From: Deferribacter autotrophicus
GTDB taxonomy: Bacteria; Chrysiogenota; Deferribacteres; Deferribacterales; Deferribacteraceae
Assembly (NCBI RefSeq): GCF_008362905.1
Contig: NZ_VFJB01000003.1
Coordinates: forward strand, 193,501-257,500
Direction of reading: 5' to 3'
Length of the DNA: 64,000 bases
Positions within the stretch are counted from its first letter, which is position 1; the number at the start of each line of letters is the position of its first letter. Of the stretch, positions 1 through 64,000 are shown piece after piece. The translations under genes and the position numbers were made by a program. The notes under the pieces are model-generated. The model did no database searches. It was given only the letters and a program-made list of their open reading frames with translations, and was not told the origin of the DNA.

Positions 1-1194
1 GAAAAGAGATTTAAAAAATCCTTATTTTCTGCTACTTCATATTATGTGTTTAGAAATAATTGGAATGAAAATATGGATTTTAGTCCGATACTTAACATTT
101 TGAGTAATGAACCTAATTTAATTGAAGTTATTATTTTTTCCCCTGAAGGTAAAAGGCTGAGTGTTTTGTATAATAAAAATTTATTGAAAAATAAAGCGAA
201 AAATGAAGGTTTGAGTAAAGCATTGTCTGGTGAAATAAGTTATTCTATCAAGAAAGTTTTTGATGTAGAAAGTTTTGGTGATATTAAAATACCTGAAGGC
301 ACAGAATATGTTCAAGAAATATATTATCCAGTTGTGTTTGGTGGTGAAGTAAAGGGGGTTGTGGAGATATATAAAGATTTTTCTGAGATTATGAGTAATA
401 TTGATAGTGTTCGTTATAGAGCAAGTGTTTTTTCGCTATTTGGTTTTATAATTTATGTGTTATTGTTGTATTATATAGTCAGAAAAATTGATGAAAAAGA
501 AAAGGCTTTAAAAGAGAAAGTTGTGTATTATGAAAAGTTGTCAATATTGGGACAGTTTGCCTCAAAAATGGCACATGAAATTGGGACGCCAATGCATGTA
601 ATAATGGGTAACATTGATTTGATTCAAGATGTGTACGATGATGATTTTATTAAAAAGCGCTGTGATAATATTGCTAGACAGATTAATAAAATCCAAAATA
701 TTATTAGAAATTATCTTTATGTTTCAAAAAAGCCAGAGCCTTCTTATGAAAGTGTAAGATTAAAAGATTTGGTTTCTGATATTTTATCTGATATGAGTTT
801 TATGGTGTCAGAAAATATTAGTCTTGAAGCTGATGTTGATGATATTGTTGTTTTTACAGATAAAGGTTTTGTAGAACAAATATTATACAATTTTATAAAA
901 AATTCAGCTGATAGCATAGGTGAAAGTGATGGTAGAATTAAAGTGAAAAGTAAAGTTGATGGAGATTTTGTAATAATTTATGTGATTGATAATGGTAAGG
1001 GTGTTGATGGAAAATTAAAAGATAAAATTTTTGATCCTTTTTTTTCTACAAAAAAAACAGGAAAAGGGACAGGTTTGGGTCTTGCCGTATGTAAAGAGTT
1101 GGTTGAGGTTTTAGGAGGGACTATTTTTTGTGAAAGCAAGAATGGTGAAACAATTTTTGGTATAAAAATACCGTTGAAAGGTAAAGATGCTTAA
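1..1194 (+). CDS. Sensor histidine kinase (5' end outside window)
   Basis: The reading frame is open to base 1 (the GTG at 46 is only the first in-window start codon), so the gene very likely begins upstream. The visible protein has the end of an extracytoplasmic sensor region, one membrane helix (bases about 421-480), a HisKA box with SKMAHEIGTP whose phospho-accepting His codon is at 573-575, an N box (NFIKNSADSI), and the G1/G2 ATP-binding boxes DNGKG and GKGTGLGL. These are the hallmarks of an NtrB/AtoS-like class kinase. It overlaps the following NtrC-type regulator by 8 bp, so the two are almost certainly translationally coupled and cognate. The signal sensed cannot be told; the neighbouring cytochromes suggest redox or electron-acceptor status (inference). 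Confidence 0.93.
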   Translation, partial: EKRFKKSLFSATSYYVFRNNWNENMDFSPILNILSNEPNLIEVIIFSPEGKRLSVLYNKNLLKNKAKNEGLSKALSGEISYSIKKVFDVESFGDIKIPEGTEYVQEIYYPVVFGGEVKGVVEIYKDFSEIMSNIDSVRYRASVFSLFGFIIYVLLLYYIVRKIDEKEKALKEKVVYYEKLSILGQFASKMAHEIGTPMHVIMGNIDLIQDVYDDDFIKKRCDNIARQINKIQNIIRNYLYVSKKPEPSYESVRLKDLVSDILSDMSFMVSENISLEADVDDIVVFTDKGFVEQILYNFIKNSADSIGESDGRIKVKSKVDGDFVIIYVIDNGKGVDGKLKDKIFDPFFSTKKTGKGTGLGLAVCKELVEVLGGTIFCESKNGETIFGIKIPLKGKDA

Positions 1195-2476
1195 AGTTTT
1201 AATTGTTGATGATGATAAGAATTCAAGAGAAGTAATAAAACTTGCTCTTGAACGAATTTATGAAGTTGAGGTTGCTCTTAATGGTGTGCATGCATTGGAG
1301 TTGATGAAAAAAAACAGTTATGATGTAGTGATATGTGATTATGTAATGAATGAAGTGGATGGTATAGAAGTTCTTAAAAAGATGCGTAAATCTGGGAATA
1401 ATGCAGTTTTTATACTGATTACGGCATTTGGCTCTAGTGATACAGCCATAAAAGCAATACAAGAGGGTGCTTTTGAATACCTCAGTAAACCTTTTAAAAT
1501 GAGTAAATTAAAACAAATTTTGGCTGAAATTGAAAAAAGTCTTTCAGAGAAGAAGAAAGAGGAAGCTGTTGAAACGAATAAAGATTTTGAGGATGAGCAA
1601 ATTATAGCTGATTCACCGGTCTTTTTGGAAGTTTTGAAACAAATGGCTAGAATAGCTTCATCTGATGTGCCTGTTTTAATTACAGGGGAAAGTGGAGTGG
1701 GAAAAGAAGTAGTTGCAAAAAGTATACATAAATATAGTAAAAGAAAAAAAGGCCCTTTTGTGGCTGTAAATTGCAATGCTATTCCACCATCGCTTCTTGA
1801 GTCAGAGCTTTTTGGTTATGAAAAAGGTGCTTTTACTGGAGCAGATAAAAGTAAGCCAGGTTATTTTGAACAGGCACAGAAGGGGACACTTTTTTTAGAT
1901 GAAATAGGTGATTTAGAATTTGACTTACAGGTAAAACTTTTGAGGGTATTACAAGAAAATTGTGTTAGAAGAGTTGGTGGCATGAAGGATATTAAATTAG
2001 ATGTCAGATATATTTTTGCTACTAATGTGGATTTAGAGCAAAAAGTTGCTGAAGGTAAATTTAGAGCAGATTTATATTACAGACTTAAAGTGGCAGAAAT
2101 CAGAGTGCCTCCGTTAAGAGAGAGGACAGAAGATATTATTCCGTTAGCAAATTATTTCATTAAAAAATACAATTTTTATAACAGAGAGATTAGGTTAAGT
2201 CAGGGGGCTGAAAGATTGTTATTGAAATATAGGTTTCCAGGAAATGTTAGAGAGCTTGAGAATATTATCAGGGCAAGTTTGATAAAGGCTAGATATACAG
2301 GTGTTATTATGCCTGGTGACTTGGGATTAAAAGAAGAGCATATAAAAGAGTTGAATCGAGAAGAGATTTTAGATGCCTTAAAAAAGGCTGGAAATAATAG
2401 GAAAAAAGCTGCGGAAATTTTAGGTATAAGCCGAGCAACTTTTTATAGATTGTTGAAAAAATTTTCAATAGAGTAA
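1187..2476 (+). CDS. NtrC-family sigma-54 activator response regulator
   Basis: Three classical domains are visible in 429 residues: a receiver (acidic pair D8/D9, phospho-acceptor D51 in ICDYVMNEVDG), an AAA+ domain (Walker A GESGVGKE at 167-174, sigma-54-contacting GAFTGA at 214-219, Walker B LFLDEIGD from about 235) and a C-terminal Fis-type helix-turn-helix (about 385-429, KKAAEILGISRATFYRLLKK). Presence of an intact GAFTGA means it should activate sigma-54 RNA polymerase. It is the last gene before a 435-bp gap holding a repeat array and a sigma-54-type promoter, which makes the downstream cytochrome genes its most obvious targets (inference). ATG start lies inside the kinase gene. Confidence 0.95.
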   Translation: MLKVLIVDDDKNSREVIKLALERIYEVEVALNGVHALELMKKNSYDVVICDYVMNEVDGIEVLKKMRKSGNNAVFILITAFGSSDTAIKAIQEGAFEYLSKPFKMSKLKQILAEIEKSLSEKKKEEAVETNKDFEDEQIIADSPVFLEVLKQMARIASSDVPVLITGESGVGKEVVAKSIHKYSKRKKGPFVAVNCNAIPPSLLESELFGYEKGAFTGADKSKPGYFEQAQKGTLFLDEIGDLEFDLQVKLLRVLQENCVRRVGGMKDIKLDVRYIFATNVDLEQKVAEGKFRADLYYRLKVAEIRVPPLRERTEDIIPLANYFIKKYNFYNREIRLSQGAERLLLKYRFPGNVRELENIIRASLIKARYTGVIMPGDLGLKEEHIKELNREEILDALKKAGNNRKKAAEILGISRATFYRLLKKFSIE

Positions 2477-2491
2477 AATTAAACCTTTAAC

Positions 2492-2575
2492 ATGTCTCAT
2501 CGTGTCTCACATATGTCTCAGTTATGTCTCATATCCTACAGGTTTTGTAGCATATGTGTCTCACATATGTCTCAT
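2492..2575 (+). promoter_or_regulatory. Array of six phased TGTCTCA sites (putative enhancer)
   Basis: The heptamer TGTCTCA occurs six times, starting at 2493, 2503, 2514, 2525, 2557 and 2568. Spacings of 10, 11, 11, 32 and 11 bp keep all sites on about the same face of the helix. The flanks extend each to a near-palindromic 9-mer RTGTCTCAY (ATG-TCT-CAT or GTG-TCT-CAC; the third copy ends in G), and 2551-2569 forms an 8-bp inverted repeat around TCT. A 5-bp hairpin CTACA/TGTAG sits between copies 4 and 5. Lying 280-360 bp upstream of a sigma-54 promoter and just after a sigma-54 activator gene, it fits an upstream activating sequence. The assignment of the binding protein is inference. Confidence 0.7.
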
Positions 2576-2847
2576 TTTTTGTATTTTGTATACAGATTTA
2601 ATAACAAGTGTATGATAATTTGTTAACTAAAAAGTTCAAAAGGAATTGTTTTTAATTTAAAAAAATAGAAATTACTTATGTGTAAGTAGGTTAAGGATTG
2701 TGAGTTTATAGTTGTTCATTTGGATATTATTAGAGATCTTAATAGAGTATAAAGTTTAATTTGAGTTGATTATCCACAAAAAAATATAAGCGAAAAATAG
2801 TGTGGAACATAAAATCATAACAGTTTAGTAGGAAAAGCAAAATTATT

Positions 2848-2865
2848 TTGGCACAAATAATGCTA
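2848..2865 (+). promoter_or_regulatory. Sigma-54 promoter for the cytochrome cluster
   Basis: TTGGCACAAATAATGCTA has the invariant GG (2850-2851) and GC (2862-2863) separated by exactly 10 bp, with a perfect TGGCAC -24 element. Expected transcription start is near 2875, giving a leader of about 37 nt with the ribosome site AGGAGG ahead of the ATG at 2912. The rest of the gap (2576-2847) is AT-rich without a recognisable gene; it contains one TTATCCACA DnaA-box-like word at 2770. Confidence 0.75.
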
Positions 2866-2911
2866 ATAATAAACAAAAGCTAAAAGGCTAAAACAAGTAG
2901 GAGGTAAAGAC

Positions 2912-3517
2912 ATGAAAAAATTATTAATTTTATTAGCTTTATTAGTGGTACCGGTTCTAACATTTGCTGGAGTTGCTGGGACAGCACATGACTTTTCGCA
3001 GAATAGTGCATCAGCAGTTTATGGTGGGACAGCATGTGGCGGATGTCATAAACCACACAACGCGGGTACTTTAATTCCTTTGTGGAATGATAGTAACAGT
3101 TTTGATGGGACATATTCGGCTTATACTTCTCCAACAGATTCTCTTAATGCTACTCCATCTAGTACTTTGGGAAATATTTCTAAGGCATGTATGGCATGTC
3201 ATGATGGTATGATTAATGATGCAGGTGGAAATGGTACTGCTTTGTCAGCATCATTGGCTACTGAAACAGTTGGTCTTGATATTGATTATGCTACTAAACC
3301 TAATGGTCAGCACCCTGTATCTATACAGTATGTAGATAATGGAACTGCTACATCATTAAAGTCATTAACAAGTGTTAAGGCAGCAGGGTTTAAATTTTAT
3401 GGAACATCAGGTGATATTCTTGAATGTGGTACATGTCATAACCCTCATGACAACACTAATGGTGACTTTTTAAGAGCTGCAAAAGCTTCATTGTGTCAAA
3501 CATGTCATAACAATTAA
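2912..3517 (+). CDS. Tetrahaem c-type cytochrome, exported
   Basis: A 20-residue signal peptide (ending TFAG) is followed by four CXXCH haem sites at about residues 42-46 (CGGCHKPH), 93-97 (CMACHDG), 172-176 (CGTCHNPH) and 195-199 (CQTCH). The C-x2-CH-x-PH style belongs to the doubled-CXXCH multihaem family common in metal-respiring bacteria. Of 201 residues, the spacer regions are Gly/Ser/Thr/Asn-rich. Good Shine-Dalgarno AGGAGG at about -9. It is the first gene after the sigma-54 promoter. The function as a periplasmic or surface electron carrier is inferred; the electron partner is unknown. Confidence 0.92.
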   Translation: MKKLLILLALLVVPVLTFAGVAGTAHDFSQNSASAVYGGTACGGCHKPHNAGTLIPLWNDSNSFDGTYSAYTSPTDSLNATPSSTLGNISKACMACHDGMINDAGGNGTALSASLATETVGLDIDYATKPNGQHPVSIQYVDNGTATSLKSLTSVKAAGFKFYGTSGDILECGTCHNPHDNTNGDFLRAAKASLCQTCHNN

Positions 3518-3545
3518 TTAGGTAGATAGATAAGCTTTTATGCTA

Positions 3546-3565
3546 GGGGAGATGGAGGTCTCCCC
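3546..3565 (+). other. Intercistronic hairpin GGGGAGA/TCTCCCC
   Basis: A perfect 7-bp stem with a 6-nt loop lies between the first two cytochrome genes and ends about 30 nt before the second start codon. There is no T-run, so it is more likely an mRNA-stabilising or attenuating structure than a full terminator. It would let the first cytochrome be made in excess of the rest (inference). Confidence 0.5.
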
Positions 3566-3596
3566 CTGTATAAAGGCTTTATTGAGAGAGGGGTTT

Positions 3597-4283
3597 ATGG
3601 ATAAAAAAATATGGATTTTCTTTTCTATATTGATGTTTGTTGCTATTATGGTAGGCAATCTATATGCATCAGGTTGTTCAACTTATAACTGCCATGTTAG
3701 TTCTATTAATGGTGTGCAGGTTAAAAATGGCCCTCATTATTTTTATCGTTCAGATGGTGTAGATGAATCTCCATGTGCCCCTTGTCACAAGCCTCATAAT
3801 GCAGGCAATAAAATACCACTATGGAATGATACTAACCAGTATGATGATGGGGCTGCATATACTAAATATGTGAGTCCTTTTGGTACACTAGATAATATTC
3901 AGGATAATAATATAAATTCCCCCTCTGAGGCATGTATGGCATGTCATGATGGTATGTCTGAGAGTACTGGATTTACAGGTGCTTATTTTGAGGCATATTC
4001 GATGGGTGTATTGACAATTGATTATGCAAAATCAAACCATCCTATAGGGATCGTTTATGATTATACGAAAGATACGGGGTTGAATAGCAGTGTTTCAAAT
4101 GGATGGGTAAATGGAGTGAATGGTAAGTTTAAACTTATAAATGGAAAAGTAGAATGTCTTACTTGCCATGATCCTCATAAAGGAGTAGTTGGAGCAAGCT
4201 TTACTTCATATAAGCATGTGGAAAAATTATTAAGAACTACAGATGAGAAAACGTTTTGCGGTGAGTGTCACACTGATAAATAA
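3597..4283 (+). CDS. Pentahaem c-type cytochrome, exported
   Basis: I start it at the ATG at 3597, preceded by GAGAGAGGGG, rather than an in-frame ATG 57 bp upstream that lies in the hairpin; from 3597 the product opens with a clean signal peptide (MDKKIWIFFSILMF... to NLYASG). Haem sites: a CX4CH (CSTYNCH, about residue 27), then CAPCHKPH, CMACHDG, CLTCHDPH and CGECH, so five possible haems. The segments around sites 2-4 parallel those of the preceding gene (HKPHNAG...IPLWND...ACMACHDGM), indicating an old tandem duplication. Probably an extracytoplasmic electron carrier of the same pathway. Confidence 0.9.
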   Translation: MDKKIWIFFSILMFVAIMVGNLYASGCSTYNCHVSSINGVQVKNGPHYFYRSDGVDESPCAPCHKPHNAGNKIPLWNDTNQYDDGAAYTKYVSPFGTLDNIQDNNINSPSEACMACHDGMSESTGFTGAYFEAYSMGVLTIDYAKSNHPIGIVYDYTKDTGLNSSVSNGWVNGVNGKFKLINGKVECLTCHDPHKGVVGASFTSYKHVEKLLRTTDEKTFCGECHTDK

Positions 4284-4366
4284 ATAGTAATTTGTCAAAA
4301 TTTGTGATAATAATTTATTTATAAAAAGCTTGATTATGCAAATTTAAATTTTGATTATGGAAAAAT

Positions 4367-4885
4367 ATGACGAAGAATATTGTCTTAATATTGATAATTT
4401 TATTGTTTTTTTGTCAATTAATGTATGCTAAAGAATCACCTCATAATTTTAAGTTTTTAGGATCAAGTTTTAGTAAAAGTTATTGCAGTTTTTGCCATAA
4501 GCTAAGAAAATCTTATGAAATAAAACCAGTATGGGGTAAACCAAAATCATATAAATATATAACACCAAATCTATATGAGAATAGAAAGCAAACAGCTATA
4601 GAAGTTAAAAGACTCTATGATGAAATATCTGCTGTATGTATATCATGCCATACAGATTATATAGAACATAGTAAAAGCTTTCATCCAATTAATGTTGATA
4701 TAAGAAGTTCTTTGAATAAAATAAAGAATATAAGAATAAACAATAAAAAAGTTAATAATAAGCTTCCACTGTATAAAAACGGGTTTTTAATGGCTTGTCC
4801 TACTTGCCATGATCCTCATACGAAAGAGGTTAGGCTTTTAAGAGATACTCCATCGCGTATCTGTTTAGACTGTCATGATAGGTGA
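4367..4885 (+). CDS. Tetrahaem c-type cytochrome, exported
   Basis: 172 residues with a signal peptide ending near MYAKE and four CXXCH sites: CSFCHK (about 40-44), CISCH, CPTCHDPH and the terminal CLDCH. It is more basic and Lys/Ile/Asn-rich than the two cytochromes before it. The C-terminal pattern CPTCHDPHTKE...RLLRD...CLDCH matches the doubled-CXXCH family. The start has only a weak Shine-Dalgarno. The stop codon is 2 bp from the ATG of the outer-membrane barrel gene, so the pair is likely translationally coupled, as expected when a small cytochrome docks with its porin (inference). Confidence 0.88.
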   Translation: MTKNIVLILIILLFFCQLMYAKESPHNFKFLGSSFSKSYCSFCHKLRKSYEIKPVWGKPKSYKYITPNLYENRKQTAIEVKRLYDEISAVCISCHTDYIEHSKSFHPINVDIRSSLNKIKNIRINNKKVNNKLPLYKNGFLMACPTCHDPHTKEVRLLRDTPSRICLDCHDR

Positions 4886-4887
4886 TT

Positions 4888-7263
4888 ATGTTTATTAGAA
4901 AGTACCTTTTTATTTTGTTTTTGGCATTTTCTTGCAATGCATTTGCTGGTTACTTATCTCTAAATACAGGTATTGAAACGCAGTTTAAATCTTATTTTAG
5001 ATCGGAAGAGAACAGTAGTAAATATTATGAAGGTAGCCAAGTGGATAATTTGTTTTTAAACACTGATTATAAAAGAGATTTTTTAAGAGGTAGATTGGGT
5101 AGCCTTAGATTGAATCTAAATTTGGATCAGTATAATATGAACTATTTTGAAAATGTGAAACCAAAAGTATCATTCCCTTTTACATCTAATTCTGATGCAA
5201 AGAATACAGAAGACTTCGATTATTCTTTAAATGGGAAGTTGAATTTTAGGATACCTAAAAAAAATATAGAGCTTTTTGTGGAGTATTCGGATAGTAAAGT
5301 ATTGGATGTGGATAGTGAAAAGTATTTTAATTCATTGCCAAAAATTAAAGCTGATATTAGTGAATTGGAAGGGATTAATACATCTTTAAATAATTATAAT
5401 CGTAATAAAATGCAAAATTACTATTTTTATAAATACGGAAAAATTAATTTTATGGCTAATTATACTGAGTACAGTTATAAAAAAATATTAGAAACTGATT
5501 CTAACTATTTAACAAAAGAGGCTCATAAAAAGGTTGGAATAGATATCAAAAATCTTGTTGGATTTAATTATAAGCAAGAAATTAAAGAGTTTAATCTTGG
5601 TGAAGAGAATTCAGATAAGAAGATTTATACATTTGGAATGGTTGATTCATTTGGTTTCCCAACATTGTTAAAGTTTAAAGATTTAAAAATAGAAGGGTTT
5701 GGCAAAATTACTGAGGAAGATTATGAAGGTAATAAATACAATGATAGATATTATAAAGTGTCGACAAATATTACGGAAGGAAAGCATAGCGTTACAGGTA
5801 CATACACTTATGAATACAATGAAGACAAATATATTAATGATATTAATACAACTCACAACATTTCAGGTAATTATGATTATAGCTCAAAAGATTTTGATTT
5901 TTATACAAACATAATTTTTACGAAAGAGAATCTAAAAGTTACAAGTATAGATGAAGGCATTTTTTCGTATAATGAATTGAACGCTATTTTGAGCAATGGG
6001 ATTTATGGTAGTGGTTATATCTTAATTAAGAATACTGGTTCTAATACAGTAACATTAGATTTAAGTGGTGTTATTATTGACGGCGAGAATTCAAGTCTTG
6101 GTATAGTCTTACTTAATCCTGTGGATACATATCTACTGAACTTTAATGAATCAATTGAAGGTCAGCTCAGTATTGTAACAGGAGATTCAAATGATCTAAC
6201 TTTGACTGTTCAAAGAGATGCAGGCTATGAGTACAACAAAAATAAGTATGAGATAAGAAGTGGGTATTATCTTAAATATTTTGAAACCATAAAGAGTAAA
6301 CTTGATATTGAATATTATAAGACAGAGAAGGATAAAGTTTATGATCCTTCTAATAGATTTAAAGATGAGAAAGAAAGTAGATTCAGCTTAGATAAACTGT
6401 TTGAAATTCGCCCTTATAATTTAATATTTGATAAAGAGTTTAGATATGAAAGGAGAGATGAATATAGCAGCTATACAGAAAAGTATCATGTTATATCTAA
6501 AGATGGTTATTTTACTTTGAATAAAAAGCTTTATTTGGAAAGTAACTATAAAAAAGACCGTTTTGGGAATTCACAGGATAAAGTATTTTATAGTTTTTTA
6601 TTGAATATGGAAAAAAAGGATAAAAACTATAAAATATCTTTTTATCCAAAAAAAGAATATGAAAAACAAAAAAATATCTATAAAAAAAATACTACGATAT
6701 ATGATTTGAAAATTAAATATAAATATCATAACTTAATGACTTATTACAAAGAAGAAAAAACCGATTATCAGGGTATAATTACTAAAGTAGATAGAGAAAA
6801 AAGAGTGAATTATCAACTAAATGCAAGAAATGTTCTGTTAGATTTAAAGTATAGAGAGAACGATAGAGATTATAAATTGCAGCTTTACAATGCTAACTTG
6901 AAGCTGATTAAATATAGAAGCTTTCCTGTTGTTAAGCCATATGCTATACTTGAATTGGGGTTTGAAAGAGAAAGAGATAATTCGATTGGCGAATTTAAAA
7001 AAGATGACTATATTATTGTTAAAGTATCATATACACCTACTGATAGATTAACTGCAATATTTGCATTTGAGAAGCAAATTGATAGAGAAAAAAACAAAGG
7101 ATTAGATTACGAATGCGCAGTGAGTTATAAAACAAGAGTGTTTAAAATGGCTTTAGGATATAGAAAAAATAATACCATAATGGATGGTGTAAGGAGAGTA
7201 GAACATGAAGTATATTTTGAGTTGCGTAAAAATTTTGGTTTTTATTACGGTACTCGTTCATAG
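4888..7263 (+). CDS. Outer-membrane beta-barrel, putative porin of a porin-cytochrome conduit
   Basis: The ATG at 4888 gives a signal peptide (MFIRKYLFILFLAF to NAFAG); an in-frame GTG 6 bp earlier overlaps the previous stop and is less likely. The mature 770-odd residues are rich in Tyr, Lys, Asp and Asn with alternating hydrophobic/polar strands, and end in a strand with aromatic residues (ELRKNFGFYYGTRS), all typical of a large beta-barrel. I see no sequence motif that proves MtrB/PioB membership, but the position directly behind three multihaem cytochromes is the usual arrangement of a porin that sheathes a cytochrome across the outer membrane. Its end overlaps the next gene by 59 bp. Confidence 0.8.
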   Translation: MFIRKYLFILFLAFSCNAFAGYLSLNTGIETQFKSYFRSEENSSKYYEGSQVDNLFLNTDYKRDFLRGRLGSLRLNLNLDQYNMNYFENVKPKVSFPFTSNSDAKNTEDFDYSLNGKLNFRIPKKNIELFVEYSDSKVLDVDSEKYFNSLPKIKADISELEGINTSLNNYNRNKMQNYYFYKYGKINFMANYTEYSYKKILETDSNYLTKEAHKKVGIDIKNLVGFNYKQEIKEFNLGEENSDKKIYTFGMVDSFGFPTLLKFKDLKIEGFGKITEEDYEGNKYNDRYYKVSTNITEGKHSVTGTYTYEYNEDKYINDINTTHNISGNYDYSSKDFDFYTNIIFTKENLKVTSIDEGIFSYNELNAILSNGIYGSGYILIKNTGSNTVTLDLSGVIIDGENSSLGIVLLNPVDTYLLNFNESIEGQLSIVTGDSNDLTLTVQRDAGYEYNKNKYEIRSGYYLKYFETIKSKLDIEYYKTEKDKVYDPSNRFKDEKESRFSLDKLFEIRPYNLIFDKEFRYERRDEYSSYTEKYHVISKDGYFTLNKKLYLESNYKKDRFGNSQDKVFYSFLLNMEKKDKNYKISFYPKKEYEKQKNIYKKNTTIYDLKIKYKYHNLMTYYKEEKTDYQGIITKVDREKRVNYQLNARNVLLDLKYRENDRDYKLQLYNANLKLIKYRSFPVVKPYAILELGFERERDNSIGEFKKDDYIIVKVSYTPTDRLTAIFAFEKQIDREKNKGLDYECAVSYKTRVFKMALGYRKNNTIMDGVRRVEHEVYFELRKNFGFYYGTRS

Positions 7264-8158
7264 TAACTTGTTGTTTGCACAAGAAAAGATTATTGCTATA
7301 GTGAATGGAGAAAAAATACATTTCTTTGAGGTAAAAACGTTTTTAAATAAAGTTATCCCCATTGGTAAATTTCATGTTCAGAGTTTAAATAAAAAAGAAT
7401 TTTGGGATGAAGCAATAGAGTCAGCAGTTAATGCAAGAACAATAGTTCTTTATTTGAAAAAAAATAAACCTAAATTATATGAGAAGGTTGATAATAAAGC
7501 TAAAGAGATTGTAGATGTAATTAAGAAACGTTTTAAAAGTAATGAAGATTATATCAAAGCCTTGAATGAGAATGGCATTAGTGAAAACATACTGATAGAT
7601 ACTTATAGAGATTTAAATGTTAAAGAAATTATTAAAGAAGAAATTTTTAAAGAAAAAATTAGTGATGATATTTTAAAAAATTATTATGACAACAATCTGG
7701 GTATGTTTAGTACTGGATCGTTTTATATTGTAAAAAATTGCCTTATTGAGGCAGATGCTCGTGAATTGAATCCAAAACAAATGGAAGAAAAGAAAAAAGA
7801 AGCTGAAAAGATAGCATCACTCATTAAAGCAGGTGATAAGAATATTTGGAGTAAATGTGATAAAGGGAAATATCCAGAAGAGGATAGAGTGTACAAATTT
7901 AGTAAAAATTATCCTGTTGATAAAATTTTCTCATTAAAAGTAGGGGATGTGGGAGGTCCTTATAAAAATATTTATGGCTATTTGATTGTCAAAGTTATAG
8001 ATGAAAAACCTTCAGAGGTTGTGCCTTATAAAGAGATTAAGAGTGAAATTGAAAGATTAATGAAACAAAGGAGATTTAAAGATTATTATAAAGAAATTTT
8101 AAAGAGAGCAAAAGATGAAGCAACTATTAAAATTTTTGATAATAATAATTCTCGTTAG
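7205..8158 (+). CDS. PpiC-type peptidyl-prolyl isomerase / SurA-like chaperone
   Basis: Signal peptide (to LLFAQ) followed by a SurA-N-like helical region beginning IIAIVNGEKIHFFEVKTFL and a parvulin-like C-terminal domain (about residues 170-275, ending VGGPYKNIYGYLIVKVIDEKP). Start ATG has a strong GGAGAG Shine-Dalgarno and lies inside the barrel gene in another frame. Family members help fold exported and outer-membrane proteins. Placement between a barrel and cytochromes suggests a dedicated foldase for this conduit (inference). Parvulins recur in multihaem cytochrome loci of metal-reducing bacteria, to my recollection. Confidence 0.85.
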   Translation: MKYILSCVKILVFITVLVHSNLLFAQEKIIAIVNGEKIHFFEVKTFLNKVIPIGKFHVQSLNKKEFWDEAIESAVNARTIVLYLKKNKPKLYEKVDNKAKEIVDVIKKRFKSNEDYIKALNENGISENILIDTYRDLNVKEIIKEEIFKEKISDDILKNYYDNNLGMFSTGSFYIVKNCLIEADARELNPKQMEEKKKEAEKIASLIKAGDKNIWSKCDKGKYPEEDRVYKFSKNYPVDKIFSLKVGDVGGPYKNIYGYLIVKVIDEKPSEVVPYKEIKSEIERLMKQRRFKDYYKEILKRAKDEATIKIFDNNNSR

Positions 8159-9083
8159 TGGTTGTGCAGTACGTTATCAGAAAGTTGAAAATTTTGATAA
8201 ATATTTTTGGCCTGATATCTCTAATCCTAAGATAGCACTTATAAACATTATAGATACTAAAAAGATTAGGGAAAACTATAGCTTTTTTAGGAAATTTTTT
8301 GGAATTGAACATGAAATTCCACCTCTGTATCGACCTTTTGCAGTGGCGGCAAATGATAATTATATTGCTGTTAGTGATATCATGTTTGGTGTAGTTTATT
8401 TGATAGATAAGAATAATTTTAGGCTGGATATTATAAAAGAGTTTGCTGGTAAAAGATTAAAATCTATAGTTGATATGGATTTCGACAATAATAATCTTTA
8501 TTTGGTTGATTCAGAAAAAGGGTATATTATTAGATACAATATTATTGATAGGTCAACTTCATTTCTAGATATTCAATTAAGTAAACCTGTATCAATAAAG
8601 GTTGATTCAAAAAATCATTTTATATTTTTGGCAGATGCTAACAGAAATAAAATAGTTATTACGGATATGGATGGAAATATTAAAAATGAGATTGATAAGG
8701 GGTTTAATTTTCCATTAGATATAGATGTTATTAAAGATAAAAGATGGCTGTATGTTTTAGACTCTATGAATTTTAGAATAATTAAGCTAGATTATGATGG
8801 AAATATTTTGGATACGTTTGGTGAGATTGGAAACAGACCAGGTAATTTTTCAAAACCTAAAGGGATATGTATTGATAAATATGAGAGAATATATGTTACA
8901 GATGCTGACTTTGATAATTTTCAGATTTTTGACTTAGATGGTAATCTACTTTATTTTATTGGACATAATGGCTCTGATATTGAATCATTTTATATGCCTG
9001 CAAGGATTTATTGTTATAATGATGAAATTTATATAGCAGATTTATTCAATGCGAGAGTAAAAGTATTTAAATCCTTTGAGTAA
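8115..9083 (+). CDS. NHL-repeat six-bladed beta-propeller lipoprotein
   Basis: A lipoprotein signal with lipobox LVSGC places Cys at about residue 17. The remaining 305 residues hold about six NHL-like blades, recognisable by recurring (I/L)Y(V/I)xD and DxDGN words (YLVDSEKG, FLADANRNK, YVLDSMNFR, YVTDADFDN, YIADLFNAR). Such propellers bind proteins or ligands and occur beside multihaem cytochromes in extracellular electron-transfer loci. The gene overlaps the isomerase gene by 44 bp, so it is in the same operon. It may scaffold the cytochromes at the membrane (inference). Confidence 0.85.
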   Translation: MKQLLKFLIIIILVSGCAVRYQKVENFDKYFWPDISNPKIALINIIDTKKIRENYSFFRKFFGIEHEIPPLYRPFAVAANDNYIAVSDIMFGVVYLIDKNNFRLDIIKEFAGKRLKSIVDMDFDNNNLYLVDSEKGYIIRYNIIDRSTSFLDIQLSKPVSIKVDSKNHFIFLADANRNKIVITDMDGNIKNEIDKGFNFPLDIDVIKDKRWLYVLDSMNFRIIKLDYDGNILDTFGEIGNRPGNFSKPKGICIDKYERIYVTDADFDNFQIFDLDGNLLYFIGHNGSDIESFYMPARIYCYNDEIYIADLFNARVKVFKSFE

Positions 9084-9086
9084 TGT

Positions 9087-9102
9087 GGGCATGGTATTTG
9101 CT
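9087..9102 (+). promoter_or_regulatory. Second sigma-54-type promoter
   Basis: GGGCATGGTATTTGCT: invariant GG at 9088-9089, exactly 10 bp, then GC at 9100-9101, with a good TTGCT -12 box. Predicted start near 9113 leaves a 13-nt leader containing GGAGGA before the ATG at 9126. The very short leader is the main caution. Confidence 0.5.
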
Positions 9103-9125
9103 ATGTATATGGCAGGAGGAAGTAT

Positions 9126-10664
9126 ATGAAGATTAAAATATGTATCACATTGTTGATTATAGCTATTTTTAGTTCATTAATATATGCAGGAGTAGCAAAT
9201 ACAAAACATAATCTATCAAAATCTGGCCCGGGACCAATAAAATCAAGCCAAGAAGATAGAGTTTGTGTATTTTGTCATACTCCTCACAATGCTCTTCCAT
9301 ATGCACCTCTTTGGAATAGAGAGCTTAGTACGGCAGTGTATCAAACATATTCTTCAGTTACTATGAATGCTTCACCTGGACAGCCTACTGGAGATTCGAA
9401 ATTATGCCTTTCATGTCACGATGGAACAATAGCACTCAATGCTATATATGCTACTACATCGTCAATAGCCACAGATTTGAATTTTCCATTATCAGGTGAA
9501 GCAAATCTTGGTACTGACCTAAGAGATGACCATCCTATATCATTTGTATATGATGATAATCTAGCTGTTCAAGATAGGCAGTTGAAATTACCATCAGTGT
9601 TACCTTCTTTTATAAAACTTCAAAATGGAAGAATTGAATGTACAACATGTCATGACCCGCATACAGAAACAATTTATTTTTTAAGAACTGCTGATAAACA
9701 ACTTCTATGTACCAGCTGTCATGATAAAAAGGTTGAAGGTAGTGTAACGTTACCTTTTTCTACATCTGTGCATAATCAGGTTATGAGCAGTGCGCCCATT
9801 TCATCAGATTATGCCTGCGGTAACTGCCATAAACCACATAATGCAAAAGATATTGTTACTGGCTCTGCAACTTCTCAGTTGTTAAAAGGAAATGAAGAAG
9901 ATTTATGTTTTGTATGTCACGGGAGTTCACAAGGTATTGGACCATTGTCTGAAAATAATATTGATATTGAAAGTTTGATGTCAAGCAATGATGGGTTTTA
10001 TGATATTTATAGTGGTACAAAAAGATGGGTGAACAGGTCACATGATGTGACAGATGCACAACAAGGTAGTAGTGGTGCTCATCTTGAGTGTATAAATTGT
10101 CATGGTGTTCATGGAGTTAGGAGAGACGATTTAAATACCACAAATGTGATAGAATCACTTGTTGATCCAGACAATCCTTTACAACCCTTTACTTGGTCAA
10201 CTAATCCGACAAATTATAATGGTACTGACAAATATTGGTTGAAAATATATAAAATAGATCATTTTTGTTTGAAATGCCATGATGGTAGTTTTCCAACTTT
10301 TACGGATCGACCTGATTTAAATGTATTGGATCCAACTAATAATAATGGTAGGATAAGAAATATAGCTAGTTCTTTTAGTAAAGATATACATGGTAAAGAA
10401 AAAATACCTTGTATAATTTGTCATGACCCACATGGGGGTAATCCTTTTTTAATTACTAATCGTATGAAGTGGACAGGAACAGCTCCTTTTAAAACCAAAA
10501 GAGCTCCTAAATCTGATTTTGATAGTGGTACTATCGTTGCACCAATAAATCCTGTAAAATATGAGTTATGTAGATTATCATGTCATAATGGAGATAAGAC
10601 AATGCACCAAAGAAATAAAACCAATTGTCAGCAATGCCATTATCATGGAGGTGGAAAATTATAA
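9126..10664 (+). CDS. Multihaem c-type cytochrome with 11 haem-binding sites
   Basis: 512 residues with a signal peptide ending LIYAG. Ten CXXCH motifs (CVFCHTPH, CLSCHDG, CTTCHDPH, CTSCHD, CGNCHKPH, CFVCHG, CINCHG, CLKCHDG, CIICHDPH, CQQCHYH) plus one CX3CH (CRLSCH, codons around 10567) give eleven possible haems. Alternating CxxCHxPH and CxxCHDG pairs mark the doubled-CXXCH family. No transmembrane helix after the signal, so the mature protein is periplasmic or secreted. It has its own sigma-54-like promoter and ribosome site GGAGGA. Likely the largest, perhaps terminal or extracellular, electron carrier of the cluster (inference). Confidence 0.92.
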   Translation: MKIKICITLLIIAIFSSLIYAGVANTKHNLSKSGPGPIKSSQEDRVCVFCHTPHNALPYAPLWNRELSTAVYQTYSSVTMNASPGQPTGDSKLCLSCHDGTIALNAIYATTSSIATDLNFPLSGEANLGTDLRDDHPISFVYDDNLAVQDRQLKLPSVLPSFIKLQNGRIECTTCHDPHTETIYFLRTADKQLLCTSCHDKKVEGSVTLPFSTSVHNQVMSSAPISSDYACGNCHKPHNAKDIVTGSATSQLLKGNEEDLCFVCHGSSQGIGPLSENNIDIESLMSSNDGFYDIYSGTKRWVNRSHDVTDAQQGSSGAHLECINCHGVHGVRRDDLNTTNVIESLVDPDNPLQPFTWSTNPTNYNGTDKYWLKIYKIDHFCLKCHDGSFPTFTDRPDLNVLDPTNNNGRIRNIASSFSKDIHGKEKIPCIICHDPHGGNPFLITNRMKWTGTAPFKTKRAPKSDFDSGTIVAPINPVKYELCRLSCHNGDKTMHQRNKTNCQQCHYHGGGKL

Positions 10665-10697
10665 TAAGATTCCCCTTTCAGGGAGTTTATCTGTTAA

Positions 10698-11045
10698 TTA
10701 TTGGTTACAGCTTTCTGGTTCAAAGGAGCCTAAGCCGTGGTTTGTAAGGAATGCTTCAATATTTTTATAATGTTTTGGTTTTAGCTTTATGGAATCTAAC
10801 TCACCATTTTTATGAACATCTTTTAATTTTTTCATATTATTATTGAAATATAACTTCCACTGATCAATTGTAAATGATGAAGGGGTTATATAAGGTATAT
10901 CCTTATTTTTTCCACTATGACACTTTTTGTGACAATATTTTTTAAATTTCCTTTTACCTGCTCTTTGATTTACTGCATAAGCATTTATAACTGCAGTAAA
11001 TATTAGAGTTGATATCAAGAATAAGATGAAAAATCTTTTCTTCAT
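10698..11045 (-). CDS. Small exported protein with a CX3CH haem motif
   Basis: The start at 11045 is chosen because GGAGGC precedes it at proper distance; an upstream in-frame ATG sits within that ribosome site. The 115-residue product has a signal peptide (MKKRFFILFLIST to NAYAV) and a single motif YCHKKCHSG, i.e. C-x3-C-H rather than CXXCH. The rest has a mono-haem cytochrome c-like layout: a downstream region IDQWKLYFNNNMKKL and a conserved-looking C-terminal helix KPKHYKNIEAFL. It is convergent with the 11-haem gene, which also carries one CX3CH site. If the Cys pair binds haem, it is a mono-haem carrier; otherwise a small exported Cys-His protein. Confidence 0.75.
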   Translation of the reverse strand: MKKRFFILFLISTLIFTAVINAYAVNQRAGKRKFKKYCHKKCHSGKNKDIPYITPSSFTIDQWKLYFNNNMKKLKDVHKNGELDSIKLKPKHYKNIEAFLTNHGLGSFEPESCNQ

Positions 11046-11078
11046 TTGTGCCTCCATAAAATCAAAAATATCAAGAAT

Positions 11079-11106
11079 ATTATATCATAAAATAATGCAA
11101 TGTAAA
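11079..11106 (-). promoter_or_regulatory. Sigma-70 promoter for the CX3CH protein
   Basis: Reading leftward, TTTACA, 16 bp, then a perfect TATAAT, about 35-60 bp upstream of the ATG at 11045. The small cytochrome-like gene thus appears to be housekeeping-controlled, unlike its sigma-54 neighbours. Confidence 0.55.
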
Positions 11107-11114
11107 TTATTTTA

Positions 11115-11549
11115 CTAATCTTTGAGCATCTTAAGAATTTCGGTAAAAGTTTTGTATCCTGGAGCTATATCGTGCATGTTACCATTTTTATCATAGATAG
11201 CAATTATAGGTACTAAACGTATGTTAAGATAATTTATAAGGTTGTTGGTTGCAATGTATAAAGGGAAGTCAACATTCAGGTTTTTATAAGCTCTTAAAGC
11301 TGATGATTCAAGTTTATCAATAGAGATTAAAATTACTGATATCTGTTTTTTATCCAGTTCGGTTTTATTTTTATAAAGTTCTTTAATCTCTTTTTTACAA
11401 TAAGGGCAATAAGATGCCCAAAAAACTACAATTGTTGTGCTTTTATTTTTACGAATGAGCTGTTGGAAATCACTTGTTTTAAGCCTTACTAAAGCATTTG
11501 AATATGTGGAATAAAAAACAAAAGAAATTATTAATAAAAATATTCTCAT
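11115..11549 (-). CDS. TlpA/ResA-like thioredoxin-fold thiol-disulfide protein
   Basis: 144 residues: an N-terminal signal or anchor (MRIFLLIISFVFYSTYSNAL) and a thioredoxin fold with the active site FWASYCPYCKKE. A cis-Pro-like segment (LVPIIAIYD) follows at the expected distance. Family members reduce apocytochrome cysteines or other exported thiols. Although it sits behind thiS in a leftward operon (start overlapping the thiS stop), its closeness to the cytochrome cluster suggests a role in haem-protein maturation (inference). Confidence 0.85.
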   Translation of the reverse strand: MRIFLLIISFVFYSTYSNALVRLKTSDFQQLIRKNKSTTIVVFWASYCPYCKKEIKELYKNKTELDKKQISVILISIDKLESSALRAYKNLNVDFPLYIATNNLINYLNIRLVPIIAIYDKNGNMHDIAPGYKTFTEILKMLKD

Positions 11550-11749
11550 CAGCCTCCACCTACAAAATGAATCAACTCAAGGTTATCACCTTCCTTAATT
11601 GTTATTTTGTCATAATCATCTTTATTCAAAATGGTTTTATTATATTCAACAACAATTCTATCTGATTTTAAATTTAATGAATTTATTAGGTCTAAAATTG
11701 TGATGTTGTCACAAACTTCTTTTGTTACTCCGTTGATTTTAACTTTCAT
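11549..11749 (-). CDS. thiS: Sulfur carrier protein ThiS
   Basis: 66 residues with a ubiquitin-like pattern (MKVKINGVTKEV...TILDLINSLNL...IVVEYNKTILNKDDYDKITIKEGDNLELIHFVGGG). The C-terminal Gly-Gly that is adenylated and thiocarboxylated is present, with a third Gly. Supplies sulfur for the thiazole half of thiamine together with ThiF, ThiG and ThiH. It lies 12 bp behind thiF in the same operon. Confidence 0.95.
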   Translation of the reverse strand: MKVKINGVTKEVCDNITILDLINSLNLKSDRIVVEYNKTILNKDDYDKITIKEGDNLELIHFVGGG

Positions 11750-11761
11750 TATCTCCTCTTA

Positions 11762-12574
11762 TTAAACTAAATTTTTGTCGTTTACTAAATATCTTACAGC
11801 AAGATTTGCCTGCATATTTGCAGCTACCGCTACCCTAGTAGCCATTAAACCTTCGCCAGGTTTTGCTTCATTTACAAAATCACCTACTACATAAACATTC
11901 TTGCCAAGCCTTTCAATCTTTAATAAAGAGGTGTCATAAATACCTGCTACACCGCTTGCTCCTATAATCAGCTTATCCGGAAAAAGCTGCATGCATTTTT
12001 TGATTAAAAGAGCTTTGGTTTCAGCTTTATCAAAGGCTTCGATTATGACGTCTACATCATGAAAAAGTTCTTTGATATTGTTTTCATCCACAAAACAGTC
12101 AACGGGGTCATAGGTGATATATGGATTTATTCTTTTTAAAGTTTCTAATAGGGCATCGGTTTTTTTCTTTCCGATTTGGTCAATAAAATAATACTGCCTG
12201 TTTAAATTTGACGGTTCAACAACATCAAAATCTATTAATCTTAAAAATCCTACCCCCATCCTGGCAAGGCTAGTGGCTATGTTCGATCCAAGTCCGCCAA
12301 GTCCTGCAATGGCTACTCTACCTTTTTTTAATTTTTTATGTACTCCAGGAGTATGTCTTGCAATCATGAGAGCTTCTAATTCATCAAAGGAAGGTATTTC
12401 TCCTCTTTTTATCAAAACAACATTATCGTTATTATTTAAAGGTACATCTTTATTCATAATATGCCCGTTTAGAATCACGATGTCAGCATCAGGTTTAATT
12501 TTATCTCTTAGTTGAAAAAGGGTAGTATTTTCTACAACTTTGGTGGGCTTTTCATTTACAAATATTGTCATCAT
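11762..12574 (-). CDS. thiF: ThiS adenylyltransferase ThiF (family-2 type) with N-terminal ThiS-like domain
   Basis: The E1-like core (about residues 70-270) has the nucleotide-binding GLGGLGSN loop, the R..NLNRQYYF region and the SN/K set of MoeB/ThiF enzymes. The first 65 residues (MTIFVNEKPTKVVENTTLFQLRD...) form a second ThiS-like beta-grasp domain that lacks the Gly-Gly tail. This matches what I know as the shorter family-2 ThiF of Clostridia and Deltaproteobacteria. It overlaps the end of comEC by 23 bp and precedes thiS. Confidence 0.9.
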   Translation of the reverse strand: MMTIFVNEKPTKVVENTTLFQLRDKIKPDADIVILNGHIMNKDVPLNNNDNVVLIKRGEIPSFDELEALMIARHTPGVHKKLKKGRVAIAGLGGLGSNIATSLARMGVGFLRLIDFDVVEPSNLNRQYYFIDQIGKKKTDALLETLKRINPYITYDPVDCFVDENNIKELFHDVDVIIEAFDKAETKALLIKKCMQLFPDKLIIGASGVAGIYDTSLLKIERLGKNVYVVGDFVNEAKPGEGLMATRVAVAANMQANLAVRYLVNDKNLV

Positions 12575-14210
12575 AACTTATTTCACCTTCTTTTAAAATG
12601 ATGCATTTTTTATTTTTTAATTCATATATATTTTTCGATTTTAGTTCGTTTTTGTAAATAATAAAGAGTTTATTTTGTGACATCAACAACTTTTTTGAAA
12701 TGCTATTTGATTTAGTCATGTAAACTATTTTGCAGTTCTTACCTATTTGATTTATACAAATATCAGACAAAGTATTGTTTTTAGTTTTAAGATAAAGATT
12801 TTGGCCATCATAAATATGTATTATTCCGTTATCAAAGGTTTTTATTCCAAGTTTTGCAACAATAGGAAGGAATTGATATTTGAAATCACTGTAAAACCCT
12901 TTGAAAAAAATTTGTTTTTTTTCTCTTAAATCTATAATCCCCTTTGAGCGTACCATATTTGGGAAAATTATAATATTAGATTTCTGCAAATTTATAAGGG
13001 GAACGATGAGTAGTAATAGCAAAAGGGGTAATTTTTTGAAAATAATGAATAAGAGAATTATGATTAAAGAAATGATGAGAAGGTAAAGATTAATTTTATT
13101 TAGTACAAACGTAGAGTATGTAAGTTTATATAGAAAAGTGGCAATGTTGTGTATCCAATTCTCAATTGTAATTAAGGGTGCAATTGCAAAATGACCTGTA
13201 AAAGGTGTAATCAGGCCTGTTATAATCAAAAGATAAATGAATGGTAGCATTATAAATGTATTCAAAATTCCAAGATAGTTGAAATTTCCAAAACTGTATA
13301 GAATGATAGGCATAGTAAAAAGGGTGGCACCAAGGGGAACAAGAATTATACTCTTTAATCCTTTTTCCTTTTCTACAACAGTCAAGATTCCGAAAACGGC
13401 AGCAAAGGATAGCATAAATGAGATGTCAAAAGCAGTTGAGGGGAATAGAAGCAGAAAAAGGGAAGCCAGAAAGATGAGCAGTTTTTTCATTTCCACTTTT
13501 ACATCAAAAAAGAGTGCAGAGAATATAAATATTGCAAAGAGGGAAGCCCTCAGAACTGTTATTTTAAAGCCGGTTATAACTATAAAAGGGAGAAGTGTGA
13601 AAATTACTGCTAAATATCGAAATTTCAACGGTAAAAAAGAAAATATTAAGAAAACGATGGAGATGATAATACCCACATGTAGTCCTGATATGGCAAGAAG
13701 ATGGAAGATACCTGTGGTAATAAAAAGGTCTTTTGTTTTATTGTCAAGATATTGTCGATTACCAAAAAGTGCAGCCTGAATTATGCTAATTTCCCCACTA
13801 GATTCAAGATAAAGTTTTCTACATAATTTTTCTCTTTTCTCAAGTATGGTTGTTATAAGTGGTATTTTGAAACTGATTAATTTGTTTTTCATCTTAAAAA
13901 TTACAGTGCCAGGCTCAAATTGCTTATTTTTGTAAATACCAGAGACCCCTTTTGAATATTTTTTTTGTTTTTCAGTGATAATATCCATTTTTGAAAGAGT
14001 GAGATTAGAAAAGAGGATAATTATTAAGAAAAATAAGAAAAGTTTACCTTTAAAAAATATACGCAAAATAATTATTGACAGTAATGATGTTATTAGAGCA
14101 TTTAAAAGGTATGATGATCTGTTTGAGGTAAAGCTTATTATTAATGAGTAAAGAAGAGCTGATAAAAGGAAAAGTTCAGTTTTAAATTTAAAACTTGAAA
14201 AGCCTGCCAT
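12552..14210 (-). CDS. comEC: ComEC/Rec2-family DNA-uptake channel, lacking the metallo-beta-lactamase domain
   Basis: 552 residues with about ten membrane helices. The competence signature GNRQYLD...IFHLLAISGLHVGI is present in the centre, followed by the multi-helix Competence domain. Full-length ComEC proteins usually carry a C-terminal metallo-beta-lactamase domain; here only about 130 non-membrane residues follow and no HxHxDH motif is visible. So it is a domain-poor variant of the inner-membrane DNA channel. First gene of the leftward comEC-thiF-thiS-tlpA unit. Competence itself cannot be concluded from this gene alone. Confidence 0.85.
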   Translation of the reverse strand: MAGFSSFKFKTELFLLSALLYSLIISFTSNRSSYLLNALITSLLSIIILRIFFKGKLFLFFLIIILFSNLTLSKMDIITEKQKKYSKGVSGIYKNKQFEPGTVIFKMKNKLISFKIPLITTILEKREKLCRKLYLESSGEISIIQAALFGNRQYLDNKTKDLFITTGIFHLLAISGLHVGIIISIVFLIFSFLPLKFRYLAVIFTLLPFIVITGFKITVLRASLFAIFIFSALFFDVKVEMKKLLIFLASLFLLLFPSTAFDISFMLSFAAVFGILTVVEKEKGLKSIILVPLGATLFTMPIILYSFGNFNYLGILNTFIMLPFIYLLIITGLITPFTGHFAIAPLITIENWIHNIATFLYKLTYSTFVLNKINLYLLIISLIIILLFIIFKKLPLLLLLLIVPLINLQKSNIIIFPNMVRSKGIIDLREKKQIFFKGFYSDFKYQFLPIVAKLGIKTFDNGIIHIYDGQNLYLKTKNNTLSDICINQIGKNCKIVYMTKSNSISKKLLMSQNKLFIIYKNELKSKNIYELKNKKCIILKEGEISYDDNICK

Positions 14211-14275
14211 CTGATTTTATAACCGTACAATCTATTGTAAGTTTGCAATAAATTATATCTAAAATGGAGAGTAAA

Positions 14276-14902
14276 ATGAAGAATAAATTCCCTCCTTTAT
14301 TTACCTTTGTGGGTAGTTCTGGCAGTGGAAAAACCACATTTTTAGAGAATCTAATACCTGTTTTTACTAAAAAGGGGTTTAAGGTAGGAGCGATAAAGCA
14401 TGATGCCCATAAATTTGAGATTGATAAACCTGGTAAAGATTCCTATCGACTGAAAAGTGCAGGTTCAAGGCAGGTAATAATTTCATCAAAAGAGAAAATT
14501 GCCTTAGTAAAAAGCGTGAATAGGGATATGTCAGTGTATGAACTGATTTTAAAATATTTTAGTGATGTGGATATAATCTTAACAGAGGGGTATAAAAAAA
14601 GTAATATTCCTAAGTTTGAAATTTACAGAATTGAGCACGGCAAAGAACCGTTATGTTTTGGTGATAACCATCTTGTGGGGATCGTTACTAACAGCGAGGT
14701 GTCAATAGATAAGCCGATATTTGGGCTAAGTGATTATGAAAAGGTGGCGGATTATATTATATCTATTGCTAATTTTGAGAATGTTGATGTGAAAGTGGAT
14801 TGTGAGGATGAGCTTGTAAAAAGGTTTTTAGAGGAGAAAATTTCTATGGTGAAGTTTTTTAAAACCGTCAAAAATGTAAAAGTTAAAGTGGAGTTTGATT
14901 AA
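14276..14902 (+). CDS. mobB: Molybdopterin-guanine dinucleotide biosynthesis protein MobB
   Basis: P-loop GSSGSGKTTFLENL near the N-terminus, followed by KVGAIKHDAHKFEIDKPGKDS, the family hallmark, and ILTEGYKKS. The start at 14276 has GGAGAG at the right distance; the ATG 12 bp upstream lies in that site. A C-terminal extension beyond the typical 170 residues runs to about 208. MobB is a GTP-binding helper in delivery of the molybdenum dinucleotide cofactor used by formate dehydrogenases, nitrate reductases and related enzymes. Its stop overlaps the dnaE start (TAATG). Confidence 0.92.
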   Translation: MKNKFPPLFTFVGSSGSGKTTFLENLIPVFTKKGFKVGAIKHDAHKFEIDKPGKDSYRLKSAGSRQVIISSKEKIALVKSVNRDMSVYELILKYFSDVDIILTEGYKKSNIPKFEIYRIEHGKEPLCFGDNHLVGIVTNSEVSIDKPIFGLSDYEKVADYIISIANFENVDVKVDCEDELVKRFLEEKISMVKFFKTVKNVKVKVEFD

Positions 14903-17900
14903 TGAGTAAGGAGTTTGTTCATCTACATCTTCATACTCAATATTCTTTGTTAGACGGGGCAATACATATTTCGGAACTTATGAAAAGATTGAAATCTTAC
15001 GGTGCAAAATCTGTTGCTATTACGGATCACGGCACTATGTACGGGATTGTAGATTTTTATACACAGGCTCTTGCAAATGAGATTAAGCCTATTATAGGGT
15101 GTGAAGTTTATGTGGCGCCTGATTCAAGGTTTAATAAAAGTTATGATAAGAAAGAGGATAAAAACTATCACCTGATTTTACTTGCTAAAAACAATACAGG
15201 ACTTAAAAATTTGCAATATCTTGTGTCATTAGCTCAGCTCGAAGGGTTTTATTATAAACCAAGAATAGATAAAGAGCTTCTTGCAAAATATTCAAAGGGG
15301 TTGATTGCTCTTTCCGCATGTCTTGCAGGTGAGCCTGCCAGGAAAATATTAAATGAAGGGTATGAAGCCGCTAAAAAAGTGGCATTAGAATACTATGAAA
15401 TTATGGGAAAAGATAATTATTATCTTGAAATTCAGGATAACGGTATCCCTGAACAAAATATAGTAAATCAACAACTTATAAACATTTCAAAGGAAACGGG
15501 TATTCCCCTTGTAGCTACAAATGACTGTCACTTTCTGGATAAGGAAGACTATGAATCTCATCAGATTCTGATGTGTATTCAATATCAGCAGACTATCTCA
15601 GACCCTGGTAGAAAAGATTCGCATTCATCTGAACTGTATGTGAAATCACCTGAAGAGATGTGGGAATCATTTAAAGATGTGCCAGAAGCGCTCATAAATA
15701 CGGTGAAGATAGCTGAAATGTGTAATGTCTCAATGGAATTTGGGAAACTGCATCTTCCGGTTTATTCTGTACCAGAGGGGTTTACTCTTAAAACGTATCT
15801 TGAGCACATTGCCAGGGAAGGGTTGCATCAAAGATTGGCAAAAGTGCCTCTTGAAAAACATAAGGAATATTATGATAGGCTGGAATATGAGCTGAAAATT
15901 ATTCATGAGAAAGGGTATGATGGCTATTATCTAATTGTTTGGGATTTTATTAACTATGCAAGAAAAAATAAAATTCCTGTGGGGCCTGGGAGAGGTTCTG
16001 GAGCTGGTTCCCTTGTGGCTTATGCGGTAGGGATTACAGATATTGACCCCATTAAATACAAATTGCTTTTTGAAAGGTTTTTGAACCCAGAGCGAAAAAG
16101 TATGCCGGATTTTGATATCGATTTCTGTATGAATAGAAGGGAAGAAGTTATAAATTATGTTCGTAGCAAATATGGTGATAATAGAGTAGCGCAAATTATT
16201 ACATTTGGTAAGCTTCTTGCCCGTGGGGTTATTAGGGATGTAGGAAGAGTCCTTGAGATACCTTTAAAAGTTGTGGACAAAATTGCAAAGTTGATCCCTG
16301 AAAAACCAGGTTTAACATTGAAGAAAGCTTTGGAGATGGATCCTGAGATTAAGAAAAATATAGAGAGTATTGAAAAAGGGAAAGAGCTTTTAACTCACGC
16401 TTTAAAACTGGAGGGGTTATTAAGAAATGCAGGGATGCATGCTGCAGGTGTTGTAATATCGGATGAGCCCCTTGTGGAATATGTACCTCTTTGTAGAGGG
16501 CAGAATAATGAGGTGGTAACACAGTTAGAAAAGGATACCCTCGAAAAGGTGGGGCTTGTAAAGTTTGACTTTTTGGGGTTGAAAAACCTGACTGTGATTG
16601 ATTATGCAGAAAAACTGATACGGAAAAATCATGACCCTCAGTTTGATATCTCAAAGATTCCTTTAGATGATGAAAAGACCTTTGAGCTTTTGTCCTCGGG
16701 AGAAACCACTGGAGTATTTCAGCTAGAAAGTAGTGGGATGAAAAATCTTTTGAAAAAACTAAAACCCACAGCTTTTGAGGATATCATTGCTCTTGTAGCT
16801 CTTTATAGACCTGGTCCCATTGGTAGTGGAATGCTCGATGACTTTGTAAAAAGGAAACATGGATTGCAAGAGGTTACTTATCCTTTGCCTGAGCTTGAGG
16901 ATATATTGAAAGAGACTTATGGAATTATCGTTTATCAAGAACAGGTGATGCAGATAGCCCAGATTATAGCTGGATACTCTCTTGGTAGTGCGGACTTGCT
17001 CAGAAGGGCAATGGGGAAAAAGAAGCCTGAAGAGATGGCAAAACATAGGGAGATATTCCTTTATGGTGATGAAAAATTGAATATTGAGGGGGCTGTAAAA
17101 AGAGGTTTTGAAGAGAAAAAGGCCAGTGAAATTTTCGATTTGATGGCAAAATTTGCAGAGTACGGATTTAATAAAAGTCACTCTGCAGCTTATGCTATGG
17201 TGAGTTATCAGACAGCCTATCTCAAAGCCCATTATCCAGTGGAATATATGACATCGCTTCTTTCTAATGAGTTGGAAAAAGGGGATAAAGTTGTTGCCTT
17301 TATTGATGAATGTAAGAAAATGGGGATTAAGGTATTGCAACCTGACATTAATGAGTCTTACAAAGATTTTGTAATTGCCGGCAATTCGATTCGTTTTGGG
17401 CTTGGCGCCATTAAAAACGTTGGGTTTGGTGCCATTGATGAAATTATTAAAGAAAGGGAAAAAGGGGGAAAGTTTAAGAGTATATACGATTTTTGTAGAA
17501 GAGTTGATTTAAGGCAGGTAAATAGAAAAGTGATAGAATCACTTATTAAAGCAGGTGCAATGGATTCTTTTGGGAAAAACAGAAGACAGCTTTTACAGGT
17601 GCTTGATACTGCCATGGAGACAGGACAGAAAGAACAGCAGTTAAAAAAAGAAGGGATTATTACTATTGAAGATTTGCTGAAAGAGAATGGGGAGGCTGTT
17701 GAGGAAGAGTTTTATCCTGATGTGGATGAGATGCCTGAAAATGAGCTTTTAAAGTTTGAAAAAGAGGTGCTTGGTTTTTATCTTTCGAACCATCCTTTAG
17801 TGAATTATTCCAGCATACTTGAAATATTTACTAAAAAATCGGCTGATATAGAAAAAAGTGACGAAAGCAATGTTGTGACAGTGGGTGGAATCGTAAAAAG

Positions 17901-18375
17901 TGTGAAAAATTATATCACAAAAACTAATGAAAGGATGGCGTTTGTAACTTTAGAGGATTTAGAAGGGACAATGGATGTAGTGGTTTTTCCAAAGCTTTAC
18001 AAAGAGCATGTAAGACATCTAGAAGAGGATAGTATTATAATTGTGAAAGGGACGGTCAATTTTAAAGAGGATGAATATTCTATAGTGGCTGAAGAAATAT
18101 ATCATATCGAGGAAGCCTTTGATAAGCTTATTTCTGCAATCAAAGTAAAAATAAATGCCACTGGATTTAATGAGAATCTTAGCAATGAGTTGAAGAAGGT
18201 AGTAATAAGTGAGAAAGGGGAAAAGCCCATATATTTTGAAGTAGAGGTACAGGGTAAAGGTAAAGTATTAATAAAGGTATCAGATGAATACAGAGTAAGT
18301 CCAAAACTTGGATTTTTTAGACAGCTTGATAGTCTTCTTGGAGAAAATAGATACAGTGTTGAGGTGGAGATATGA
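14902..18375 (+). CDS. dnaE: DNA polymerase III alpha subunit
   Basis: 1157 residues, normal length. PHP domain at the N-terminus (FVHLHLHTQYSLLDG, ITDHGTMYG), polymerase core with GPGRGSGAGSLVAYA and the catalytic PDFDIDF aspartates (near residue 400), helix-hairpin-helix region and an OB-fold (VTVGGIVKSVKNYITKTNERMAFVTLEDLEG) before the C-terminus. This is the replicative polymerase of the DnaE1 type. Coupled to mobB upstream and thiD downstream by overlapping start/stop codons, an unusual operon mix for dnaE. Confidence 0.98.
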   Translation: MSKEFVHLHLHTQYSLLDGAIHISELMKRLKSYGAKSVAITDHGTMYGIVDFYTQALANEIKPIIGCEVYVAPDSRFNKSYDKKEDKNYHLILLAKNNTGLKNLQYLVSLAQLEGFYYKPRIDKELLAKYSKGLIALSACLAGEPARKILNEGYEAAKKVALEYYEIMGKDNYYLEIQDNGIPEQNIVNQQLINISKETGIPLVATNDCHFLDKEDYESHQILMCIQYQQTISDPGRKDSHSSELYVKSPEEMWESFKDVPEALINTVKIAEMCNVSMEFGKLHLPVYSVPEGFTLKTYLEHIAREGLHQRLAKVPLEKHKEYYDRLEYELKIIHEKGYDGYYLIVWDFINYARKNKIPVGPGRGSGAGSLVAYAVGITDIDPIKYKLLFERFLNPERKSMPDFDIDFCMNRREEVINYVRSKYGDNRVAQIITFGKLLARGVIRDVGRVLEIPLKVVDKIAKLIPEKPGLTLKKALEMDPEIKKNIESIEKGKELLTHALKLEGLLRNAGMHAAGVVISDEPLVEYVPLCRGQNNEVVTQLEKDTLEKVGLVKFDFLGLKNLTVIDYAEKLIRKNHDPQFDISKIPLDDEKTFELLSSGETTGVFQLESSGMKNLLKKLKPTAFEDIIALVALYRPGPIGSGMLDDFVKRKHGLQEVTYPLPELEDILKETYGIIVYQEQVMQIAQIIAGYSLGSADLLRRAMGKKKPEEMAKHREIFLYGDEKLNIEGAVKRGFEEKKASEIFDLMAKFAEYGFNKSHSAAYAMVSYQTAYLKAHYPVEYMTSLLSNELEKGDKVVAFIDECKKMGIKVLQPDINESYKDFVIAGNSIRFGLGAIKNVGFGAIDEIIKEREKGGKFKSIYDFCRRVDLRQVNRKVIESLIKAGAMDSFGKNRRQLLQVLDTAMETGQKEQQLKKEGIITIEDLLKENGEAVEEEFYPDVDEMPENELLKFEKEVLGFYLSNHPLVNYSSILEIFTKKSADIEKSDESNVVTVGGIVKSVKNYITKTNERMAFVTLEDLEGTMDVVVFPKLYKEHVRHLEEDSIIIVKGTVNFKEDEYSIVAEEIYHIEEAFDKLISAIKVKINATGFNENLSNELKKVVISEKGEKPIYFEVEVQGKGKVLIKVSDEYRVSPKLGFFRQLDSLLGENRYSVEVEI

Positions 18376-19139
18376 GTTTACCTGTAGTGTTGAGTATTGC
18401 CGGCTCAGATGGTAGTGCAGGCGCAGGTATTCAAGCTGATTTGAAAACATTTTCTGCATTAGGTGTCTATGGATTGACAGTGATTACAGCTATTACCATA
18501 CAAAATACACAGGGAGTCAAAGAAGTTTTCCCTATGCCATTGAAGATGATTGAAAAACAGCTGGATATACTGTTTACTGATTTCAAGATTGATATTGTAA
18601 AAATAGGAATGCTGGCAGCTTCCGATATAGCTGATTTCGTTGGGTGTTATTTGTCTAAAAAGCAAGTACCTTTTATCCTTGACACTATTTTTAAAGCAAG
18701 TGATGGTACATCTCTTTTTGATGGTTCTTTTGATAATTTGATTTCCAATGCATTTATGGTAACTCCAAATTTGGATGAAGCCTCTACTATAGCCGGAATA
18801 GAAATTAAAAATGTGAATGATATGATGGAGGGAGCAAAAAGAATTAAAGAAAAAGGTGCAAAATATGTGTTGATAAAGGGTGGGCATTTGCGAAGTGAGG
18901 AAGCGGTGGATATACTTTTTGATGGAGAAAATTTTGAAGTTTTCACGTCCAGCAAAGTGAAAACCGCAAATACTCATGGGACAGGTTGTACCTTGTCATC
19001 AGCCATAGCTGCTAATATTGCAAAGAGGATGCCCGTAGTGGTAGCAGTGAGAAAAGCTAAGGAATTTTTAACAGAATCATTATTGAGAGGAAAAAATTAT
19101 AAGCTTGGTAAAGGGCGAGGCCCATTAATCCATTTCTGA
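18372..19139 (+). CDS. thiD: Hydroxymethylpyrimidine (phosphate) kinase ThiD
   Basis: 255 residues. Ribokinase-fold motifs: VLSIAGSDGSAGAGIQADLK at the N-terminus, MVTPNLDEA in the centre and the anion-hole/catalytic segment TANTHGTGCTLSSAIA near the C-terminus. It phosphorylates HMP and HMP-P to the pyrophosphate for thiamine assembly. ATGA overlap with the dnaE stop indicates coupling. The thiazole genes lie in two other units of the window, so the pathway is scattered. Confidence 0.96.
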   Translation: MSLPVVLSIAGSDGSAGAGIQADLKTFSALGVYGLTVITAITIQNTQGVKEVFPMPLKMIEKQLDILFTDFKIDIVKIGMLAASDIADFVGCYLSKKQVPFILDTIFKASDGTSLFDGSFDNLISNAFMVTPNLDEASTIAGIEIKNVNDMMEGAKRIKEKGAKYVLIKGGHLRSEEAVDILFDGENFEVFTSSKVKTANTHGTGCTLSSAIAANIAKRMPVVVAVRKAKEFLTESLLRGKNYKLGKGRGPLIHF

Positions 19140-19144
19140 AAAAT

Positions 19145-20734
19145 TTAGATAATCAGGAAATGGGAAAGGAAAAAGTTTGGTACAACTTTTTTGAAAAAGT
19201 TTTTATCTACCCCTTTTGTATAAAGTTTTAATGTTAGAATGTTTAAATCTACAAATCTGTGATTTTGTAAAATATCCGCATAAAGCTCTGTTGCTATCTT
19301 TTTCTTGCCGGTAAAATCTTCTATGGCCGCAACTAGCAGTTTTATCATTCCAAGTCTATACGAGTCCAAATAAGTTTTTTCTAAAGCTTTGTAAAGTTTC
19401 TCTTTTGCTCTTATAAAATCTTCCTTTTTAATTAACAAAATAGCATAAAGTAAAAGGGTAAAATAGCTGTCATTCAGATTTTCTCCTAGTTTGTCGAGAA
19501 TGTTTATGCATTTTTCATAGTCCTGATTAGTGTATAAAATATCCATCACACTTACAACAGCATTATAGAATGCTCTTTTTTTCTCATCTTGGATAATATT
19601 TATTTTATCGATTTCATCCAGTTCACCATTGAAGATTTTAGATAAGTCGTAAATTTTGTTTATTCCAACTCCAGCGGGAGAATGATTTTCGCCTAATGAT
19701 AATCTTTCGTTGTTTACGTCAAAAATAGCAGATGTGACAGTAAAGCTATTTGCCACAGTGTGACCAAAAGGGTCCTTGTTACCATGATGGTAATCGGAGG
19801 TATCACTAATTATTTTAATTGCATCTTTCAGTGAAAAAGTTTGTTTATCTGATAATAGACGTTTGAGATGGTTGTTTCTGTAAAAATTATTTTGTATCCA
19901 TATATAGGATGGGTACAGTTCAGAAGATTGTTGTTCTCTGGTCATATAAAAGTTGTTGTATATAAAAGGCAAGCTATTAAGCTCTTTTATGCAGGTTTTC
20001 TTGCCGTTAAATTCAATCAAAACACCTTTGTTTTCCTTGTGACTGAACACTATAAAAGCCCATCCGCTGACAGTGGGCTTATCCTTTACAATTTTTAATA
20101 CATCAGAAATGTTTGTTGCTTTCGTGATTACTTGAAAAGCAAGATCTGTTACAAGTGAACCGTTTATATTTACCTCTTTAGTAAAAAGCATATGAACAGA
20201 TAAAGAGATACCTGCTTCATTTAATGATGTGATACCGACAACAGGTAGTCCCATGGTGGTTATATTTATCGATTTTATCATATTTGGAAAATTCAAAAGC
20301 ATTACAGCGTGATTACTTGTCCAGAGCTTCCCACCAAAATAGTCAAGGTTTCTACAATGTAGTACACCATTTTCTGTGGGTAAAAGGAGTGTAGAGCAAC
20401 CTAAAAATACGTGAGGAATATTTAGATACATTTTACTACCGGTTTTTGATAGCATATATGAGAAAATATCAGGAAAACTTACTGCCAATAGTAGATTATT
20501 TAATGAAATATTATTTGCCGTTGCATAAATTTTTAAAAAATTTAGATATTCTTGGCTTAAGTTCTTTTTAATCTTGTATACTAAAATTTTTACAAAATTG
20601 TTTATGAGATATGCGACAGAGTTGTTTGCAGTTAATTTCAAAGAGTTATGTAGTAGGTTTTGAAAAAAGAGAAAAGTTTCTTTATTTTGAGTAGCTGCAA
20701 GATCATTTTCATTTTTTACATGCCATAAATTCAT
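19145..20734 (-). CDS. Peptidase C45 / acyltransferase-like Ntn hydrolase with C-terminal TPR-like region
   Basis: 529 residues. The segment HVFLGCSTLLLPTENGVLHCRNLDY carries a Cys that fits the N-terminal nucleophile exposed by autocleavage in the C45/NAAA superfamily; GITSLNEAGISLSVHML follows as in that family. No signal peptide is obvious and the Cys is internal at about residue 110, as expected for a proenzyme. The last 130 residues are helical with TPR-like character (LYTNQDYEKCINILDKLG, LIKKEDFIRAKEKLYKALE). Substrate unknown: family members act on amide bonds of acyl peptides or bile-acid-like amides. Its start overlaps ogt by 26 bp. Confidence 0.75.
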   Translation of the reverse strand: MNLWHVKNENDLAATQNKETFLFFQNLLHNSLKLTANNSVAYLINNFVKILVYKIKKNLSQEYLNFLKIYATANNISLNNLLLAVSFPDIFSYMLSKTGSKMYLNIPHVFLGCSTLLLPTENGVLHCRNLDYFGGKLWTSNHAVMLLNFPNMIKSINITTMGLPVVGITSLNEAGISLSVHMLFTKEVNINGSLVTDLAFQVITKATNISDVLKIVKDKPTVSGWAFIVFSHKENKGVLIEFNGKKTCIKELNSLPFIYNNFYMTREQQSSELYPSYIWIQNNFYRNNHLKRLLSDKQTFSLKDAIKIISDTSDYHHGNKDPFGHTVANSFTVTSAIFDVNNERLSLGENHSPAGVGINKIYDLSKIFNGELDEIDKINIIQDEKKRAFYNAVVSVMDILYTNQDYEKCINILDKLGENLNDSYFTLLLYAILLIKKEDFIRAKEKLYKALEKTYLDSYRLGMIKLLVAAIEDFTGKKKIATELYADILQNHRFVDLNILTLKLYTKGVDKNFFKKVVPNFFLSHFLII

Positions 20735-21191
20735 AGACTTCCTCCCATTTTAGTAAACGCTTTTTATTAGAAGGGCCATAAAAGAAGCCCCCAATTCCAT
20801 TTTTTGATACTACTCTGTGACAAGGAATAATAAGAGAATATGGATTTTTTGCCATTGCGTTCCCCACTACCCTTGCTCCTCGTGTGATACCAACTCTTTG
20901 AGCTAATTCACCATAGGTTATAGTTTCTCCTGGTTTTATCTTCATCAGTGCTAAGTATATTTTTTTATAGTTATCGGTGATTTTTTCCCATTCTAGATAA
21001 GAGACTAAGTAATCATTTGGCATGTTTAGATAGTTTTTGAAAAATTTTAAAATATTTGAGGGTATTTTTTTTGTGTTAGTTTCAAGGATGTTATCGAAAA
21101 TAATTGTTGTTTGGACGATTTTTTCTAGTTTTTCATCAAAATCAACTTTTACTCCAAGCTCGCTGGATAAAGAGATAGTAGCGGCAGTCAT
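20709..21191 (-). CDS. ogt: Methylated-DNA--protein-cysteine methyltransferase
   Basis: 160 residues with the active-site motif IPCHRVV and the surrounding helix-turn-helix (LAQRVGITRGARVVGNAMAKNP). Directly reverses O6-methylguanine by suicidal transfer to the PCHR cysteine. The N-terminal domain is short and divergent. Ribosome site GAGGT upstream of the ATG. It sits 3 bp behind the rRNA methyltransferase gene and overlaps the C45 gene, within one leftward unit. Confidence 0.95.
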   Translation of the reverse strand: MTAATISLSSELGVKVDFDEKLEKIVQTTIIFDNILETNTKKIPSNILKFFKNYLNMPNDYLVSYLEWEKITDNYKKIYLALMKIKPGETITYGELAQRVGITRGARVVGNAMAKNPYSLIIPCHRVVSKNGIGGFFYGPSNKKRLLKWEEVYEFMACKK

Positions 21192-21194
21192 TTT

Positions 21195-22379
21195 TTACCT
21201 CAATGTGAGATATGCTATAGATTCAATATGATATGTATTAGGAAACATGTCAATTATGTAAAAATTTTCAATTTGGTATTTATCAATTAACTTTGAAATA
21301 TCTCTTGCCATTGTAGCAGGATTGCATGAAACATATATGATTTTTTCAAAAGAATGCTTGAGGGCAAGTTTTATAACATTTTTAGATAAACCAGATCTTG
21401 GAGGATCAACAAAAAGAATATTATGATTTTTCAATATGCTTTGTTGTAATTTTTCAACCTTTTCTGTGAATACGTTTAAATTATTAAGGTTTAGTTCTTT
21501 TAAGAGTTTTGTCGCTTCAAAGTTTTCTTCCACGGCTGTTACCGTTTCAGTTTTTCTAGATATAGTATTGGTAAAGAAGCCGCTACCTGAATAAAGTTCT
21601 AACACTCTATCATTCTTTTTTAAAAATTTTGTAGAATAGCAGAGAAATTTATTGAGAAGATATCTGTTTGATTGGCTGAAAGAGTCAAATCCACAGTAGT
21701 AAAATGTATCATCAACGCTGATTTTTATTTTTTCTTGTCCAAAAATTTTATTTTTAGTTTTTATCCCCACGACATTTTCGATTTCGATACTATCTTTCTC
21801 AATTTTACCTTCAAAATTTATAAGCGCCTTATTCTCTTCATTTTCAATAATGTAACATTTTGTTGGAGCGTCTGAATTCGCAAATCTTAAAAACTCTTTG
21901 ATTTTTTCAATCATTGATGTTTTACAAATTAAGCAATTTTCAACCTGGATAAATCTGTTACTCTTGAAACCTAAAAAGCCAGATTTGTTTTTCAAAATTC
22001 TAAATGTTGCTCTGAATCTGTATCTATCAGGGGATGAGCTTATTATTTCATCTATCTTAAAATTGGAAATTTTTCGAAAAAAGTTTTTTACGATTTTTTC
22101 CTTTATTGTAAGCTGACTGCCGTAATCAATGTGTCCAAAAAGGCACCCTCCACATTGGAAAAGATAGGGGCAGGCTATTTCTTTTCGGTGATAAGATTTT
22201 TCTTTGATTTGTAATAGTTTTCCGAAAGCATGAGTTTTTTTCTGCGTGGTTATCTGAAAGTCGACAACATCCCCTTCCACTGTAAAGGGGATAAAAACAG
22301 TGTAGCTACCTTCAATTTTTGCTACACCATAACCACCATAGGCTGTATCAATGATGGGGATATTATTATAGGTTTTCAT
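21195..22379 (-). CDS. RlmD/TrmA-type 5-methyluridine RNA methyltransferase
   Basis: Start taken at 22379, an ATGA overlap with the thiH stop; the frame extends further upstream but only into thiH. Visible: an N-terminal TRAM-like domain (GYGVAKIEGSYTVFIPFTVEGDVVDFQI), Fe-S cysteines (CPYLFQCGGC), SAM-binding VLELYSGSGFFT, FVDPPRSGL and the catalytic Cys in YVSCNPATMARDI. These define SAM-dependent uridine C5 methyltransferases. The Fe-S cysteines favour a 23S rRNA enzyme (RlmD/RlmCD) over TrmA, but which uridine is modified cannot be decided here. Confidence 0.92.
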   Translation of the reverse strand: MKTYNNIPIIDTAYGGYGVAKIEGSYTVFIPFTVEGDVVDFQITTQKKTHAFGKLLQIKEKSYHRKEIACPYLFQCGGCLFGHIDYGSQLTIKEKIVKNFFRKISNFKIDEIISSSPDRYRFRATFRILKNKSGFLGFKSNRFIQVENCLICKTSMIEKIKEFLRFANSDAPTKCYIIENEENKALINFEGKIEKDSIEIENVVGIKTKNKIFGQEKIKISVDDTFYYCGFDSFSQSNRYLLNKFLCYSTKFLKKNDRVLELYSGSGFFTNTISRKTETVTAVEENFEATKLLKELNLNNLNVFTEKVEKLQQSILKNHNILFVDPPRSGLSKNVIKLALKHSFEKIIYVSCNPATMARDISKLIDKYQIENFYIIDMFPNTYHIESIAYLTLR

Positions 22380-23506
22380 CAAACTGATACAGGTTGGACA
22401 AAGGCTCTGTCCCAATCTTTTAAGACAGGGTCATACCCTTTTGACCTTATAACATTTATAATTTCATTCACAGGTCTATTATCTTCTATGTGAAATTGTT
22501 CAGCCTTTTCATCTTCATGTAGTGCATAACCGCCGGGTTCGGTTTTAGAGCCTGCGCTCATCTGTGTAACACCAAGGGGGATGAGGTTATCTCTCAACCA
22601 AGCAGGTTCTCTTGTGGATATTACGATACCCACATCATGCAAAAACATTCTCATTGCAACAATCGATTGTACGAGATTTTTATCCGATACATAACAGCGC
22701 GGAGCATAACATCCTTCAGCTTTTCTAATACGAGGGAAAGATACGGTAAAATGGGTCTTCCAATATTTTTTCATTAGGTATTTTGCGTGTATTCCTACGA
22801 AAAACTCTTCTACTCTGAAGTCGTCAAGACCCATCAATGCTCCAATTCCTACTGTTCTAAGTCCTGCAGCAGCCCCTCTTTCTGGGGTTTCGAGTCTCCA
22901 TAAAAAATCTTTTTTCTTACCAGCAAGATGCACTTCATTATAAGTTTTTCTGTTGTAAGTTTCTTGATAAATCGTTAAAAGGTCAACACCTGCATCTACA
23001 AGTGTTTTATAGCCTTCTATATCCAAAGGATAGATTTCTATACCTATTGACGAGAAATATTTACTGCATATTTCAGTAGCTTTTTTTAAGTAGTCAATGT
23101 TGGCAATTTTTGGTGCTTCACCTGTTAGAAGCAGTATATGTTTTATCCCTGTGTCACTTACAGCTTTTGCTTCCACTTCGATTTCATCTTCATTAAGTGT
23201 AATCCTAGGAATTTTGTTATGCACGTTAAATCCGCAGTAGATACAAGAATTTGTACAAACATTGGACAGATATAGTGGAGCATAGAGTTTTATTGTTTTT
23301 CCAAAGCGCATAACTGTGATTTTATGAGCAGTTTGTGCCATCTCTTCAATATATTTTTCAGCAGCAGGTGAAAGTAAGGTGGCAAAGTCTTCATCTGTCA
23401 GGTGTTGCTTCCCAAGGGTGGAGATTATATCAGTTTCATCCCTTGAATAAATAAAGTTTTTTATTTCATCCCAATCGTAATGCTTGTATATGTCATAAAA
23501 ACTCAT
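22379..23506 (-). CDS. thiH: 2-iminoacetate synthase ThiH
   Basis: 375 residues, standard length. Radical-SAM cluster CTNSCIYCGF (CX3CX2C), followed by LLLTGEAP and C-terminal ARDNLIPLGVTQMSAGSKTEPGGY region typical of ThiH. Cleaves tyrosine to dehydroglycine and p-cresol for thiazole synthesis under anaerobic conditions; aerobes use ThiO instead, so it is in line with an anaerobic lifestyle. Located 1 bp after thiG. Confidence 0.96.
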   Translation of the reverse strand: MSFYDIYKHYDWDEIKNFIYSRDETDIISTLGKQHLTDEDFATLLSPAAEKYIEEMAQTAHKITVMRFGKTIKLYAPLYLSNVCTNSCIYCGFNVHNKIPRITLNEDEIEVEAKAVSDTGIKHILLLTGEAPKIANIDYLKKATEICSKYFSSIGIEIYPLDIEGYKTLVDAGVDLLTIYQETYNRKTYNEVHLAGKKKDFLWRLETPERGAAAGLRTVGIGALMGLDDFRVEEFFVGIHAKYLMKKYWKTHFTVSFPRIRKAEGCYAPRCYVSDKNLVQSIVAMRMFLHDVGIVISTREPAWLRDNLIPLGVTQMSAGSKTEPGGYALHEDEKAEQFHIEDNRPVNEIINVIRSKGYDPVLKDWDRAFVQPVSV

Positions 23507-23507
23507 T

Positions 23508-24284
23508 TTATTCCCTCAAAAATCCGGTTAGTGGACTCGATGCCTCAGCATATTGCTTTGCGGCGGGCAGTCCTGCGTCCCTTGCTACACATGCAGCTTC
23601 AACAGCAAGTTTAAAAGCAATGGCCATTTTTACAGGATCGTTGGCAGTGGCAATTGCTGTATTGACAAGTACAGCATCGGCCCCCATTTCAATAGCAAGT
23701 GCAGCATGGCTTGGCGCTCCAAGACCTGCGTCTACTACCACCGGCACGTTGCTTTGTTCTATGATAATTTTCAGATTTTCTGCAGTTTTTATTCCTTTAT
23801 TTGTTCCTATGGGGGCTCCAAGGGGCATAACGGTTACACACCCTATTTCTTCGAGTCTTTTTGCTAAAACTGGGTCTGCATTTATGTATGGCAAAACGTT
23901 GAATCCTTCTTTTACAAGTAATTCAGCTGCTTTAAAGGTTTCTATGGGGTCAGGTAAAAGATAATATGGGTCTGGGGTAACTTCCAATTTTACCCATGGC
24001 TCACATCCAGCAGCCCTTGCCAATCTTGCAAGGCGTACGGCTTCTTCAGCATCCCTTGCTCCGGAGGTGTTAGGAAGTAAGAGATATTTTTCCGTATCAA
24101 TATGAGATAAAATGTCATCTTGAGGATTACTTATATCCACACGTCTTAAAGCCACTGTGACAATTTCCGTTTCTGAAGCTTCAAGAGCTTTTTTCATAAT
24201 TTCACTGTTTGGAAACTTACCTGTGCCGACCATAAGGCGACTTTTGAATGTTCTGTTTGCAATAATTAGTTCGTTTTTAAACAT
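23508..24284 (-). CDS. thiG: Thiazole synthase ThiG
   Basis: 258 residues with a TIM-barrel pattern: [10 protein letters not shown] at the N-terminus, the Schiff-base lysine in [31 protein letters not shown] and [15 protein letters not shown], ending ASSPLTGFL. Condenses deoxyxylulose phosphate, dehydroglycine and ThiS thiocarboxylate. No TPP riboswitch is visible in front of it; the upstream gene is a CBS protein 28 bp away, so it probably shares that promoter. Confidence 0.97.
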
Positions 24285-24311
24285 TATTACTCCAAATTTT
24301 TTATTTTGATT

Positions 24312-24782
24312 TTACCATTCAAATGTACAGTTACCTTCTTTTAACATTCTTTTTACTACAGACCAAACATCGATAAGCCCTTTTAATTTCTTATTTCTAT
24401 CTATTACTACAATAGTTCTTACGCATTTTTTATCATTAATCAGTTTTAAAGCAATTGATAACGTGCTTTCATCTTCATAAGCCCAGTTGTAATCACTTTT
24501 CATAACATCTTTTACTTCTTTTTTAAAGCACTCGCAAATTTTTTCTGAAAAATTTGGTAGGTCAGAAAAACCCATAACATTATCAATATTACCATTAAGT
24601 AAATACTGAGGAAGAATTTTTCTTATAATTTGTTTTGCTGTGATTAAACCCACCACAACCCCTTCATTATCAACAACTGGGACATCACAGGGTTTATTTT
24701 TCCATTTTTCCACTACTATATGTAATTTATCATTTGGTTTTACCACAAACTTTGGCGTGTACATAATCTGTTTTGCGTACAT
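24312..24782 (-). CDS. CBS-domain-pair protein
   Basis: 156 residues consisting of two CBS motifs (VVEKWKNKPCDVPVVDNEGVVVGLITAKQI and ALKLINDKKCVRTIVVIDRNKKLKGLIDVWSVV) with no catalytic domain. Such proteins bind adenine nucleotides or act as regulators. A short Cys-containing linker (KICECFKKEV) separates the repeats. First gene of the leftward thiG-thiH-rlmD-ogt unit, with its own sigma-70 promoter and GGAGG site. A link to thiamine control is only a contextual guess. Confidence 0.85.
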   Translation of the reverse strand: MYAKQIMYTPKFVVKPNDKLHIVVEKWKNKPCDVPVVDNEGVVVGLITAKQIIRKILPQYLLNGNIDNVMGFSDLPNFSEKICECFKKEVKDVMKSDYNWAYEDESTLSIALKLINDKKCVRTIVVIDRNKKLKGLIDVWSVVKRMLKEGNCTFEW

Positions 24783-24806
24783 GACTTTCCTCCCATTTTT
24801 TCAAAT

Positions 24807-24834
24807 ATTATACCCCTTTTCACCTATATTTCAA
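24807..24834 (-). promoter_or_regulatory. Sigma-70 promoter of the CBS-thiGH unit
   Basis: On the minus strand: TTGAAA, 16 bp, perfect TATAAT, followed within 12-20 nt by GGGAGGAAAG and the ATG at 24782. The leader is too short to hold a riboswitch. Confidence 0.6.
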
Positions 24835-24910
24835 TCAATAAAAAATGATGAAAACGTGTGTAAATTTATTTTTACAAAGATAATTGACTTAAAATTCGAT
24901 GTTTTGGAGT

Positions 24911-24941
24911 AAAAAAGAGGGAAAGCTGTCTCTCCCTCTTT
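24911..24941 (-). terminator. Rho-independent terminator of the outer-membrane protein gene
   Basis: Minus strand: AAAGAGGGA, 10-nt loop, TCCCTCTTT followed by further T residues, beginning about 12 nt after the stop codon of the gene at 24953-26410. A classic intrinsic terminator. Confidence 0.8.
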
Positions 24942-24952
24942 ATAATCTTTAA

Positions 24953-26410
24953 TTAGAATTCAAAAGAGAGTGCTACTTCTGCCTTGATTTCATTTGGCAA
25001 ATCGTTGCCATCAATTGTAGTTGTCTTGTCGCTGAAAGCTATTCCTGCGTCGAGTCTGAATAAGTAAAAGTTTAGACCAAGTCCTGCTGTATAGACATTG
25101 TCAATGTCACTTTCAGCAAGATTTTTATAATACCCAGCTCTGAGAGCCAAAAATTTTAGCAGTTCGATTTCTGCACCGATTGAGAGGTTTTGAGAATCAT
25201 AATTGTTTACATTAGTGTCATTTTTTGTGAGGTCAATATCTGCTGCAAGTGTAAGCCAGCTAAAAGGTGTAATTGCAATACCAGCTCTGGCTTGAGGGTC
25301 CAGTTTATATTCTCCACCTGATGGCTTATCAAATTTTGGAGTGTTTAAATTTCTACCAACAATTCCAAGAGTGATGGTATTTCCAATTTTATACATTGCA
25401 CCAAGGTCAACACCGAAAGTTGTTGATTCTTCATAATCGTCTTTTGCATTGTCAAAAAGGTCATTGTCGTTGTTATCGTCATATAAAGAAACATAAGATT
25501 CGTAGTAACGACCTTTCATGAACTTCACATTACCACCAATGGCAAAATTTTTATTAAATGCGTATCCATAAGTTAAAGGAACCTCTACATAAATCAAACC
25601 ATTAAATTTTATTTTTGATTGGTTTTGATCATAAGATTTACCACTTTGAGCATCATTTGCCACTTTTGCAACAGTATATGCAGCATTAATAATATCTTGA
25701 GTGATGGGTATTCCTTGGGTGTTTAATGAGTCTTCTAAATCAGCTAAGTAGTCGTTGGCATCACTTAGTGACCAGTTTGGAAGTGTGTTAGCTATTTCTT
25801 GAGCCAAATCTTGTAAATTAGAGTTTGATGGTGTCTCACCTGTTGTTCCATCTACATCTTTTAATGTGTCGATTATATTTGTAGTTGATGTATTAATGCC
25901 GATATTTTTTAAATCAAGAATTGGAAGAGCAGCTATATTTCCCAGTGCATAAACACCAATACCAAAATGTCCAATTCTCGAAGCAATATAACCGTTTGTT
26001 TTGAAAACTACAGCGTCATTTTCATTGATTTTTGCTACATTGTTTATGAGATTCACATAGTCATCCAAATTTTGTAGACTTATTTGTCCATCTGAGGAAA
26101 TATCACTTGAAATAACATCGTAATCAAAATCGAGTATATTATCAATCTTTTCACCTAAATCATTATGAATGGAATAACCAGCACCCACTCCTACTCCTAA
26201 GCCAAAATTTCTGTTTTGATATTTCCTAACATCTGTAGTTTTGTAAAAACCGAATGCTGCAGGATTCCAGTATGCAGCTGTTGAATCATTTACCACAGCA
26301 ACATATGCTCCACCCATACCAAGTGCGCGGGGACCAACTATTTGCCATTCAGCAGAAAAAACTAAAGATGGAATAATTAAGGAAAGTAAGATATAAGTGA
26401 CTAAACGCAT
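24953..26410 (-). CDS. TraF-like (PF13729-type) outer-membrane beta-barrel protein
   Basis: 485 residues with a signal peptide (to VFSAEW) and the opening ARALG-type motif GPRALGMGGAYVAVVNDSTAAYWNPAAFGF, shared by the OmpP1/TraF_2/UPF0164 families. The rest alternates barrel strands with Asp/Asn-rich loops and ends in the outer-membrane signature VALSFEF with terminal Phe. Annotated in many genomes as conjugal transfer protein TraF, though nothing around it relates to conjugation. Probably a transport channel for small or hydrophobic molecules; substrate unknown. Monocistronic: own terminator downstream and non-coding DNA upstream. Confidence 0.82.
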   Translation of the reverse strand: MRLVTYILLSLIIPSLVFSAEWQIVGPRALGMGGAYVAVVNDSTAAYWNPAAFGFYKTTDVRKYQNRNFGLGVGVGAGYSIHNDLGEKIDNILDFDYDVISSDISSDGQISLQNLDDYVNLINNVAKINENDAVVFKTNGYIASRIGHFGIGVYALGNIAALPILDLKNIGINTSTTNIIDTLKDVDGTTGETPSNSNLQDLAQEIANTLPNWSLSDANDYLADLEDSLNTQGIPITQDIINAAYTVAKVANDAQSGKSYDQNQSKIKFNGLIYVEVPLTYGYAFNKNFAIGGNVKFMKGRYYESYVSLYDDNNDNDLFDNAKDDYEESTTFGVDLGAMYKIGNTITLGIVGRNLNTPKFDKPSGGEYKLDPQARAGIAITPFSWLTLAADIDLTKNDTNVNNYDSQNLSIGAEIELLKFLALRAGYYKNLAESDIDNVYTAGLGLNFYLFRLDAGIAFSDKTTTIDGNDLPNEIKAEVALSFEF

Positions 26411-26494
26411 ATTAGACTCCTACATTAATTTATGACTATATTATTATAGCAGATGAATTTAGATAAAACAAAAGCTTAAAAAAAATTTTTGTGA

Positions 26495-27385
26495 TTAATT
26501 ATTTTTTTCATATCTTTTTTGTGCATTTTTTATCCATTCAATAAAAAAAGCTAGAAAAATTCCGAACATTAAAGAGGTAATAAAGGAAACAGCAATTATT
26601 AATTTCGTTTTAGGTTTAGAAGGTTTGTTTGGATAAATTGGATCAGATAAATATGTTATTTTGTTGAATTTATTATATGTTTTAAGTGTTTCTAAAATTA
26701 AATTGTATTTATGCTCAACATCTAATAAAGCACCATAAGGGTCAAATCCCAAATAAAGATTATCTCTTTGATGATTGAAACTTTTTAGTTTCTTAATTAG
26801 AAATTTGTATTCCACTATTTTTGCGTAAAGATTGTCTCTTTCTTTTTCTAACAGCAATTTATTTTGCTGTAGTGATTCTTTAATAAGATTTAAGTTGTTT
26901 ATATAATCTAAAATTTTGTTAAGTATGTTCTTGGCTAAAGCTATATCCTGAACATCAATTCTGATTGTCAATAAATTACCTCTTTTTATATCTGAGACTT
27001 TAATACTTTTAAGCGTTTGAATTTCATCATCATTTAATTTTAAATAATTTTTCAATGTATTTTCGTCATATTTATCTAAGTTTGACAACAAATTCTTGAT
27101 ATCGTTTTTATTAAAGATAGACCTATCACTGGTTTTTGATCCTGAACTAGAAGAAAACAAAGTATCGTTTATAGTTTTTAAATTAGGTAAAAACAAAGTA
27201 TTTTCCACGGTATACACTCTTGGTGTTAAAAAAGTATACAAAGTAGCAATAATCAATGAAACGATGACTATTGCAAATATTAGTTTTTTATATTTTTTAA
27301 TTGTTAACCATAACTCATATAAATCAATTTCATCTTCGTAATAATTAGGGATATTTTGATATTGTGATTTGTTTTCCAATTTCAT
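26495..27385 (-). CDS. Wzz/chain-length-determinant family membrane protein
   Basis: I place the start at the ATG at 27385, just behind AGAGGAGG; a TTG 60 bp upstream would only add a basic leader. Two membrane helices bracket a coiled-coil periplasmic domain: TM1 (IFAIVIVSLIIATLYTF, about 36-53) and TM2 (LIIAVSFITSLMFGIFLAFF), with the family's Pro-rich motif DPIYPNKPSKPKTK just before TM2. No tyrosine-kinase tail. It regulates length of O-antigen or capsule polymers, but no polymer genes are nearby, so it is an orphan here. Confidence 0.85.
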   Translation of the reverse strand: MKLENKSQYQNIPNYYEDEIDLYELWLTIKKYKKLIFAIVIVSLIIATLYTFLTPRVYTVENTLFLPNLKTINDTLFSSSSGSKTSDRSIFNKNDIKNLLSNLDKYDENTLKNYLKLNDDEIQTLKSIKVSDIKRGNLLTIRIDVQDIALAKNILNKILDYINNLNLIKESLQQNKLLLEKERDNLYAKIVEYKFLIKKLKSFNHQRDNLYLGFDPYGALLDVEHKYNLILETLKTYNKFNKITYLSDPIYPNKPSKPKTKLIIAVSFITSLMFGIFLAFFIEWIKNAQKRYEKNN

Positions 27386-27801
27386 CCTCCTCTTATTTAA
27401 ATTTTTACACAATTTAATTTTAATAGTGAATTTATTTAATTTCAAGAGAGATTAAAGCTTTGGAGTTGCTCATTTTTATACTAAATAATGGTAATTAGGA
27501 TTTTTATCTTTTTTAACTTTAAATTATACTATTCCATGACTGTGGAGATGTTTTTTGGTGTATATGTGATACTTTTACATGGCGCTAATTGTAGCAGCTT
27601 TTGTAAAATCAGGTGATTATATTCAAAATACTTTAAATTTAAATGTTTATAGTTTCATTTTAAAATGAAAGGTTGATTCTATCTTTGATTTGATTAATTT
27701 ATGTTTTAAGAGAGGAGATGTGTTGGGGTGATGGTTATAATAGCTTGATAATACAATTAAATTGATATGATAAGTTACATGTTTAGAAAGTGTAGGTATA
27801 A
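27386..27801. other. Non-coding gap with an 18-bp palindrome
   Basis: No convincing gene in either strand. It holds a perfect 18-bp palindrome, TTTCATTTTAAAATGAAA, at 27653-27670, which could be an operator for the divergent genes on either side, or chance in AT-rich DNA. Confidence 0.35.
27745..27773 (+). promoter_or_regulatory. Possible sigma-70 promoter for the YkgJ-like gene
   Basis: TTGATA, 17 bp, TGATAA, ending 28 bp before the ATG at 27802. Good spacing but the -10 box is imperfect and the region is AT-rich. Confidence 0.4.
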
Positions 27802-28401
27802 ATGAATAAAAATGAGATTTATAAAAGGGTAAAAGAAATTGTTGCTCAATATGGTTTGAATTTAAAGGGATTACGTGAGGTTTTGGCTTTTACAGATGGT
27901 TTTATAGAGGAAAATAAAGAGAAGTTTAATACTGGGTTGATTGATTGTAAGGCAGGATGTGGTTACTGCTGTGTTGTGAATATATCAGTTTTAGGAATTG
28001 AAGCAGAGAATATAGCAGAATATTTAACGTCAAATTTTCATAATGACATTATAAACTTAAAACAGAAGTTGAGAGAGAAATATTTGCTTGCCAAAGGACT
28101 TACTGATGAAGAGAGGATTGCAGCTAAAATAGAATGCATTTTTTTGGATGAGCGTAAAAACTGTATGATTTATCCTGTGAGACCGATTTTATGCAGGAGT
28201 GTGACTTCTACTGACCATAATAAATGTATTGAAGCAGTTACAATGAGTGTTATGGATGAGGATATAAAAATAATTTCAAATATTTATATTAAGGAGATAT
28301 ATGAAACTATTTACATTGCTCTAGCGGATGTTTTAAAAGAAAAAGGTAAAGATTATAAAAGTTATCGTTTGCTTGATATTATGTATAGGTTATTAAATTA
28401 G
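27802..28401 (+). CDS. YkgJ-family cysteine-cluster protein (zinc/iron-chelating)
   Basis: 199 residues. CKAGCGYCCVVNISVLGIEA near residue 49 and the later CIFLDERKNCMIYPVRPILCRS give the CxxxCxxCC ... C ... YPxRPxxCR pattern of the YkgJ/Fe-S-or-Zn cluster family. The exact role of the family is not established to my knowledge. Weak Shine-Dalgarno. Followed directly by a strong hairpin, so it looks monocistronic. Confidence 0.85.
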   Translation: MNKNEIYKRVKEIVAQYGLNLKGLREVLAFTDGFIEENKEKFNTGLIDCKAGCGYCCVVNISVLGIEAENIAEYLTSNFHNDIINLKQKLREKYLLAKGLTDEERIAAKIECIFLDERKNCMIYPVRPILCRSVTSTDHNKCIEAVTMSVMDEDIKIISNIYIKEIYETIYIALADVLKEKGKDYKSYRLLDIMYRLLN

Positions 28402-28408
28402 ATTTACT

Positions 28409-28437
28409 TTAGTTGCCACTGAAAAAGTGGCAACTAA
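28409..28437 (+). terminator. 12-bp hairpin after the YkgJ-like gene
   Basis: TTAGTTGCCACT, loop GAAAA, AGTGGCAACTAA, then TTT. Begins 8 bp after the stop codon. The same design with other stem bases occurs at 62960-62984. Confidence 0.7.
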
Positions 28438-28770
28438 TTTAGATAGATTATTACATCATTCTGTTGTGGAAAAGATTGTGGGTAGATCTTACAGAACAAA
28501 AAAATTATTGAGTGAAAATAATGCAAAAATTAGTTAACACTTTTGTTAACTTTTATATTGGCAATTTTGTTAATTTTTTTTGTTGACATTAACAAATTTC
28601 ATCCAAACTGTGTATTTGTTGGAGGATGTTAACATACACAGGTGGGGAATTTTAAGGGCCTTTTACTGGGGAATTATTGTACCATTAACAGCGAAAGGGA
28701 TAAAAGTGGTTGATGGGTGATAATGCTTTGTCACTTTGTTCCTCGCTGGTGACAGGACACGGCGATTTGT
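28438..28770. other. Non-coding gap, no gene recognised
   Basis: AT-rich stretch with repeated GTTAAC and TTGTTAA words (28534-28640) and no supported reading frame. It merges into the palindromic repeats that follow. Confidence 0.5.
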
Positions 28771-28883
28771 CATTGCGACCGAGCACCTAACATGAGGACT
28801 CATCCCGCAAATACCATATCCCATTTACAAACAAAACCAGCTCAAACATCATAATTTTTCAAATTAGGTGCTCGGGAAGCAAT
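28771..28883. repeat. Palindromic repeat with GAGCACCTAA arms
   Basis: GAGCACCTAA (28781-28790) and its complement TTAGGTGCTC (28864-28873) flank a 73-nt interior; outside them ATTGCG and AGCAAT continue the pairing imperfectly to about 19 bp. The outer words belong to the CATTGCGA...GAAGCAATC type of bacterial dispersed palindromes. Non-coding. Confidence 0.6.
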
Positions 28884-28916
28884 CTTTTGTGTGAATGAAA
28901 TAAGAGTAGTAGACGA

Positions 28917-29043
28917 GAGAGATTGCTTCGTCGCTATTGCTCCTCGCAATGACTAAGAAGGTTGTCACCAGCAAGCGTCAGCGAAGTAATCTTTGTTTAC
29001 CAATAAGTTGTGCCTTTGTAATATCTTTTATTGTGCAATACCC
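28917..29043. repeat. Partial copy (A) of the CATTGCGA/GAAGCAATC MITE-like element
   Basis: Contains the inner palindromic words AGATTGCTTCG and CTCGCAATGAC, then GCGTCAGCGAAG, ATTGGTAA (as its complement) and the right terminal repeat TTGTGCAATACCC (29031-29043). The matching left terminal repeat is absent, so this copy is truncated or rearranged against the preceding palindrome. Compare 30975-31166 and 36748-36943. Confidence 0.65.
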
Positions 29044-29190
29044 TCACTTTATGAAGGTGTTAAGTTCAAAGAGAGGAAGCATAATTGAGAATACAATAAA
29101 TCCTACAATGAGTCCTATAAAGGCAATAAATAAAGGCTCGATAAGGGTATAATAAAGTGTAATGTAAGTTTTTTTATATCCTTTTATAAC
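29044..29190 (-). pseudogene. C-terminal remnant of a GspF/PilC-type membrane protein
   Basis: Read leftward, this open stretch encodes TLIEPLFIAFIGLIVGFIVF followed by SIMLPLFELN and a stop (TCA at 29044-29046 on the plus strand). The (E)P-L...GLIVGFIV...MLPLFELN pattern is the last transmembrane segment of type II secretion GspF / type IV pilus PilC. Only about 35 family-like residues remain; a stop codon lies upstream (CTA at 29191) with no start or other domains. The MITE-like copy abuts its 3' end, suggesting repeat-associated decay. No secretion genes are near. Confidence 0.6.
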
Positions 29191-29305
29191 CTATTGTTTT
29201 GCTCAGTTAATTATAGGAATTTCCAGTTTAAATGAAAAGTATTTTATGATGAAATAAATTGTTACAATTAGATACCAAAAAAGAACTTCTTTAAAATACG
29301 TAAGA

Positions 29306-29557
29306 TTATTTTTGTTCATCGGTCATTTGAGGGATAAAGCTAAAGAGTAAAGAACCTGTAAAAAAGCCATATAAAATCATTGCTTTAAAAGTCAAAAAGT
29401 TTACTGATATAAAAAATATGGATGCAAAGCTGACAATTTGACCAAATCTTTTTAAATTTAGGTTTTCAATTTTGTTTTTTATAAAACCTTCTATCTGAAC
29501 ATAAACAAATCCACCCAAAATCATTCCTGCTACAAAAATGAGTATGTTATCTATCAT
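29306..29557 (-). CDS. Small hydrophobic membrane protein, unknown
   Basis: 83 residues with three predicted membrane segments (LIFVAGMILGGFVYVQI, IVSFASIFFISVNFLTF, MILYGFFTGSLLFSFI) and a charged tail (MTDEQK). Size and layout recall the small AtpR/ATP-synthase-I-type accessory proteins, but no ATPase genes are near and I cannot assign it. Start overlaps the larB stop by 11 bp, so the two are likely co-transcribed. Confidence 0.6.
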   Translation of the reverse strand: MIDNILIFVAGMILGGFVYVQIEGFIKNKIENLNLKRFGQIVSFASIFFISVNFLTFKAMILYGFFTGSLLFSFIPQMTDEQK

Positions 29558-30317
29558 TTTGAGCCTCTGGCAAACAGTTTATTATTCTGAAAGCTGCCAT
29601 TGCAGCGCCAAAGCCGTTATCGATATTTACTACAGTAATACCATTTGCACAGCTTGTGAGCATGGCAAATAATGGAGTAAAACCTCCAAGTGCAGTGCCA
29701 TATCCAACAGATGTTGGCACAGCTATTATGGGTTGAGGGAACAAACCTCCTACAACACTTGAAAGTGCACCTTCCATTCCTGCAATTACTATGAGAACAG
29801 TGTGTTTTTTCAAATCTTCTGAATATTTGAAAAAACGATGAATCCCTGCCACACCTACATCAATATAGGTTTTTGCGGCAACTCCAAGAACCTTCAAGGT
29901 TTCATGAGCTTCGTAAGCTACTTTAGCATCAGAGCTACCAGCAGTGATTATGCCAACCGTTTTCTTAAATTTGCAAGGTGGGTATTCAAAATTTTTAGCT
30001 GTACCACTTTTTCTACAAAAGGTTACATTGGAGCCAAACTGTTTTGTGAGGGTGTCAATTTTAAGGTTATCAAGTCCTGTGCAGAAAAAACGAAGATCTT
30101 TTTCAAGATATAATTTAATAATGCTTTCAAGCTGATTAATTGTTTTCTCTTTTCCATAAATTACTTCATCAAAACCAAGACGTTCTCTTCTGTGAGTATC
30201 AATGTGAAATTCATCATGATTAAGAATAAATTTTTCTTCTATCTTTTGTGCAGCTGCTATACTATCAAGTTTACCTGACTTTAATTCTTCTAAAATACGT
30301 AATATATCCTTATTCAC
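29547..30317 (-). CDS. larB: LarB: nickel-pincer cofactor biosynthesis carboxylase/hydrolase
   Basis: 256 residues. An N-terminal LarB helical region (ILRILEELKSGKLDSIAAAQ, RRERLGFDEVIYGK) precedes a PurE-like domain (VGIITAGSSDAKVAYEAHETL...VIVIAGMEGALSSVVGGLFPQPIIAVPTSVGYG). LarB carboxylates and hydrolyses nicotinic acid adenine dinucleotide to start the nickel-pincer cofactor of lactate racemase and related enzymes. LarC, LarE and LarA are not in the window. Sits between rlmE (8-bp overlap) and the small membrane gene. Confidence 0.9.
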   Translation of the reverse strand: MNKDILRILEELKSGKLDSIAAAQKIEEKFILNHDEFHIDTHRRERLGFDEVIYGKEKTINQLESIIKLYLEKDLRFFCTGLDNLKIDTLTKQFGSNVTFCRKSGTAKNFEYPPCKFKKTVGIITAGSSDAKVAYEAHETLKVLGVAAKTYIDVGVAGIHRFFKYSEDLKKHTVLIVIAGMEGALSSVVGGLFPQPIIAVPTSVGYGTALGGFTPLFAMLTSCANGITVVNIDNGFGAAMAAFRIINCLPEAQNDR

Positions 30318-30900
30318 CTTTGTATCCTTTACATACTACGTAAATCTCGAAGGAGCTTTTCCTTGTGGCATCAGGACGGATAATCTTAATCGTTGAAAAT
30401 TTCGTTTTTAATAATTTTATGAATTCATCTCTATCTTCACCGTCAAAAAGCTTGAATAGAAAGTTTCCGCCTTTTTTTAGCACTTTTTCTGCAAAGGAGA
30501 GTATGGTTTTTACTAGTTCAAGACTATTAACATGATCCGTAATCTTTTGCCCAGTTGTGTTTGGGGCAGCATCAGAAATTACTGTGTCAAAATTTCTTGA
30601 AATATCTAATACTTTGTTAAGAGTTTCAGCATCAAGAAGGTTGCCCTGAATAAAATGAAAATTGTGAAAAGTGATACCTTCCACTGGCAAAATATCAATT
30701 CCAACAACTAATCCCTTCTTTCCTACTATGGTTAATACTGCTTGAGACCAGCCACCGGGAGCGCATCCTGCGTCCAGAACGACATCCCCTTTTTTTATAA
30801 GCTGATATTTGTTGTTTATTTCTATTAATTTATAAGCCGCTCTTGATTTAAAGCCTTCTTTTTTTGCCTTTTTGTAATAAGCGTCTTTCCTTTTATACAT
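30310..30900 (-). CDS. rlmE: 23S rRNA 2'-O-methyltransferase RlmE (FtsJ)
   Basis: 196 residues. YKRKDAYYKKAKKEGFKSRAAYKL at the start, SAM motif VLDAGCAPGGWSQ, then VISDAAPNTTGQ and the K-D-K-E tetrad region (KGGNFLFKLFDGED, SSFEIYVVCKG). Methylates the ribose of U2552 in the large-subunit A loop. The GGAGAT ribosome site precedes the ATG. A MITE-like repeat separates it from rng, so it is likely transcribed from within that gap. Confidence 0.96.
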   Translation of the reverse strand: MYKRKDAYYKKAKKEGFKSRAAYKLIEINNKYQLIKKGDVVLDAGCAPGGWSQAVLTIVGKKGLVVGIDILPVEGITFHNFHFIQGNLLDAETLNKVLDISRNFDTVISDAAPNTTGQKITDHVNSLELVKTILSFAEKVLKKGGNFLFKLFDGEDRDEFIKLLKTKFSTIKIIRPDATRKSSFEIYVVCKGYKGE

Positions 30901-30974
30901 ATAATCTCCAAAAATTTTTTAAATAATGTTTTCTCAGCTTTTAAAAGCAATTTTATGTTTACAAATAAGTTAAG

Positions 30975-31166
30975 GGTGTTGCACAAAAGATAAACAAATA
31001 TTGTGGATGCATAACTACATGTTTAATATATTGGTAATAATAAGATTGCTTCGCTGACGCTCGCAATGACGATGACATTGACGTCATTGCGAGGGACGTA
31101 AGTCCCGAAGCAATCTCTTGTTTACCAATAAGTTGTACCTCTGAAGTATTTTTATTGTGCAATACC
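30975..31166. repeat. MITE-like palindromic element (copy B), 192 bp
   Basis: Terminal inverted repeats GGTGTTGCACAA (30975-30986) and TTGTGCAATACC (31155-31166) match in 11 of 12 positions. Inside, ATTGGTAA, AGATTGCTTCG and CGCAATGAC recur in inverted order on each side, so the whole unit folds as an imperfect palindrome around 31070-31090. It has no gene; a 101-residue frame crossing it is an artefact. It fills most of the 335-bp gap between rlmE and rng. Confidence 0.75.
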
Positions 31167-31235
31167 ATCGACTCGAACATATGATTATGCAATACCTTCA
31201 AAATTTTTAAAAAATGGGGTGACTTCAGATATTTT

Positions 31236-32759
31236 TTAAATTGATTCAAGCGGGATAACCTCATAGTGTTCTATATGAAATGTGTTATTTGCTTTCACTT
31301 CAATAGCTACGTTAAACATAAGTTCGATTTCATCAATACTGTCTTTTTCATTATTTAACAAGATATCCACTACGTCGGAGTGAGCTTCAATAAAGATTTT
31401 CTTTTTTTCATAATAAGGAGCAATTCTTCTAATTTCCCTTAAAATATCATAACATACAGTAACCTTGGACTTGATAAATCCCTTTCCATCACAGTATGGA
31501 CAGTTTTCACTCAATGCTTTGGTAAGACTTTCTTTAACTCTCTTTCTTGTGATTTCAAACAATCCTAATGGGGAAATGTTCACTACAGTTACTTTGCCTC
31601 TATCCTTTTTAAATTCTTGATTTAGTGTTTGCAAAACTTTTTCAATATGCTCTTCCCTTTCCATATCAATAAAGTCTACAATAATTATGCCACCTATATT
31701 TCTTAACCGTAACTGGTAGGCAATTTCCTTTGCTGCTTCAAGGTTTGTTTTTAAAATGGTTTCTTCAAAATTTCTTTTTCCAACAAATCTACCGGTATTA
31801 ACATCTATAACTGTAAGTGCCTCTGCCTGATCAATAACGATATATCCACCAGATTTAAGCCACACTACCCTATCAAACATTCTATTGATTTCAATTTCAA
31901 TATTGTAATAATCAAAGATTGGAATACTGTTTTCATAAAGCTTGATTTCAAGGTCGAGATTGGGCAGGTATTCTCTATAAAAAGATTTTAACTTTAAATA
32001 GTCTGATCTGTTATCTATTATTATCCTTTTAACATCGTTGGTTGTAATGTCTCTGAGTGTTCGAAAAAGGAGCTCTAAGTCTTTATAGAGAAGTTCTGGT
32101 GCATTAGATGTAGACATTTTTTCAGAGATTTTGTTCCAGAGTCTCAGAAGGTAGTCCATATCGGATTCGAGATCCTCTTTTGAAGAACCTTCACTCACAG
32201 TCCGTGCTATTAATCCAAAATTATTAGGTTTTAATTCCGCAAGTATGTTTCTCAAACGTTCTCTTTCTTCTTCATCTTCGATTTTTCTTGAAACACCTAT
32301 ATGATTGTAATATGGCATTAACACAAGATATCGGCCGGGTAGTGTAAGATGGGTGGTGAGCCTTGCACCTTTTTGTCCGATAGGTTCTTTAGCCACCTGA
32401 ACCACAATTTCTTGTCCTTCTTGAATAATATCTTCAATAGGAATTTGCTGTTTACCATTTACAGATTCTTCAATATCATTTTCAGTCTGATCTTCATCAA
32501 TATTTTGGTATATCATATCTTCGTTTATATTTTCTGCTATTAAATCGGCTACGTGCAAAAAGGCTGCTTTTTCGAGACCTATATCCACAAAGGCTGATTG
32601 CATTCCTGGTAAAACTTTTACTACTTTGCCTTTGTAAATATTTCCTGCTACACCTTTTTTATTATGTCGCTCAATATAGATTTCGGATACGGTACCGTTT
32701 TCTAATATTGCAACCCTAGTTTCGTTTACTGTGGAATTTATAATAATTTCTTTTGACAT
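31236..32759 (-). CDS. rng: Ribonuclease G (Rne/Rng family)
   Basis: 507 residues. S1 domain at the N-terminus (GNIYKGKVVKVLPGMQSAFVDIGLEKAAFLHVADL) with a 30-residue acidic insert typical of RNase G, then the DNase I-like catalytic part (ALTVIDVNTGRFVGKRNFEETILKTNLEAAKEIA; GGIIIVDFIDM with catalytic Asp residues) and the zinc-link CPYCDGKG. Length fits RNase G, not E, as no long scaffold tail follows. Starts 1 bp after the mglA-like gene, so it is coupled to the mglBA pair. Confidence 0.95.
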   Translation of the reverse strand: MSKEIIINSTVNETRVAILENGTVSEIYIERHNKKGVAGNIYKGKVVKVLPGMQSAFVDIGLEKAAFLHVADLIAENINEDMIYQNIDEDQTENDIEESVNGKQQIPIEDIIQEGQEIVVQVAKEPIGQKGARLTTHLTLPGRYLVLMPYYNHIGVSRKIEDEEERERLRNILAELKPNNFGLIARTVSEGSSKEDLESDMDYLLRLWNKISEKMSTSNAPELLYKDLELLFRTLRDITTNDVKRIIIDNRSDYLKLKSFYREYLPNLDLEIKLYENSIPIFDYYNIEIEINRMFDRVVWLKSGGYIVIDQAEALTVIDVNTGRFVGKRNFEETILKTNLEAAKEIAYQLRLRNIGGIIIVDFIDMEREEHIEKVLQTLNQEFKKDRGKVTVVNISPLGLFEITRKRVKESLTKALSENCPYCDGKGFIKSKVTVCYDILREIRRIAPYYEKKKIFIEAHSDVVDILLNNEKDSIDEIELMFNVAIEVKANNTFHIEHYEVIPLESI

Positions 32760-33341
32760 TTAGCTTTTCAGTTTAAAAATAATTTCTTTTACTATTGCTT
32801 TTAATGTATCAAATACCCCCACCCCTTTAACGGCTATTGCCTCAAAGGATGGGACTTTTCTATAATTCAATGCTTTTTCAAGTTCACTAACAGGTATTAT
32901 ATTTGGTAAATCTCTTTTATTATATTGTAATACAAGAGGGATAATGTCAAGATTATAGCCGTGTTCTGCTAAATTGTCTTTGAGGTTATCGAAACTGTCA
33001 AGGTTTGCATCCATTCTATCTACTTGAGAATCAGCTACAAAGACAACACCATCAGCACCTTTTAAAATGAGTTTCCTACTGGCATCATAGAAAATTTGAC
33101 CTGGGACTGTGTAAAGGTGAAACCTGAGCTTGAATCCCTTTATAGTGCCAAGACTAAGAGGCATGAAGTCAAAAAACAGTGTTCTTTCTATTTCTGTGGT
33201 AAGGGATATCATCTTGCCACGCATCTTTGGATCAGTTTTACTGTAAATGTATTGAAGATTTGTAGTTTTACCACACAACCCTGGACCATAATAAACAATT
33301 TTACAATTTATCTCTTTAGTGGAGTAATTAATAAATGACAT
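32760..33341 (-). CDS. MglA-like small Ras GTPase
   Basis: 193 residues. P-loop GPGLCGKTTNLQYIY, followed by TEIERTLFFDF and the modified G3 (YTVPGQIFYDASRKLIL, an extra-length MglA-style Thr/Pro variant) and NKRD as the base-recognition motif (QYNKRDLP). MglA proteins control cell polarity of gliding and pili in Myxococcus and are switched by a roadblock-domain GAP, MglB, encoded 2 bp upstream. In this organism a polarity or motility role is likely, possibly for pili or flagella (inference). Confidence 0.9.
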   Translation of the reverse strand: MSFINYSTKEINCKIVYYGPGLCGKTTNLQYIYSKTDPKMRGKMISLTTEIERTLFFDFMPLSLGTIKGFKLRFHLYTVPGQIFYDASRKLILKGADGVVFVADSQVDRMDANLDSFDNLKDNLAEHGYNLDIIPLVLQYNKRDLPNIIPVSELEKALNYRKVPSFEAIAVKGVGVFDTLKAIVKEIIFKLKS

Positions 33342-33343
33342 AT

Positions 33344-33829
33344 TTATTCACCTTGAAAAAGCCTTTCTATATCTTCTTCTGTTATATCCTCAAAGATTGG
33401 TTTACTTTCATTGCTCTTTTTTTTGTTATTAATAGTTTTAAATAATGGAATTAAGTTGTTTATTGCCTTTTTTACTCTTAATCTTACCAAACCAAGAGAA
33501 GTAGATTCATCAAATATAACAACCAATATAAATTTTTGATTTATAAGGTTTATGTGTATATGTTCGTTTTCTCCTTCGTGAAAAAGGATTGAAAATTCTT
33601 TTTCACCTAAAAGTTTTGCCAGTCCACCTGTGGCAGCCACATTTCCTGCAATTAATGCCCCAAGGGAAGTTTTGTCATATCCTTCAGTATCTTTACTGCA
33701 ACTTATTGTTTGGCCGTTTTTATCAAGTAAAAAAACAGCTTTGGAGTTTGATTCATCCTTCAGTCTATTTAACTCTGCTTCAATTTTTGATGCGATTTCT
33801 TCATCCATTAAAAAGTAAAATTCATCCAT
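33344..33829 (-). CDS. Roadblock/LC7-domain protein, MglB-like
   Basis: 161 residues. KAVFLLDKNGQTISCSKDTEGYDKTSLGALIAGNVAATGGLAKLLGEKEFSILFHEGENEHIHINLI matches the roadblock/LC7 fold, here as the GTPase-activating partner of the MglA-like protein. A Lys/Glu-rich tail (about 130-161) is variable. First gene of the leftward mglB-mglA-rng unit. Confidence 0.88.
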   Translation of the reverse strand: MDEFYFLMDEEIASKIEAELNRLKDESNSKAVFLLDKNGQTISCSKDTEGYDKTSLGALIAGNVAATGGLAKLLGEKEFSILFHEGENEHIHINLINQKFILVVIFDESTSLGLVRLRVKKAINNLIPLFKTINNKKKSNESKPIFEDITEEDIERLFQGE

Positions 33830-33903
33830 CTCTTAATCCTTGAAAATATATTATAAGAATTTCTTTTGTTGCAAATTTATAAATAATTATATAATAATTT
33901 AAT

Positions 33904-34623
33904 ATGAAATTCAAAGCAAATGCAATAATTAATTCCTATGATGTTGATTTTAAAAGTGAATTGACAATAAATGCCATAGCGAAATATTTTCAACTTGCTG
34001 CTATTAATCATTCAAATAAAGTAGGTTATACAAACGGTTTTTTTACAGAAAGCGGATTTACATGGATTCTTAATAGATTGCATATAAAAATTTTTGAGTA
34101 TCCAGTTTATATGGATAATATAGACATTACTACCTGGAGTAAAGGTGCCAGAGGTTTTTTTGCTTTTCGTGATTTTATTTTGGAGAAAGCTGGAAAAAAA
34201 TGTGTTGTGGGTAGTAGTGTTTGGCTTCTGATAGATGTGAAAAACAAAAGGCCTGTAAAAGTTAAGGATGAGATTGTGGAAAGGTACACTGTTGAAGATG
34301 AAGATGCCTTTAATTCTGATATAAGGCGATATAAACCTGATAAAATTGAAAAAGTGGATAGTATTATAGAATATCAGCTTAGATATAAAGATTATGATAT
34401 AAATGGGCATGTGAACAATTCTGTTTATTTTGAGCTGATTGAGGATGCTATATATAGAGAGTATAATAAAAAAATAACTGAAATTAAAATCTGCTATTTA
34501 AAGGAGATAAATCAACATTTCAGAAATGTATATGTTCAGCTTAGAAACAAGGAGAATTCTTTGCATTATTCAATCTGCCAGAAAGATACAGTTTTTGCAT
34601 CAGGTGAAGCTATTGTTGCGTAG
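33904..34623 (+). CDS. Acyl-ACP thioesterase-like protein
   Basis: 239 residues with two hot-dog halves: DFKSELTINAIAKYFQLAAINHSNKVGY...GFTWILNRLHIKIFEYPVYMDNIDITTWSKGARGFFAFRDF and the second half with DINGHVNNSVYFELIEDAI, whose D-x-NxHVNN motif is the catalytic signature of FatA/FatB-type thioesterases. Releases fatty acids from ACP. No Shine-Dalgarno is evident ahead of the ATG. Its end overlaps the exported protein gene by 20 bp, so this is the first gene of a three-gene unit ending in the candidate selenoprotein. Confidence 0.9.
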   Translation: MKFKANAIINSYDVDFKSELTINAIAKYFQLAAINHSNKVGYTNGFFTESGFTWILNRLHIKIFEYPVYMDNIDITTWSKGARGFFAFRDFILEKAGKKCVVGSSVWLLIDVKNKRPVKVKDEIVERYTVEDEDAFNSDIRRYKPDKIEKVDSIIEYQLRYKDYDINGHVNNSVYFELIEDAIYREYNKKITEIKICYLKEINQHFRNVYVQLRNKENSLHYSICQKDTVFASGEAIVA

Positions 34624-36571
34624 TCTAACTTTAATTTTTCTTTTATTCACGGTTATTTCCACTGGTTTTGCCCAAGATAGCCCATTGCTATCGCTGAAAA
34701 AACTGTTTCCTGATGTAAATGTTTTGGAAGGTGGTGAACTTAAATGGTTAACCACTGCTTTTGATGTGGAAAAATCAGGAGATTATATAACGCTAAGAAG
34801 GCACTACACTTATTTTGGTGATAAGGAAACTACTATACTAGATATAAAAAGGAAGAAGACTTTTAAGATTGTTGCAATGCTGTTTTTTGCTAAGAATGCT
34901 TTGAAAGCAAATGAATTATTTAGTGATTTAAAACAGATGAAAGCAGATTTTTCAAAAAAAATCTCAGTGGGTGATAAAGGGATAATTTTTGCTAAAAGAA
35001 GGAATAATGGTTTTAATGCAGATTATACACTGATTTTTTTAATGAATAATTTTGTTGTAAAACTTGAGGGGGATGATGGATTTGCGGTAGTGGATTTTGC
35101 GGACTACTTTGTAAAAAGTATAAGAAATTTTATTGCAGAAAACCTTGAGTATTACCTTCTAAACAGTATTGTTTTAAAAGTTGAAAAAGAGGGATTTTTA
35201 ACAAAGGAAAAAGAGATAAATATTTCAGAGGGGATGGATAGCGATATAGTGATTGAAGGGCATATAGAAGATTTCGATGGAAATTATGTTAGCGATGCAA
35301 GAATTTATGTAAAAGGGATCAGCGTTGAGACTAAAAGCAACCAGAATGGAGATTTCAGAATATTTTTGAAACTCAATAAAAATAAAAAGAAAGTAATAAA
35401 AACTAAGCTTTACTTGGAAAAGAAAAAAAATGAGAATAAAAGCTTGTTACCAGTGTATTTGCTAATGTTAGAGGGAAATAAAATTTACAATAATATTTAC
35501 ATAAAACCAGATATTCAAAAAGTTTTCAAAGCTGAAAAAAATAAAATTTTTGATTTGAATATAGAAAATTTCAGTATTGAAGAAAACAGGTTTAATTTTA
35601 CTATTAACTGTTCAAAAGGTTCATTTTTTAAATGTCAACAAATGGTATCTGGTGAAATTGATAATGATGGTAGCATTAAAGGTAGCTGGTTTGGAACCGG
35701 GGGAAAAGGTGAAGTAAAAGGTTTTATTTTGAAAAAGACAAATAGTGTAAAATATCCTGTAAAAAAATTTTGCAAAATAATGAGTTTTGCAGGAAATGTG
35801 GAAGGGAATATTTTAAAAACGAATCAGCACTTACTTTTAGGCTCTTTAGATGACTATTTAAATTTACTCTTTTTGGATTGTAGTAAGCTACTAAGTAATT
35901 ATTTTGTAAAAGAAGTTACATTAAATATGTTTTTCCCAAATGAAAATATTAATAGAAAAGAGTTGGTTTTATTTACAGGCAATATTAGCGACAACTTATA
36001 TCAGATTTATGATGAAATTTTAAAAGGAGCCATAAATAATGGCGTTGTGAAGTTTCAGTTATCGGGTAATAATGTTTATGAAGAGAAATTTTTAATTGTT
36101 TACAATGGTATGGAATTGTTGAATATGGATGATGAGAAAAGTTTTGTAGAAGTTGAAAAGTATGATTTTAATATTAATGCTCAGCAGGGAAAAATGTTTG
36201 CTAAGTTTATTCCAAACAATAAAGATTATGTGAGCTTTAGGAATAGGATTGCGAAAGATGGCAAACCTGATATTGCTATAAAATTAACTATTTCTCAAGT
36301 TAAAGGGAATTTAAAACAGATCGATGTGGTTTCAAAAGGGAGTATCAAGCTGCTTTGGAATACAAATCCTTTGGATATTTATCCAGCTATAGCAGTTTTT
36401 GAAAGGAACAGATATTTGAATGATGAAAAAGGTAGGATAAATTTAAAATTAGATGGAAATAAAAAAGATTTTGTTTTATATATTGCTGGTTCAGAATTAA
36501 TGGATAAAAGAAATACTGAATTAATTTTGAGAATTGATAATGAAAAATATAAAGTAAGGGTTGAGGATTAA
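34604..36571 (+). CDS. Large exported protein, unknown
   Basis: The most plausible start is the GTG at 34604, giving a signal peptide (LLLRSLTLIFLLFTVISTGF, cleaving near AQDSP); the frame reaches further upstream only inside the thioesterase gene. About 655 residues, soluble after the signal and probably periplasmic. Residues near 200-240 (VIEGHIEDFDGNYVSDARIY followed by VKGISVETKSNQNGDFRI) resemble a carboxypeptidase-regulatory-like beta-sandwich. The rest has no motif that I recognise. The TAA stop is 1 bp before the ATG of the selenoprotein candidate. Confidence 0.8.
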   Translation: MKLLLRSLTLIFLLFTVISTGFAQDSPLLSLKKLFPDVNVLEGGELKWLTTAFDVEKSGDYITLRRHYTYFGDKETTILDIKRKKTFKIVAMLFFAKNALKANELFSDLKQMKADFSKKISVGDKGIIFAKRRNNGFNADYTLIFLMNNFVVKLEGDDGFAVVDFADYFVKSIRNFIAENLEYYLLNSIVLKVEKEGFLTKEKEINISEGMDSDIVIEGHIEDFDGNYVSDARIYVKGISVETKSNQNGDFRIFLKLNKNKKKVIKTKLYLEKKKNENKSLLPVYLLMLEGNKIYNNIYIKPDIQKVFKAEKNKIFDLNIENFSIEENRFNFTINCSKGSFFKCQQMVSGEIDNDGSIKGSWFGTGGKGEVKGFILKKTNSVKYPVKKFCKIMSFAGNVEGNILKTNQHLLLGSLDDYLNLLFLDCSKLLSNYFVKEVTLNMFFPNENINRKELVLFTGNISDNLYQIYDEILKGAINNGVVKFQLSGNNVYEEKFLIVYNGMELLNMDDEKSFVEVEKYDFNINAQQGKMFAKFIPNNKDYVSFRNRIAKDGKPDIAIKLTISQVKGNLKQIDVVSKGSIKLLWNTNPLDIYPAIAVFERNRYLNDEKGRINLKLDGNKKDFVLYIAGSELMDKRNTELILRIDNEKYKVRVED

Positions 36572-36572
36572 A

Positions 36573-36722
36573 ATGGGCGATTACATCGGTTTGATAATTT
36601 TTGTATTACTGGTGGTTGTGTTGAGTTTTTTCAGAGGTGGCACCTGAGGCGTTGATTCATGTAGTATCGAGGATCGATACAAGAAAGATAAAAAGAAAAA
36701 TAAAACTAATAAGAAAAAATAA
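36573..36722 (+). CDS. Candidate selenoprotein: 49-residue membrane protein with in-frame TGA
   Basis: The ATG at 36573 is preceded by GAGG at 6 nt, inside the end of the previous gene (1 bp after its stop). Codons run MGDYIGLIIFVLLVVVLSFF, RGGT, then TGA (36645-36647), then GVDSCSIEDRYKKDKKKNKT and NKKK with TAA at 36720. The frame before TGA is a full transmembrane helix; the frame after it is a sensible, lysine-rich cytoplasmic tail in codons typical of the region. Reading TGA as Sec gives GGTUGVDSC, a U-x4-C redox-like pair next to a GGxUG motif reminiscent of eukaryotic SelK/SelS. A SECIS-like hairpin follows at the right distance. If TGA is a true stop, a 24-residue hydrophobic peptide results. 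Confidence 0.65.
36664..36680 (+). promoter_or_regulatory. SECIS-like hairpin downstream of the TGA
   Basis: GTATCGA-GGA-TCGATAC is a perfect 7-bp stem with G at the first loop positions (or 6 bp with loop AGGAT). The loop begins 23 nt after the TGA, within the 16-37 nt range known for bacterial SECIS elements, and it lies inside the coding frame as bacterial SECIS elements do. Alternative: a chance hairpin, or a weak terminator without T-run. Confidence 0.6.
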
Positions 36723-36747
36723 ATATTAGTTTGTTGTCGCTTTTTTA

Positions 36748-36943
36748 TCAATATTGCACAGTACATAGTTAAATATCATGAACGCACAACCATGTGTTTA
36801 ACATATTGATAATAAAGAGATTGCTTCGTCGCTTACGCTCCTCGCAATGACGCAAATAATGTTGTCACCCTGAGCGTCAGCGAAGCAATCTTTTGTTTAT
36901 CATAAAGTTACACACTTGAAACGTTTTTTATTGTGCAATGCCC
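36748..36943. repeat. MITE-like palindromic element (copy C), about 196 bp
   Basis: Same family as 30975-31166: left end ATTGCACA (36753-36760), inner words AGATTGCTTCG, CTCGCAATGAC, GCGTCAGCGAAGCAATC, and right terminal repeat TTGTGCAATGCCC (36931-36943). It occupies almost the entire gap between the selenoprotein candidate and the convergent 2Fe-2S protein gene. Non-coding. Confidence 0.72.
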
Positions 36944-36948
36944 TCTAT

Positions 36949-38469
36949 TCATTTTTTAAAAAGTGAATTGAAATTTTCATTTTTATATAATTCAATATTA
37001 TTAACTTCTTTAAAGTGGTTGTTAATGAAAGCAGGTACGGATTTGTAGCTGAAAAATTTTATTGATAAAAGCGCAGGGTCTCCACTGAAAAAAGAAACCT
37101 TTTTACTGAATTTTTTTGGAAATAAACCAAGGTTAATAAAGGCAGTACCTGCTTCTTCAATATCCTGAAAACTGTAAATAATGATATTGGATATTTTTCC
37201 TATAAATTTTTCACAGTATTTTAATAGAGCGTCAATAAAATCTCCCAGTTCTTTAATAGCTTCTATCTGCTTGTTTGAAATGGATAAAGAAATTTCCTTT
37301 TTTCTATATATGTGGAAAAAGGTTTCATTATCTCTTTTTGATATTTTTACAAGTATTTCAATTGGTATTTTATCTAGTAGTTCAGTTCTATCTTTAAACT
37401 GGAAGTTATTATCAATGATCCCATAATTTTTTAGACTTGCAACTGCCTTGAAAATTACTTTGGGACTCAGAGAGTCAGGTTCGAAATAACTGTCTTTAAT
37501 AGTTATTTCTTTGAAATCTTCTGAAATGTCAGTGATTGGATTTATGCCTGTTGAAAAAAGAAATTCTGTGTCTATTGAAGAAGAAATATATTTAGTATCA
37601 AGCACAAATAACTTATTATCTTTTTTGTAAAAGATGGTTTGAAGGTTGTCAAAAGGTATAAGTAACGATTCATCCTGCAAATTGAGAAGTCTAAAAAAAG
37701 TGAGTAAATTTGATGGATTTTCAAGAGGCTGAATTATTTCACAAAACATTTCTCCAATATTGAATGTATAATAACTTACAAGATTCAACAAATGTGTACC
37801 ATTGTAGCTATTTTTGTCTAATATAATTAAGATTCTATCAATATCAGGAACATCAACATAATTGTATATAAAGTCAGAAATAAGATTGTTATCTATGATA
37901 TCAATCAATGGCTCTTCTGTTTTTACATAACCATCAAAGGAGACGTTACCTATACTTGCGCTGTAAACAAAGTATTTAATACCTTTTGGATACTGAATAA
38001 GTATAAGACCATCTTTCAATTCTGTGAGTTCATCTTTTGTTTCAAAATTTGTTTTTTCGTCCTTTTCTTCATTTGTTTGAATAAATTCTAATTTATTTTC
38101 ATTTGTGTTATTATTGTTTAATTTTTTTACTGTAACTTTGACAATATTTGGATCTTCTTCTACAATCCATTCTTCAGTGTCCACGATAATATCAGATTTT
38201 ACATTATACTGACATGCAAGCCTGTAACCATTTTCTAGATTTATTTTTGCAAGAACCAATCTATCTTTTTTTGTGGGTTTATTGATCTCTTTACCGTCAG
38301 CAGATATGATTTTCACTTTACATTTGCCGCATTGCCCATTCCCTTTGCAAAGTGATTCTATATGTATATTATTTTCCACAAGAACATCGTAAAGATTAGC
38401 CCCACTTTTTGCTTCAATTACAATATTTTTATTTTTAACATTGATCTTTACCTTTTTGCCAAAAAACAT
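36949..38469 (-). CDS. Protein with N-terminal 2Fe-2S ferredoxin domain
   Basis: 506 residues. Plant-type ferredoxin domain in the first 95 residues: SLCKGNGQCGKCKVKI supplies C-x5-C-x2-C and the fourth Cys lies in RLACQYNV. The large C-terminal part (about 100-506) is divergent and lacks recognisable DUF4445/ASKHA motifs that RACo-type corrinoid-protein reactivators normally carry, though the N-terminal half has the same look. Lies 7 bp after the ABC ATPase gene, last in a leftward unit. Electron donor or reactivase, not decidable here. Confidence 0.75.
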   Translation of the reverse strand: MFFGKKVKINVKNKNIVIEAKSGANLYDVLVENNIHIESLCKGNGQCGKCKVKIISADGKEINKPTKKDRLVLAKINLENGYRLACQYNVKSDIIVDTEEWIVEEDPNIVKVTVKKLNNNNTNENKLEFIQTNEEKDEKTNFETKDELTELKDGLILIQYPKGIKYFVYSASIGNVSFDGYVKTEEPLIDIIDNNLISDFIYNYVDVPDIDRILIILDKNSYNGTHLLNLVSYYTFNIGEMFCEIIQPLENPSNLLTFFRLLNLQDESLLIPFDNLQTIFYKKDNKLFVLDTKYISSSIDTEFLFSTGINPITDISEDFKEITIKDSYFEPDSLSPKVIFKAVASLKNYGIIDNNFQFKDRTELLDKIPIEILVKISKRDNETFFHIYRKKEISLSISNKQIEAIKELGDFIDALLKYCEKFIGKISNIIIYSFQDIEEAGTAFINLGLFPKKFSKKVSFFSGDPALLSIKFFSYKSVPAFINNHFKEVNNIELYKNENFNSLFKK

Positions 38470-38476
38470 ATCACCT

Positions 38477-39214
38477 CTATAAAATCTGTCCTAAAAACTG
38501 TTTGAGTCTTTCATTTTTTGGATTAGAGAAAATTTCTTGAGGAGTATTTTCTTCGATCAATTCCCCTTCATCCATAAATACAACCCTGTCAGCTACTTCC
38601 CTTGCAAATCCCATTTCGTGAGTAACTACTACCATAGTCATTCCTTCCTTTGCAAGGGTTTTCATAACATCGAGAACTTCACCAATCATTTCAGGGTCAA
38701 GGGCGCTGGTTGGCTCATCGAAAAGCATAATCTTTGGGCGCATAGCAAGAGCCCTTGCAATGGCCACCCTTTGCTGTTGACCACCAGATAGCTGGGAAGG
38801 GTAACTGTTAACTTTGTCTGCAAGTCCAACTTTATTGAGTAATTGCAAAGCTATTTCTTCGGCCTCTTCTTTCTTCATTTTCTTTACAACCATGGGGGCG
38901 AGAGTGATATTCTTTAGCACTGTCATGTGAGGAAACAGATTAAACTGCTGAAAAACCATTCCAACTTCTTCACGTACTTTGTTAATATTAGTTTTTGGAT
39001 GAGTCAAATCTACTCCATCAATAATAATTTTACCATCGTTTATTGATTCAAGCAAATTTAATGTACGCAAAAAAGTCGATTTACCCGAACCGCTTGGACC
39101 AATTATTACTACAACTTCACTTCTTTTTACTTTTAAATTTATACCTTTTAATGCGTGAACCCCGTTGGGGTAAATTTTATGAACATTAGTCGCTTCAATT
39201 ATATAATCAGTCAC
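38477..39214 (-). CDS. Polar amino-acid ABC transporter ATPase
   Basis: I choose the GTG at 39214 (AGGAGG about 10 nt upstream, overlapping the permease end); a TTG start 21 bp earlier is less likely. 245 residues with Walker [10 protein letters not shown], signature [17 protein letters not shown], Walker [13 protein letters not shown] and switch His ([10 protein letters not shown]). The GlnQ/HisP-type family imports polar amino acids. Substrate within this class cannot be assigned by sequence alone. Confidence 0.95.
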
Positions 39215-40148
39215 TTTCTGCCAACCTCCTTTCAATTAATTGAGTTAAGAAGGACAGGGAGGTGGTCAATATAAGGTAAAGAGCTGCAACTGTAAACCAT
39301 ACCTCAAAGGGTTGAAAAGTAGATGTAACCACTTCTCTTCCTGCCTTAGTCAAATCAGTGATCGATATAACTGAAACAAGGGATGAATCTTTAATTAAAG
39401 AAATGAATTGTCCTGCCATAGGTGGTATTGTTCTTTTTAATGCTTGAGGTAGGATTATGTATTTCATCGTCTGGAAGTAGTTCATTCCGAGACTTCTTGC
39501 TGCCTCAGTTTGTCCTTTATGGATTGACTGAATTCCAGCTCTAACAATTTCAGCCACATATGCACCTGCAAAAACTGCGAGTGCAGCAACACCAGCAGTA
39601 AATCTGTTTAGCTGTAAAACGGTACCAATAAAAAAGTAAAAAATAAATATTTGTACTAAGAGTGGAGTTCCTCTAATTAGTTCAATGTATGTAATGGCAA
39701 GTTTTTTTAATGCCGGATTTTCAGATATACGCATTAAACCTGTAATTATTCCTATTATAATTGCAAAAAATATTGATATTATAGATAATTTGAGAGTAAT
39801 TATTAGTCCTAGAAGTAATGGCCCTGGTTCACTTACTTTAATTTTTGCTACAACATCACCTTCAAATATAAGATCATTGTCTGAAACAGAAATTGAGCTA
39901 TATTTTTCAATGACTTCTTTTTCTCCGCTGTCTGAAACAATAATTAGTTTTTTACCTTCAATTTTTGCTGTTCCATCAAAAGGTGCTCTTATTTCTTTAT
40001 CGTAAACATGCCAAACAAATTGGAAAACCCTGTTCCAACGCCAGATATAATTTATTTGTTTTGTTGAGAAATAAAAAAATGCACCAATCCCAATAAGAAT
40101 TAAAACAAAAATCACATTCCATAAAAAATTATTTCTCTTTTTGTTCAC
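39207..40148 (-). CDS. Polar amino-acid ABC transporter permease
   Basis: 313 residues. An N-terminal membrane segment and a 90-residue soluble insert precede the usual permease core: TM helices, then the EAA loop [26 protein letters not shown] followed by [21 protein letters not shown]. HisM/GlnP family. The extra soluble N-terminal region (about residues 30-100) is longer than in most members. Overlaps the ATPase gene by 8 bp. Confidence 0.94.
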
Positions 40149-40174
40149 TTTTATCCTCTCTTGTATATGTATTA

Positions 40175-40198
40175 AGCCCCCTGAGGAATCAGGGGGCT
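40175..40198 (-). terminator. Hairpin between binding-protein and permease genes
   Basis: AGCCCCCTGA, 4-nt loop, TCAGGGGGCT: a GC-rich perfect 10-bp stem, no T-run after it on the minus strand. Placed between the binding-protein gene and the permease gene, it probably halts or protects transcripts so that binding protein exceeds permease, a common arrangement. Confidence 0.6.
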
Positions 40199-40208
40199 AT
40201 GAGTTTTT

Positions 40209-41018
40209 TTATTGAATTTGTTTATGCCAGGATGTACTTTTAAACCATTTATTATAAATTTTATCGTAAGTTCCATCACCTTTGATTTGTCTCAAAAAGT
40301 TGTTAAGCCAGTTAAGGAAGTCTGGATCTCCTTTCTTTACAGCCCAACCAAGAGGTTCATAAGTAAATGGTTTGTCAAGGAAAACTACTTTATCTTTATA
40401 AAGGGAGTAGTAGTAAGCACATAGAGGAAGGTCATAAACAAATGCATCAGCTTTTCCGTTTATAAAGTCTTGAAATGCATCAGCTTCTGTTTCAAAAGCG
40501 TTGATTGTTGCTTTAGAAATATATTTCTTAGCGGCAAAATATCCTGTTGTTCCAAGTTTTGAAGCTATTACATATTTTGGATTATTTAAATCTTTATAGC
40601 TTTTAATTTTACCAGCGTCTTTTTTGTGAATAAGTAATGTTTGACCTACGATAATATATGGATCTGCAAAATTTACCTGAAGGTTTCTTTTTTGGGTTAT
40701 TGTCATTCCTGACATAATAATGTCAAATTTGTCTGTGATTAGTGCTGGAATGATTCCGTCCCATGCAGTATTTACAATTTTGAGCTTAACGCCCATTGCT
40801 TTTGCCATAACTTTGGCAATATCCACGTCAAAACCGATGATTTCACCATTTTTTGCTGTCATTTCAAATGGCTTGTAACCTGATTCGAGACCTACCCTTA
40901 ATTCACCTCTTTTCAAAATTTGATTGAGGGTAGATTTCTCCCAGAGGGAGTTATCTGCGGCAAATACTAGTGTTGCCAAGAAAAAAACAAAAACTACTGA
41001 AAGTAACGCTTTTCTCAT
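40209..41018 (-). CDS. Periplasmic amino-acid-binding protein (SBP_bac_3)
   Basis: 269 residues with a signal peptide (to VFAAD) and the family core LNQILKRGELRVGLESGYKPFEMTAKNGEIIGFDVDIAKVMAKAMG. Ligand-pocket segments GMTITQKRNLQVNFADPYI and KLGTTGYFAAKKYI are present. Captures polar amino acids for the transporter encoded downstream. GGAGGATG ribosome site. The mini zinc-ribbon gene ends 10 bp upstream. Confidence 0.94.
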   Translation of the reverse strand: MRKALLSVVFVFFLATLVFAADNSLWEKSTLNQILKRGELRVGLESGYKPFEMTAKNGEIIGFDVDIAKVMAKAMGVKLKIVNTAWDGIIPALITDKFDIIMSGMTITQKRNLQVNFADPYIIVGQTLLIHKKDAGKIKSYKDLNNPKYVIASKLGTTGYFAAKKYISKATINAFETEADAFQDFINGKADAFVYDLPLCAYYYSLYKDKVVFLDKPFTYEPLGWAVKKGDPDFLNWLNNFLRQIKGDGTYDKIYNKWFKSTSWHKQIQ

Positions 41019-41027
41019 TGCATCCTC

Positions 41028-41180
41028 CTAATAAGATTTTCCTTCATCTAATAATTCACTTATTATCATTTGCGTCCCACAATCAGGACACCTTGGTATT
41101 GATTCTTTAGGTATGTATATAATTTGCTTCCTCCCACATTTTGGGCATTTTATCTCTACTGCTTCTATCTTATCTCTCAC
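41028..41180 (-). CDS. Mini zinc-ribbon protein
   Basis: A GTG-started frame with GGAGGC directly upstream encodes 50 residues containing two CxxC pairs: KCPKCGRK at about 11-18 and PRCPDCGTQM at about 29-38, i.e. a rubredoxin-like zinc ribbon or zinc-finger. Ends with LLDEGKSY. It precedes the ABC transporter binding-protein gene by 10 bp and is probably transcribed with it. Function unknown; many such FmdB-like or TFIIB-type ribbons are small nucleic-acid or metal-binding proteins. Confidence 0.7.
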   Translation of the reverse strand: MRDKIEAVEIKCPKCGRKQIIYIPKESIPRCPDCGTQMIISELLDEGKSY

Positions 41181-41314
41181 AATAGCCTCCAATATTAAAT
41201 GTTGTACAAATACACTTTAAATCAATTTCACATTACTTTAAAAAGTTCTTTTAATTTTTGCAAGCACTTTGTGATTGAATGTGTATATAAAGATGTTAAG
41301 TAATGTTGAATCTT

Positions 41315-42676
41315 TTAAAGGTTTTTTAAATATGTGTTAATTATATTTTTAAGACTGTCTTTAGTTATTTCACCTAAAAAAAGTTCAATGTTTTCCTCAG
41401 AGTTTTCAAGGAAATAGAGAGCCTTTTCAAATCCTTTTTTTGCTTCCTGATATTCACCAAGATTTTTCATGCACAAAGCATAATAATACCATCCTGAGAT
41501 TGATTCTCCTTTAAGGAAAAGGCATTTTCTAAAATTTTCCAGAGCCTTAAGGTAATCATTGTGTAGGTAGTGATAAATTCCATTTAAAAGAAAAGTTTCA
41601 TAGTTTAATGGTTCATTCTTGATTATTGTATCAAGTAAATTTTTGGCGTTTTCAAAATCGTGTAGTTTGATTAAGCACAAAGTCTTGAATATTTTTGCGC
41701 GTAAATTTGAGGGATTGAAGTTATTAGTTATCATAGAAAAATAATTTAGTGCTTCCTTTGGCCTATCCTGAGAAAGAAGTTGTATACCTTTTTCAAAAAG
41801 GTCTGTTTCCTCTTTTTTGGAGTCTCTAGCTTTTCTTATCTTGATATCAGTAAATAATGGTAGTTGTGTTATTTTGTGTTCAGTAGTAATAACAGGGGCA
41901 TCTTTTTTGCGAAAGATTACAACTCCATTGATTTCTTCACGTTTAAATATATCTTTTGGAATTGAAAGGATGTCTGCTGTACCAAAGATAATAAAAGAAT
42001 TTTTATCAGCAATTTTATCAATTTTTTTTACCGCTAATTCGATTTCATTTTTATCAAGATAAATTAAAAGATTTCTACAATAAATAATATGGTAATTATC
42101 TTCAGGTAGATCGAATAAGTTTTCATTGGAGAAGTTAACTAATGATTTTACATGTTCTTTAAGTTTAAAGGTTTTATCATCTATTTTATCAAAGTATTTT
42201 TTAATGAGGTTATCATCAGTATTTCTTAAATACCATTTTTGGTAAATTCCTTTTTTGGCTTCATTTAATATTTGTTCACTAATATCTATTCCTAATATAT
42301 TTATTTTATCTTTATATTCAGGTAAAGACTCTAGAATTTCGATAGCGATTGTATAAGGTTCGCAGCCATTTGCGCAACCTATTGAAATGATATTTATAGT
42401 TGTATTATCTTTTAAGTGTTCGATTATTGGTTTTAGAACAGTAAACTGACTTTTATTCCTGTAGAAAAATGATTCATTTATAGTTAAATCTGATAAAAAC
42501 TTATATAATGCTGATCTGTCATTCAATAAAGTGCGGTAAATGTATTCTTCACTTTTATATGTGTTGAGCCATTTGTTAAGAGTATCGTAAAATTTTTCTT
42601 CTAAAGGCCCTGTAATGTTTAACCCTGCGAATTTTCTAATAAGCGATTTAATATCGTTTGTAAACAAACTATGCAT
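41315..42676 (-). CDS. cheR: CheR methyltransferase with TPR tail
   Basis: 453 residues. The N-terminal half is a CheR domain: ESFFYRNKSQFTVLKPII, SAM loop ISIGCANGCEPYTIAIEILE, NILGIDISEQILNEAKKGIY and HIIYCRNLLIYLD. The C-terminal 170 residues hold three or more TPR-like helical pairs (ALNYFSMITNNFN, AKNLLDTIIKNEP, YLKALENFRKCLF). It methylates receptor glutamates. CheR-TPR fusions typify Frz/alternative-function systems. Last gene of the leftward chemosensory unit (8-bp overlap with the gene before it). Confidence 0.93.
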   Translation of the reverse strand: MHSLFTNDIKSLIRKFAGLNITGPLEEKFYDTLNKWLNTYKSEEYIYRTLLNDRSALYKFLSDLTINESFFYRNKSQFTVLKPIIEHLKDNTTINIISIGCANGCEPYTIAIEILESLPEYKDKINILGIDISEQILNEAKKGIYQKWYLRNTDDNLIKKYFDKIDDKTFKLKEHVKSLVNFSNENLFDLPEDNYHIIYCRNLLIYLDKNEIELAVKKIDKIADKNSFIIFGTADILSIPKDIFKREEINGVVIFRKKDAPVITTEHKITQLPLFTDIKIRKARDSKKEETDLFEKGIQLLSQDRPKEALNYFSMITNNFNPSNLRAKIFKTLCLIKLHDFENAKNLLDTIIKNEPLNYETFLLNGIYHYLHNDYLKALENFRKCLFLKGESISGWYYYALCMKNLGEYQEAKKGFEKALYFLENSEENIELFLGEITKDSLKNIINTYLKNL

Positions 42677-44045
42677 TTAACAAACGCTCCAAAAATACAT
42701 TTCTTTCTTGTATGGGAATCAATAAATAATCTGGAACTTGGATATAATCCAAATTATCAGCAAAATATAACACTATTTTTTGAAAGTCAATATCTTTATA
42801 TATACCGAAATAAGGATTTTCACAATTTATTATCTTTTTGTTGAGCTTATCGATTAAAATCATATCATTGGTGGCACAGTAATATAATTTATTATTATAT
42901 ATTAATGTTAGAGAAACAGGAGTAGGATAGAAATGAAGTAAATTTTGATGGATGAAGTTATTTAATTCAAGACATATTTCATCAAAATTTTTATTTTGAT
43001 TAATAAGGTGATAAAGATATAGGGATATTAACATATGATTATATAGAGTTGTAAGTGTACTAATTTGATAAATTTTATTATCAATATTAATAGAATATGT
43101 GTGTGCCTTTTCAGAGATAATGCTCAAATTTTTGGGACTTTTATTAGTGAATATTTTATTTGTTACCGTAATTAATTTGTTTAAATCGACATTTTTTTTA
43201 GACAATTGTTCTTTGTAGATAAGATTTTTAAAGTTAAGATAAAACTTTTTCAAAATGTTTAAAATAATAGGCATTGAATCATAGAGTATGTGTGTATCTT
43301 GATACCTATCAAATATAAAGAATATTTCGCCAATATTTTTGCCTGTTAAATTTAGCAGTTCTGAATAAAATTGTTCATTTTTTTCTAATTTATACGTTTC
43401 GTCAGTTAGAAAAATTTTTGTATCAGGCGGAACATTTATTAACTGACTTATTTCATTTTCATTTATAGTAGTAAAGATATAGTGTTGTTCGTCGATAATG
43501 AAATGTAATACAAGTTTTTTAATATCTAATGCTGTATAAATAAGGTCGGTCAATTCAATAAAGTAATTATTAATATCAAGTATATTATCCAATATTTTTT
43601 CAGAATAAATTGATAGAAATTTTTTAATGAGTTTCTTTTCTATTTCTTCCCTAGAGATAGCTGAAGTTATTAACTCTTCTTTTGTTGGGAAATATAGTGT
43701 TCCTTCATCTAATCTCTGTAAAAAAGATATAAATTCTTCAGGAGTGGCTATATAAATATTTGATAATGTAAATGATAGTATAGTTTTAGTCCTAATATTT
43801 GAAGTTATTAAAAGAACATTATTTCTACTTAATTTATTATTTTCAGACAATAAGAACAAGTAATGAGTTCCAATTTCATTGAGGAAGCTGTTTTCTAAAA
43901 TCAAAAAAGCATTATTTATTGTACCAAGATTAAAAATATCATTAGGAGAATTCAAAACAATCAAATTTTCATTATGATAGTGATCGAATACAATTTTTTT
44001 TATAAGCTGACTATTTACAGCTACAATGATATTTCTCTTATTCAT
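42669..44045 (-). CDS. Unrecognised protein of the chemosensory cluster
   Basis: 458 residues, no membrane segment. The first 130 residues have the secondary-structure rhythm of a receiver domain (NIIVAVNSQLIKKIVFDHY; NAFLILENSFLNEIG; NNVLLITSNIR) but lack the Asp phosphorylation site, i.e. a possible pseudo-receiver. The middle and C-terminus suggest a GAF-like or PP2C/SpoIIE-like fold (TPVSLTLIYNNKLYYCATND, ILIDKLNKKIINCENPYFG) without clear metal ligands. It overlaps both cheB and cheR, so it is an integral part of the system. No function assigned. Confidence 0.75.
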   Translation of the reverse strand: MNKRNIIVAVNSQLIKKIVFDHYHNENLIVLNSPNDIFNLGTINNAFLILENSFLNEIGTHYLFLLSENNKLSRNNVLLITSNIRTKTILSFTLSNIYIATPEEFISFLQRLDEGTLYFPTKEELITSAISREEIEKKLIKKFLSIYSEKILDNILDINNYFIELTDLIYTALDIKKLVLHFIIDEQHYIFTTINENEISQLINVPPDTKIFLTDETYKLEKNEQFYSELLNLTGKNIGEIFFIFDRYQDTHILYDSMPIILNILKKFYLNFKNLIYKEQLSKKNVDLNKLITVTNKIFTNKSPKNLSIISEKAHTYSINIDNKIYQISTLTTLYNHMLISLYLYHLINQNKNFDEICLELNNFIHQNLLHFYPTPVSLTLIYNNKLYYCATNDMILIDKLNKKIINCENPYFGIYKDIDFQKIVLYFADNLDYIQVPDYLLIPIQERNVFLERLLNA

Positions 44046-45024
44046 TTTCTATATATGGTATAATTTCTTCTGGGTTTATTATATTATCTGCATAAAGCAA
44101 AGCTGATTTTGGCATGCTTGGTGCAATTGCAGTATTTGGGTTTTGAGCCAATATTTTTGCGCCAAATTCTTTAGCAATTTTTACTCCTTCTTTTCCGTCA
44201 AATCCCATTCCAGTCATTTGAAAAATTATACATTTTTCTCTAAAATGTTTTGCAACAGATTCATATACTTTATCAATGCTAGGGAAATACATCTGTTTTT
44301 GATTTATGGGAGTGAGCTTAAATAAGTTATTATCAATAATAAAATTATTTGTAGTAGGAGCAATGTAGATAGAATTTTTTATTTCCATATTGTCAGAAAT
44401 TACATAAACATTTTTTTTAGATAAAGACTGAAGCCAGTTTTTAAAACTGTTTTCAAATCCTACTTCTATATGATTAGCTATTATAACAGAAAGTTTTTCT
44501 AACTTTGAAATGGATGGAATGATTGTTTTTAGTAATTTTGGTCCTCCTGTAGAAGAACCTAATACCAGTACTTTTCTTGACTCAAGATTTTTTCTAAACT
44601 TTGGCCTAGTTAGGCTAAAATCTTTAGAATAATTTTTATTTAATGGAGCGGCATATCTTATTTTGTATCTTAATCTTTCTATAAATTCACTGGTTATTTC
44701 TAGCGGTTTTTTTATTATTTCAACAAAATAGTTTAAATTGAGATGAAAGCTTTTTTCAATTTCAAAATCTGAAAGAGAGGTTATCAAAATTATGGGGGTT
44801 GGATCGATAGCCATTATAGCTTCAGTTACTGCATCCCCAGTCATTTTGGGTAAAACAAGATCAAGTATGACAACGTCAGGTTTTTTTTCAGCAAATAATT
44901 TTACGGCAGAAATTCCATCATTTGCAGTTCCTACGACTGTTATGTCATCAAATTTGGATAGTTCTTCTACCAGAGTTGTTCTGAAATAAGCTGAATCTTC
45001 AACAATAATAATGTTTTTTTTCAT
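44038..45024 (-). CDS. cheB: CheB protein-glutamate methylesterase
   Basis: 328 residues: a receiver domain with D54-type acceptor (PDVVILDLVLPKMTGDAVTEAI) and a methylesterase domain with catalytic Ser in VLGSSTGGPKLL, His in IIANHIEVGF, and Asp in MTGMGFDGKEGV. The His block is divergent (usual HMP is HIE). Opposes CheR by removing methyl groups from the receptor. Overlaps cheA by 4 bp. Confidence 0.94.
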   Translation of the reverse strand: MKKNIIIVEDSAYFRTTLVEELSKFDDITVVGTANDGISAVKLFAEKKPDVVILDLVLPKMTGDAVTEAIMAIDPTPIILITSLSDFEIEKSFHLNLNYFVEIIKKPLEITSEFIERLRYKIRYAAPLNKNYSKDFSLTRPKFRKNLESRKVLVLGSSTGGPKLLKTIIPSISKLEKLSVIIANHIEVGFENSFKNWLQSLSKKNVYVISDNMEIKNSIYIAPTTNNFIIDNNLFKLTPINQKQMYFPSIDKVYESVAKHFREKCIIFQMTGMGFDGKEGVKIAKEFGAKILAQNPNTAIAPSMPKSALLYADNIINPEEIIPYIENE

Positions 45025-46937
45025 AACAATTCTTTAATCTTTTTTAAGAAACTGTCTTTGATAAAAAATCTTTTAATAAAATATCCATTAGCACCGGCAT
45101 CAAGACCATTTTGTATATCTTGCTCATCACCTTTTGAAGAGAGAATGAGGATGGGGATAGATTTATTCAACTTGCGTATATTTTTGGTAAGTGTTAATCC
45201 ATCCATAATTGGCATTTCTATGTCAGTAATAATAAAATCTATATTTTTGTTTCTAAACAATTCAAAGGCTTCTACTCCATTTTGTGCTGTTAAAATATTA
45301 TATCCTTCATTAGTGAGCAATTCTTTTATCGTCTCTGTAATTACAGGGTTATCGTCTGCTACTAAAATGGTTTTTTTGACTTTTTTTTCATAAAGATTTG
45401 ATGGAATAATTGTTCTTGATTCTCTAAGAGCAGTTTTAGTTAAGTAAGAAGGATTGAGAATTGCGATAGGTCTATTGTTATAAATGGAAAAGCCAACAAA
45501 GTATTTATAATTGCTTGATATGCCTTTAATGGGAATCAAGTCAAATAAGATATTCTCACCAACTGATTCTACTGCAACGGCACTTTTAGTGTTCTTAAAA
45601 AATATAAGTAATTTTTCGTTGGTTGAATCAATATTAAACAATTCACTTAATTTATAAAGATTAAAAAGTGTGCCATTTTTTTCAATTACTAACGTTCCGT
45701 CTTTATCTTTAATATTTTCAGTAATCAGCTTTTCAATACTATCAATTATAGAAATAGGGACAGCAAGATAATTGTCAGCAGTGGCTAAAATTTTGCAATA
45801 CACACTTTTGAAGGTAAAAGGAATATTTAGTATAAATTTTGTATATTTACCAATTTCTGACTCTATTTCAACAAATCCGCCAATTTTTTCAATCTTTTCT
45901 CTTACTATACTGAGTCCAAGTCCTCTTCCGCTAATTTCATCTACTTCAAGTGTTGTGCTAAAATTTTCATTAAAAAGTAAGTTGTAAATATCTTCTTTTT
46001 TCAGTTTTGGAATGTCATCAGGTTGAATTAATCCGTTTTCAATTCCCTTTTCAATTATTTTATTAACATCAATTCCTTTACCGTCATCAGTGACGATTAT
46101 ATGTATTCTGTCTGATGCCTGTTTAAATTGTACTGTAATCTTACCTGTTTTTGATTTACCTACTTTTATTCTTTCTTCAGGGTTTTCAATGCCATGATAT
46201 ACAGCATTTCTAATAATATGTGTGAGTATTTCATTAGCAATGGCTAAAATTTCTTCATCTACTTCCACATTAGAGTTGATTATTTCGAGTTTAACGTTTT
46301 TGGATAATTTTGTTGCAGTTAAGTGAGCAATGTTTTTTAATTTTTCATCGAGAGCATTAAATGTTGTTAAGTTTAACCTGTTGAGTTGATACCCTATTTT
46401 TTCAAGTTGTTCTAATAATTTGTTTTTAGTAAAACCTTCTATACGAACTTTATTTAGAAGATCATAGATGTGTGTATTAAGTTTTTGAAATTCTGTTTTT
46501 AAGGATGCCACTTTTTCAGTTGCAATATTTTTTGTAGTGATTATGCTTGTTTTTTGTTCATCTTTAAACTTTTTTTCTATGATTACGCTACTTTTAAGTA
46601 ATTGATCAATTTCATCAATGATTTTATTTGGATTGTCCAAATTTTTTGGAATTTTTTCTAATATATTGATAATTTCTATTATTTTGATTTTATCATTATC
46701 TTCGATTTCATGTTTTGTTAATCTTTGAAAGTAATTTTCAAGATTGTGAAAAATATCAGTAAGGTTGTGTAACCCTAATATTCCTGAAGAACCTTTTAAT
46801 GTGTGAAGTTCTTTTACAATTTTAGTAAGGTATTCTTTTTCTTCAGCTTCAAAAAAATTGTTAATAAATGTTCTTATATTGTTTATATGAGTTGTTAACT
46901 CTTCAGTAAAAATTTTAAAAAGTTTTTTATTATCCAT
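45021..46937 (-). CDS. cheA: CheA-type hybrid histidine kinase with C-terminal receiver
   Basis: 638 residues in the order: Hpt (phospho-His in KELHTLKGSSG, about residue 45), short dimerisation helices, HATPase (HIIRNAVYHGIENPEER, DDGKGIDVNKI, GRGLGLSIV), CheW-like domain (about 380-510) and receiver (ILVADDNPVIT, IITDIEMPIMDGLTL). There is no separate P2 domain. A fused receiver and no cheY gene in the cluster suggest that output runs through the receiver or through CheA itself, as in FrzE (comparison is by architecture). Confidence 0.94.
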   Translation of the reverse strand: MDNKKLFKIFTEELTTHINNIRTFINNFFEAEEKEYLTKIVKELHTLKGSSGILGLHNLTDIFHNLENYFQRLTKHEIEDNDKIKIIEIINILEKIPKNLDNPNKIIDEIDQLLKSSVIIEKKFKDEQKTSIITTKNIATEKVASLKTEFQKLNTHIYDLLNKVRIEGFTKNKLLEQLEKIGYQLNRLNLTTFNALDEKLKNIAHLTATKLSKNVKLEIINSNVEVDEEILAIANEILTHIIRNAVYHGIENPEERIKVGKSKTGKITVQFKQASDRIHIIVTDDGKGIDVNKIIEKGIENGLIQPDDIPKLKKEDIYNLLFNENFSTTLEVDEISGRGLGLSIVREKIEKIGGFVEIESEIGKYTKFILNIPFTFKSVYCKILATADNYLAVPISIIDSIEKLITENIKDKDGTLVIEKNGTLFNLYKLSELFNIDSTNEKLLIFFKNTKSAVAVESVGENILFDLIPIKGISSNYKYFVGFSIYNNRPIAILNPSYLTKTALRESRTIIPSNLYEKKVKKTILVADDNPVITETIKELLTNEGYNILTAQNGVEAFELFRNKNIDFIITDIEMPIMDGLTLTKNIRKLNKSIPILILSSKGDEQDIQNGLDAGANGYFIKRFFIKDSFLKKIKELL

Positions 46938-46944
46938 TGTTTTT

Positions 46945-49074
46945 TTAATGTTTCAATTTATTAATAACTTCAATAGTTTCTCTTAAAGTTTTTGCTACTG
47001 CTTTGATGTCGTGAGCTGTTTGCAATGTTTCATTGGCGGATTTTAAAGCGTCACTCATAGCAGCAAGCATTTCATTGGATGTATTGGAAATGTCACCTGT
47101 GGCTTGTTTTAGATCTTTAATCGCATTAATAATTTCATGCAGGTTGGCGTTTAAATCCTGAATTTCTATAAAAATCTTTTCAAAGTTTTCTGACAATGAT
47201 TTTACATCTTTATACCCTTCTTCAATATTCTTGATAGTTTCTTCTACAATCATCACAGATGATGTTGAAAATGAGCTAATTGCTTCGATTTTGTTTTCAA
47301 TATCTGATGTAAATTTATAGGTTTTTTCAGAAAGTTCTCTTATTTCTTCTGCAATTATTTTAAAACTTTCTTTGTTTGTGTCTTCTCTTACAGCTTCTAT
47401 GGATGCATTTAAAGAAAGAATATTTGTATGTTCTGAAATTTCATAAATAGTTTTTAAAATTTTTCTGATTTCACCAGTCTTTTGATTTAAATTATTTGTA
47501 ATTTCAAATACTTTGTTAATTTTGTTGGTTAATTCTTTCATCCCTTCATTGGATTCATTTATTTTTTCTTCAGTTTTTTTGGTTTCTTCATTTATTGCGT
47601 CACTTTTGTTAGCAATATTATTTAAGGATGATAATATTTGTTCTGTAAAAGTGTTTAGCTCCATTATGGAAGTATTTGTTTCTGAAATGCTTGTATTTTG
47701 TTGTGAGAGCATTGAACTAAGAGTAGAAGCTGATGCTTCAAGTTCTGATGAGGAGTTGGTGAGATGAATAACGGCTTCTTCTATATTCATTACAATTTTC
47801 TGTAGCTTATTTGCTCTTTCTTCCTGGAGTAAATTATCCTTTTTTTGGTTAGATATGTCATTAAATGTAATAAGATAGCCAATTAGCTTGTTTTGATTAT
47901 CAAGAATTTTTCCTAATCTTACGATATAATAAGCATCATATTTTGGATCGTATAATTCAAATCTATATTTTTGTTTTAATGAGTTGACAAACTTATCAAT
48001 ATTTTCTTCTAAAGTCTTCATTGATTCGGGAATAACTTCTAATAGATTGTAATTTTTTTCGCTATCAAGATCAAATAAGTTATCAAAATTTTTATTTCGA
48101 TAATTTATGTTGAAAGATTTGTCAAACACTGCTACGGGAATTGGTAATCTTGATAAGATGGTATTTACTTTTATTTCTTCCTGATGAAGCTCATTTAATG
48201 TTTCTTCTGCCGCTTTTGCAATAATATCGTATTCATAAATTGAAAAGTTTCCGAATCTTAAATCTCTACTTCCAGCTTTAATCCTTTTAAAGTTTGAAAA
48301 TATTTGAAATAGAGGTTTAGTTGTAAATCTAATAAAGAAAATTTCACTTGCTAGCCAAATTAAATAAAGTAGAATTGTAATTATGATTATCGATGAAACT
48401 TTTGTATTTGTAATTGGTAAGAATGAATTTAGACTTAAATATATTTTTAATCCTGCTTCAGGTATATTCAACTCAATTTGTTGATTTTTTCTTGTAATAA
48501 TTTCAGATGATTTAATTGGTTTATTATTTTCATCATATAAACTTTTGGTTACATAACTTATTTGAGTGTTAATAAAAGTATGCTCTATATCTAAGGGGAT
48601 TTTTTTTACAAATTGATAAAGTACATCATCGTTATTAAGTAAAAGATATCTGTTGATTATAAGAGAATTATTTTTAATATAATAAAATGTTAATAACTTG
48701 TTGTTATTTAAGAGTTTTAATAAATCAGATGGTAGTGATTTGCTTGTAGTAGAATTTGATGAAGAAAATATCCCATTATTATTTTTATATTGAATTATTG
48801 AATAATTTAGTTTTTTGATATCCTTTTTAAGTTCATTGATATCTTTTTTGTTTATGAACTTTTCAGATAATGTTTGAAACTCTATTTGTTCTGAAGCAAT
48901 AACGGATTCAATAGTTATTTTAATATTTTTTCCCATAGAAACAAGGAATTGTTGGGCAACATTGTTCAGCAGGTTATTTATGAGAGAGTAAAATATTAAT
49001 GCAAAAATACAGAAAAGGACGGTAAGGGCTATGATTCTAAAAATTAGTACATTTTTAAAACTGATCTGTTTCAT
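46945..49074 (-). CDS. Methyl-accepting chemotaxis protein with PAS domain
   Basis: 709 residues. TM1 near the start (IIALTVLFCIFALIFYSLI), a 200-residue extracytoplasmic sensor, TM2 (IIIITILLYLIWLASEIFF), a HAMP-like linker (TTKPLFQIFSNFKRI), a PAS domain (LSRLPIPVAVFDKSFNINYRNK), then a long coiled-coil signalling domain with tip HTNILSLNASIEAVREDTNKESFKIIAEEIRELSEKTY. The tip differs from the canonical AxAGExGRGFAVVA, being divergent in an ACF-like way. Acts as the receptor of this cluster. Gene is coupled to cheW (4-bp overlap). Confidence 0.9.
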   Translation of the reverse strand: MKQISFKNVLIFRIIALTVLFCIFALIFYSLINNLLNNVAQQFLVSMGKNIKITIESVIASEQIEFQTLSEKFINKKDINELKKDIKKLNYSIIQYKNNNGIFSSSNSTTSKSLPSDLLKLLNNNKLLTFYYIKNNSLIINRYLLLNNDDVLYQFVKKIPLDIEHTFINTQISYVTKSLYDENNKPIKSSEIITRKNQQIELNIPEAGLKIYLSLNSFLPITNTKVSSIIIITILLYLIWLASEIFFIRFTTKPLFQIFSNFKRIKAGSRDLRFGNFSIYEYDIIAKAAEETLNELHQEEIKVNTILSRLPIPVAVFDKSFNINYRNKNFDNLFDLDSEKNYNLLEVIPESMKTLEENIDKFVNSLKQKYRFELYDPKYDAYYIVRLGKILDNQNKLIGYLITFNDISNQKKDNLLQEERANKLQKIVMNIEEAVIHLTNSSSELEASASTLSSMLSQQNTSISETNTSIMELNTFTEQILSSLNNIANKSDAINEETKKTEEKINESNEGMKELTNKINKVFEITNNLNQKTGEIRKILKTIYEISEHTNILSLNASIEAVREDTNKESFKIIAEEIRELSEKTYKFTSDIENKIEAISSFSTSSVMIVEETIKNIEEGYKDVKSLSENFEKIFIEIQDLNANLHEIINAIKDLKQATGDISNTSNEMLAAMSDALKSANETLQTAHDIKAVAKTLRETIEVINKLKH

Positions 49075-49487
49075 TTTTCCCCCTTTATTAAGGTAGCGTT
49101 TAAATTTTCTTTGATTTTATCTAGATCTAATAAATAAACGGTTTCTTTTTCATGCTTATATTCATTTTTTATGAAATCGCTCGAGATGGATTTTTCAACC
49201 TGGTTACCTAAACTTTCAAAAAGGTGAATTTTTCCATCTGAGGTTACAATAAAGTCGTATGGCGATGACAGTATTATAAGATATTTGGATATTGATACGG
49301 ATTTTGGTTCAGAAAAAATAGTTGATAAATTTATTACAGAATATAATTCTCCTTTAATATTTGTGATACCTAGCAGAAAGTTATCTTGAAGTGGAAGAGG
49401 ATAGATATAATTAATCAAACTGATACTTTTTACATAATTAGAATTTATTGCAAATTTCATGTTCATATGTTGAAAAACTAAATACAT
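49071..49487 (-). CDS. CheW-like coupling protein
   Basis: 138 residues, a lone CheW domain (MKFAINSNYVKSISLI; NFLLGITNIKGELYSVINL; FIVTSDGKIHLFESL). Links receptor and CheA. First gene of the leftward unit cheW-mcp-cheA-cheB-X-cheR. Divergent from the AI-2E permease gene, sharing a 47-bp gap for both promoters. Confidence 0.86.
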   Translation of the reverse strand: MYLVFQHMNMKFAINSNYVKSISLINYIYPLPLQDNFLLGITNIKGELYSVINLSTIFSEPKSVSISKYLIILSSPYDFIVTSDGKIHLFESLGNQVEKSISSDFIKNEYKHEKETVYLLDLDKIKENLNATLIKGEK

Positions 49488-49534
49488 GGCTAAATCAACT
49501 TTTAATTATTCACTAAGTATGTTATAAGTATAGC

Positions 49535-50566
49535 ATGAAAATAATAAAAATTGAATTGGATTTTAAAAAGTTTTTATCTATTTCATTGATTTTATTTCTC
49601 CTTCTTTTAGTTAAAAAAATTAATATGATACTTACACCGTTTGCTGTAGCCTTTTTTATTGCTTACTTATTAGATCCCATTGTGGATAAACTGGAGAGCT
49701 TTAAGATTAATAGGACTTTGGCTGTACTTGTTGTTTTTGTATTATTTTCATTGTTGGTGTTTATGCTTTTGATGTTTCTTATCCCTTTATTGATTACAGA
49801 AATAAACCAGATTGTAATGAAAGTTCCAATGTATATAAACAAGCTGGAGATAAAACTAAAAGGTGTTGAACTGTATCCCCAATATAAGGTTTATATTGAT
49901 GAAGTGAAAAACCTTTTTTTAAAAAATCTTGGTAAAATTTCAAATATTATGATTCAAATCTTAGGTTTTTTAAAAGCGTCAGTGGGAGGCATGCTAAACT
50001 GGATATTGCTTTATTCGATTGTTCCAGTGCTGATTTTTTACTTTTTGAAAGATTTTGATATGATAGTTTTAAAACTAAAAGAAGTTGTTAAGAAAAAAGG
50101 GCATGATGAGTTTGTTTACAAAGGGGAGCAGTTTAACAAAATATTGAAAAGTTATTTTAGGGGACAATTTATTGTTTCTCTTTGTTTAGCTGTAATGTAT
50201 AGCGTAGTTTTACTTTTAATTGGGATTGACGGAGCTCTTTTTATAGGGATTACTGCAGGATTGTTGAGTATGGTTCCATATTTGGGTTTTGTTATTGGTT
50301 TTCTTTCATCATTAATCTTTGCTGTTGTACAGTTTCAGGATATTTTGCATCCAGTTCTAGTAATATTGGGATTTACTATTGTTCAGATTATTGAAAGCAA
50401 CTTTCTCACACCGAAAATAGTCGGTGAAAGCCTAGGTTTGCATCCGGTGGTTGTTATTTTTTCCATAATGGCTGGAGGTTTTTTGTTTGGTATTTCAGGC
50501 ATGATTTTTTCTTTACCTGTAGCAGCTTTTATCAAAGTGCAATTAGATGACTATTTACAGCAATGA
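49535..50566 (+). CDS. AI-2E family (PerM/YdiK/TqsA-type) transporter
   Basis: 343 residues, about eight membrane helices. Typical segments: TPFAVAFFIAYLLDPIVDKLE near the N-terminus, FRGQFIVSLCLAVMYSV, GITAGLLSMVPYLGFVIGF and ESNFLTPKIVGESLGLHPVVVIF. Members export small molecules or Na+/H+ exchange substrates; the AI-2 label is historical and substrate here is unknown. Starts 47 bp from cheW (divergent). Downstream is repeat-rich DNA. Confidence 0.93.
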   Translation: MKIIKIELDFKKFLSISLILFLLLLVKKINMILTPFAVAFFIAYLLDPIVDKLESFKINRTLAVLVVFVLFSLLVFMLLMFLIPLLITEINQIVMKVPMYINKLEIKLKGVELYPQYKVYIDEVKNLFLKNLGKISNIMIQILGFLKASVGGMLNWILLYSIVPVLIFYFLKDFDMIVLKLKEVVKKKGHDEFVYKGEQFNKILKSYFRGQFIVSLCLAVMYSVVLLLIGIDGALFIGITAGLLSMVPYLGFVIGFLSSLIFAVVQFQDILHPVLVILGFTIVQIIESNFLTPKIVGESLGLHPVVVIFSIMAGGFLFGISGMIFSLPVAAFIKVQLDDYLQQ

Positions 50567-50570
50567 TAAA

Positions 50571-50595
50571 GTGTAAGTGTGCGTGTATGTGTAAG
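50571..50595 (+). repeat. GTGTAA-type short tandem repeat, left arm
   Basis: GTGTAAGTGTGCGTGTATGT followed by GTAAG, built of degenerate GTGTAA hexamers; starts 4 bp after the permease stop. It mirrors the CACTTA/CACCTA repeat at 50941-50995, making an imperfect inverted pair across the gap. Confidence 0.5.
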
Positions 50596-50701
50596 TTGTC
50601 GATAATAAAAATCCTTACAATTTGTAATGGGTAGTAAGGGTAGTAAAGGTAGTGTGAGTCGTAGAGAGAAGTAAGGAAATGGTGGGGTAGCGAAATAGGA
50701 A

Positions 50702-50902
50702 AGTAGAAAAAGTTCAATGTTCTAGCGTTTTGTTAATTAGAAAATTGACAATAGTAAATCGTAAAGCTTGATGCGTGAGCCGTGATGCGTAATGCGTAAA
50801 TTGGTAGATGGAGATGTTCAACGTTATAACTCTTCCCAACGTTCTAACGTAATTCAAAATCCATCATTCATCATTTTCTATTTCCCTTAACCTCAACCTT
50901 AA
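50702..50902 (+). repeat. 200-bp dispersed repeat, plus copy
   Basis: Shares long, near-identical blocks with the complement of 59668-59879, including CGTAAAGCTTGATGCGTGAG, CCGTGATGCGTAA, AAATTGGTAGATG, GTTCAACGTTATAACT, TAACGTAATTCAAAAT and TTTTCTATTTCCCTTA. Located between convergent genes. Internally it also holds smaller word duplications (GATGCGTAATGCGTAAA). Non-coding. Confidence 0.8.
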
Positions 50903-50940
50903 CCTTTAAGCTATTCCATCACTACTTCTAGGCATTTACG

Positions 50941-50995
50941 CATTCACACTTTCACCCACACCTACACCTACACTTACACTTACACTTTCACCTAT
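50941..50995 (+). repeat. CACYTA hexamer tandem repeat
   Basis: Six to eight degenerate hexamers (CACCTA, CACTTA, CACTTT, CACCCA) run to 5 bp from the argJ stop. On the minus strand they read (GTGTAA/GTGTAG)n, like 50571-50595. Confidence 0.6.
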
Positions 50996-51000
50996 ACAGT

Positions 51001-52212
51001 TTAAGTTCTGTAGTCGGCATTGATTTTTACATAATCGTAGGAGAAATCACAGGTATATACTGTTTTTGAAAAATTTCCTGCTTTTAAATCGATTGTAATG
51101 GCAAATTCGCTTTTTTTCATTATTTCATAAGCTTTGTCCTCTAAATCTGGATCGATTAATGTTCCGTTTGCCACATATTTTAAGTTATCAAAATATATGT
51201 CTACATCATCTTCGTTAAACTCGATCATGGAGGCACCGATTGTGGCCATTAGTCTTCCCCAGTTTGGATCAGAGCCAAAAAACATTGTTTTGCAAAGGGG
51301 GGAGTTGGCAATTTTAAAAGCGCATTTTTTTGCATCATCATAGCTTTTTGCGTTTTTAACCGTAATTGTCACAAATTTTGTAGCACCTTCACCGTCTTTT
51401 ACAATCATTTTTGCAAGTTCACTACACACAAAATTTAATGCTTCTTTAAAAAGCTCATAGTTGTTCCCGTGGCTTACATTAATTCCACTCATACCATTGG
51501 AGAATAGAAAAACAGAATCGTTGGTGCTCATATCACCATCTACGGTGATACTGTTGAAACTGTTTTCTACAGCTAAAAGGAGGGCTTCATCCTGAGCATT
51601 TTTATCAATTATTACATCGGTGGTGATAAAAGCAAGCATGGTAGCCATATCAGGAGCAATCATCCCTGCTCCTTTTGCAACACCACCTACCACAAATGAG
51701 CCGTTATCTGTTTCCACTAAAACTGCCAATTTTTTAGGTCTGGTATCTGTTGTAAGAATTGATTCTGAAAAGTTTGAATCTTCGTCATCGAGATTTTCAA
51801 CAAGCTCATTTATATGTTGGAGCATTTTATCAATAGGAAGCCTAACTCCAATCACACCGGTGGATGCCATAAGTAATGATTTGTCAGGTAGTTCAAGAAT
51901 ATTTTCAGCTTCTTTGCAGATTTTTTCTGTGTCTTCTAAACCTATTTGTCCTGTGCATGCGTTAGCATTTCCACTATTGACTATAATGCCGAAGAAGTCG
52001 GATTGTTCGTCAAGTAGTTTCATATCGTAAATTACAGGTGCAGCTTTTACTCTGTTTTTAGTAAAAGTAGCTGAGACTTGGCACGGTACATCGCTAATTA
52101 AAAGTCCGTAGTCTTTTTTCGTTGAGCCTGTTCCTTTTATATCGATATTGATTCCTGCTGCTTGAAAGCCGAGAGGGGTTGCTACACCACCATCTTTAAT
52201 TAAAATCATCAT
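51001..52212 (-). CDS. argJ: Bifunctional ornithine acetyltransferase/N-acetylglutamate synthase ArgJ
   Basis: 403 residues. Autocleavage site GVIGVRLP followed by KGAGMIAPDMATMLAFITTDV (Thr of MAT/ML is the nucleophile) and TVDGDMSTNDSVFLFSNG; GSDPNWGRLMATIGAS near the C-terminus. Autoproteolysed to alpha and beta chains. Recycles the acetyl group from acetylornithine in arginine synthesis. In the unit argC-argJ (6 bp gap). Confidence 0.97.
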   Translation of the reverse strand: MMILIKDGGVATPLGFQAAGINIDIKGTGSTKKDYGLLISDVPCQVSATFTKNRVKAAPVIYDMKLLDEQSDFFGIIVNSGNANACTGQIGLEDTEKICKEAENILELPDKSLLMASTGVIGVRLPIDKMLQHINELVENLDDEDSNFSESILTTDTRPKKLAVLVETDNGSFVVGGVAKGAGMIAPDMATMLAFITTDVIIDKNAQDEALLLAVENSFNSITVDGDMSTNDSVFLFSNGMSGINVSHGNNYELFKEALNFVCSELAKMIVKDGEGATKFVTITVKNAKSYDDAKKCAFKIANSPLCKTMFFGSDPNWGRLMATIGASMIEFNEDDVDIYFDNLKYVANGTLIDPDLEDKAYEIMKKSEFAITIDLKAGNFSKTVYTCDFSYDYVKINADYRT

Positions 52213-52218
52213 TACCTC

Positions 52219-53220
52219 CTATAAAAGTCCGAGAGTTTCATTAAAATCTAACATAATATTCATATTTTGGACAGCCTGGCCACTTGCTCCTTTTACCAGA
52301 TTATCTATGCAAGAGATTATTACAACTTTTTCCCCTCTTTTGAAAAGAGCAATGTCAATGTAGTTTGTATTAGCTACATTTTTTATTGCTGGGATTCTAC
52401 CGTCTTTATAGATTCTGACAAAAGGAGAATTTGAATAGTAATCAAATAGACATTGGTGCAGTATATCAATGTTTTTATCACTTTTTGTATAAATGGTTGA
52501 TTCAATGCCTCTTGTGATAGGGAGCAGATGTGGAGTAAATACCAGATCGATGTTTGCATTCGCTTTTTTTAGGATAAAATCAATTTCTGATTCATGCCTG
52601 TGAGATAGAACTCCATATGGTTTAAAATCATCGTTTACTTCGCAAAAATGAGTTTTTTCGGTGGGTTTTTTCCCTGCGCCACTAACTCCTGATTTCGAAT
52701 CAGCAATAATTTCTTCATTAATTAGTCCTTCTTTTAGAAGAGGAAAAAGAGGTATGATTATGCTTGTGGGGTAGCAACCAGGGTTCCCTAATAACTTAGA
52801 ATTTTGAATATCTTTTTTGAAAATTTCAGGGATACCATAGGCTGCTTCTTTACAGAGTTCGGGATATTTATGTTTTGTTTTATAGGTGGTTTCATATATT
52901 GTAGTTTCACTGTATCTGAAGTCGGCACTTAAATCTATTACCATTTTCCCTTTTTGGTAGAAAAAGTTTGCAGCCTCCATAGATGCAGCATGGGGTAAAC
53001 AGAGAAAAACAATGTCAGAATTATTTGCTACTTTTTCATAATCGTTAGGCTCTATTTCTTTGTCAAAAATTTCAGTTAGTTGAGGGTAGAGAGCAGAATA
53101 AGGAGTACCTGCATAAGTATCACTGGTAATACTACTAATTTGAATTTTAGGGTGTTTTAAAAGAATTTTTATGAGCTCAAATCCAGTGTATCCTGTGGCT
53201 CCAATAATGGCTGCTTTCAT
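52219..53220 (-). CDS. argC: N-acetyl-gamma-glutamyl-phosphate reductase
   Basis: 333 residues. NAD(P)-binding GATGYTGFELIKIL at the N-terminus and the catalytic Cys in LGNPGCYPTS, plus the substrate region SGVSGAGKKPTEKTHFCEVN and HRHESEID. Third step of arginine synthesis. First gene of the leftward argCJ unit. Confidence 0.97.
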   Translation of the reverse strand: MKAAIIGATGYTGFELIKILLKHPKIQISSITSDTYAGTPYSALYPQLTEIFDKEIEPNDYEKVANNSDIVFLCLPHAASMEAANFFYQKGKMVIDLSADFRYSETTIYETTYKTKHKYPELCKEAAYGIPEIFKKDIQNSKLLGNPGCYPTSIIIPLFPLLKEGLINEEIIADSKSGVSGAGKKPTEKTHFCEVNDDFKPYGVLSHRHESEIDFILKKANANIDLVFTPHLLPITRGIESTIYTKSDKNIDILHQCLFDYYSNSPFVRIYKDGRIPAIKNVANTNYIDIALFKRGEKVVIISCIDNLVKGASGQAVQNMNIMLDFNETLGLL

Positions 53221-53496
53221 TTTAATCCTCCCTTTTCATCTAATGAGACCTTTGCTTAGTAAAAAATAAGTAAGCACAAAACTGTTACAGATTATCATTC
53301 TGTGTCCGACCAAGGCCAAACTCAGAATGACGGCATTGTGTTTAAACAACAGCAGCTGAGCAAAAATCCAAAATTTATAATTACACAAAGGTCCTTAAAA
53401 TATTATATTTGAAAGATATTCAATTTTAAAGTGTTTTTTAAAAATCTGTAATTATTACAAATTTGATATATTTACAATATGTGATACAATTACTTT
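53221..53496. other. Gap with an inverted GTCATTCTG-type repeat
   Basis: Divergent gap between argC and the MinD-like gene. At 53295-53330 TCATTCTGTGT and ACTCAGAATGA form a 10-of-11 inverted repeat of the common bacterial TCATTCTG...CAGAATGA palindrome class. No gene seen. No convincing promoter could be picked for either side. Confidence 0.5.
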
Positions 53497-55416
53497 ATGG
53501 ATAGGAAAACTAAAGTTATTACCATAACAAGTGGAAAGGGTGGAGTCGGTAAAACTAATATTTCATTAAATCTTGCCATTGCACTTGCAAAGCTAAATTA
53601 CAAAGTGGCTTTATTGGATGCCGATTTAGCTCTTGGAAATGTAGATTTGCTTATTGGCTCAAAACCTAAATACACCATTGAAGATATTGTGAAAAGAGAT
53701 ATTCCCATTGAGAAGATTATAATTGAGCATGATAAACTGCCCAATTTTTCGCTTATTCCTGCAGGAAGTGGGATCTTAGAGTTAACAAGGTTGACTAAAA
53801 AAGAAAGAGACAAACTTAAAAAAGAGATAAGTAAGATTAAATCTCAATATGATTTTTTGGTAATAGATACTGGGGCAGGTATATCAAGTGAGATAATTTC
53901 TTTTATTAAGCTTGCGGATGAAGTTATAGTGATTTTGTTACCAGAAGTAACGTCAATTAAAGATAGTTATTCCATTTTAAAGGTTTTAAAAGAAAAAGGT
54001 GTTATTAAAAAATATAGCATAATAATAAATAGGGCAAAATCAAAGCAGCAGGTAACCACTATTTTTGAAAAATTTAAAGACACAGTAAAGAAATTTTTAC
54101 AGCTAGAGGTTCAACTTTTAGGATTTTTACCTGAAGATGAAAATTTTCAAGAGTCTGTTAACAGGCAGATTCCACTGATAAATTTATATCCAAATTCAAT
54201 TACTGCTAAGCTATTTAAACATAATGCAAATCTTATTGCTGTAAATAGTGATTTAAAAGGTATAGAAATTGATGAATTGTTTGATAGTATTGTTGAAGAA
54301 GAAAATGTGACTATTGAACAGGTGGAAGAAGGAGGAAAAGAAAAACAGATAATTGATCTAAATATATGTGTAGTTCAAACAGAGAAAAAACTTGCAAACA
54401 TTATTGAAGACATTAACGAACTTTTAAAATTCACAAAGCTTTTAAAAAGACAAATTAGAGCTGAACTTGTATCTGACTCTTTTTTTGATGAGTTTAAAAT
54501 TGGTTCAGAGCTTGTTTTTGTTGAAAATAATGTGAAGTTTTATAGTTCTAAAATCATAGGTTGGGATTTTGGAAAGTATTTGATATGTGAAACAAGTAGA
54601 GACATAGACAAGCTCTTTGAGACATATGAGGTTGTCACCACAAGATATTCTTTTGAAGATTCATTAATTGAATTTAAATCAAGAATTTTTGGTGAAATTG
54701 AATCAGCAAATTTGATAGTTATTTCTTATCCTAAAGATTATTTGATTACAAAACTTAGAGACTATAAAAGAGTGCCTGTAAAAATACCATGCAATATCAA
54801 TTATAAGGGAATAAAACTCTTAAGTGCAACCATTCTTGATTTGAGTGTAAAGGGAGCGTTGATAAATATTAATTATCCGTGCGATATTGGAGATAGCCTT
54901 ATATTAAATTTTATACTTCCCGATGGAAAAGAGGTTCAGAATGTTAAAGCAATTATTTGTAATATTAGAGACAAAAATAGATACGGTATTTCATTCACAG
55001 AAATTTCTTCTTTATCTACAAGAAGAATTGAAAGATTTATAGATGCATACTATCATCTATTTGTGAGTAAGAAAAGTGGGAAAAAGATTGAGAAGATATC
55101 TGGAGAACTAAGAGATTTTTCATTTTTTGATATTATTCAGATTACTTCAGCTTCAACTAAAAGTTTGATGATTGAATTTTTTTCAGAAAATGGGGATGGT
55201 AGAATATTTTTAAAGAAAGGGAGGGTAGTGCATGCAACTTTTAATAATAAAGAAGGGGTTGATGCTTTTTATGAAATTTCGATGTTGAAGGATGGCGAGT
55301 TTTATATTAATGAATTTGATGGAGAAGTAAAAGAAACTATTGATGAGAATACAGATGTTTTACTGTTAAACAGTGCATATTTTAGTGATGTAAGAGGTCA
55401 TAAAAATGGGGATTAG
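53497..55416 (+). CDS. MinD/FlhG-like ATPase fused to PilZ and DUF4388 domains
   Basis: 639 residues. A deviant Walker A (TSGKGGVGKTN), with LLDADLALGNVDLL and FLVIDTGAG, covers the first 260 residues, close to FlhG/MinD. Then a YcgR-N-like part and a PilZ c-di-GMP domain with RxxxR-like RDYKRVPVKIP and DLSVKGALININ (about 415-530), and a C-terminal DUF4388-like domain (ISGELRDFSFFDIIQITSAS to RIFLKKGRVVHATFNNKEGV). The combination is not a standard single family and suggests c-di-GMP-responsive positioning of a surface machine (inference). Overlaps the next gene by 11 bp. Confidence 0.85.
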   Translation: MDRKTKVITITSGKGGVGKTNISLNLAIALAKLNYKVALLDADLALGNVDLLIGSKPKYTIEDIVKRDIPIEKIIIEHDKLPNFSLIPAGSGILELTRLTKKERDKLKKEISKIKSQYDFLVIDTGAGISSEIISFIKLADEVIVILLPEVTSIKDSYSILKVLKEKGVIKKYSIIINRAKSKQQVTTIFEKFKDTVKKFLQLEVQLLGFLPEDENFQESVNRQIPLINLYPNSITAKLFKHNANLIAVNSDLKGIEIDELFDSIVEEENVTIEQVEEGGKEKQIIDLNICVVQTEKKLANIIEDINELLKFTKLLKRQIRAELVSDSFFDEFKIGSELVFVENNVKFYSSKIIGWDFGKYLICETSRDIDKLFETYEVVTTRYSFEDSLIEFKSRIFGEIESANLIVISYPKDYLITKLRDYKRVPVKIPCNINYKGIKLLSATILDLSVKGALININYPCDIGDSLILNFILPDGKEVQNVKAIICNIRDKNRYGISFTEISSLSTRRIERFIDAYYHLFVSKKSGKKIEKISGELRDFSFFDIIQITSASTKSLMIEFFSENGDGRIFLKKGRVVHATFNNKEGVDAFYEISMLKDGEFYINEFDGEVKETIDENTDVLLLNSAYFSDVRGHKNGD

Positions 55417-55672
55417 AATTACTCTTTATATACAACCAGGGGCTAAAAAAAGTGAATATACTGATTTATTTAACGGAATGCCAAAATTAAAAATAGCATC
55501 TCCTCCTGTGGATGGTGCAGCAAATAAGGAGTTGATAAAGTTTTTGTCTAAAAAACTTGGAATCAGTAAATCTAAGGTTAAAATTATCAGCGGAGAAAAG
55601 AGCAGAATAAAAACATTAGAGATCGATTCTGATATAACCGAGGATGAGTTTATTAAAATTATTAAAGGATGA
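55406..55672 (+). CDS. DUF167/YggU family protein
   Basis: 88 residues with the family core TLYIQPGAKKSEYTDLFNGM, KLKIASPPVDGAANKELIKF and ISGEKSRIKTLEID. Small alpha/beta fold of uncertain function. Commonly found behind cell-division/ParA-type genes in bacteria. Overlaps the fusion gene, so translationally coupled. Confidence 0.88.
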   Translation: MGIRITLYIQPGAKKSEYTDLFNGMPKLKIASPPVDGAANKELIKFLSKKLGISKSKVKIISGEKSRIKTLEIDSDITEDEFIKIIKG

Positions 55673-55722
55673 TTAATTTTTTAATTTTTTTGGGTTAGAG
55701 TAACTTAAAATCATTATAACCT

Positions 55723-55751
55723 TTGACAAAAATACCTTTAAATGTTAAATG
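55723..55751 (+). promoter_or_regulatory. Sigma-70 promoter of the lysA-dap operon
   Basis: Perfect TTGACA, 17 bp, then TAAATG; about 30 bp ahead of the lysA ATG at 55780 that has AAGGAG. Overlaps an in-frame upstream TTG that would otherwise be taken as the lysA start. Confidence 0.6.
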
Positions 55752-55779
55752 GAAGGGAAAAAAGTTAAAGGAGATTAGA

Positions 55780-57033
55780 ATGAATCATTTCCATTATATG
55801 AATGGAGAAATGTACTGTGAAGAAGTTCCTTTAAAGAAAATTGCAGATGAAGTAGGGACTCCTTTTTATGTGTACAGTGCAGCTACTTTCAAAAAGCATT
55901 TCGAAGATTTTGAAGCAAGTTTTAAAGAAGTTCCTCACATTATCTGTTTTGCAGTCAAAGCAAATTCTAACCTTGCTGTATTGAATCTGTTAGGGAAACT
56001 TGGTTGTGGTGCTGACATTGTTTCTGGTGGGGAACTCTATCGTGCACTGAAAGCTGGAATTGACAGCAAAAAGATTGTTTATGCGGGCGTAGGAAAAACT
56101 GAAGAGGAGATTGAGTTTGCCTTAAAGTCAGATATTTTGATGTTTAATATTGAATCACTTCAGGAACTTGAAAAGATTAATGAAGTAGCAAAAAGATTAA
56201 ATAAAAAAGCAAGGATCGCTTTAAGAGTTAATCCAAATGTGGATCCAAAAACTCATCCATATATTTCTACAGGTTTGAAAAAGAACAAATTTGGGATCCC
56301 TATAGAAAAGGCATATCAGGAATATGAATATGCAGCAAGTCTTTCAAATATTGAAGTGGTTGGTGCTCACTGTCATATAGGTTCTCAGCTTACAGATGTG
56401 TCACCATTTGTGGATGCCACAAAGATTATGGTAGAGCTTGTGAAGAATCTCAAAGATAAAGGGATTGAGATAAAGTATTTGGACCTTGGTGGTGGTCTTG
56501 GGATAAAATATAAAGATGAGACACCTCCATCACCAAAAGAGTATGCAGATAAATTAATTGATGTGATAAAGGGACTTGATGTAACCCTTGTGTTTGAGCC
56601 TGGAAGAGTTATTGCTGGCAATGCGGGAGCCCTTGTAACAAAAGTTCTTTATACAAAAGATACAGAATTGAAAAGTTTTAAAATTGTAGATGCTGCAATG
56701 AACGATTTGATGAGACCTACGCTGTATGGTTCATATCATGAGATAAAGCCAGTTAAAGAAGGAAATTACAAAAACGTTTATGGTGATATAGTAGGACCAA
56801 TATGTGAAACAGGAGATTTTTTAGCTAAGGATAGGGATATCCCTGATTTTCAGCAGGGTGATTTGGTGGCTGTGATGAGTGCCGGCGCTTATGGTTTTAC
56901 AATGAGTTCAAATTATAATTCAAGACCAAGAGTTCCTGAAATACTTGTAAATAAAGACAAGTACTATATTGTGAGAAGAAGAGAGACCTATGATGACCTT
57001 ATAGGTCTAGAATGTATTCCTGAAGACTTATAG
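55780..57033 (+). CDS. lysA: Diaminopimelate decarboxylase
   Basis: Start 55780 (AAGGAG ahead) yields a 417-residue protein; the longer frame from a TTG includes promoter DNA. PLP Lys in CFAVKANSNLAVL, VVGAHCHIGSQL, and DLGGGLGIKY; EPGRVIAGNAG and DAAMNDLMRPTLYGSYH at the C-terminus with the substrate Cys (GPICETGDFLA). Last step of lysine synthesis: meso-DAP to lysine. Start of the lysA-dapF-dapA-dapB unit. Confidence 0.97.
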   Translation: MNHFHYMNGEMYCEEVPLKKIADEVGTPFYVYSAATFKKHFEDFEASFKEVPHIICFAVKANSNLAVLNLLGKLGCGADIVSGGELYRALKAGIDSKKIVYAGVGKTEEEIEFALKSDILMFNIESLQELEKINEVAKRLNKKARIALRVNPNVDPKTHPYISTGLKKNKFGIPIEKAYQEYEYAASLSNIEVVGAHCHIGSQLTDVSPFVDATKIMVELVKNLKDKGIEIKYLDLGGGLGIKYKDETPPSPKEYADKLIDVIKGLDVTLVFEPGRVIAGNAGALVTKVLYTKDTELKSFKIVDAAMNDLMRPTLYGSYHEIKPVKEGNYKNVYGDIVGPICETGDFLAKDRDIPDFQQGDLVAVMSAGAYGFTMSSNYNSRPRVPEILVNKDKYYIVRRRETYDDLIGLECIPEDL

Positions 57034-57053
57034 ATAATAAAGAGGTGCTAATC

Positions 57054-57866
57054 ATGAATATCCCTTTTTATAAAATGACAGGCAGTGGTAACGATTTTAT
57101 TATCATAGATAATCGTGATGGTAAGATGAATGATATAAACTTAAGTGAGTTTATACCTAAAGTGTGTGCAAGATGTGTATCAGTGGGTGCTGATGGACTT
57201 ATTTTAATCGAAAATTCAGATAATGTGGATTTCAAATGGCAATTTTTTAATTCAGATGGTTCTGTAGCGGAAATGTGTGGAAATGGTTCAAGATGTGCCG
57301 CAAGATTTGCATATTTGAATGGGATTGCTGGTAAAAAAATGGCTTTTGAAACTATTGCCGGAATTATTGAAGCTGAAATTATGGATGGTTTTAATGTTAA
57401 AGTGCAGCTTACCGATCCGTTTGATGAGAAGATAGATTATAAGTTAAATTTAAACGGAGAAGAACTAACTGTTTCCAGTATAAATACAGGTGTTCCTCAT
57501 GTAGTTGTTGAGGTGGATGATATAGAAAATTTCGATGTAGTAAAATATGGTAGGGGTATTAGATTTCATGAGTTTTATCAACCTGCGGGTACCAATGTGA
57601 ATTTTTTCAAAAAAATAGGGGAAAACAAGCTGAAAGTTCGTACTTATGAGAGAGGCGTAGAAAATGAAACTATGGCCTGCGGGACAGGCTCTGTGGCCAC
57701 ATCAATTGTAGCGGTTAAAAAAGGGATTGTAAAATCACCTGTAGAGATTGAAACAAGTAGTGGTTTGTTGTTAAAGGTTTATCTGGAAAATGGTAAGGTT
57801 TATTTAGAAGGTGAAGCAAGGGTTGTTTATACAGGAGTATTGAATAGAGAAGCTTTAGAATATTAA
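57054..57866 (+). CDS. dapF: Diaminopimelate epimerase
   Basis: ATG at 57054 with GAGGTG ahead. 270 residues with the two catalytic Cys contexts: EMCGNGSRCAAR and MACGTGSVATS, and the start YKMTGSGNDFIIID. Interconverts LL- and meso-DAP. 21 bp after lysA. Confidence 0.97.
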   Translation: MNIPFYKMTGSGNDFIIIDNRDGKMNDINLSEFIPKVCARCVSVGADGLILIENSDNVDFKWQFFNSDGSVAEMCGNGSRCAARFAYLNGIAGKKMAFETIAGIIEAEIMDGFNVKVQLTDPFDEKIDYKLNLNGEELTVSSINTGVPHVVVEVDDIENFDVVKYGRGIRFHEFYQPAGTNVNFFKKIGENKLKVRTYERGVENETMACGTGSVATSIVAVKKGIVKSPVEIETSSGLLLKVYLENGKVYLEGEARVVYTGVLNREALEY

Positions 57867-57879
57867 GAAGGAGGATGTC

Positions 57880-58761
57880 ATGTTTAAAGGTAGTATTGTG
57901 GCTATAGTGACGCCAATGAAAAATGGGGATGTGGATGAAGATAAACTAAGAGAGTTAGTGGAATTTCAGATTGCGAATGGAACAGATGGAATTGTGCCTT
58001 GCGGTACGACAGGTGAATCTGCCACACTGACCTATGAAGAGCACTGTAAGGTTATTGATATTGTCATTGATCAGGTAAAAGGGAGAGTACCTGTAATTGC
58101 AGGGACTGGTTCAAACAGTACGCATGAAACGATATATCTTACAAATCATGCCAAAGAAGCTGGTGCTGATGCAGCTCTTGTCATTACACCTTATTACAAT
58201 AAACCAACTCAGAAAGGATTGTATGAACATTTCAAGGCTGTGGCAGAGGCTGTGGATATACCAATTATTCTGTACAATGTTCCAGGTAGAACTGCAGTAA
58301 ATATGCTTCCAGATACGGTTATTGAGCTTTCTAAGATAAAAAATATTGTAGGGATAAAAGAGGCAAGTGGCTCACTTGACCAGGCTGCTGAAATTATTGC
58401 TGGAACTAACGACGATTTCCTACTTCTGAGTGGAGAGGATTCTTTGACTTTTTCACTTTTATGTCTTGGTGGAGATGGTGTTATTTCCGTTGCCACTAAT
58501 ATTGTGCCTGATATGATGGCTGAACTTGTGGATTCATTTTTCGCAGGTGATATCGAAAAAGCAAGAAGCTTGCATTATAAACTCTATCCATTATTTAAAG
58601 CCATTTTTCTTGAAACAAACCCAATTCCTGTAAAAAAAGCCCTTTATCTTATGGGAATGATTGAGGATGATATAAGACTTCCTCTTGTAACCATGACAGA
58701 AGCAAATACTGAGAAATTAAGAAAAGTGTTACTTGACCTTGGATTAAATTTAAAAAATTAG
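57880..58761 (+). CDS. dapA: 4-hydroxy-tetrahydrodipicolinate synthase
   Basis: 293 residues. GIVPCGTTGESATL and YYNKPTQKGLYEHF, Schiff-base Lys in NIVGIKEASG, and YNVPGRTAVN with the catalytic Tyr. Standard length. GGAGG ribosome site. First committed lysine step. 13 bp after dapF. Confidence 0.97.
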   Translation: MFKGSIVAIVTPMKNGDVDEDKLRELVEFQIANGTDGIVPCGTTGESATLTYEEHCKVIDIVIDQVKGRVPVIAGTGSNSTHETIYLTNHAKEAGADAALVITPYYNKPTQKGLYEHFKAVAEAVDIPIILYNVPGRTAVNMLPDTVIELSKIKNIVGIKEASGSLDQAAEIIAGTNDDFLLLSGEDSLTFSLLCLGGDGVISVATNIVPDMMAELVDSFFAGDIEKARSLHYKLYPLFKAIFLETNPIPVKKALYLMGMIEDDIRLPLVTMTEANTEKLRKVLLDLGLNLKN

Positions 58762-58771
58762 AGGGGATGTT

Positions 58772-59578
58772 ATGAGTATTACAGCTATTTGTATGGTGGG
58801 CGCTGCTGGAAAAATGGGAAGAAGAATTATTGCACTTGGTAATGATGACAGTGATATTAGAGTAGCTGGTGCCCTTGAAGCTAAAGATTCCACTTTCATT
58901 GGAATTGATGCAGGGGAAGTGGCTGGCATTGGAAATATAGGCATGGCAATAACCGATGATTTTGATGTTGCTACAAAAGACGCGGATGTTTTGATAGATT
59001 TTACGTTTAAAACCGTAACTTTGAAAAATTTAGAAATGTATGAAAAGGTCGGTAAGCCTGTGGTGATAGGGACTACAGGTTTTGAAAATGAAGAAGTGGA
59101 AAGAATAAAAGCTTTGTCTAATAAGATACCTGTGCTGCTTGCACCAAACATGAGTCTTGGCGTAAACCTAACTTTTAAGGTATTGGAGATGGTGGCTAAA
59201 GCTGTTGGGAATATTTATGATATTGAAATAATTGAGGCACATCATAGACTGAAGAAGGATGCACCTAGCGGTACGGCTATGAAGATGGCTGAGGTGGTGG
59301 CAAAAGCAACTAATAGGGATCTTGAGAAAGATGCGGTTTATTGCAGAAGAGGGTTGATCGGAGAACGTAAGGATAATGAGATAGGGATACAAACCATAAG
59401 AGCAGGAGATATTGTGGGGGAGCATACCGTTATGTTTTGCGGAAATGGAGAGCGAATTGAAATAACTCACAAAGCCCATACAAGGGACACTTTTGCAAAA
59501 GGTGCACTTGCCGCTGCAAAATGGATTAAAGATAAACCTGCAGGGTTTTATTCAATGTTTGATGTATTAAACCTCTAA
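58772..59578 (+). CDS. dapB: 4-hydroxy-tetrahydrodipicolinate reductase
   Basis: 268 residues. N-terminal nucleotide fold (CMVGAAGKMGRRIIAL), DFTFKTVTLKN, and the catalytic EAHHRLKKDAPSGTAMKMAE stretch. Completes HTPA to tetrahydrodipicolinate. No dapL/dapD/dapE in the window, so the middle steps are elsewhere. Followed by a hairpin. Confidence 0.97.
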   Translation: MSITAICMVGAAGKMGRRIIALGNDDSDIRVAGALEAKDSTFIGIDAGEVAGIGNIGMAITDDFDVATKDADVLIDFTFKTVTLKNLEMYEKVGKPVVIGTTGFENEEVERIKALSNKIPVLLAPNMSLGVNLTFKVLEMVAKAVGNIYDIEIIEAHHRLKKDAPSGTAMKMAEVVAKATNRDLEKDAVYCRRGLIGERKDNEIGIQTIRAGDIVGEHTVMFCGNGERIEITHKAHTRDTFAKGALAAAKWIKDKPAGFYSMFDVLNL

Positions 59579-59601
59579 TTTTTTATGGATAAAAAATTCT
59601 T

Positions 59602-59636
59602 AAAGCTTCACTGGTCAAACAGGCTGGTGAAGCTTT
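59602..59636 (+). terminator. Hairpin terminator after dapB
   Basis: AAAGCTTCAC (59602-59611) and GTGAAGCTTT (59627-59636) pair perfectly and the stem extends inward through G-U pairs. It begins 23 bp after the dapB stop. Only a few T residues follow. Confidence 0.55.
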
Positions 59637-59667
59637 CTATCAGTACAAAGATCGTCTTAAAATTGTT

Positions 59668-59879
59668 GAAGGTTGAGGTTAAGGCTAAGGCTAAGGGAAA
59701 TAGAAAATTATTAATGATGAATTTTGAATTACGTTAAAACGATGGAAAGTTATAACGTTGAACCTCTTCATCTACCAATTTACGCATCACGGCTCACGCA
59801 TCAAGCTTTACGATTTACGATTGTCGATTTTCGAATTAACAAAACGTTTAAATGTTAGAACGTTAAGCTTTTTCTACCT
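59668..59879 (-). repeat. 200-bp dispersed repeat, minus copy
   Basis: Inverted copy of the unit at 50702-50902, lying in the 407-bp gap between dapB and the rhomboid gene. Blocks such as CATCACGGCTCACGCATCAA and CTACCAATTTACGCATCACG are the complements of those in the plus copy; GGCTAAGGCTAAGGGAAATA carries a GGCTAA duplication. A 62-residue frame across it is an artefact. Confidence 0.8.
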
Positions 59880-59985
59880 CCCCTTTTCACTAGTTTTTCT
59901 AATGATTATGGTTATTTGTAAAAATTGGGATTATACAACTTCATGAACTTGTTGATTTTTTTTATATTAAATATAATATAGTTTT

Positions 59986-60714
59986 ATGATACCGATTAAG
60001 GATATTATCCCTCGTAGAGAGACACCTTTTGTTAATTATATTCTGATTTTAATAAATACCCTGGTTTTTCTTTATGAAGTATCTTTACCACCTGATTTTT
60101 TAAATAGATTTTTTTATATTTTTGGACTTGTACCTGCCAGATATACTCATCCTGAGTGGGCATATTTTGCTGGTTTACATATGGATAATTATTGGCCGTT
60201 TTTTACCAATATGTTTTTGCATGGTAGTTGGTTTCATCTCATTAGCAATATGTGGACCCTTTTTATTTTCGGGGATAATGTGGAGGATAGGCTTGGTCAT
60301 TTTAAATATCTGATTTTTTATATTTTATCAGGTCTTGCTGCTAGCTTCACACATTTTATTTTTAATGCTGATTCTGTTGTTCCGGCTGTGGGAGCCTCAG
60401 GTGCCATTGCAGGTGTTATGGGAGCTTATTTTATAATGTTTCCTCATTCTAGAATTGTTACACTTATACCTATATTTTTCTTTCCGTTTTTCTTTGAGAT
60501 ACCTGCAGTTGTGTTTTTAGGATTCTGGTTTTTCTCTCAGATAATTTCTGGGACTTTTACTGTAATAGTAAATCAAAATGCATCCGGAATTGCATGGTGG
60601 GCTCATATAGGTGGTTTTGTGTTCGGGATGCTGTTCCATAAATTGTTTAAGAAAAATAATGACTATTACAGGGATTATTTTCCTGATGAGCTTTTATATA
60701 GATATTTTCGTTAA
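59986..60714 (+). CDS. Rhomboid-family intramembrane serine protease
   Basis: 242 residues, six or so membrane helices. N-terminal PRRETPFVNYILILINTLVFLYEVSL, the H/N region FLHGSWFHLISNMWTLFIFGDNVEDRLG, the catalytic GASGAIAGVMGAYF with active Ser, and the His in WWAHIGGFVFGM. Cuts membrane proteins within the bilayer. 12 bp before the SDH-type protease gene, so both likely form a membrane-protein proteolysis pair. Confidence 0.95.
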   Translation: MIPIKDIIPRRETPFVNYILILINTLVFLYEVSLPPDFLNRFFYIFGLVPARYTHPEWAYFAGLHMDNYWPFFTNMFLHGSWFHLISNMWTLFIFGDNVEDRLGHFKYLIFYILSGLAASFTHFIFNADSVVPAVGASGAIAGVMGAYFIMFPHSRIVTLIPIFFFPFFFEIPAVVFLGFWFFSQIISGTFTVIVNQNASGIAWWAHIGGFVFGMLFHKLFKKNNDYYRDYFPDELLYRYFR

Positions 60715-60726
60715 AAGGGGTGGACT

Positions 60727-61542
60727 ATGACGTTTAATGAGCTTTTTTGGCTCTTTTTTATGCTGGCAGCTATGCAACCGGTGATAAAACAAAGAATGAT
60801 AGAATCTGCTAGACAGCGTTTAATTGCAAAAATAGAAAAAAAGAGGGGTTCAAGAGTAATTCTTCTTGTCCATAGACAGGAAACAATGAGTTTTTTAGGT
60901 TTTCCCGTCTATAAATATATCAATGTGGATGATTCTGAAGAGGTTTTAAGGGCAATTCAAATGACAGATGATGATGTGCCTATTGATCTGATTTTACATA
61001 CTCCTGGTGGTTTGGTGTTGGCATCTCTGCAAATTGCAAGAGCATTGAAAAAACATAAAGAAAAAGTGACAGTTTTTGTGCCTCATTATGCAATGAGCGG
61101 TGGGACATTGATATCGTTGGCGGCAGATGAAATTGTTATGAGTGAAAATGCAGTACTTGGGCCTGTTGACCCTCAACTTGGTGAGTATCCTGCTGCTTCA
61201 GTTTTGAAACTTCTTGAGCAAAAAGATATTAACAAGATAGATGATAAGACATTGATTTTGGCAGATATATCAAAGAAAGCAATAAATCAGCTTGAAAATG
61301 CTGTATATGATCTACTTCATGATAAATACGGAAATGAAAAGGCTAGAGAACTTGCAAAACTTTTATCTACAGGCACATGGACTCATGACTATCCAATTAC
61401 TTTTGAGGAAGCAAAAAAAATTGGCTTACATGTGTCCTCAGATATACCAGCAGAGGTTATGCAACTGATGAGCTTATATCCTCAACCTGTAAAGAAGACT
61501 CCATCTGTTGAATATTTGCCGATACCTAAACACAGGTCTTAA
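60727..61542 (+). CDS. SDH-family (ClpP-fold) membrane serine protease
   Basis: 271 residues. N-terminal hydrophobic segment (FNELFWLFFMLAAMQPVIKQ) then the Clp/crotonase fold: DLILHTPGGLVLASLQIARAL, VFVPHYAMSGGTLISLAADEIVM with the catalytic Ser, and AVLGPVDPQLG. Matches the SDH_sah (PF01972) family of serine-dehydrogenase proteinase-like proteins. Coupled to the rhomboid gene. Substrate unknown. Confidence 0.9.
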   Translation: MTFNELFWLFFMLAAMQPVIKQRMIESARQRLIAKIEKKRGSRVILLVHRQETMSFLGFPVYKYINVDDSEEVLRAIQMTDDDVPIDLILHTPGGLVLASLQIARALKKHKEKVTVFVPHYAMSGGTLISLAADEIVMSENAVLGPVDPQLGEYPAASVLKLLEQKDINKIDDKTLILADISKKAINQLENAVYDLLHDKYGNEKARELAKLLSTGTWTHDYPITFEEAKKIGLHVSSDIPAEVMQLMSLYPQPVKKTPSVEYLPIPKHRS

Positions 61543-61569
61543 ATAGTCAACTATAAATATTAAAAATTA

Positions 61570-62757
61570 TTAAGATAATTTAGGCATATGAAAAACCTCT
61601 TTTTTTGTAAGCATGGCATAAAGTACACGCACAAGTTTGTTACACAATGCAATCATAGCTTTTCTATGAGGCATACCTTCCTCCTTCTTTTTCAAATAAT
61701 ACGCTCTAAAATACTCATTAAACTTCATAACACCACTTGCCATAAGATAAAGAATACGCCTAAGGGACCGGGATCCTTTTTTACTTATTCTGCCGTTACT
61801 ATACATACTTCCGGATTGTTTAATAGCAGGATCTATCCCGGCATAGGCAGCAAGTTTACCTTTGTTGGCAAATCTGTTTATATCTTTAATTTCTGCAAGA
61901 AAATGGGCAGCGGTAATATCATTAATTCCTTTGATAGAAGTAATAATCTCCATATCATCTTTTTTGGAAGATTTTATTTTATCAATAAATTCCTTCGTAA
62001 TATTATCAAGTCGGCTATTAAGAAATATGAGCATTTCAACATCTTCTTTGATGACAGTAGCCCAGATATCAGAGGAAATACCAATGGAGGATTTAGCAAG
62101 GGATATGAGCTTCTGAGGGGTAATATTTGACTTATGTGCAAACTTCAATTCATCAAGAATCTTTTGAATATCATCTTCATTAGCATTCCTGATGATTTCA
62201 GCTGTAGGCATATGTTTAAGGATATGCAAAATGGATTGAGTAAATACATTGGCATTTGCCACAAGTTCAGGAAATACTACAGTAAGATGCTGTTTAAGCT
62301 GAGTCTTAACTCTTGCAATCTGCTGAGTAATATGTTCTCTCATCCTGGCAAGTGCGATAATATCATTGGACTCAGGAAGAGCAAAATAATTGAAATGTTC
62401 AATATTCTTAGCTATAAATTTAGCAATGATAACAGCATCAATTTTATCGGTTTTGGTTTTTCTGAGAGTAACGGATTGGGCAAATTTTTTGATGAGAGCT
62501 GGATTAATAAGACAGACATCTTTCTTTTTGGATACAAGGGATGCTAAGAGGTTAATGTGATAGCTGCCAGTAGATTCAAGAGCAATGATAGAGGAGTCAT
62601 ACTTTTTAATCAAGTCATAGAAGCTGTTAAAACCATCAATGTCCATTTGAAATTCAGCTTCTTTGAGAAGTTCAAGCTTATTGTTAATAATAGCGCAATT
62701 AAACTTATCTTTGGAAACATCAACACCTATAAAGAAAGCAAATTTGTCATTTTTCAT
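61570..62757 (-). mobile_element. IS110-family transposase (recombinase)
   Basis: I use the ATG at 62757 (GAGG 6 nt upstream); a GTG 12 bp earlier is possible. 395 residues. N-terminal RuvC-like DEDD domain beginning FFIGVDVSKDKFNCAI with later TKTDKIDAVIIAKF, and the C-terminal IS110 segment AAYAGIDPAIKQSGSMYSNG with the Ser needed for catalysis, then RISKKGSRSLRRILYLMA. Typical of DEDD-Ser transposases guided by a bridge RNA. Intact, so the element may be active. Element ends were not determined. Confidence 0.95.
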
Positions 62758-62910
62758 GTCAAACCTCACTTAAAATATTTTAGTCCCGAATCCAAACTCC
62801 CGTTTGACAGTGGCTTGATAGCCAAATCAACCAATAGGGACTTTCGGGACGGGGGACAGACTAAATATGAAGCTTTTAAGCTTATTCCCACTGTAGTCCT
62901 CTGTCCCATT
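62758..62910 (-). ncRNA. Possible bridge-RNA region of the IS110 element
   Basis: Non-coding stretch just upstream of the transposase, where IS110-group elements encode their guide RNA. It can form two long-range stem-loops: GTCCCGAA (62783-62790) with TTCGGGAC (62843-62850), and GGGACAGA (62853-62860) with TCTGTCCC (62900-62907). The internal loops would be the target- and donor-binding loops. Position and structure only; transcription is inference. Confidence 0.45.
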
Positions 62911-62959
62911 CTTAATTCATTACATAATATAATTTTCTTATACAACAAAAAAACGTAGG

Positions 62960-62984
62960 AGTTCTCACTGAAAAAGTGAGAACT
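62960..62984 (+). repeat. Hairpin AGTTCTCACT-GAAAA-AGTGAGAACT
   Basis: Perfect 10-bp stem with loop GAAAA, same architecture as the hairpin at 28409-28437. Followed by an AT-rich tract with T-run. No gene ends just before it on the plus strand, so it is either a terminator reading out of the IS element or a small dispersed repeat. Confidence 0.5.
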
Positions 62985-63021
62985 ATTTATTAAATAAATT
63001 TTTTTAATGATTTTATTAATT

Positions 63022-63146
63022 AAATTAGTTTTCTTTAGAAAACTAATTTAAAATTAATATCTTATAGTCTTTACCATATTTTGGGGGTTTTAAAAGGGGG
63101 GATCCCCCTTTAAGTTCGGGGATTTAAAGGGGGTGTTCCCCTTTAA
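63022..63146. repeat. Cluster of palindromes
   Basis: AAATTAGTTTTC/GAAAACTAATTT (63022-63049) is a perfect 12-bp stem with TTTA loop. It is followed by two related palindromes around 63092-63113 and 63124-63146, each with TTAAAGGGG-like left and CCCCTTTAA right arms. No gene. Confidence 0.5.
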
Positions 63147-63284
63147 GTTATCCTTACAAATACTCCAAAAAAATTATTTGTTTAAATATTAATAAGATAT
63201 ACTTTTTTAGCATAAACTAAATATGGTTATAATAAATACAGTTAGCTTTTTGGTATCGATAAAATAGTTTATTAAATCTTTACA

Positions 63285-63519
63285 CTGGAGTCACCCCCAT
63301 TTTTTGTAAAAGAACAGTAATTTTATTAGTATTATTAGCGTGTTACACACTGAATACAGAGGAAAATATTTTTCTCATTCTCGTGGCACGTCCGGTGACA
63401 CTTGCGAGGCAGGTTTCTCAAAAATCGCCATCCATGGCGATTTTTTGGAAACCTAAACCCGAAAAATATTTTCCTCTGTATTAGAAAATGTTATTTTGTG
63501 AATTTTGGGGTGACTCTAA
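63285..63519. mobile_element. 235-bp MITE-like nested palindrome with 11-bp direct repeats
   Basis: Ends GAGTCACCCC (63288-63297) and GGGGTGACTC (63507-63516) are inverted repeats. Just outside, the 11-mer AAATCTTTACA is directly repeated at 63274-63284 and 63520-63530, as expected of a target-site duplication. Inside lie perfect 22-bp inverted arms (63353-63374 and 63461-63482) and an inner hairpin of two 21-nt arms (63411-63431 and 63434-63454) holding AAAAATCGCCAT/ATGGCGATTTTT. No coding capacity, so it would depend on a transposase elsewhere. Confidence 0.7.
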
Positions 63520-63559
63520 AAATCTTTACAAAATTGAAAAGTTATTTCATTATAATTAT

Positions 63560-64000
63560 ATGAGAAAAATAGTTATATTTAGTGATCTTGATGGTACTCT
63601 TCTGGATCACAATACCTATTCCTATGATGCCGCAAAAGAAGCATTATCAATTATTAAAAAGAAAAATATTCCTTTAATTTTTACAACCAGCAAAACAAGA
63701 GCAGAAGTTTTAAAACTGCAGGAAGATATGGGGGTTGATTATCCATTTATAGTGGAAAATGGCGGAGGGATAATTTTCAGAGAAAAAGATATTGATGAAA
63801 ATCTTAAAAAAAAGGTGCAGGAGATTGGAGAAGGTTTTTACGCTCTTATATTAGGGGCAAAAAGGAATGATTTGATTAGGTTTGGTCAAAGTTTGAAAAA
63901 GAAGTATAATTTAAAGCTTTTTTCAGAGATGAGTGATGATGAGTTGATGGAAATTATGAGCTTACCTTTTGAGAGACTTTCGCTCAGTAAGATGAGGGAG
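63560..64000 (+). CDS. HAD-IIB phosphatase, mannosyl-3-phosphoglycerate phosphatase-like (3' end outside window)
   Basis: The frame from the ATG at 63560 stays open to the end of the window (147 codons seen). It begins MRKIVIFSDLDGTLLDHNTY, the DxDGT HAD motif I with nucleophile Asp, followed by motif II IFTTSKTRAEV and IVENGGGIIF. These match the Cof/MPGP-type subfamily (TTSKTRAE, ENGG). Function as mannosyl- or glucosyl-3-phosphoglycerate phosphatase in compatible-solute synthesis is likely, but other HAD-IIB sugar phosphatases are possible. Shine-Dalgarno is not evident. Confidence 0.85.
   Translation, partial: MRKIVIFSDLDGTLLDHNTYSYDAAKEALSIIKKKNIPLIFTTSKTRAEVLKLQEDMGVDYPFIVENGGGIIFREKDIDENLKKKVQEIGEGFYALILGAKRNDLIRFGQSLKKKYNLKLFSEMSDDELMEIMSLPFERLSLSKMRE

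Follow-up and report, generated by a model that had tools for sequence, protein, structure and literature searches.

A very probable membrane selenoprotein of 49 residues in Deferribacter autotrophicus and its apparently undescribed family

The window analysed here is a stretch of 64,000 nucleotides of Deferribacter autotrophicus (contig NZ_VFJB01000003.1, positions 193,501 to 257,500), and the selenoprotein gene with its elements and the two genes upstream of it lie on its plus strand. At 36573..36722 it contains a frame that runs from an ATG at 36573 to a TAA at 36720-36722 and is interrupted by a single TGA at codon 25 (36645..36647). With the TGA read as selenocysteine (Sec), the product is 49 residues long (MGDYIGLIIFVLLVVVLSFFRGGTUGVDSCSIEDRYKKDKKKNKTNKKK). 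The ATG is separated by 1 nt from the TAA of the preceding gene (36569-36571), and a GAGG ribosome-binding site (36563..36566) is located 6 nt 5' of it. Codons 4-20 (36582..36632) are predicted to form a transmembrane helix, YIGLIIFVLLVVVLSFF; the Sec codon comes about 5 residues past the predicted helix end and is followed by 24 residues, the median for the family being 23. An initial annotation had proposed the 49-codon frame, the in-frame TGA, the 1-nt gap, the GAGG site and a complete helix 5' of the TGA, and each of these was confirmed in the sequence. The helix is a family trait: in 99% of 105 members, hydropathy over 19 residues peaks above 1.6.

Two features follow the TGA. The first is TGT, encoding Cys30 (36660..36662), the usual partner Cys; the U-x4-C pair noted at the outset is common in the family (76 of 105 members) but not fixed. 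The second is a hairpin resembling a bacterial SECIS element (bSECIS; 36664..36680), with a stem of 7 bp (36664-36670 / 36674-36680) and the apical loop GGA (36671-36673). It had been described as starting 23 nt past the TGA, which is correct for the loop but not for the stem, which starts at 16 nt.

Upstream lie a gene for an exported protein of unknown function (34526..36571, with the GTG at 34604 as the likely true start) and one for an acyl-ACP thioesterase family protein (33904..34623), both of which had been suggested as partners. The thioesterase is merely co-located and is not a conserved neighbor. Of 18 Deferribacterales regions, 14 have the exported protein immediately 5' of the selenoprotein gene, and three more have a longer upstream protein that BLAST did not join to it; conservation of this place, by the exported protein or a longer one, is limited to Deferribacterales. 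As called, the ORF of the exported protein overlaps the thioesterase gene by about 100 nt (34526-34623), and a start at GTG 34604 would leave an overlap of 20 nt and give a signal-peptide-like N-terminus.

The machinery for Sec insertion is encoded in the genome. selB was matched above the curated cut-off in the window's own assembly, and a selA-type ORF, identified by position and sequence without an HMM run, lies directly 5' of it as in a selA-selB operon. tRNA-Sec (selC) is present with the anticodon TCA (Sec tRNA UCA), and selD (L067, G000:C3:293464-294384, outside the window) itself holds an in-frame TGA. All four genes that the initial annotation had wanted to see checked are thus present. 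In selD, the hairpin (UAGGUCC-GGA-GGACCUA) is built like that of the window gene, with a GGA triloop on a stem of 7 bp, and serves as an internal positive control for the latter as a SECIS element. No TGA was found in the formate dehydrogenase-family genes of this genome that were searched.

Searches of Deferribacterales by tblastn and profiles identified the gene in 20 other genomes, each with TGA at the same codon (21 of 21 with the window); two of the homologues are in the named records Deferribacteraceae bacterium UBA1873 and Denitrovibrio sp. BM704. Within the order, selB was detected in 18 of 21 gene-positive and 2 of 25 gene-negative genomes. The three carriers without a selB match at the cut-off used (G016, G021, and G022), like eight gene-carrying drafts of the large phylum treated below, may plausibly be incomplete, which is untested.

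Published bSECIS constraints demand a loop of 3-9 nt, a G within the first two loop positions, a spacing of 16-37 nt and an MFE of at most -7.5 (PMC13188914). The window hairpin, GTATCGA-GGA-TCGATAC, satisfies them with a 3-nt loop, G in first place, a spacing of 23 nt and an MFE of -8.0 kcal/mol, and its folding energy is unremarkable (z -1.4). Since folding energy alone is too weak for a SECIS claim, synonymous recodings and other positions were used as controls. A SECIS-type hairpin (score at least 9) was present in 78% of 65 members versus 5.8% of their synonymous recodings; for Deferribacterales, the figures were 21 of 21 members and 0.8% of recodings. At control positions in the 65 members, the same criterion was met in 11% further downstream and 5% upstream. 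The codons of the hairpin, AGT ATC GAG GAT CGA TAC, are identical in all 21 members of the order save for one ATC to GTC exchange, which converts an A-U pair to a G-U pair. ATC, GAG, CGA, and TAC are minority codons locally, and ATC GAG GAT CGA TAC would be drawn jointly with a chance of about 2e-4 under local codon usage. Conservation of these codons is well beyond chance, and as it extends to synonymous sites, the RNA and not the protein alone must be under constraint.

Outside the order, the Deferribacterales profile gave a weak match in another phylum (E 0.002), not significant alone, with a TGA at the expected place. A profile built from this match after follow-up, and used for a wider search, identified members in about 29 genomes over many other bacterial families; a further profile of 23 wider members detected the gene in one large phylum (the G358 phylum), where about 141 of 336 genomes have it. 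Altogether, homologues with TGA at the Sec codon occur in more than 180 genomes. Outside Deferribacterales the proteins are built as helix-LPxLG[VI]xT-U-[hydrophobic]-x3-C-charged tail, and family members have about 50-60 aa and one N-terminal transmembrane helix. The Deferribacterales and wider groups are joined by hhalign (probability 95.5, E 1.4e-8) and by bridging sequences such as FPKLGVSTUMSEACSIEDRYKKKKNSK and FPKFGIHLGUGANADSC, and the Sec column alone is invariant in a 29-member alignment. No relatives were found in searches of phages, plasmids, and viral contigs. By sequence comparison, the window gene is thus placed in a predicted selenoprotein family spread widely over Bacteria.

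SECIS-like elements recur in the wider group. The commonest loop offset is +23 nt (33 of 84 non-Deferribacterales members), and stem sequences vary while pairing stays; the homologue first matched in another phylum has CTGTCGA-GGA-TCGACAG, a compensated version of the window hairpin. In 7 of the 84, no hairpin was found by the criterion used. Four members contain two TGA codons (LPKLGLPSUGAP...PIPTUDGPSCSIGGQSKK; L204, L198, L195, and L194 in G674, G654, G589, and G694), and the second one (PTUDGPSC) has its own hairpin of 7-9 bp with a GGG or GGA loop at exactly +23 nt.

The part of the frame beyond the TGA behaves as coding sequence. With the hairpin excluded, pN/pS of the tail is 0.23 in frame versus 1.56 and 1.23 in the other frames (10 independent pairs). 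Of 105 members, 101 have a tail of at least 15 codons, and the tails are hydrophilic, with Lys at 17% and Phe and Trp nearly absent. selB is present in 29 of 29 positive genomes outside the order versus 150 of 339 in the background (p ~1e-11, uncorrected for phylogeny). The link is weak in the large phylum (133 of 141 gene-positive genomes versus 167 of 195, p 0.008), because selB is nearly universal there. Co-occurrence with selB, selection on the tail, tail length and composition, and the SECIS hairpins are four independent lines that support readthrough, and we regard Sec encoding as close to certain; that the window gene both encodes Sec and belongs to this family is also very likely. No experiment stands behind Sec encoding, and translation past the UGA is inferred from the selection pattern only. 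The initial annotation would have been refuted by a genome without selB or selC, by a lack of homologues with Cys or UGA at this position, or by homologues all ending there. Neither the first holds, as the machinery is present, nor the others, as the homologue search it proposed returned relatives that carry TGA at this codon and whose tails continue past it.

Two other accounts of translation have to be weighed. Were the TGA an ordinary stop, the gene would encode a membrane peptide of 24-29 residues, and the hairpin would be a regulatory or terminator element. In its favor, the part up to the TGA has a ribosome-binding site and includes the whole transmembrane helix, and the hairpin is small with a modest z-score. 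This account does not explain why the tail is under purifying selection in one frame only, why Cys and a hydrophilic tail are conserved past the TGA, or why the site is strictly TGA, with no TAA or TAG seen among the members. It is also at odds with the near-confinement of the gene to the company of selB, with the second hairpin at +23 in two-TGA members and with the match in architecture to the selD hairpin, and we consider it very improbable. Still less credible is a pair of coupled ORFs, in which the TGA ends the first and an adjoining ATG (TGAATG) starts a second one for the tail or a thioredoxin: ATG does directly follow the TGA in 52 of 105 members, including a thioredoxin fusion in G269, but the other 53, the window gene among them, have another codon there, mostly one that cannot start translation (GGC, GCT, GCC, GGT, ATA, ATC, CTC, and others), and keep Cys, tail, and hairpin, and the residue after the TGA is hydrophobic or small in nearly all members, as for a coded position.

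Reading the TGA as Sec raises the matter of Cys forms. The family profiles scored Sec as Cys, so that Cys versions would rank high; searching about 720 genomes with them brought up none that was convincing. Candidates were rejected as follows: FPRLGVQTCANPD in G568 is without a helix and a chance match; TGC/TGT fragments in G048, G088, G381, and G440 are likewise without a helix and look like chance; and seemingly stop-free matches ending before the Sec column had a TGA directly after. All genuine members outside the order have an in-frame UGA except one copy in G296 (L153), where CGA replaces TGA (LPAIGISTRMSDGCK) and a stop soon follows, leaving a short broken frame; this copy looks damaged or may be an assembly error. 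As Sec-predominant families are known, i.e., FdhA, SelW-like, GrdA, and GrdB (PMC1794560), the absence of Cys forms here is uncommon, though not without precedent.

Members have a slightly acidic N-terminus and a basic segment behind the helix, a pattern that by the positive-inside rule suggests a cytosolic Sec; this is an inference, as topology was not measured. Gene neighbors were compared between a near (<1.5 kb) and a far (1.5-6 kb) zone in 68 non-Deferribacterales regions. Thioredoxin genes (13 versus 2, p 1e-6, one of the 13 being the fusion itself) and FmdB zinc ribbon genes (14 versus 1, p 6e-8, all on the same strand) are concentrated near members, and CcdA (5 versus 0) and ArsR (7 versus 3) are likewise enriched there. 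In G269 (L145/L118), helix-LPKMGVPTU runs in frame into a thioredoxin domain; with an ATG right after the TGA, a separate thioredoxin start is also possible. Single neighbors read from sequence as OsmC, AhpD-like, rubrerythrin-like, and thioredoxin reductase share the redox theme.

These observations suggest a scheme in which SelB and tRNA-Sec would decode the UGA of codon 25 as Sec, guided by the hairpin (7 bp, GGA loop) located 16-33 nt 3' of it. The resulting protein of 49 residues would span the membrane once, probably N-out/C-in, with a Lys-rich cytosolic tail and a selenol at or near the cytosolic membrane face just past the helix. The selenol may reduce an oxidized species at the membrane, or take up or pass on electrons, and, where a nearby Cys exists, could form a selenenylsulfide with it that cytosolic thioredoxin, an inferred partner, would re-reduce. 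A selenenylsulfide cannot be general, because some members lack the partner Cys or have it at a distance. The inference rests on other phyla, since the Deferribacterales gene adjoins the exported protein of unknown function and not thioredoxin. A membrane-anchored selenol redox relay or reductase served by thioredoxin is the role we prefer, with about an even chance of being right.

Two further roles were considered; they concern function and the two accounts above translation, so that the weights given to the four do not form one distribution. One possible but unlikely role is in metal or metalloid handling, where selenolate and Cys would act as ligands of soft metals or organometals in sensing or efflux. 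It would fit the ArsR-type regulators directly upstream in several genomes, the FmdB zinc ribbon neighbors, and, in the vicinity of a few members, genes for heavy-metal RND or metal-binding proteins, but thioredoxin, CcdA, thioredoxin reductase, OsmC, AhpD-like, and rubrerythrin-like neighbors point to thiol or peroxide redox, one genome has the thioredoxin fusion, and the partner Cys is not universal. Somewhat more doubtful is membership in a larger membrane complex, e.g., with CcdA or the upstream exported protein, as a small regulatory or assembly subunit whose Sec would act as a redox switch. The tiny size, the conserved place behind the exported protein in Deferribacterales, and the CcdA genes adjoining five members are in keeping with this, whereas the regions examined show no one large membrane partner shared between lineages.

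A likeness of the GGxUG segment to eukaryotic SelK and SelS had been pointed out. It holds only for the inferred topology, as SELENOK and SELENOS also have a single N-terminal transmembrane helix (type III), a positive cytosolic tail, and Sec on the cytosolic side; the GGxUG wording is confined to the Deferribacterales branch. SelK and SelS carry Sec behind a Gly-rich segment, 2-3 residues before the C-terminus, and Cys forms of them exist (PMC10650576). In contrast, Sec of the window protein lies right past the helix, 24 residues from the C-terminus, and its family is without a Gly-rich segment between helix and Sec, has a bacterial SECIS inside the gene, and lacks a convincing Cys form.

The selABCD machinery and an in-gene bSECIS are shared with the 119 prokaryotic selenoprotein families and subfamilies cataloged in May 2026, nearly all of which have Cys homologues; a single-pass xTU membrane protein of about 50 residues is not recognizable among them (PMC13188914). 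When 29 members were scanned against Pfam and NCBIfam release 20, there was no match near the curated cut-off; weak hits to Pfam EphA2_TM, DWORF, DUF5337, and similar models were below cut-off and taken as helix-only. KCU-star/DUF466, TsoX/TsoY, and the hypothetical proteins DG/DW/DF are likewise small or uncharacterized bacterial selenoproteins, and DG has a GUxG motif, but their Sec motifs differ from that of the window family. DG, DW, and DF are reported to have many Cys homologues (PMC12013277), and DG/DW/DF-type models are placed in NCBIfam by a 2026 review (PMC13188914); the window family matched no NCBIfam model, including those for these small families (for DG, model NF049953, without a direct alignment). 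Sec-containing FmdB-family and thioredoxin-linked selenoproteins recall the FmdB ribbon and thioredoxin genes that are the commonest neighbors here; they are separate soluble proteins, whereas the window family is a membrane protein without a Trx fold or zinc ribbon, save for the one fusion. Neither the motif nor such a family was found in the full-text literature; subscription papers, preprints, and full protein databases were outside the search, and a prior description is not excluded. With no counterpart in Pfam, NCBIfam, or the 119-family catalog, the initial impression that no described bacterial family matches was borne out, and the family is apparently undescribed.

For nearly all bacterial selenoprotein families, discovery went by way of Cys homologues, which makes Sec-only families a blind spot; deep-Sep may miss selenoproteins without Cys homologues, as its authors state (PMC12013277). 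The family provides a concrete Sec-only case, carried by about 40% of the genomes sampled in one phylum and by scattered genomes elsewhere. We think it somewhat probable that it is among the more widespread bacterial selenoprotein families, overlooked with its ~50 residues, no Cys homologues, and an ORF of 25 residues to gene callers, and that it provides a selenol at the membrane interface, served by cytosolic thioredoxin and apparently irreplaceable by cysteine. As a tiny membrane selenoprotein with an LPxLGVxT-U motif, a SECIS inside the gene, versions with two Sec residues, and a link to thioredoxin, it lends itself to mechanistic work and makes it directly testable why selenium is retained for one function although most selenoproteins can do with cysteine.

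Two minor observations were made. A second, related membrane selenoprotein (...VVPRLKPPTSFSCPTUATKRPHSAGRRNNK) is encoded in G532 and G402 (L206 and L207), genomes that have a standard member as well, with a hairpin at +24. In the window, an intergenic inverted repeat, GATTGCTTCGTCGCTTACGCTCCTCGCAATGACG ... GTCACCCTGAGCGTCAGCGAAGCAATC, lies just 3' of the selenoprotein gene at 36800-36900 and is probably a dispersed repeat.
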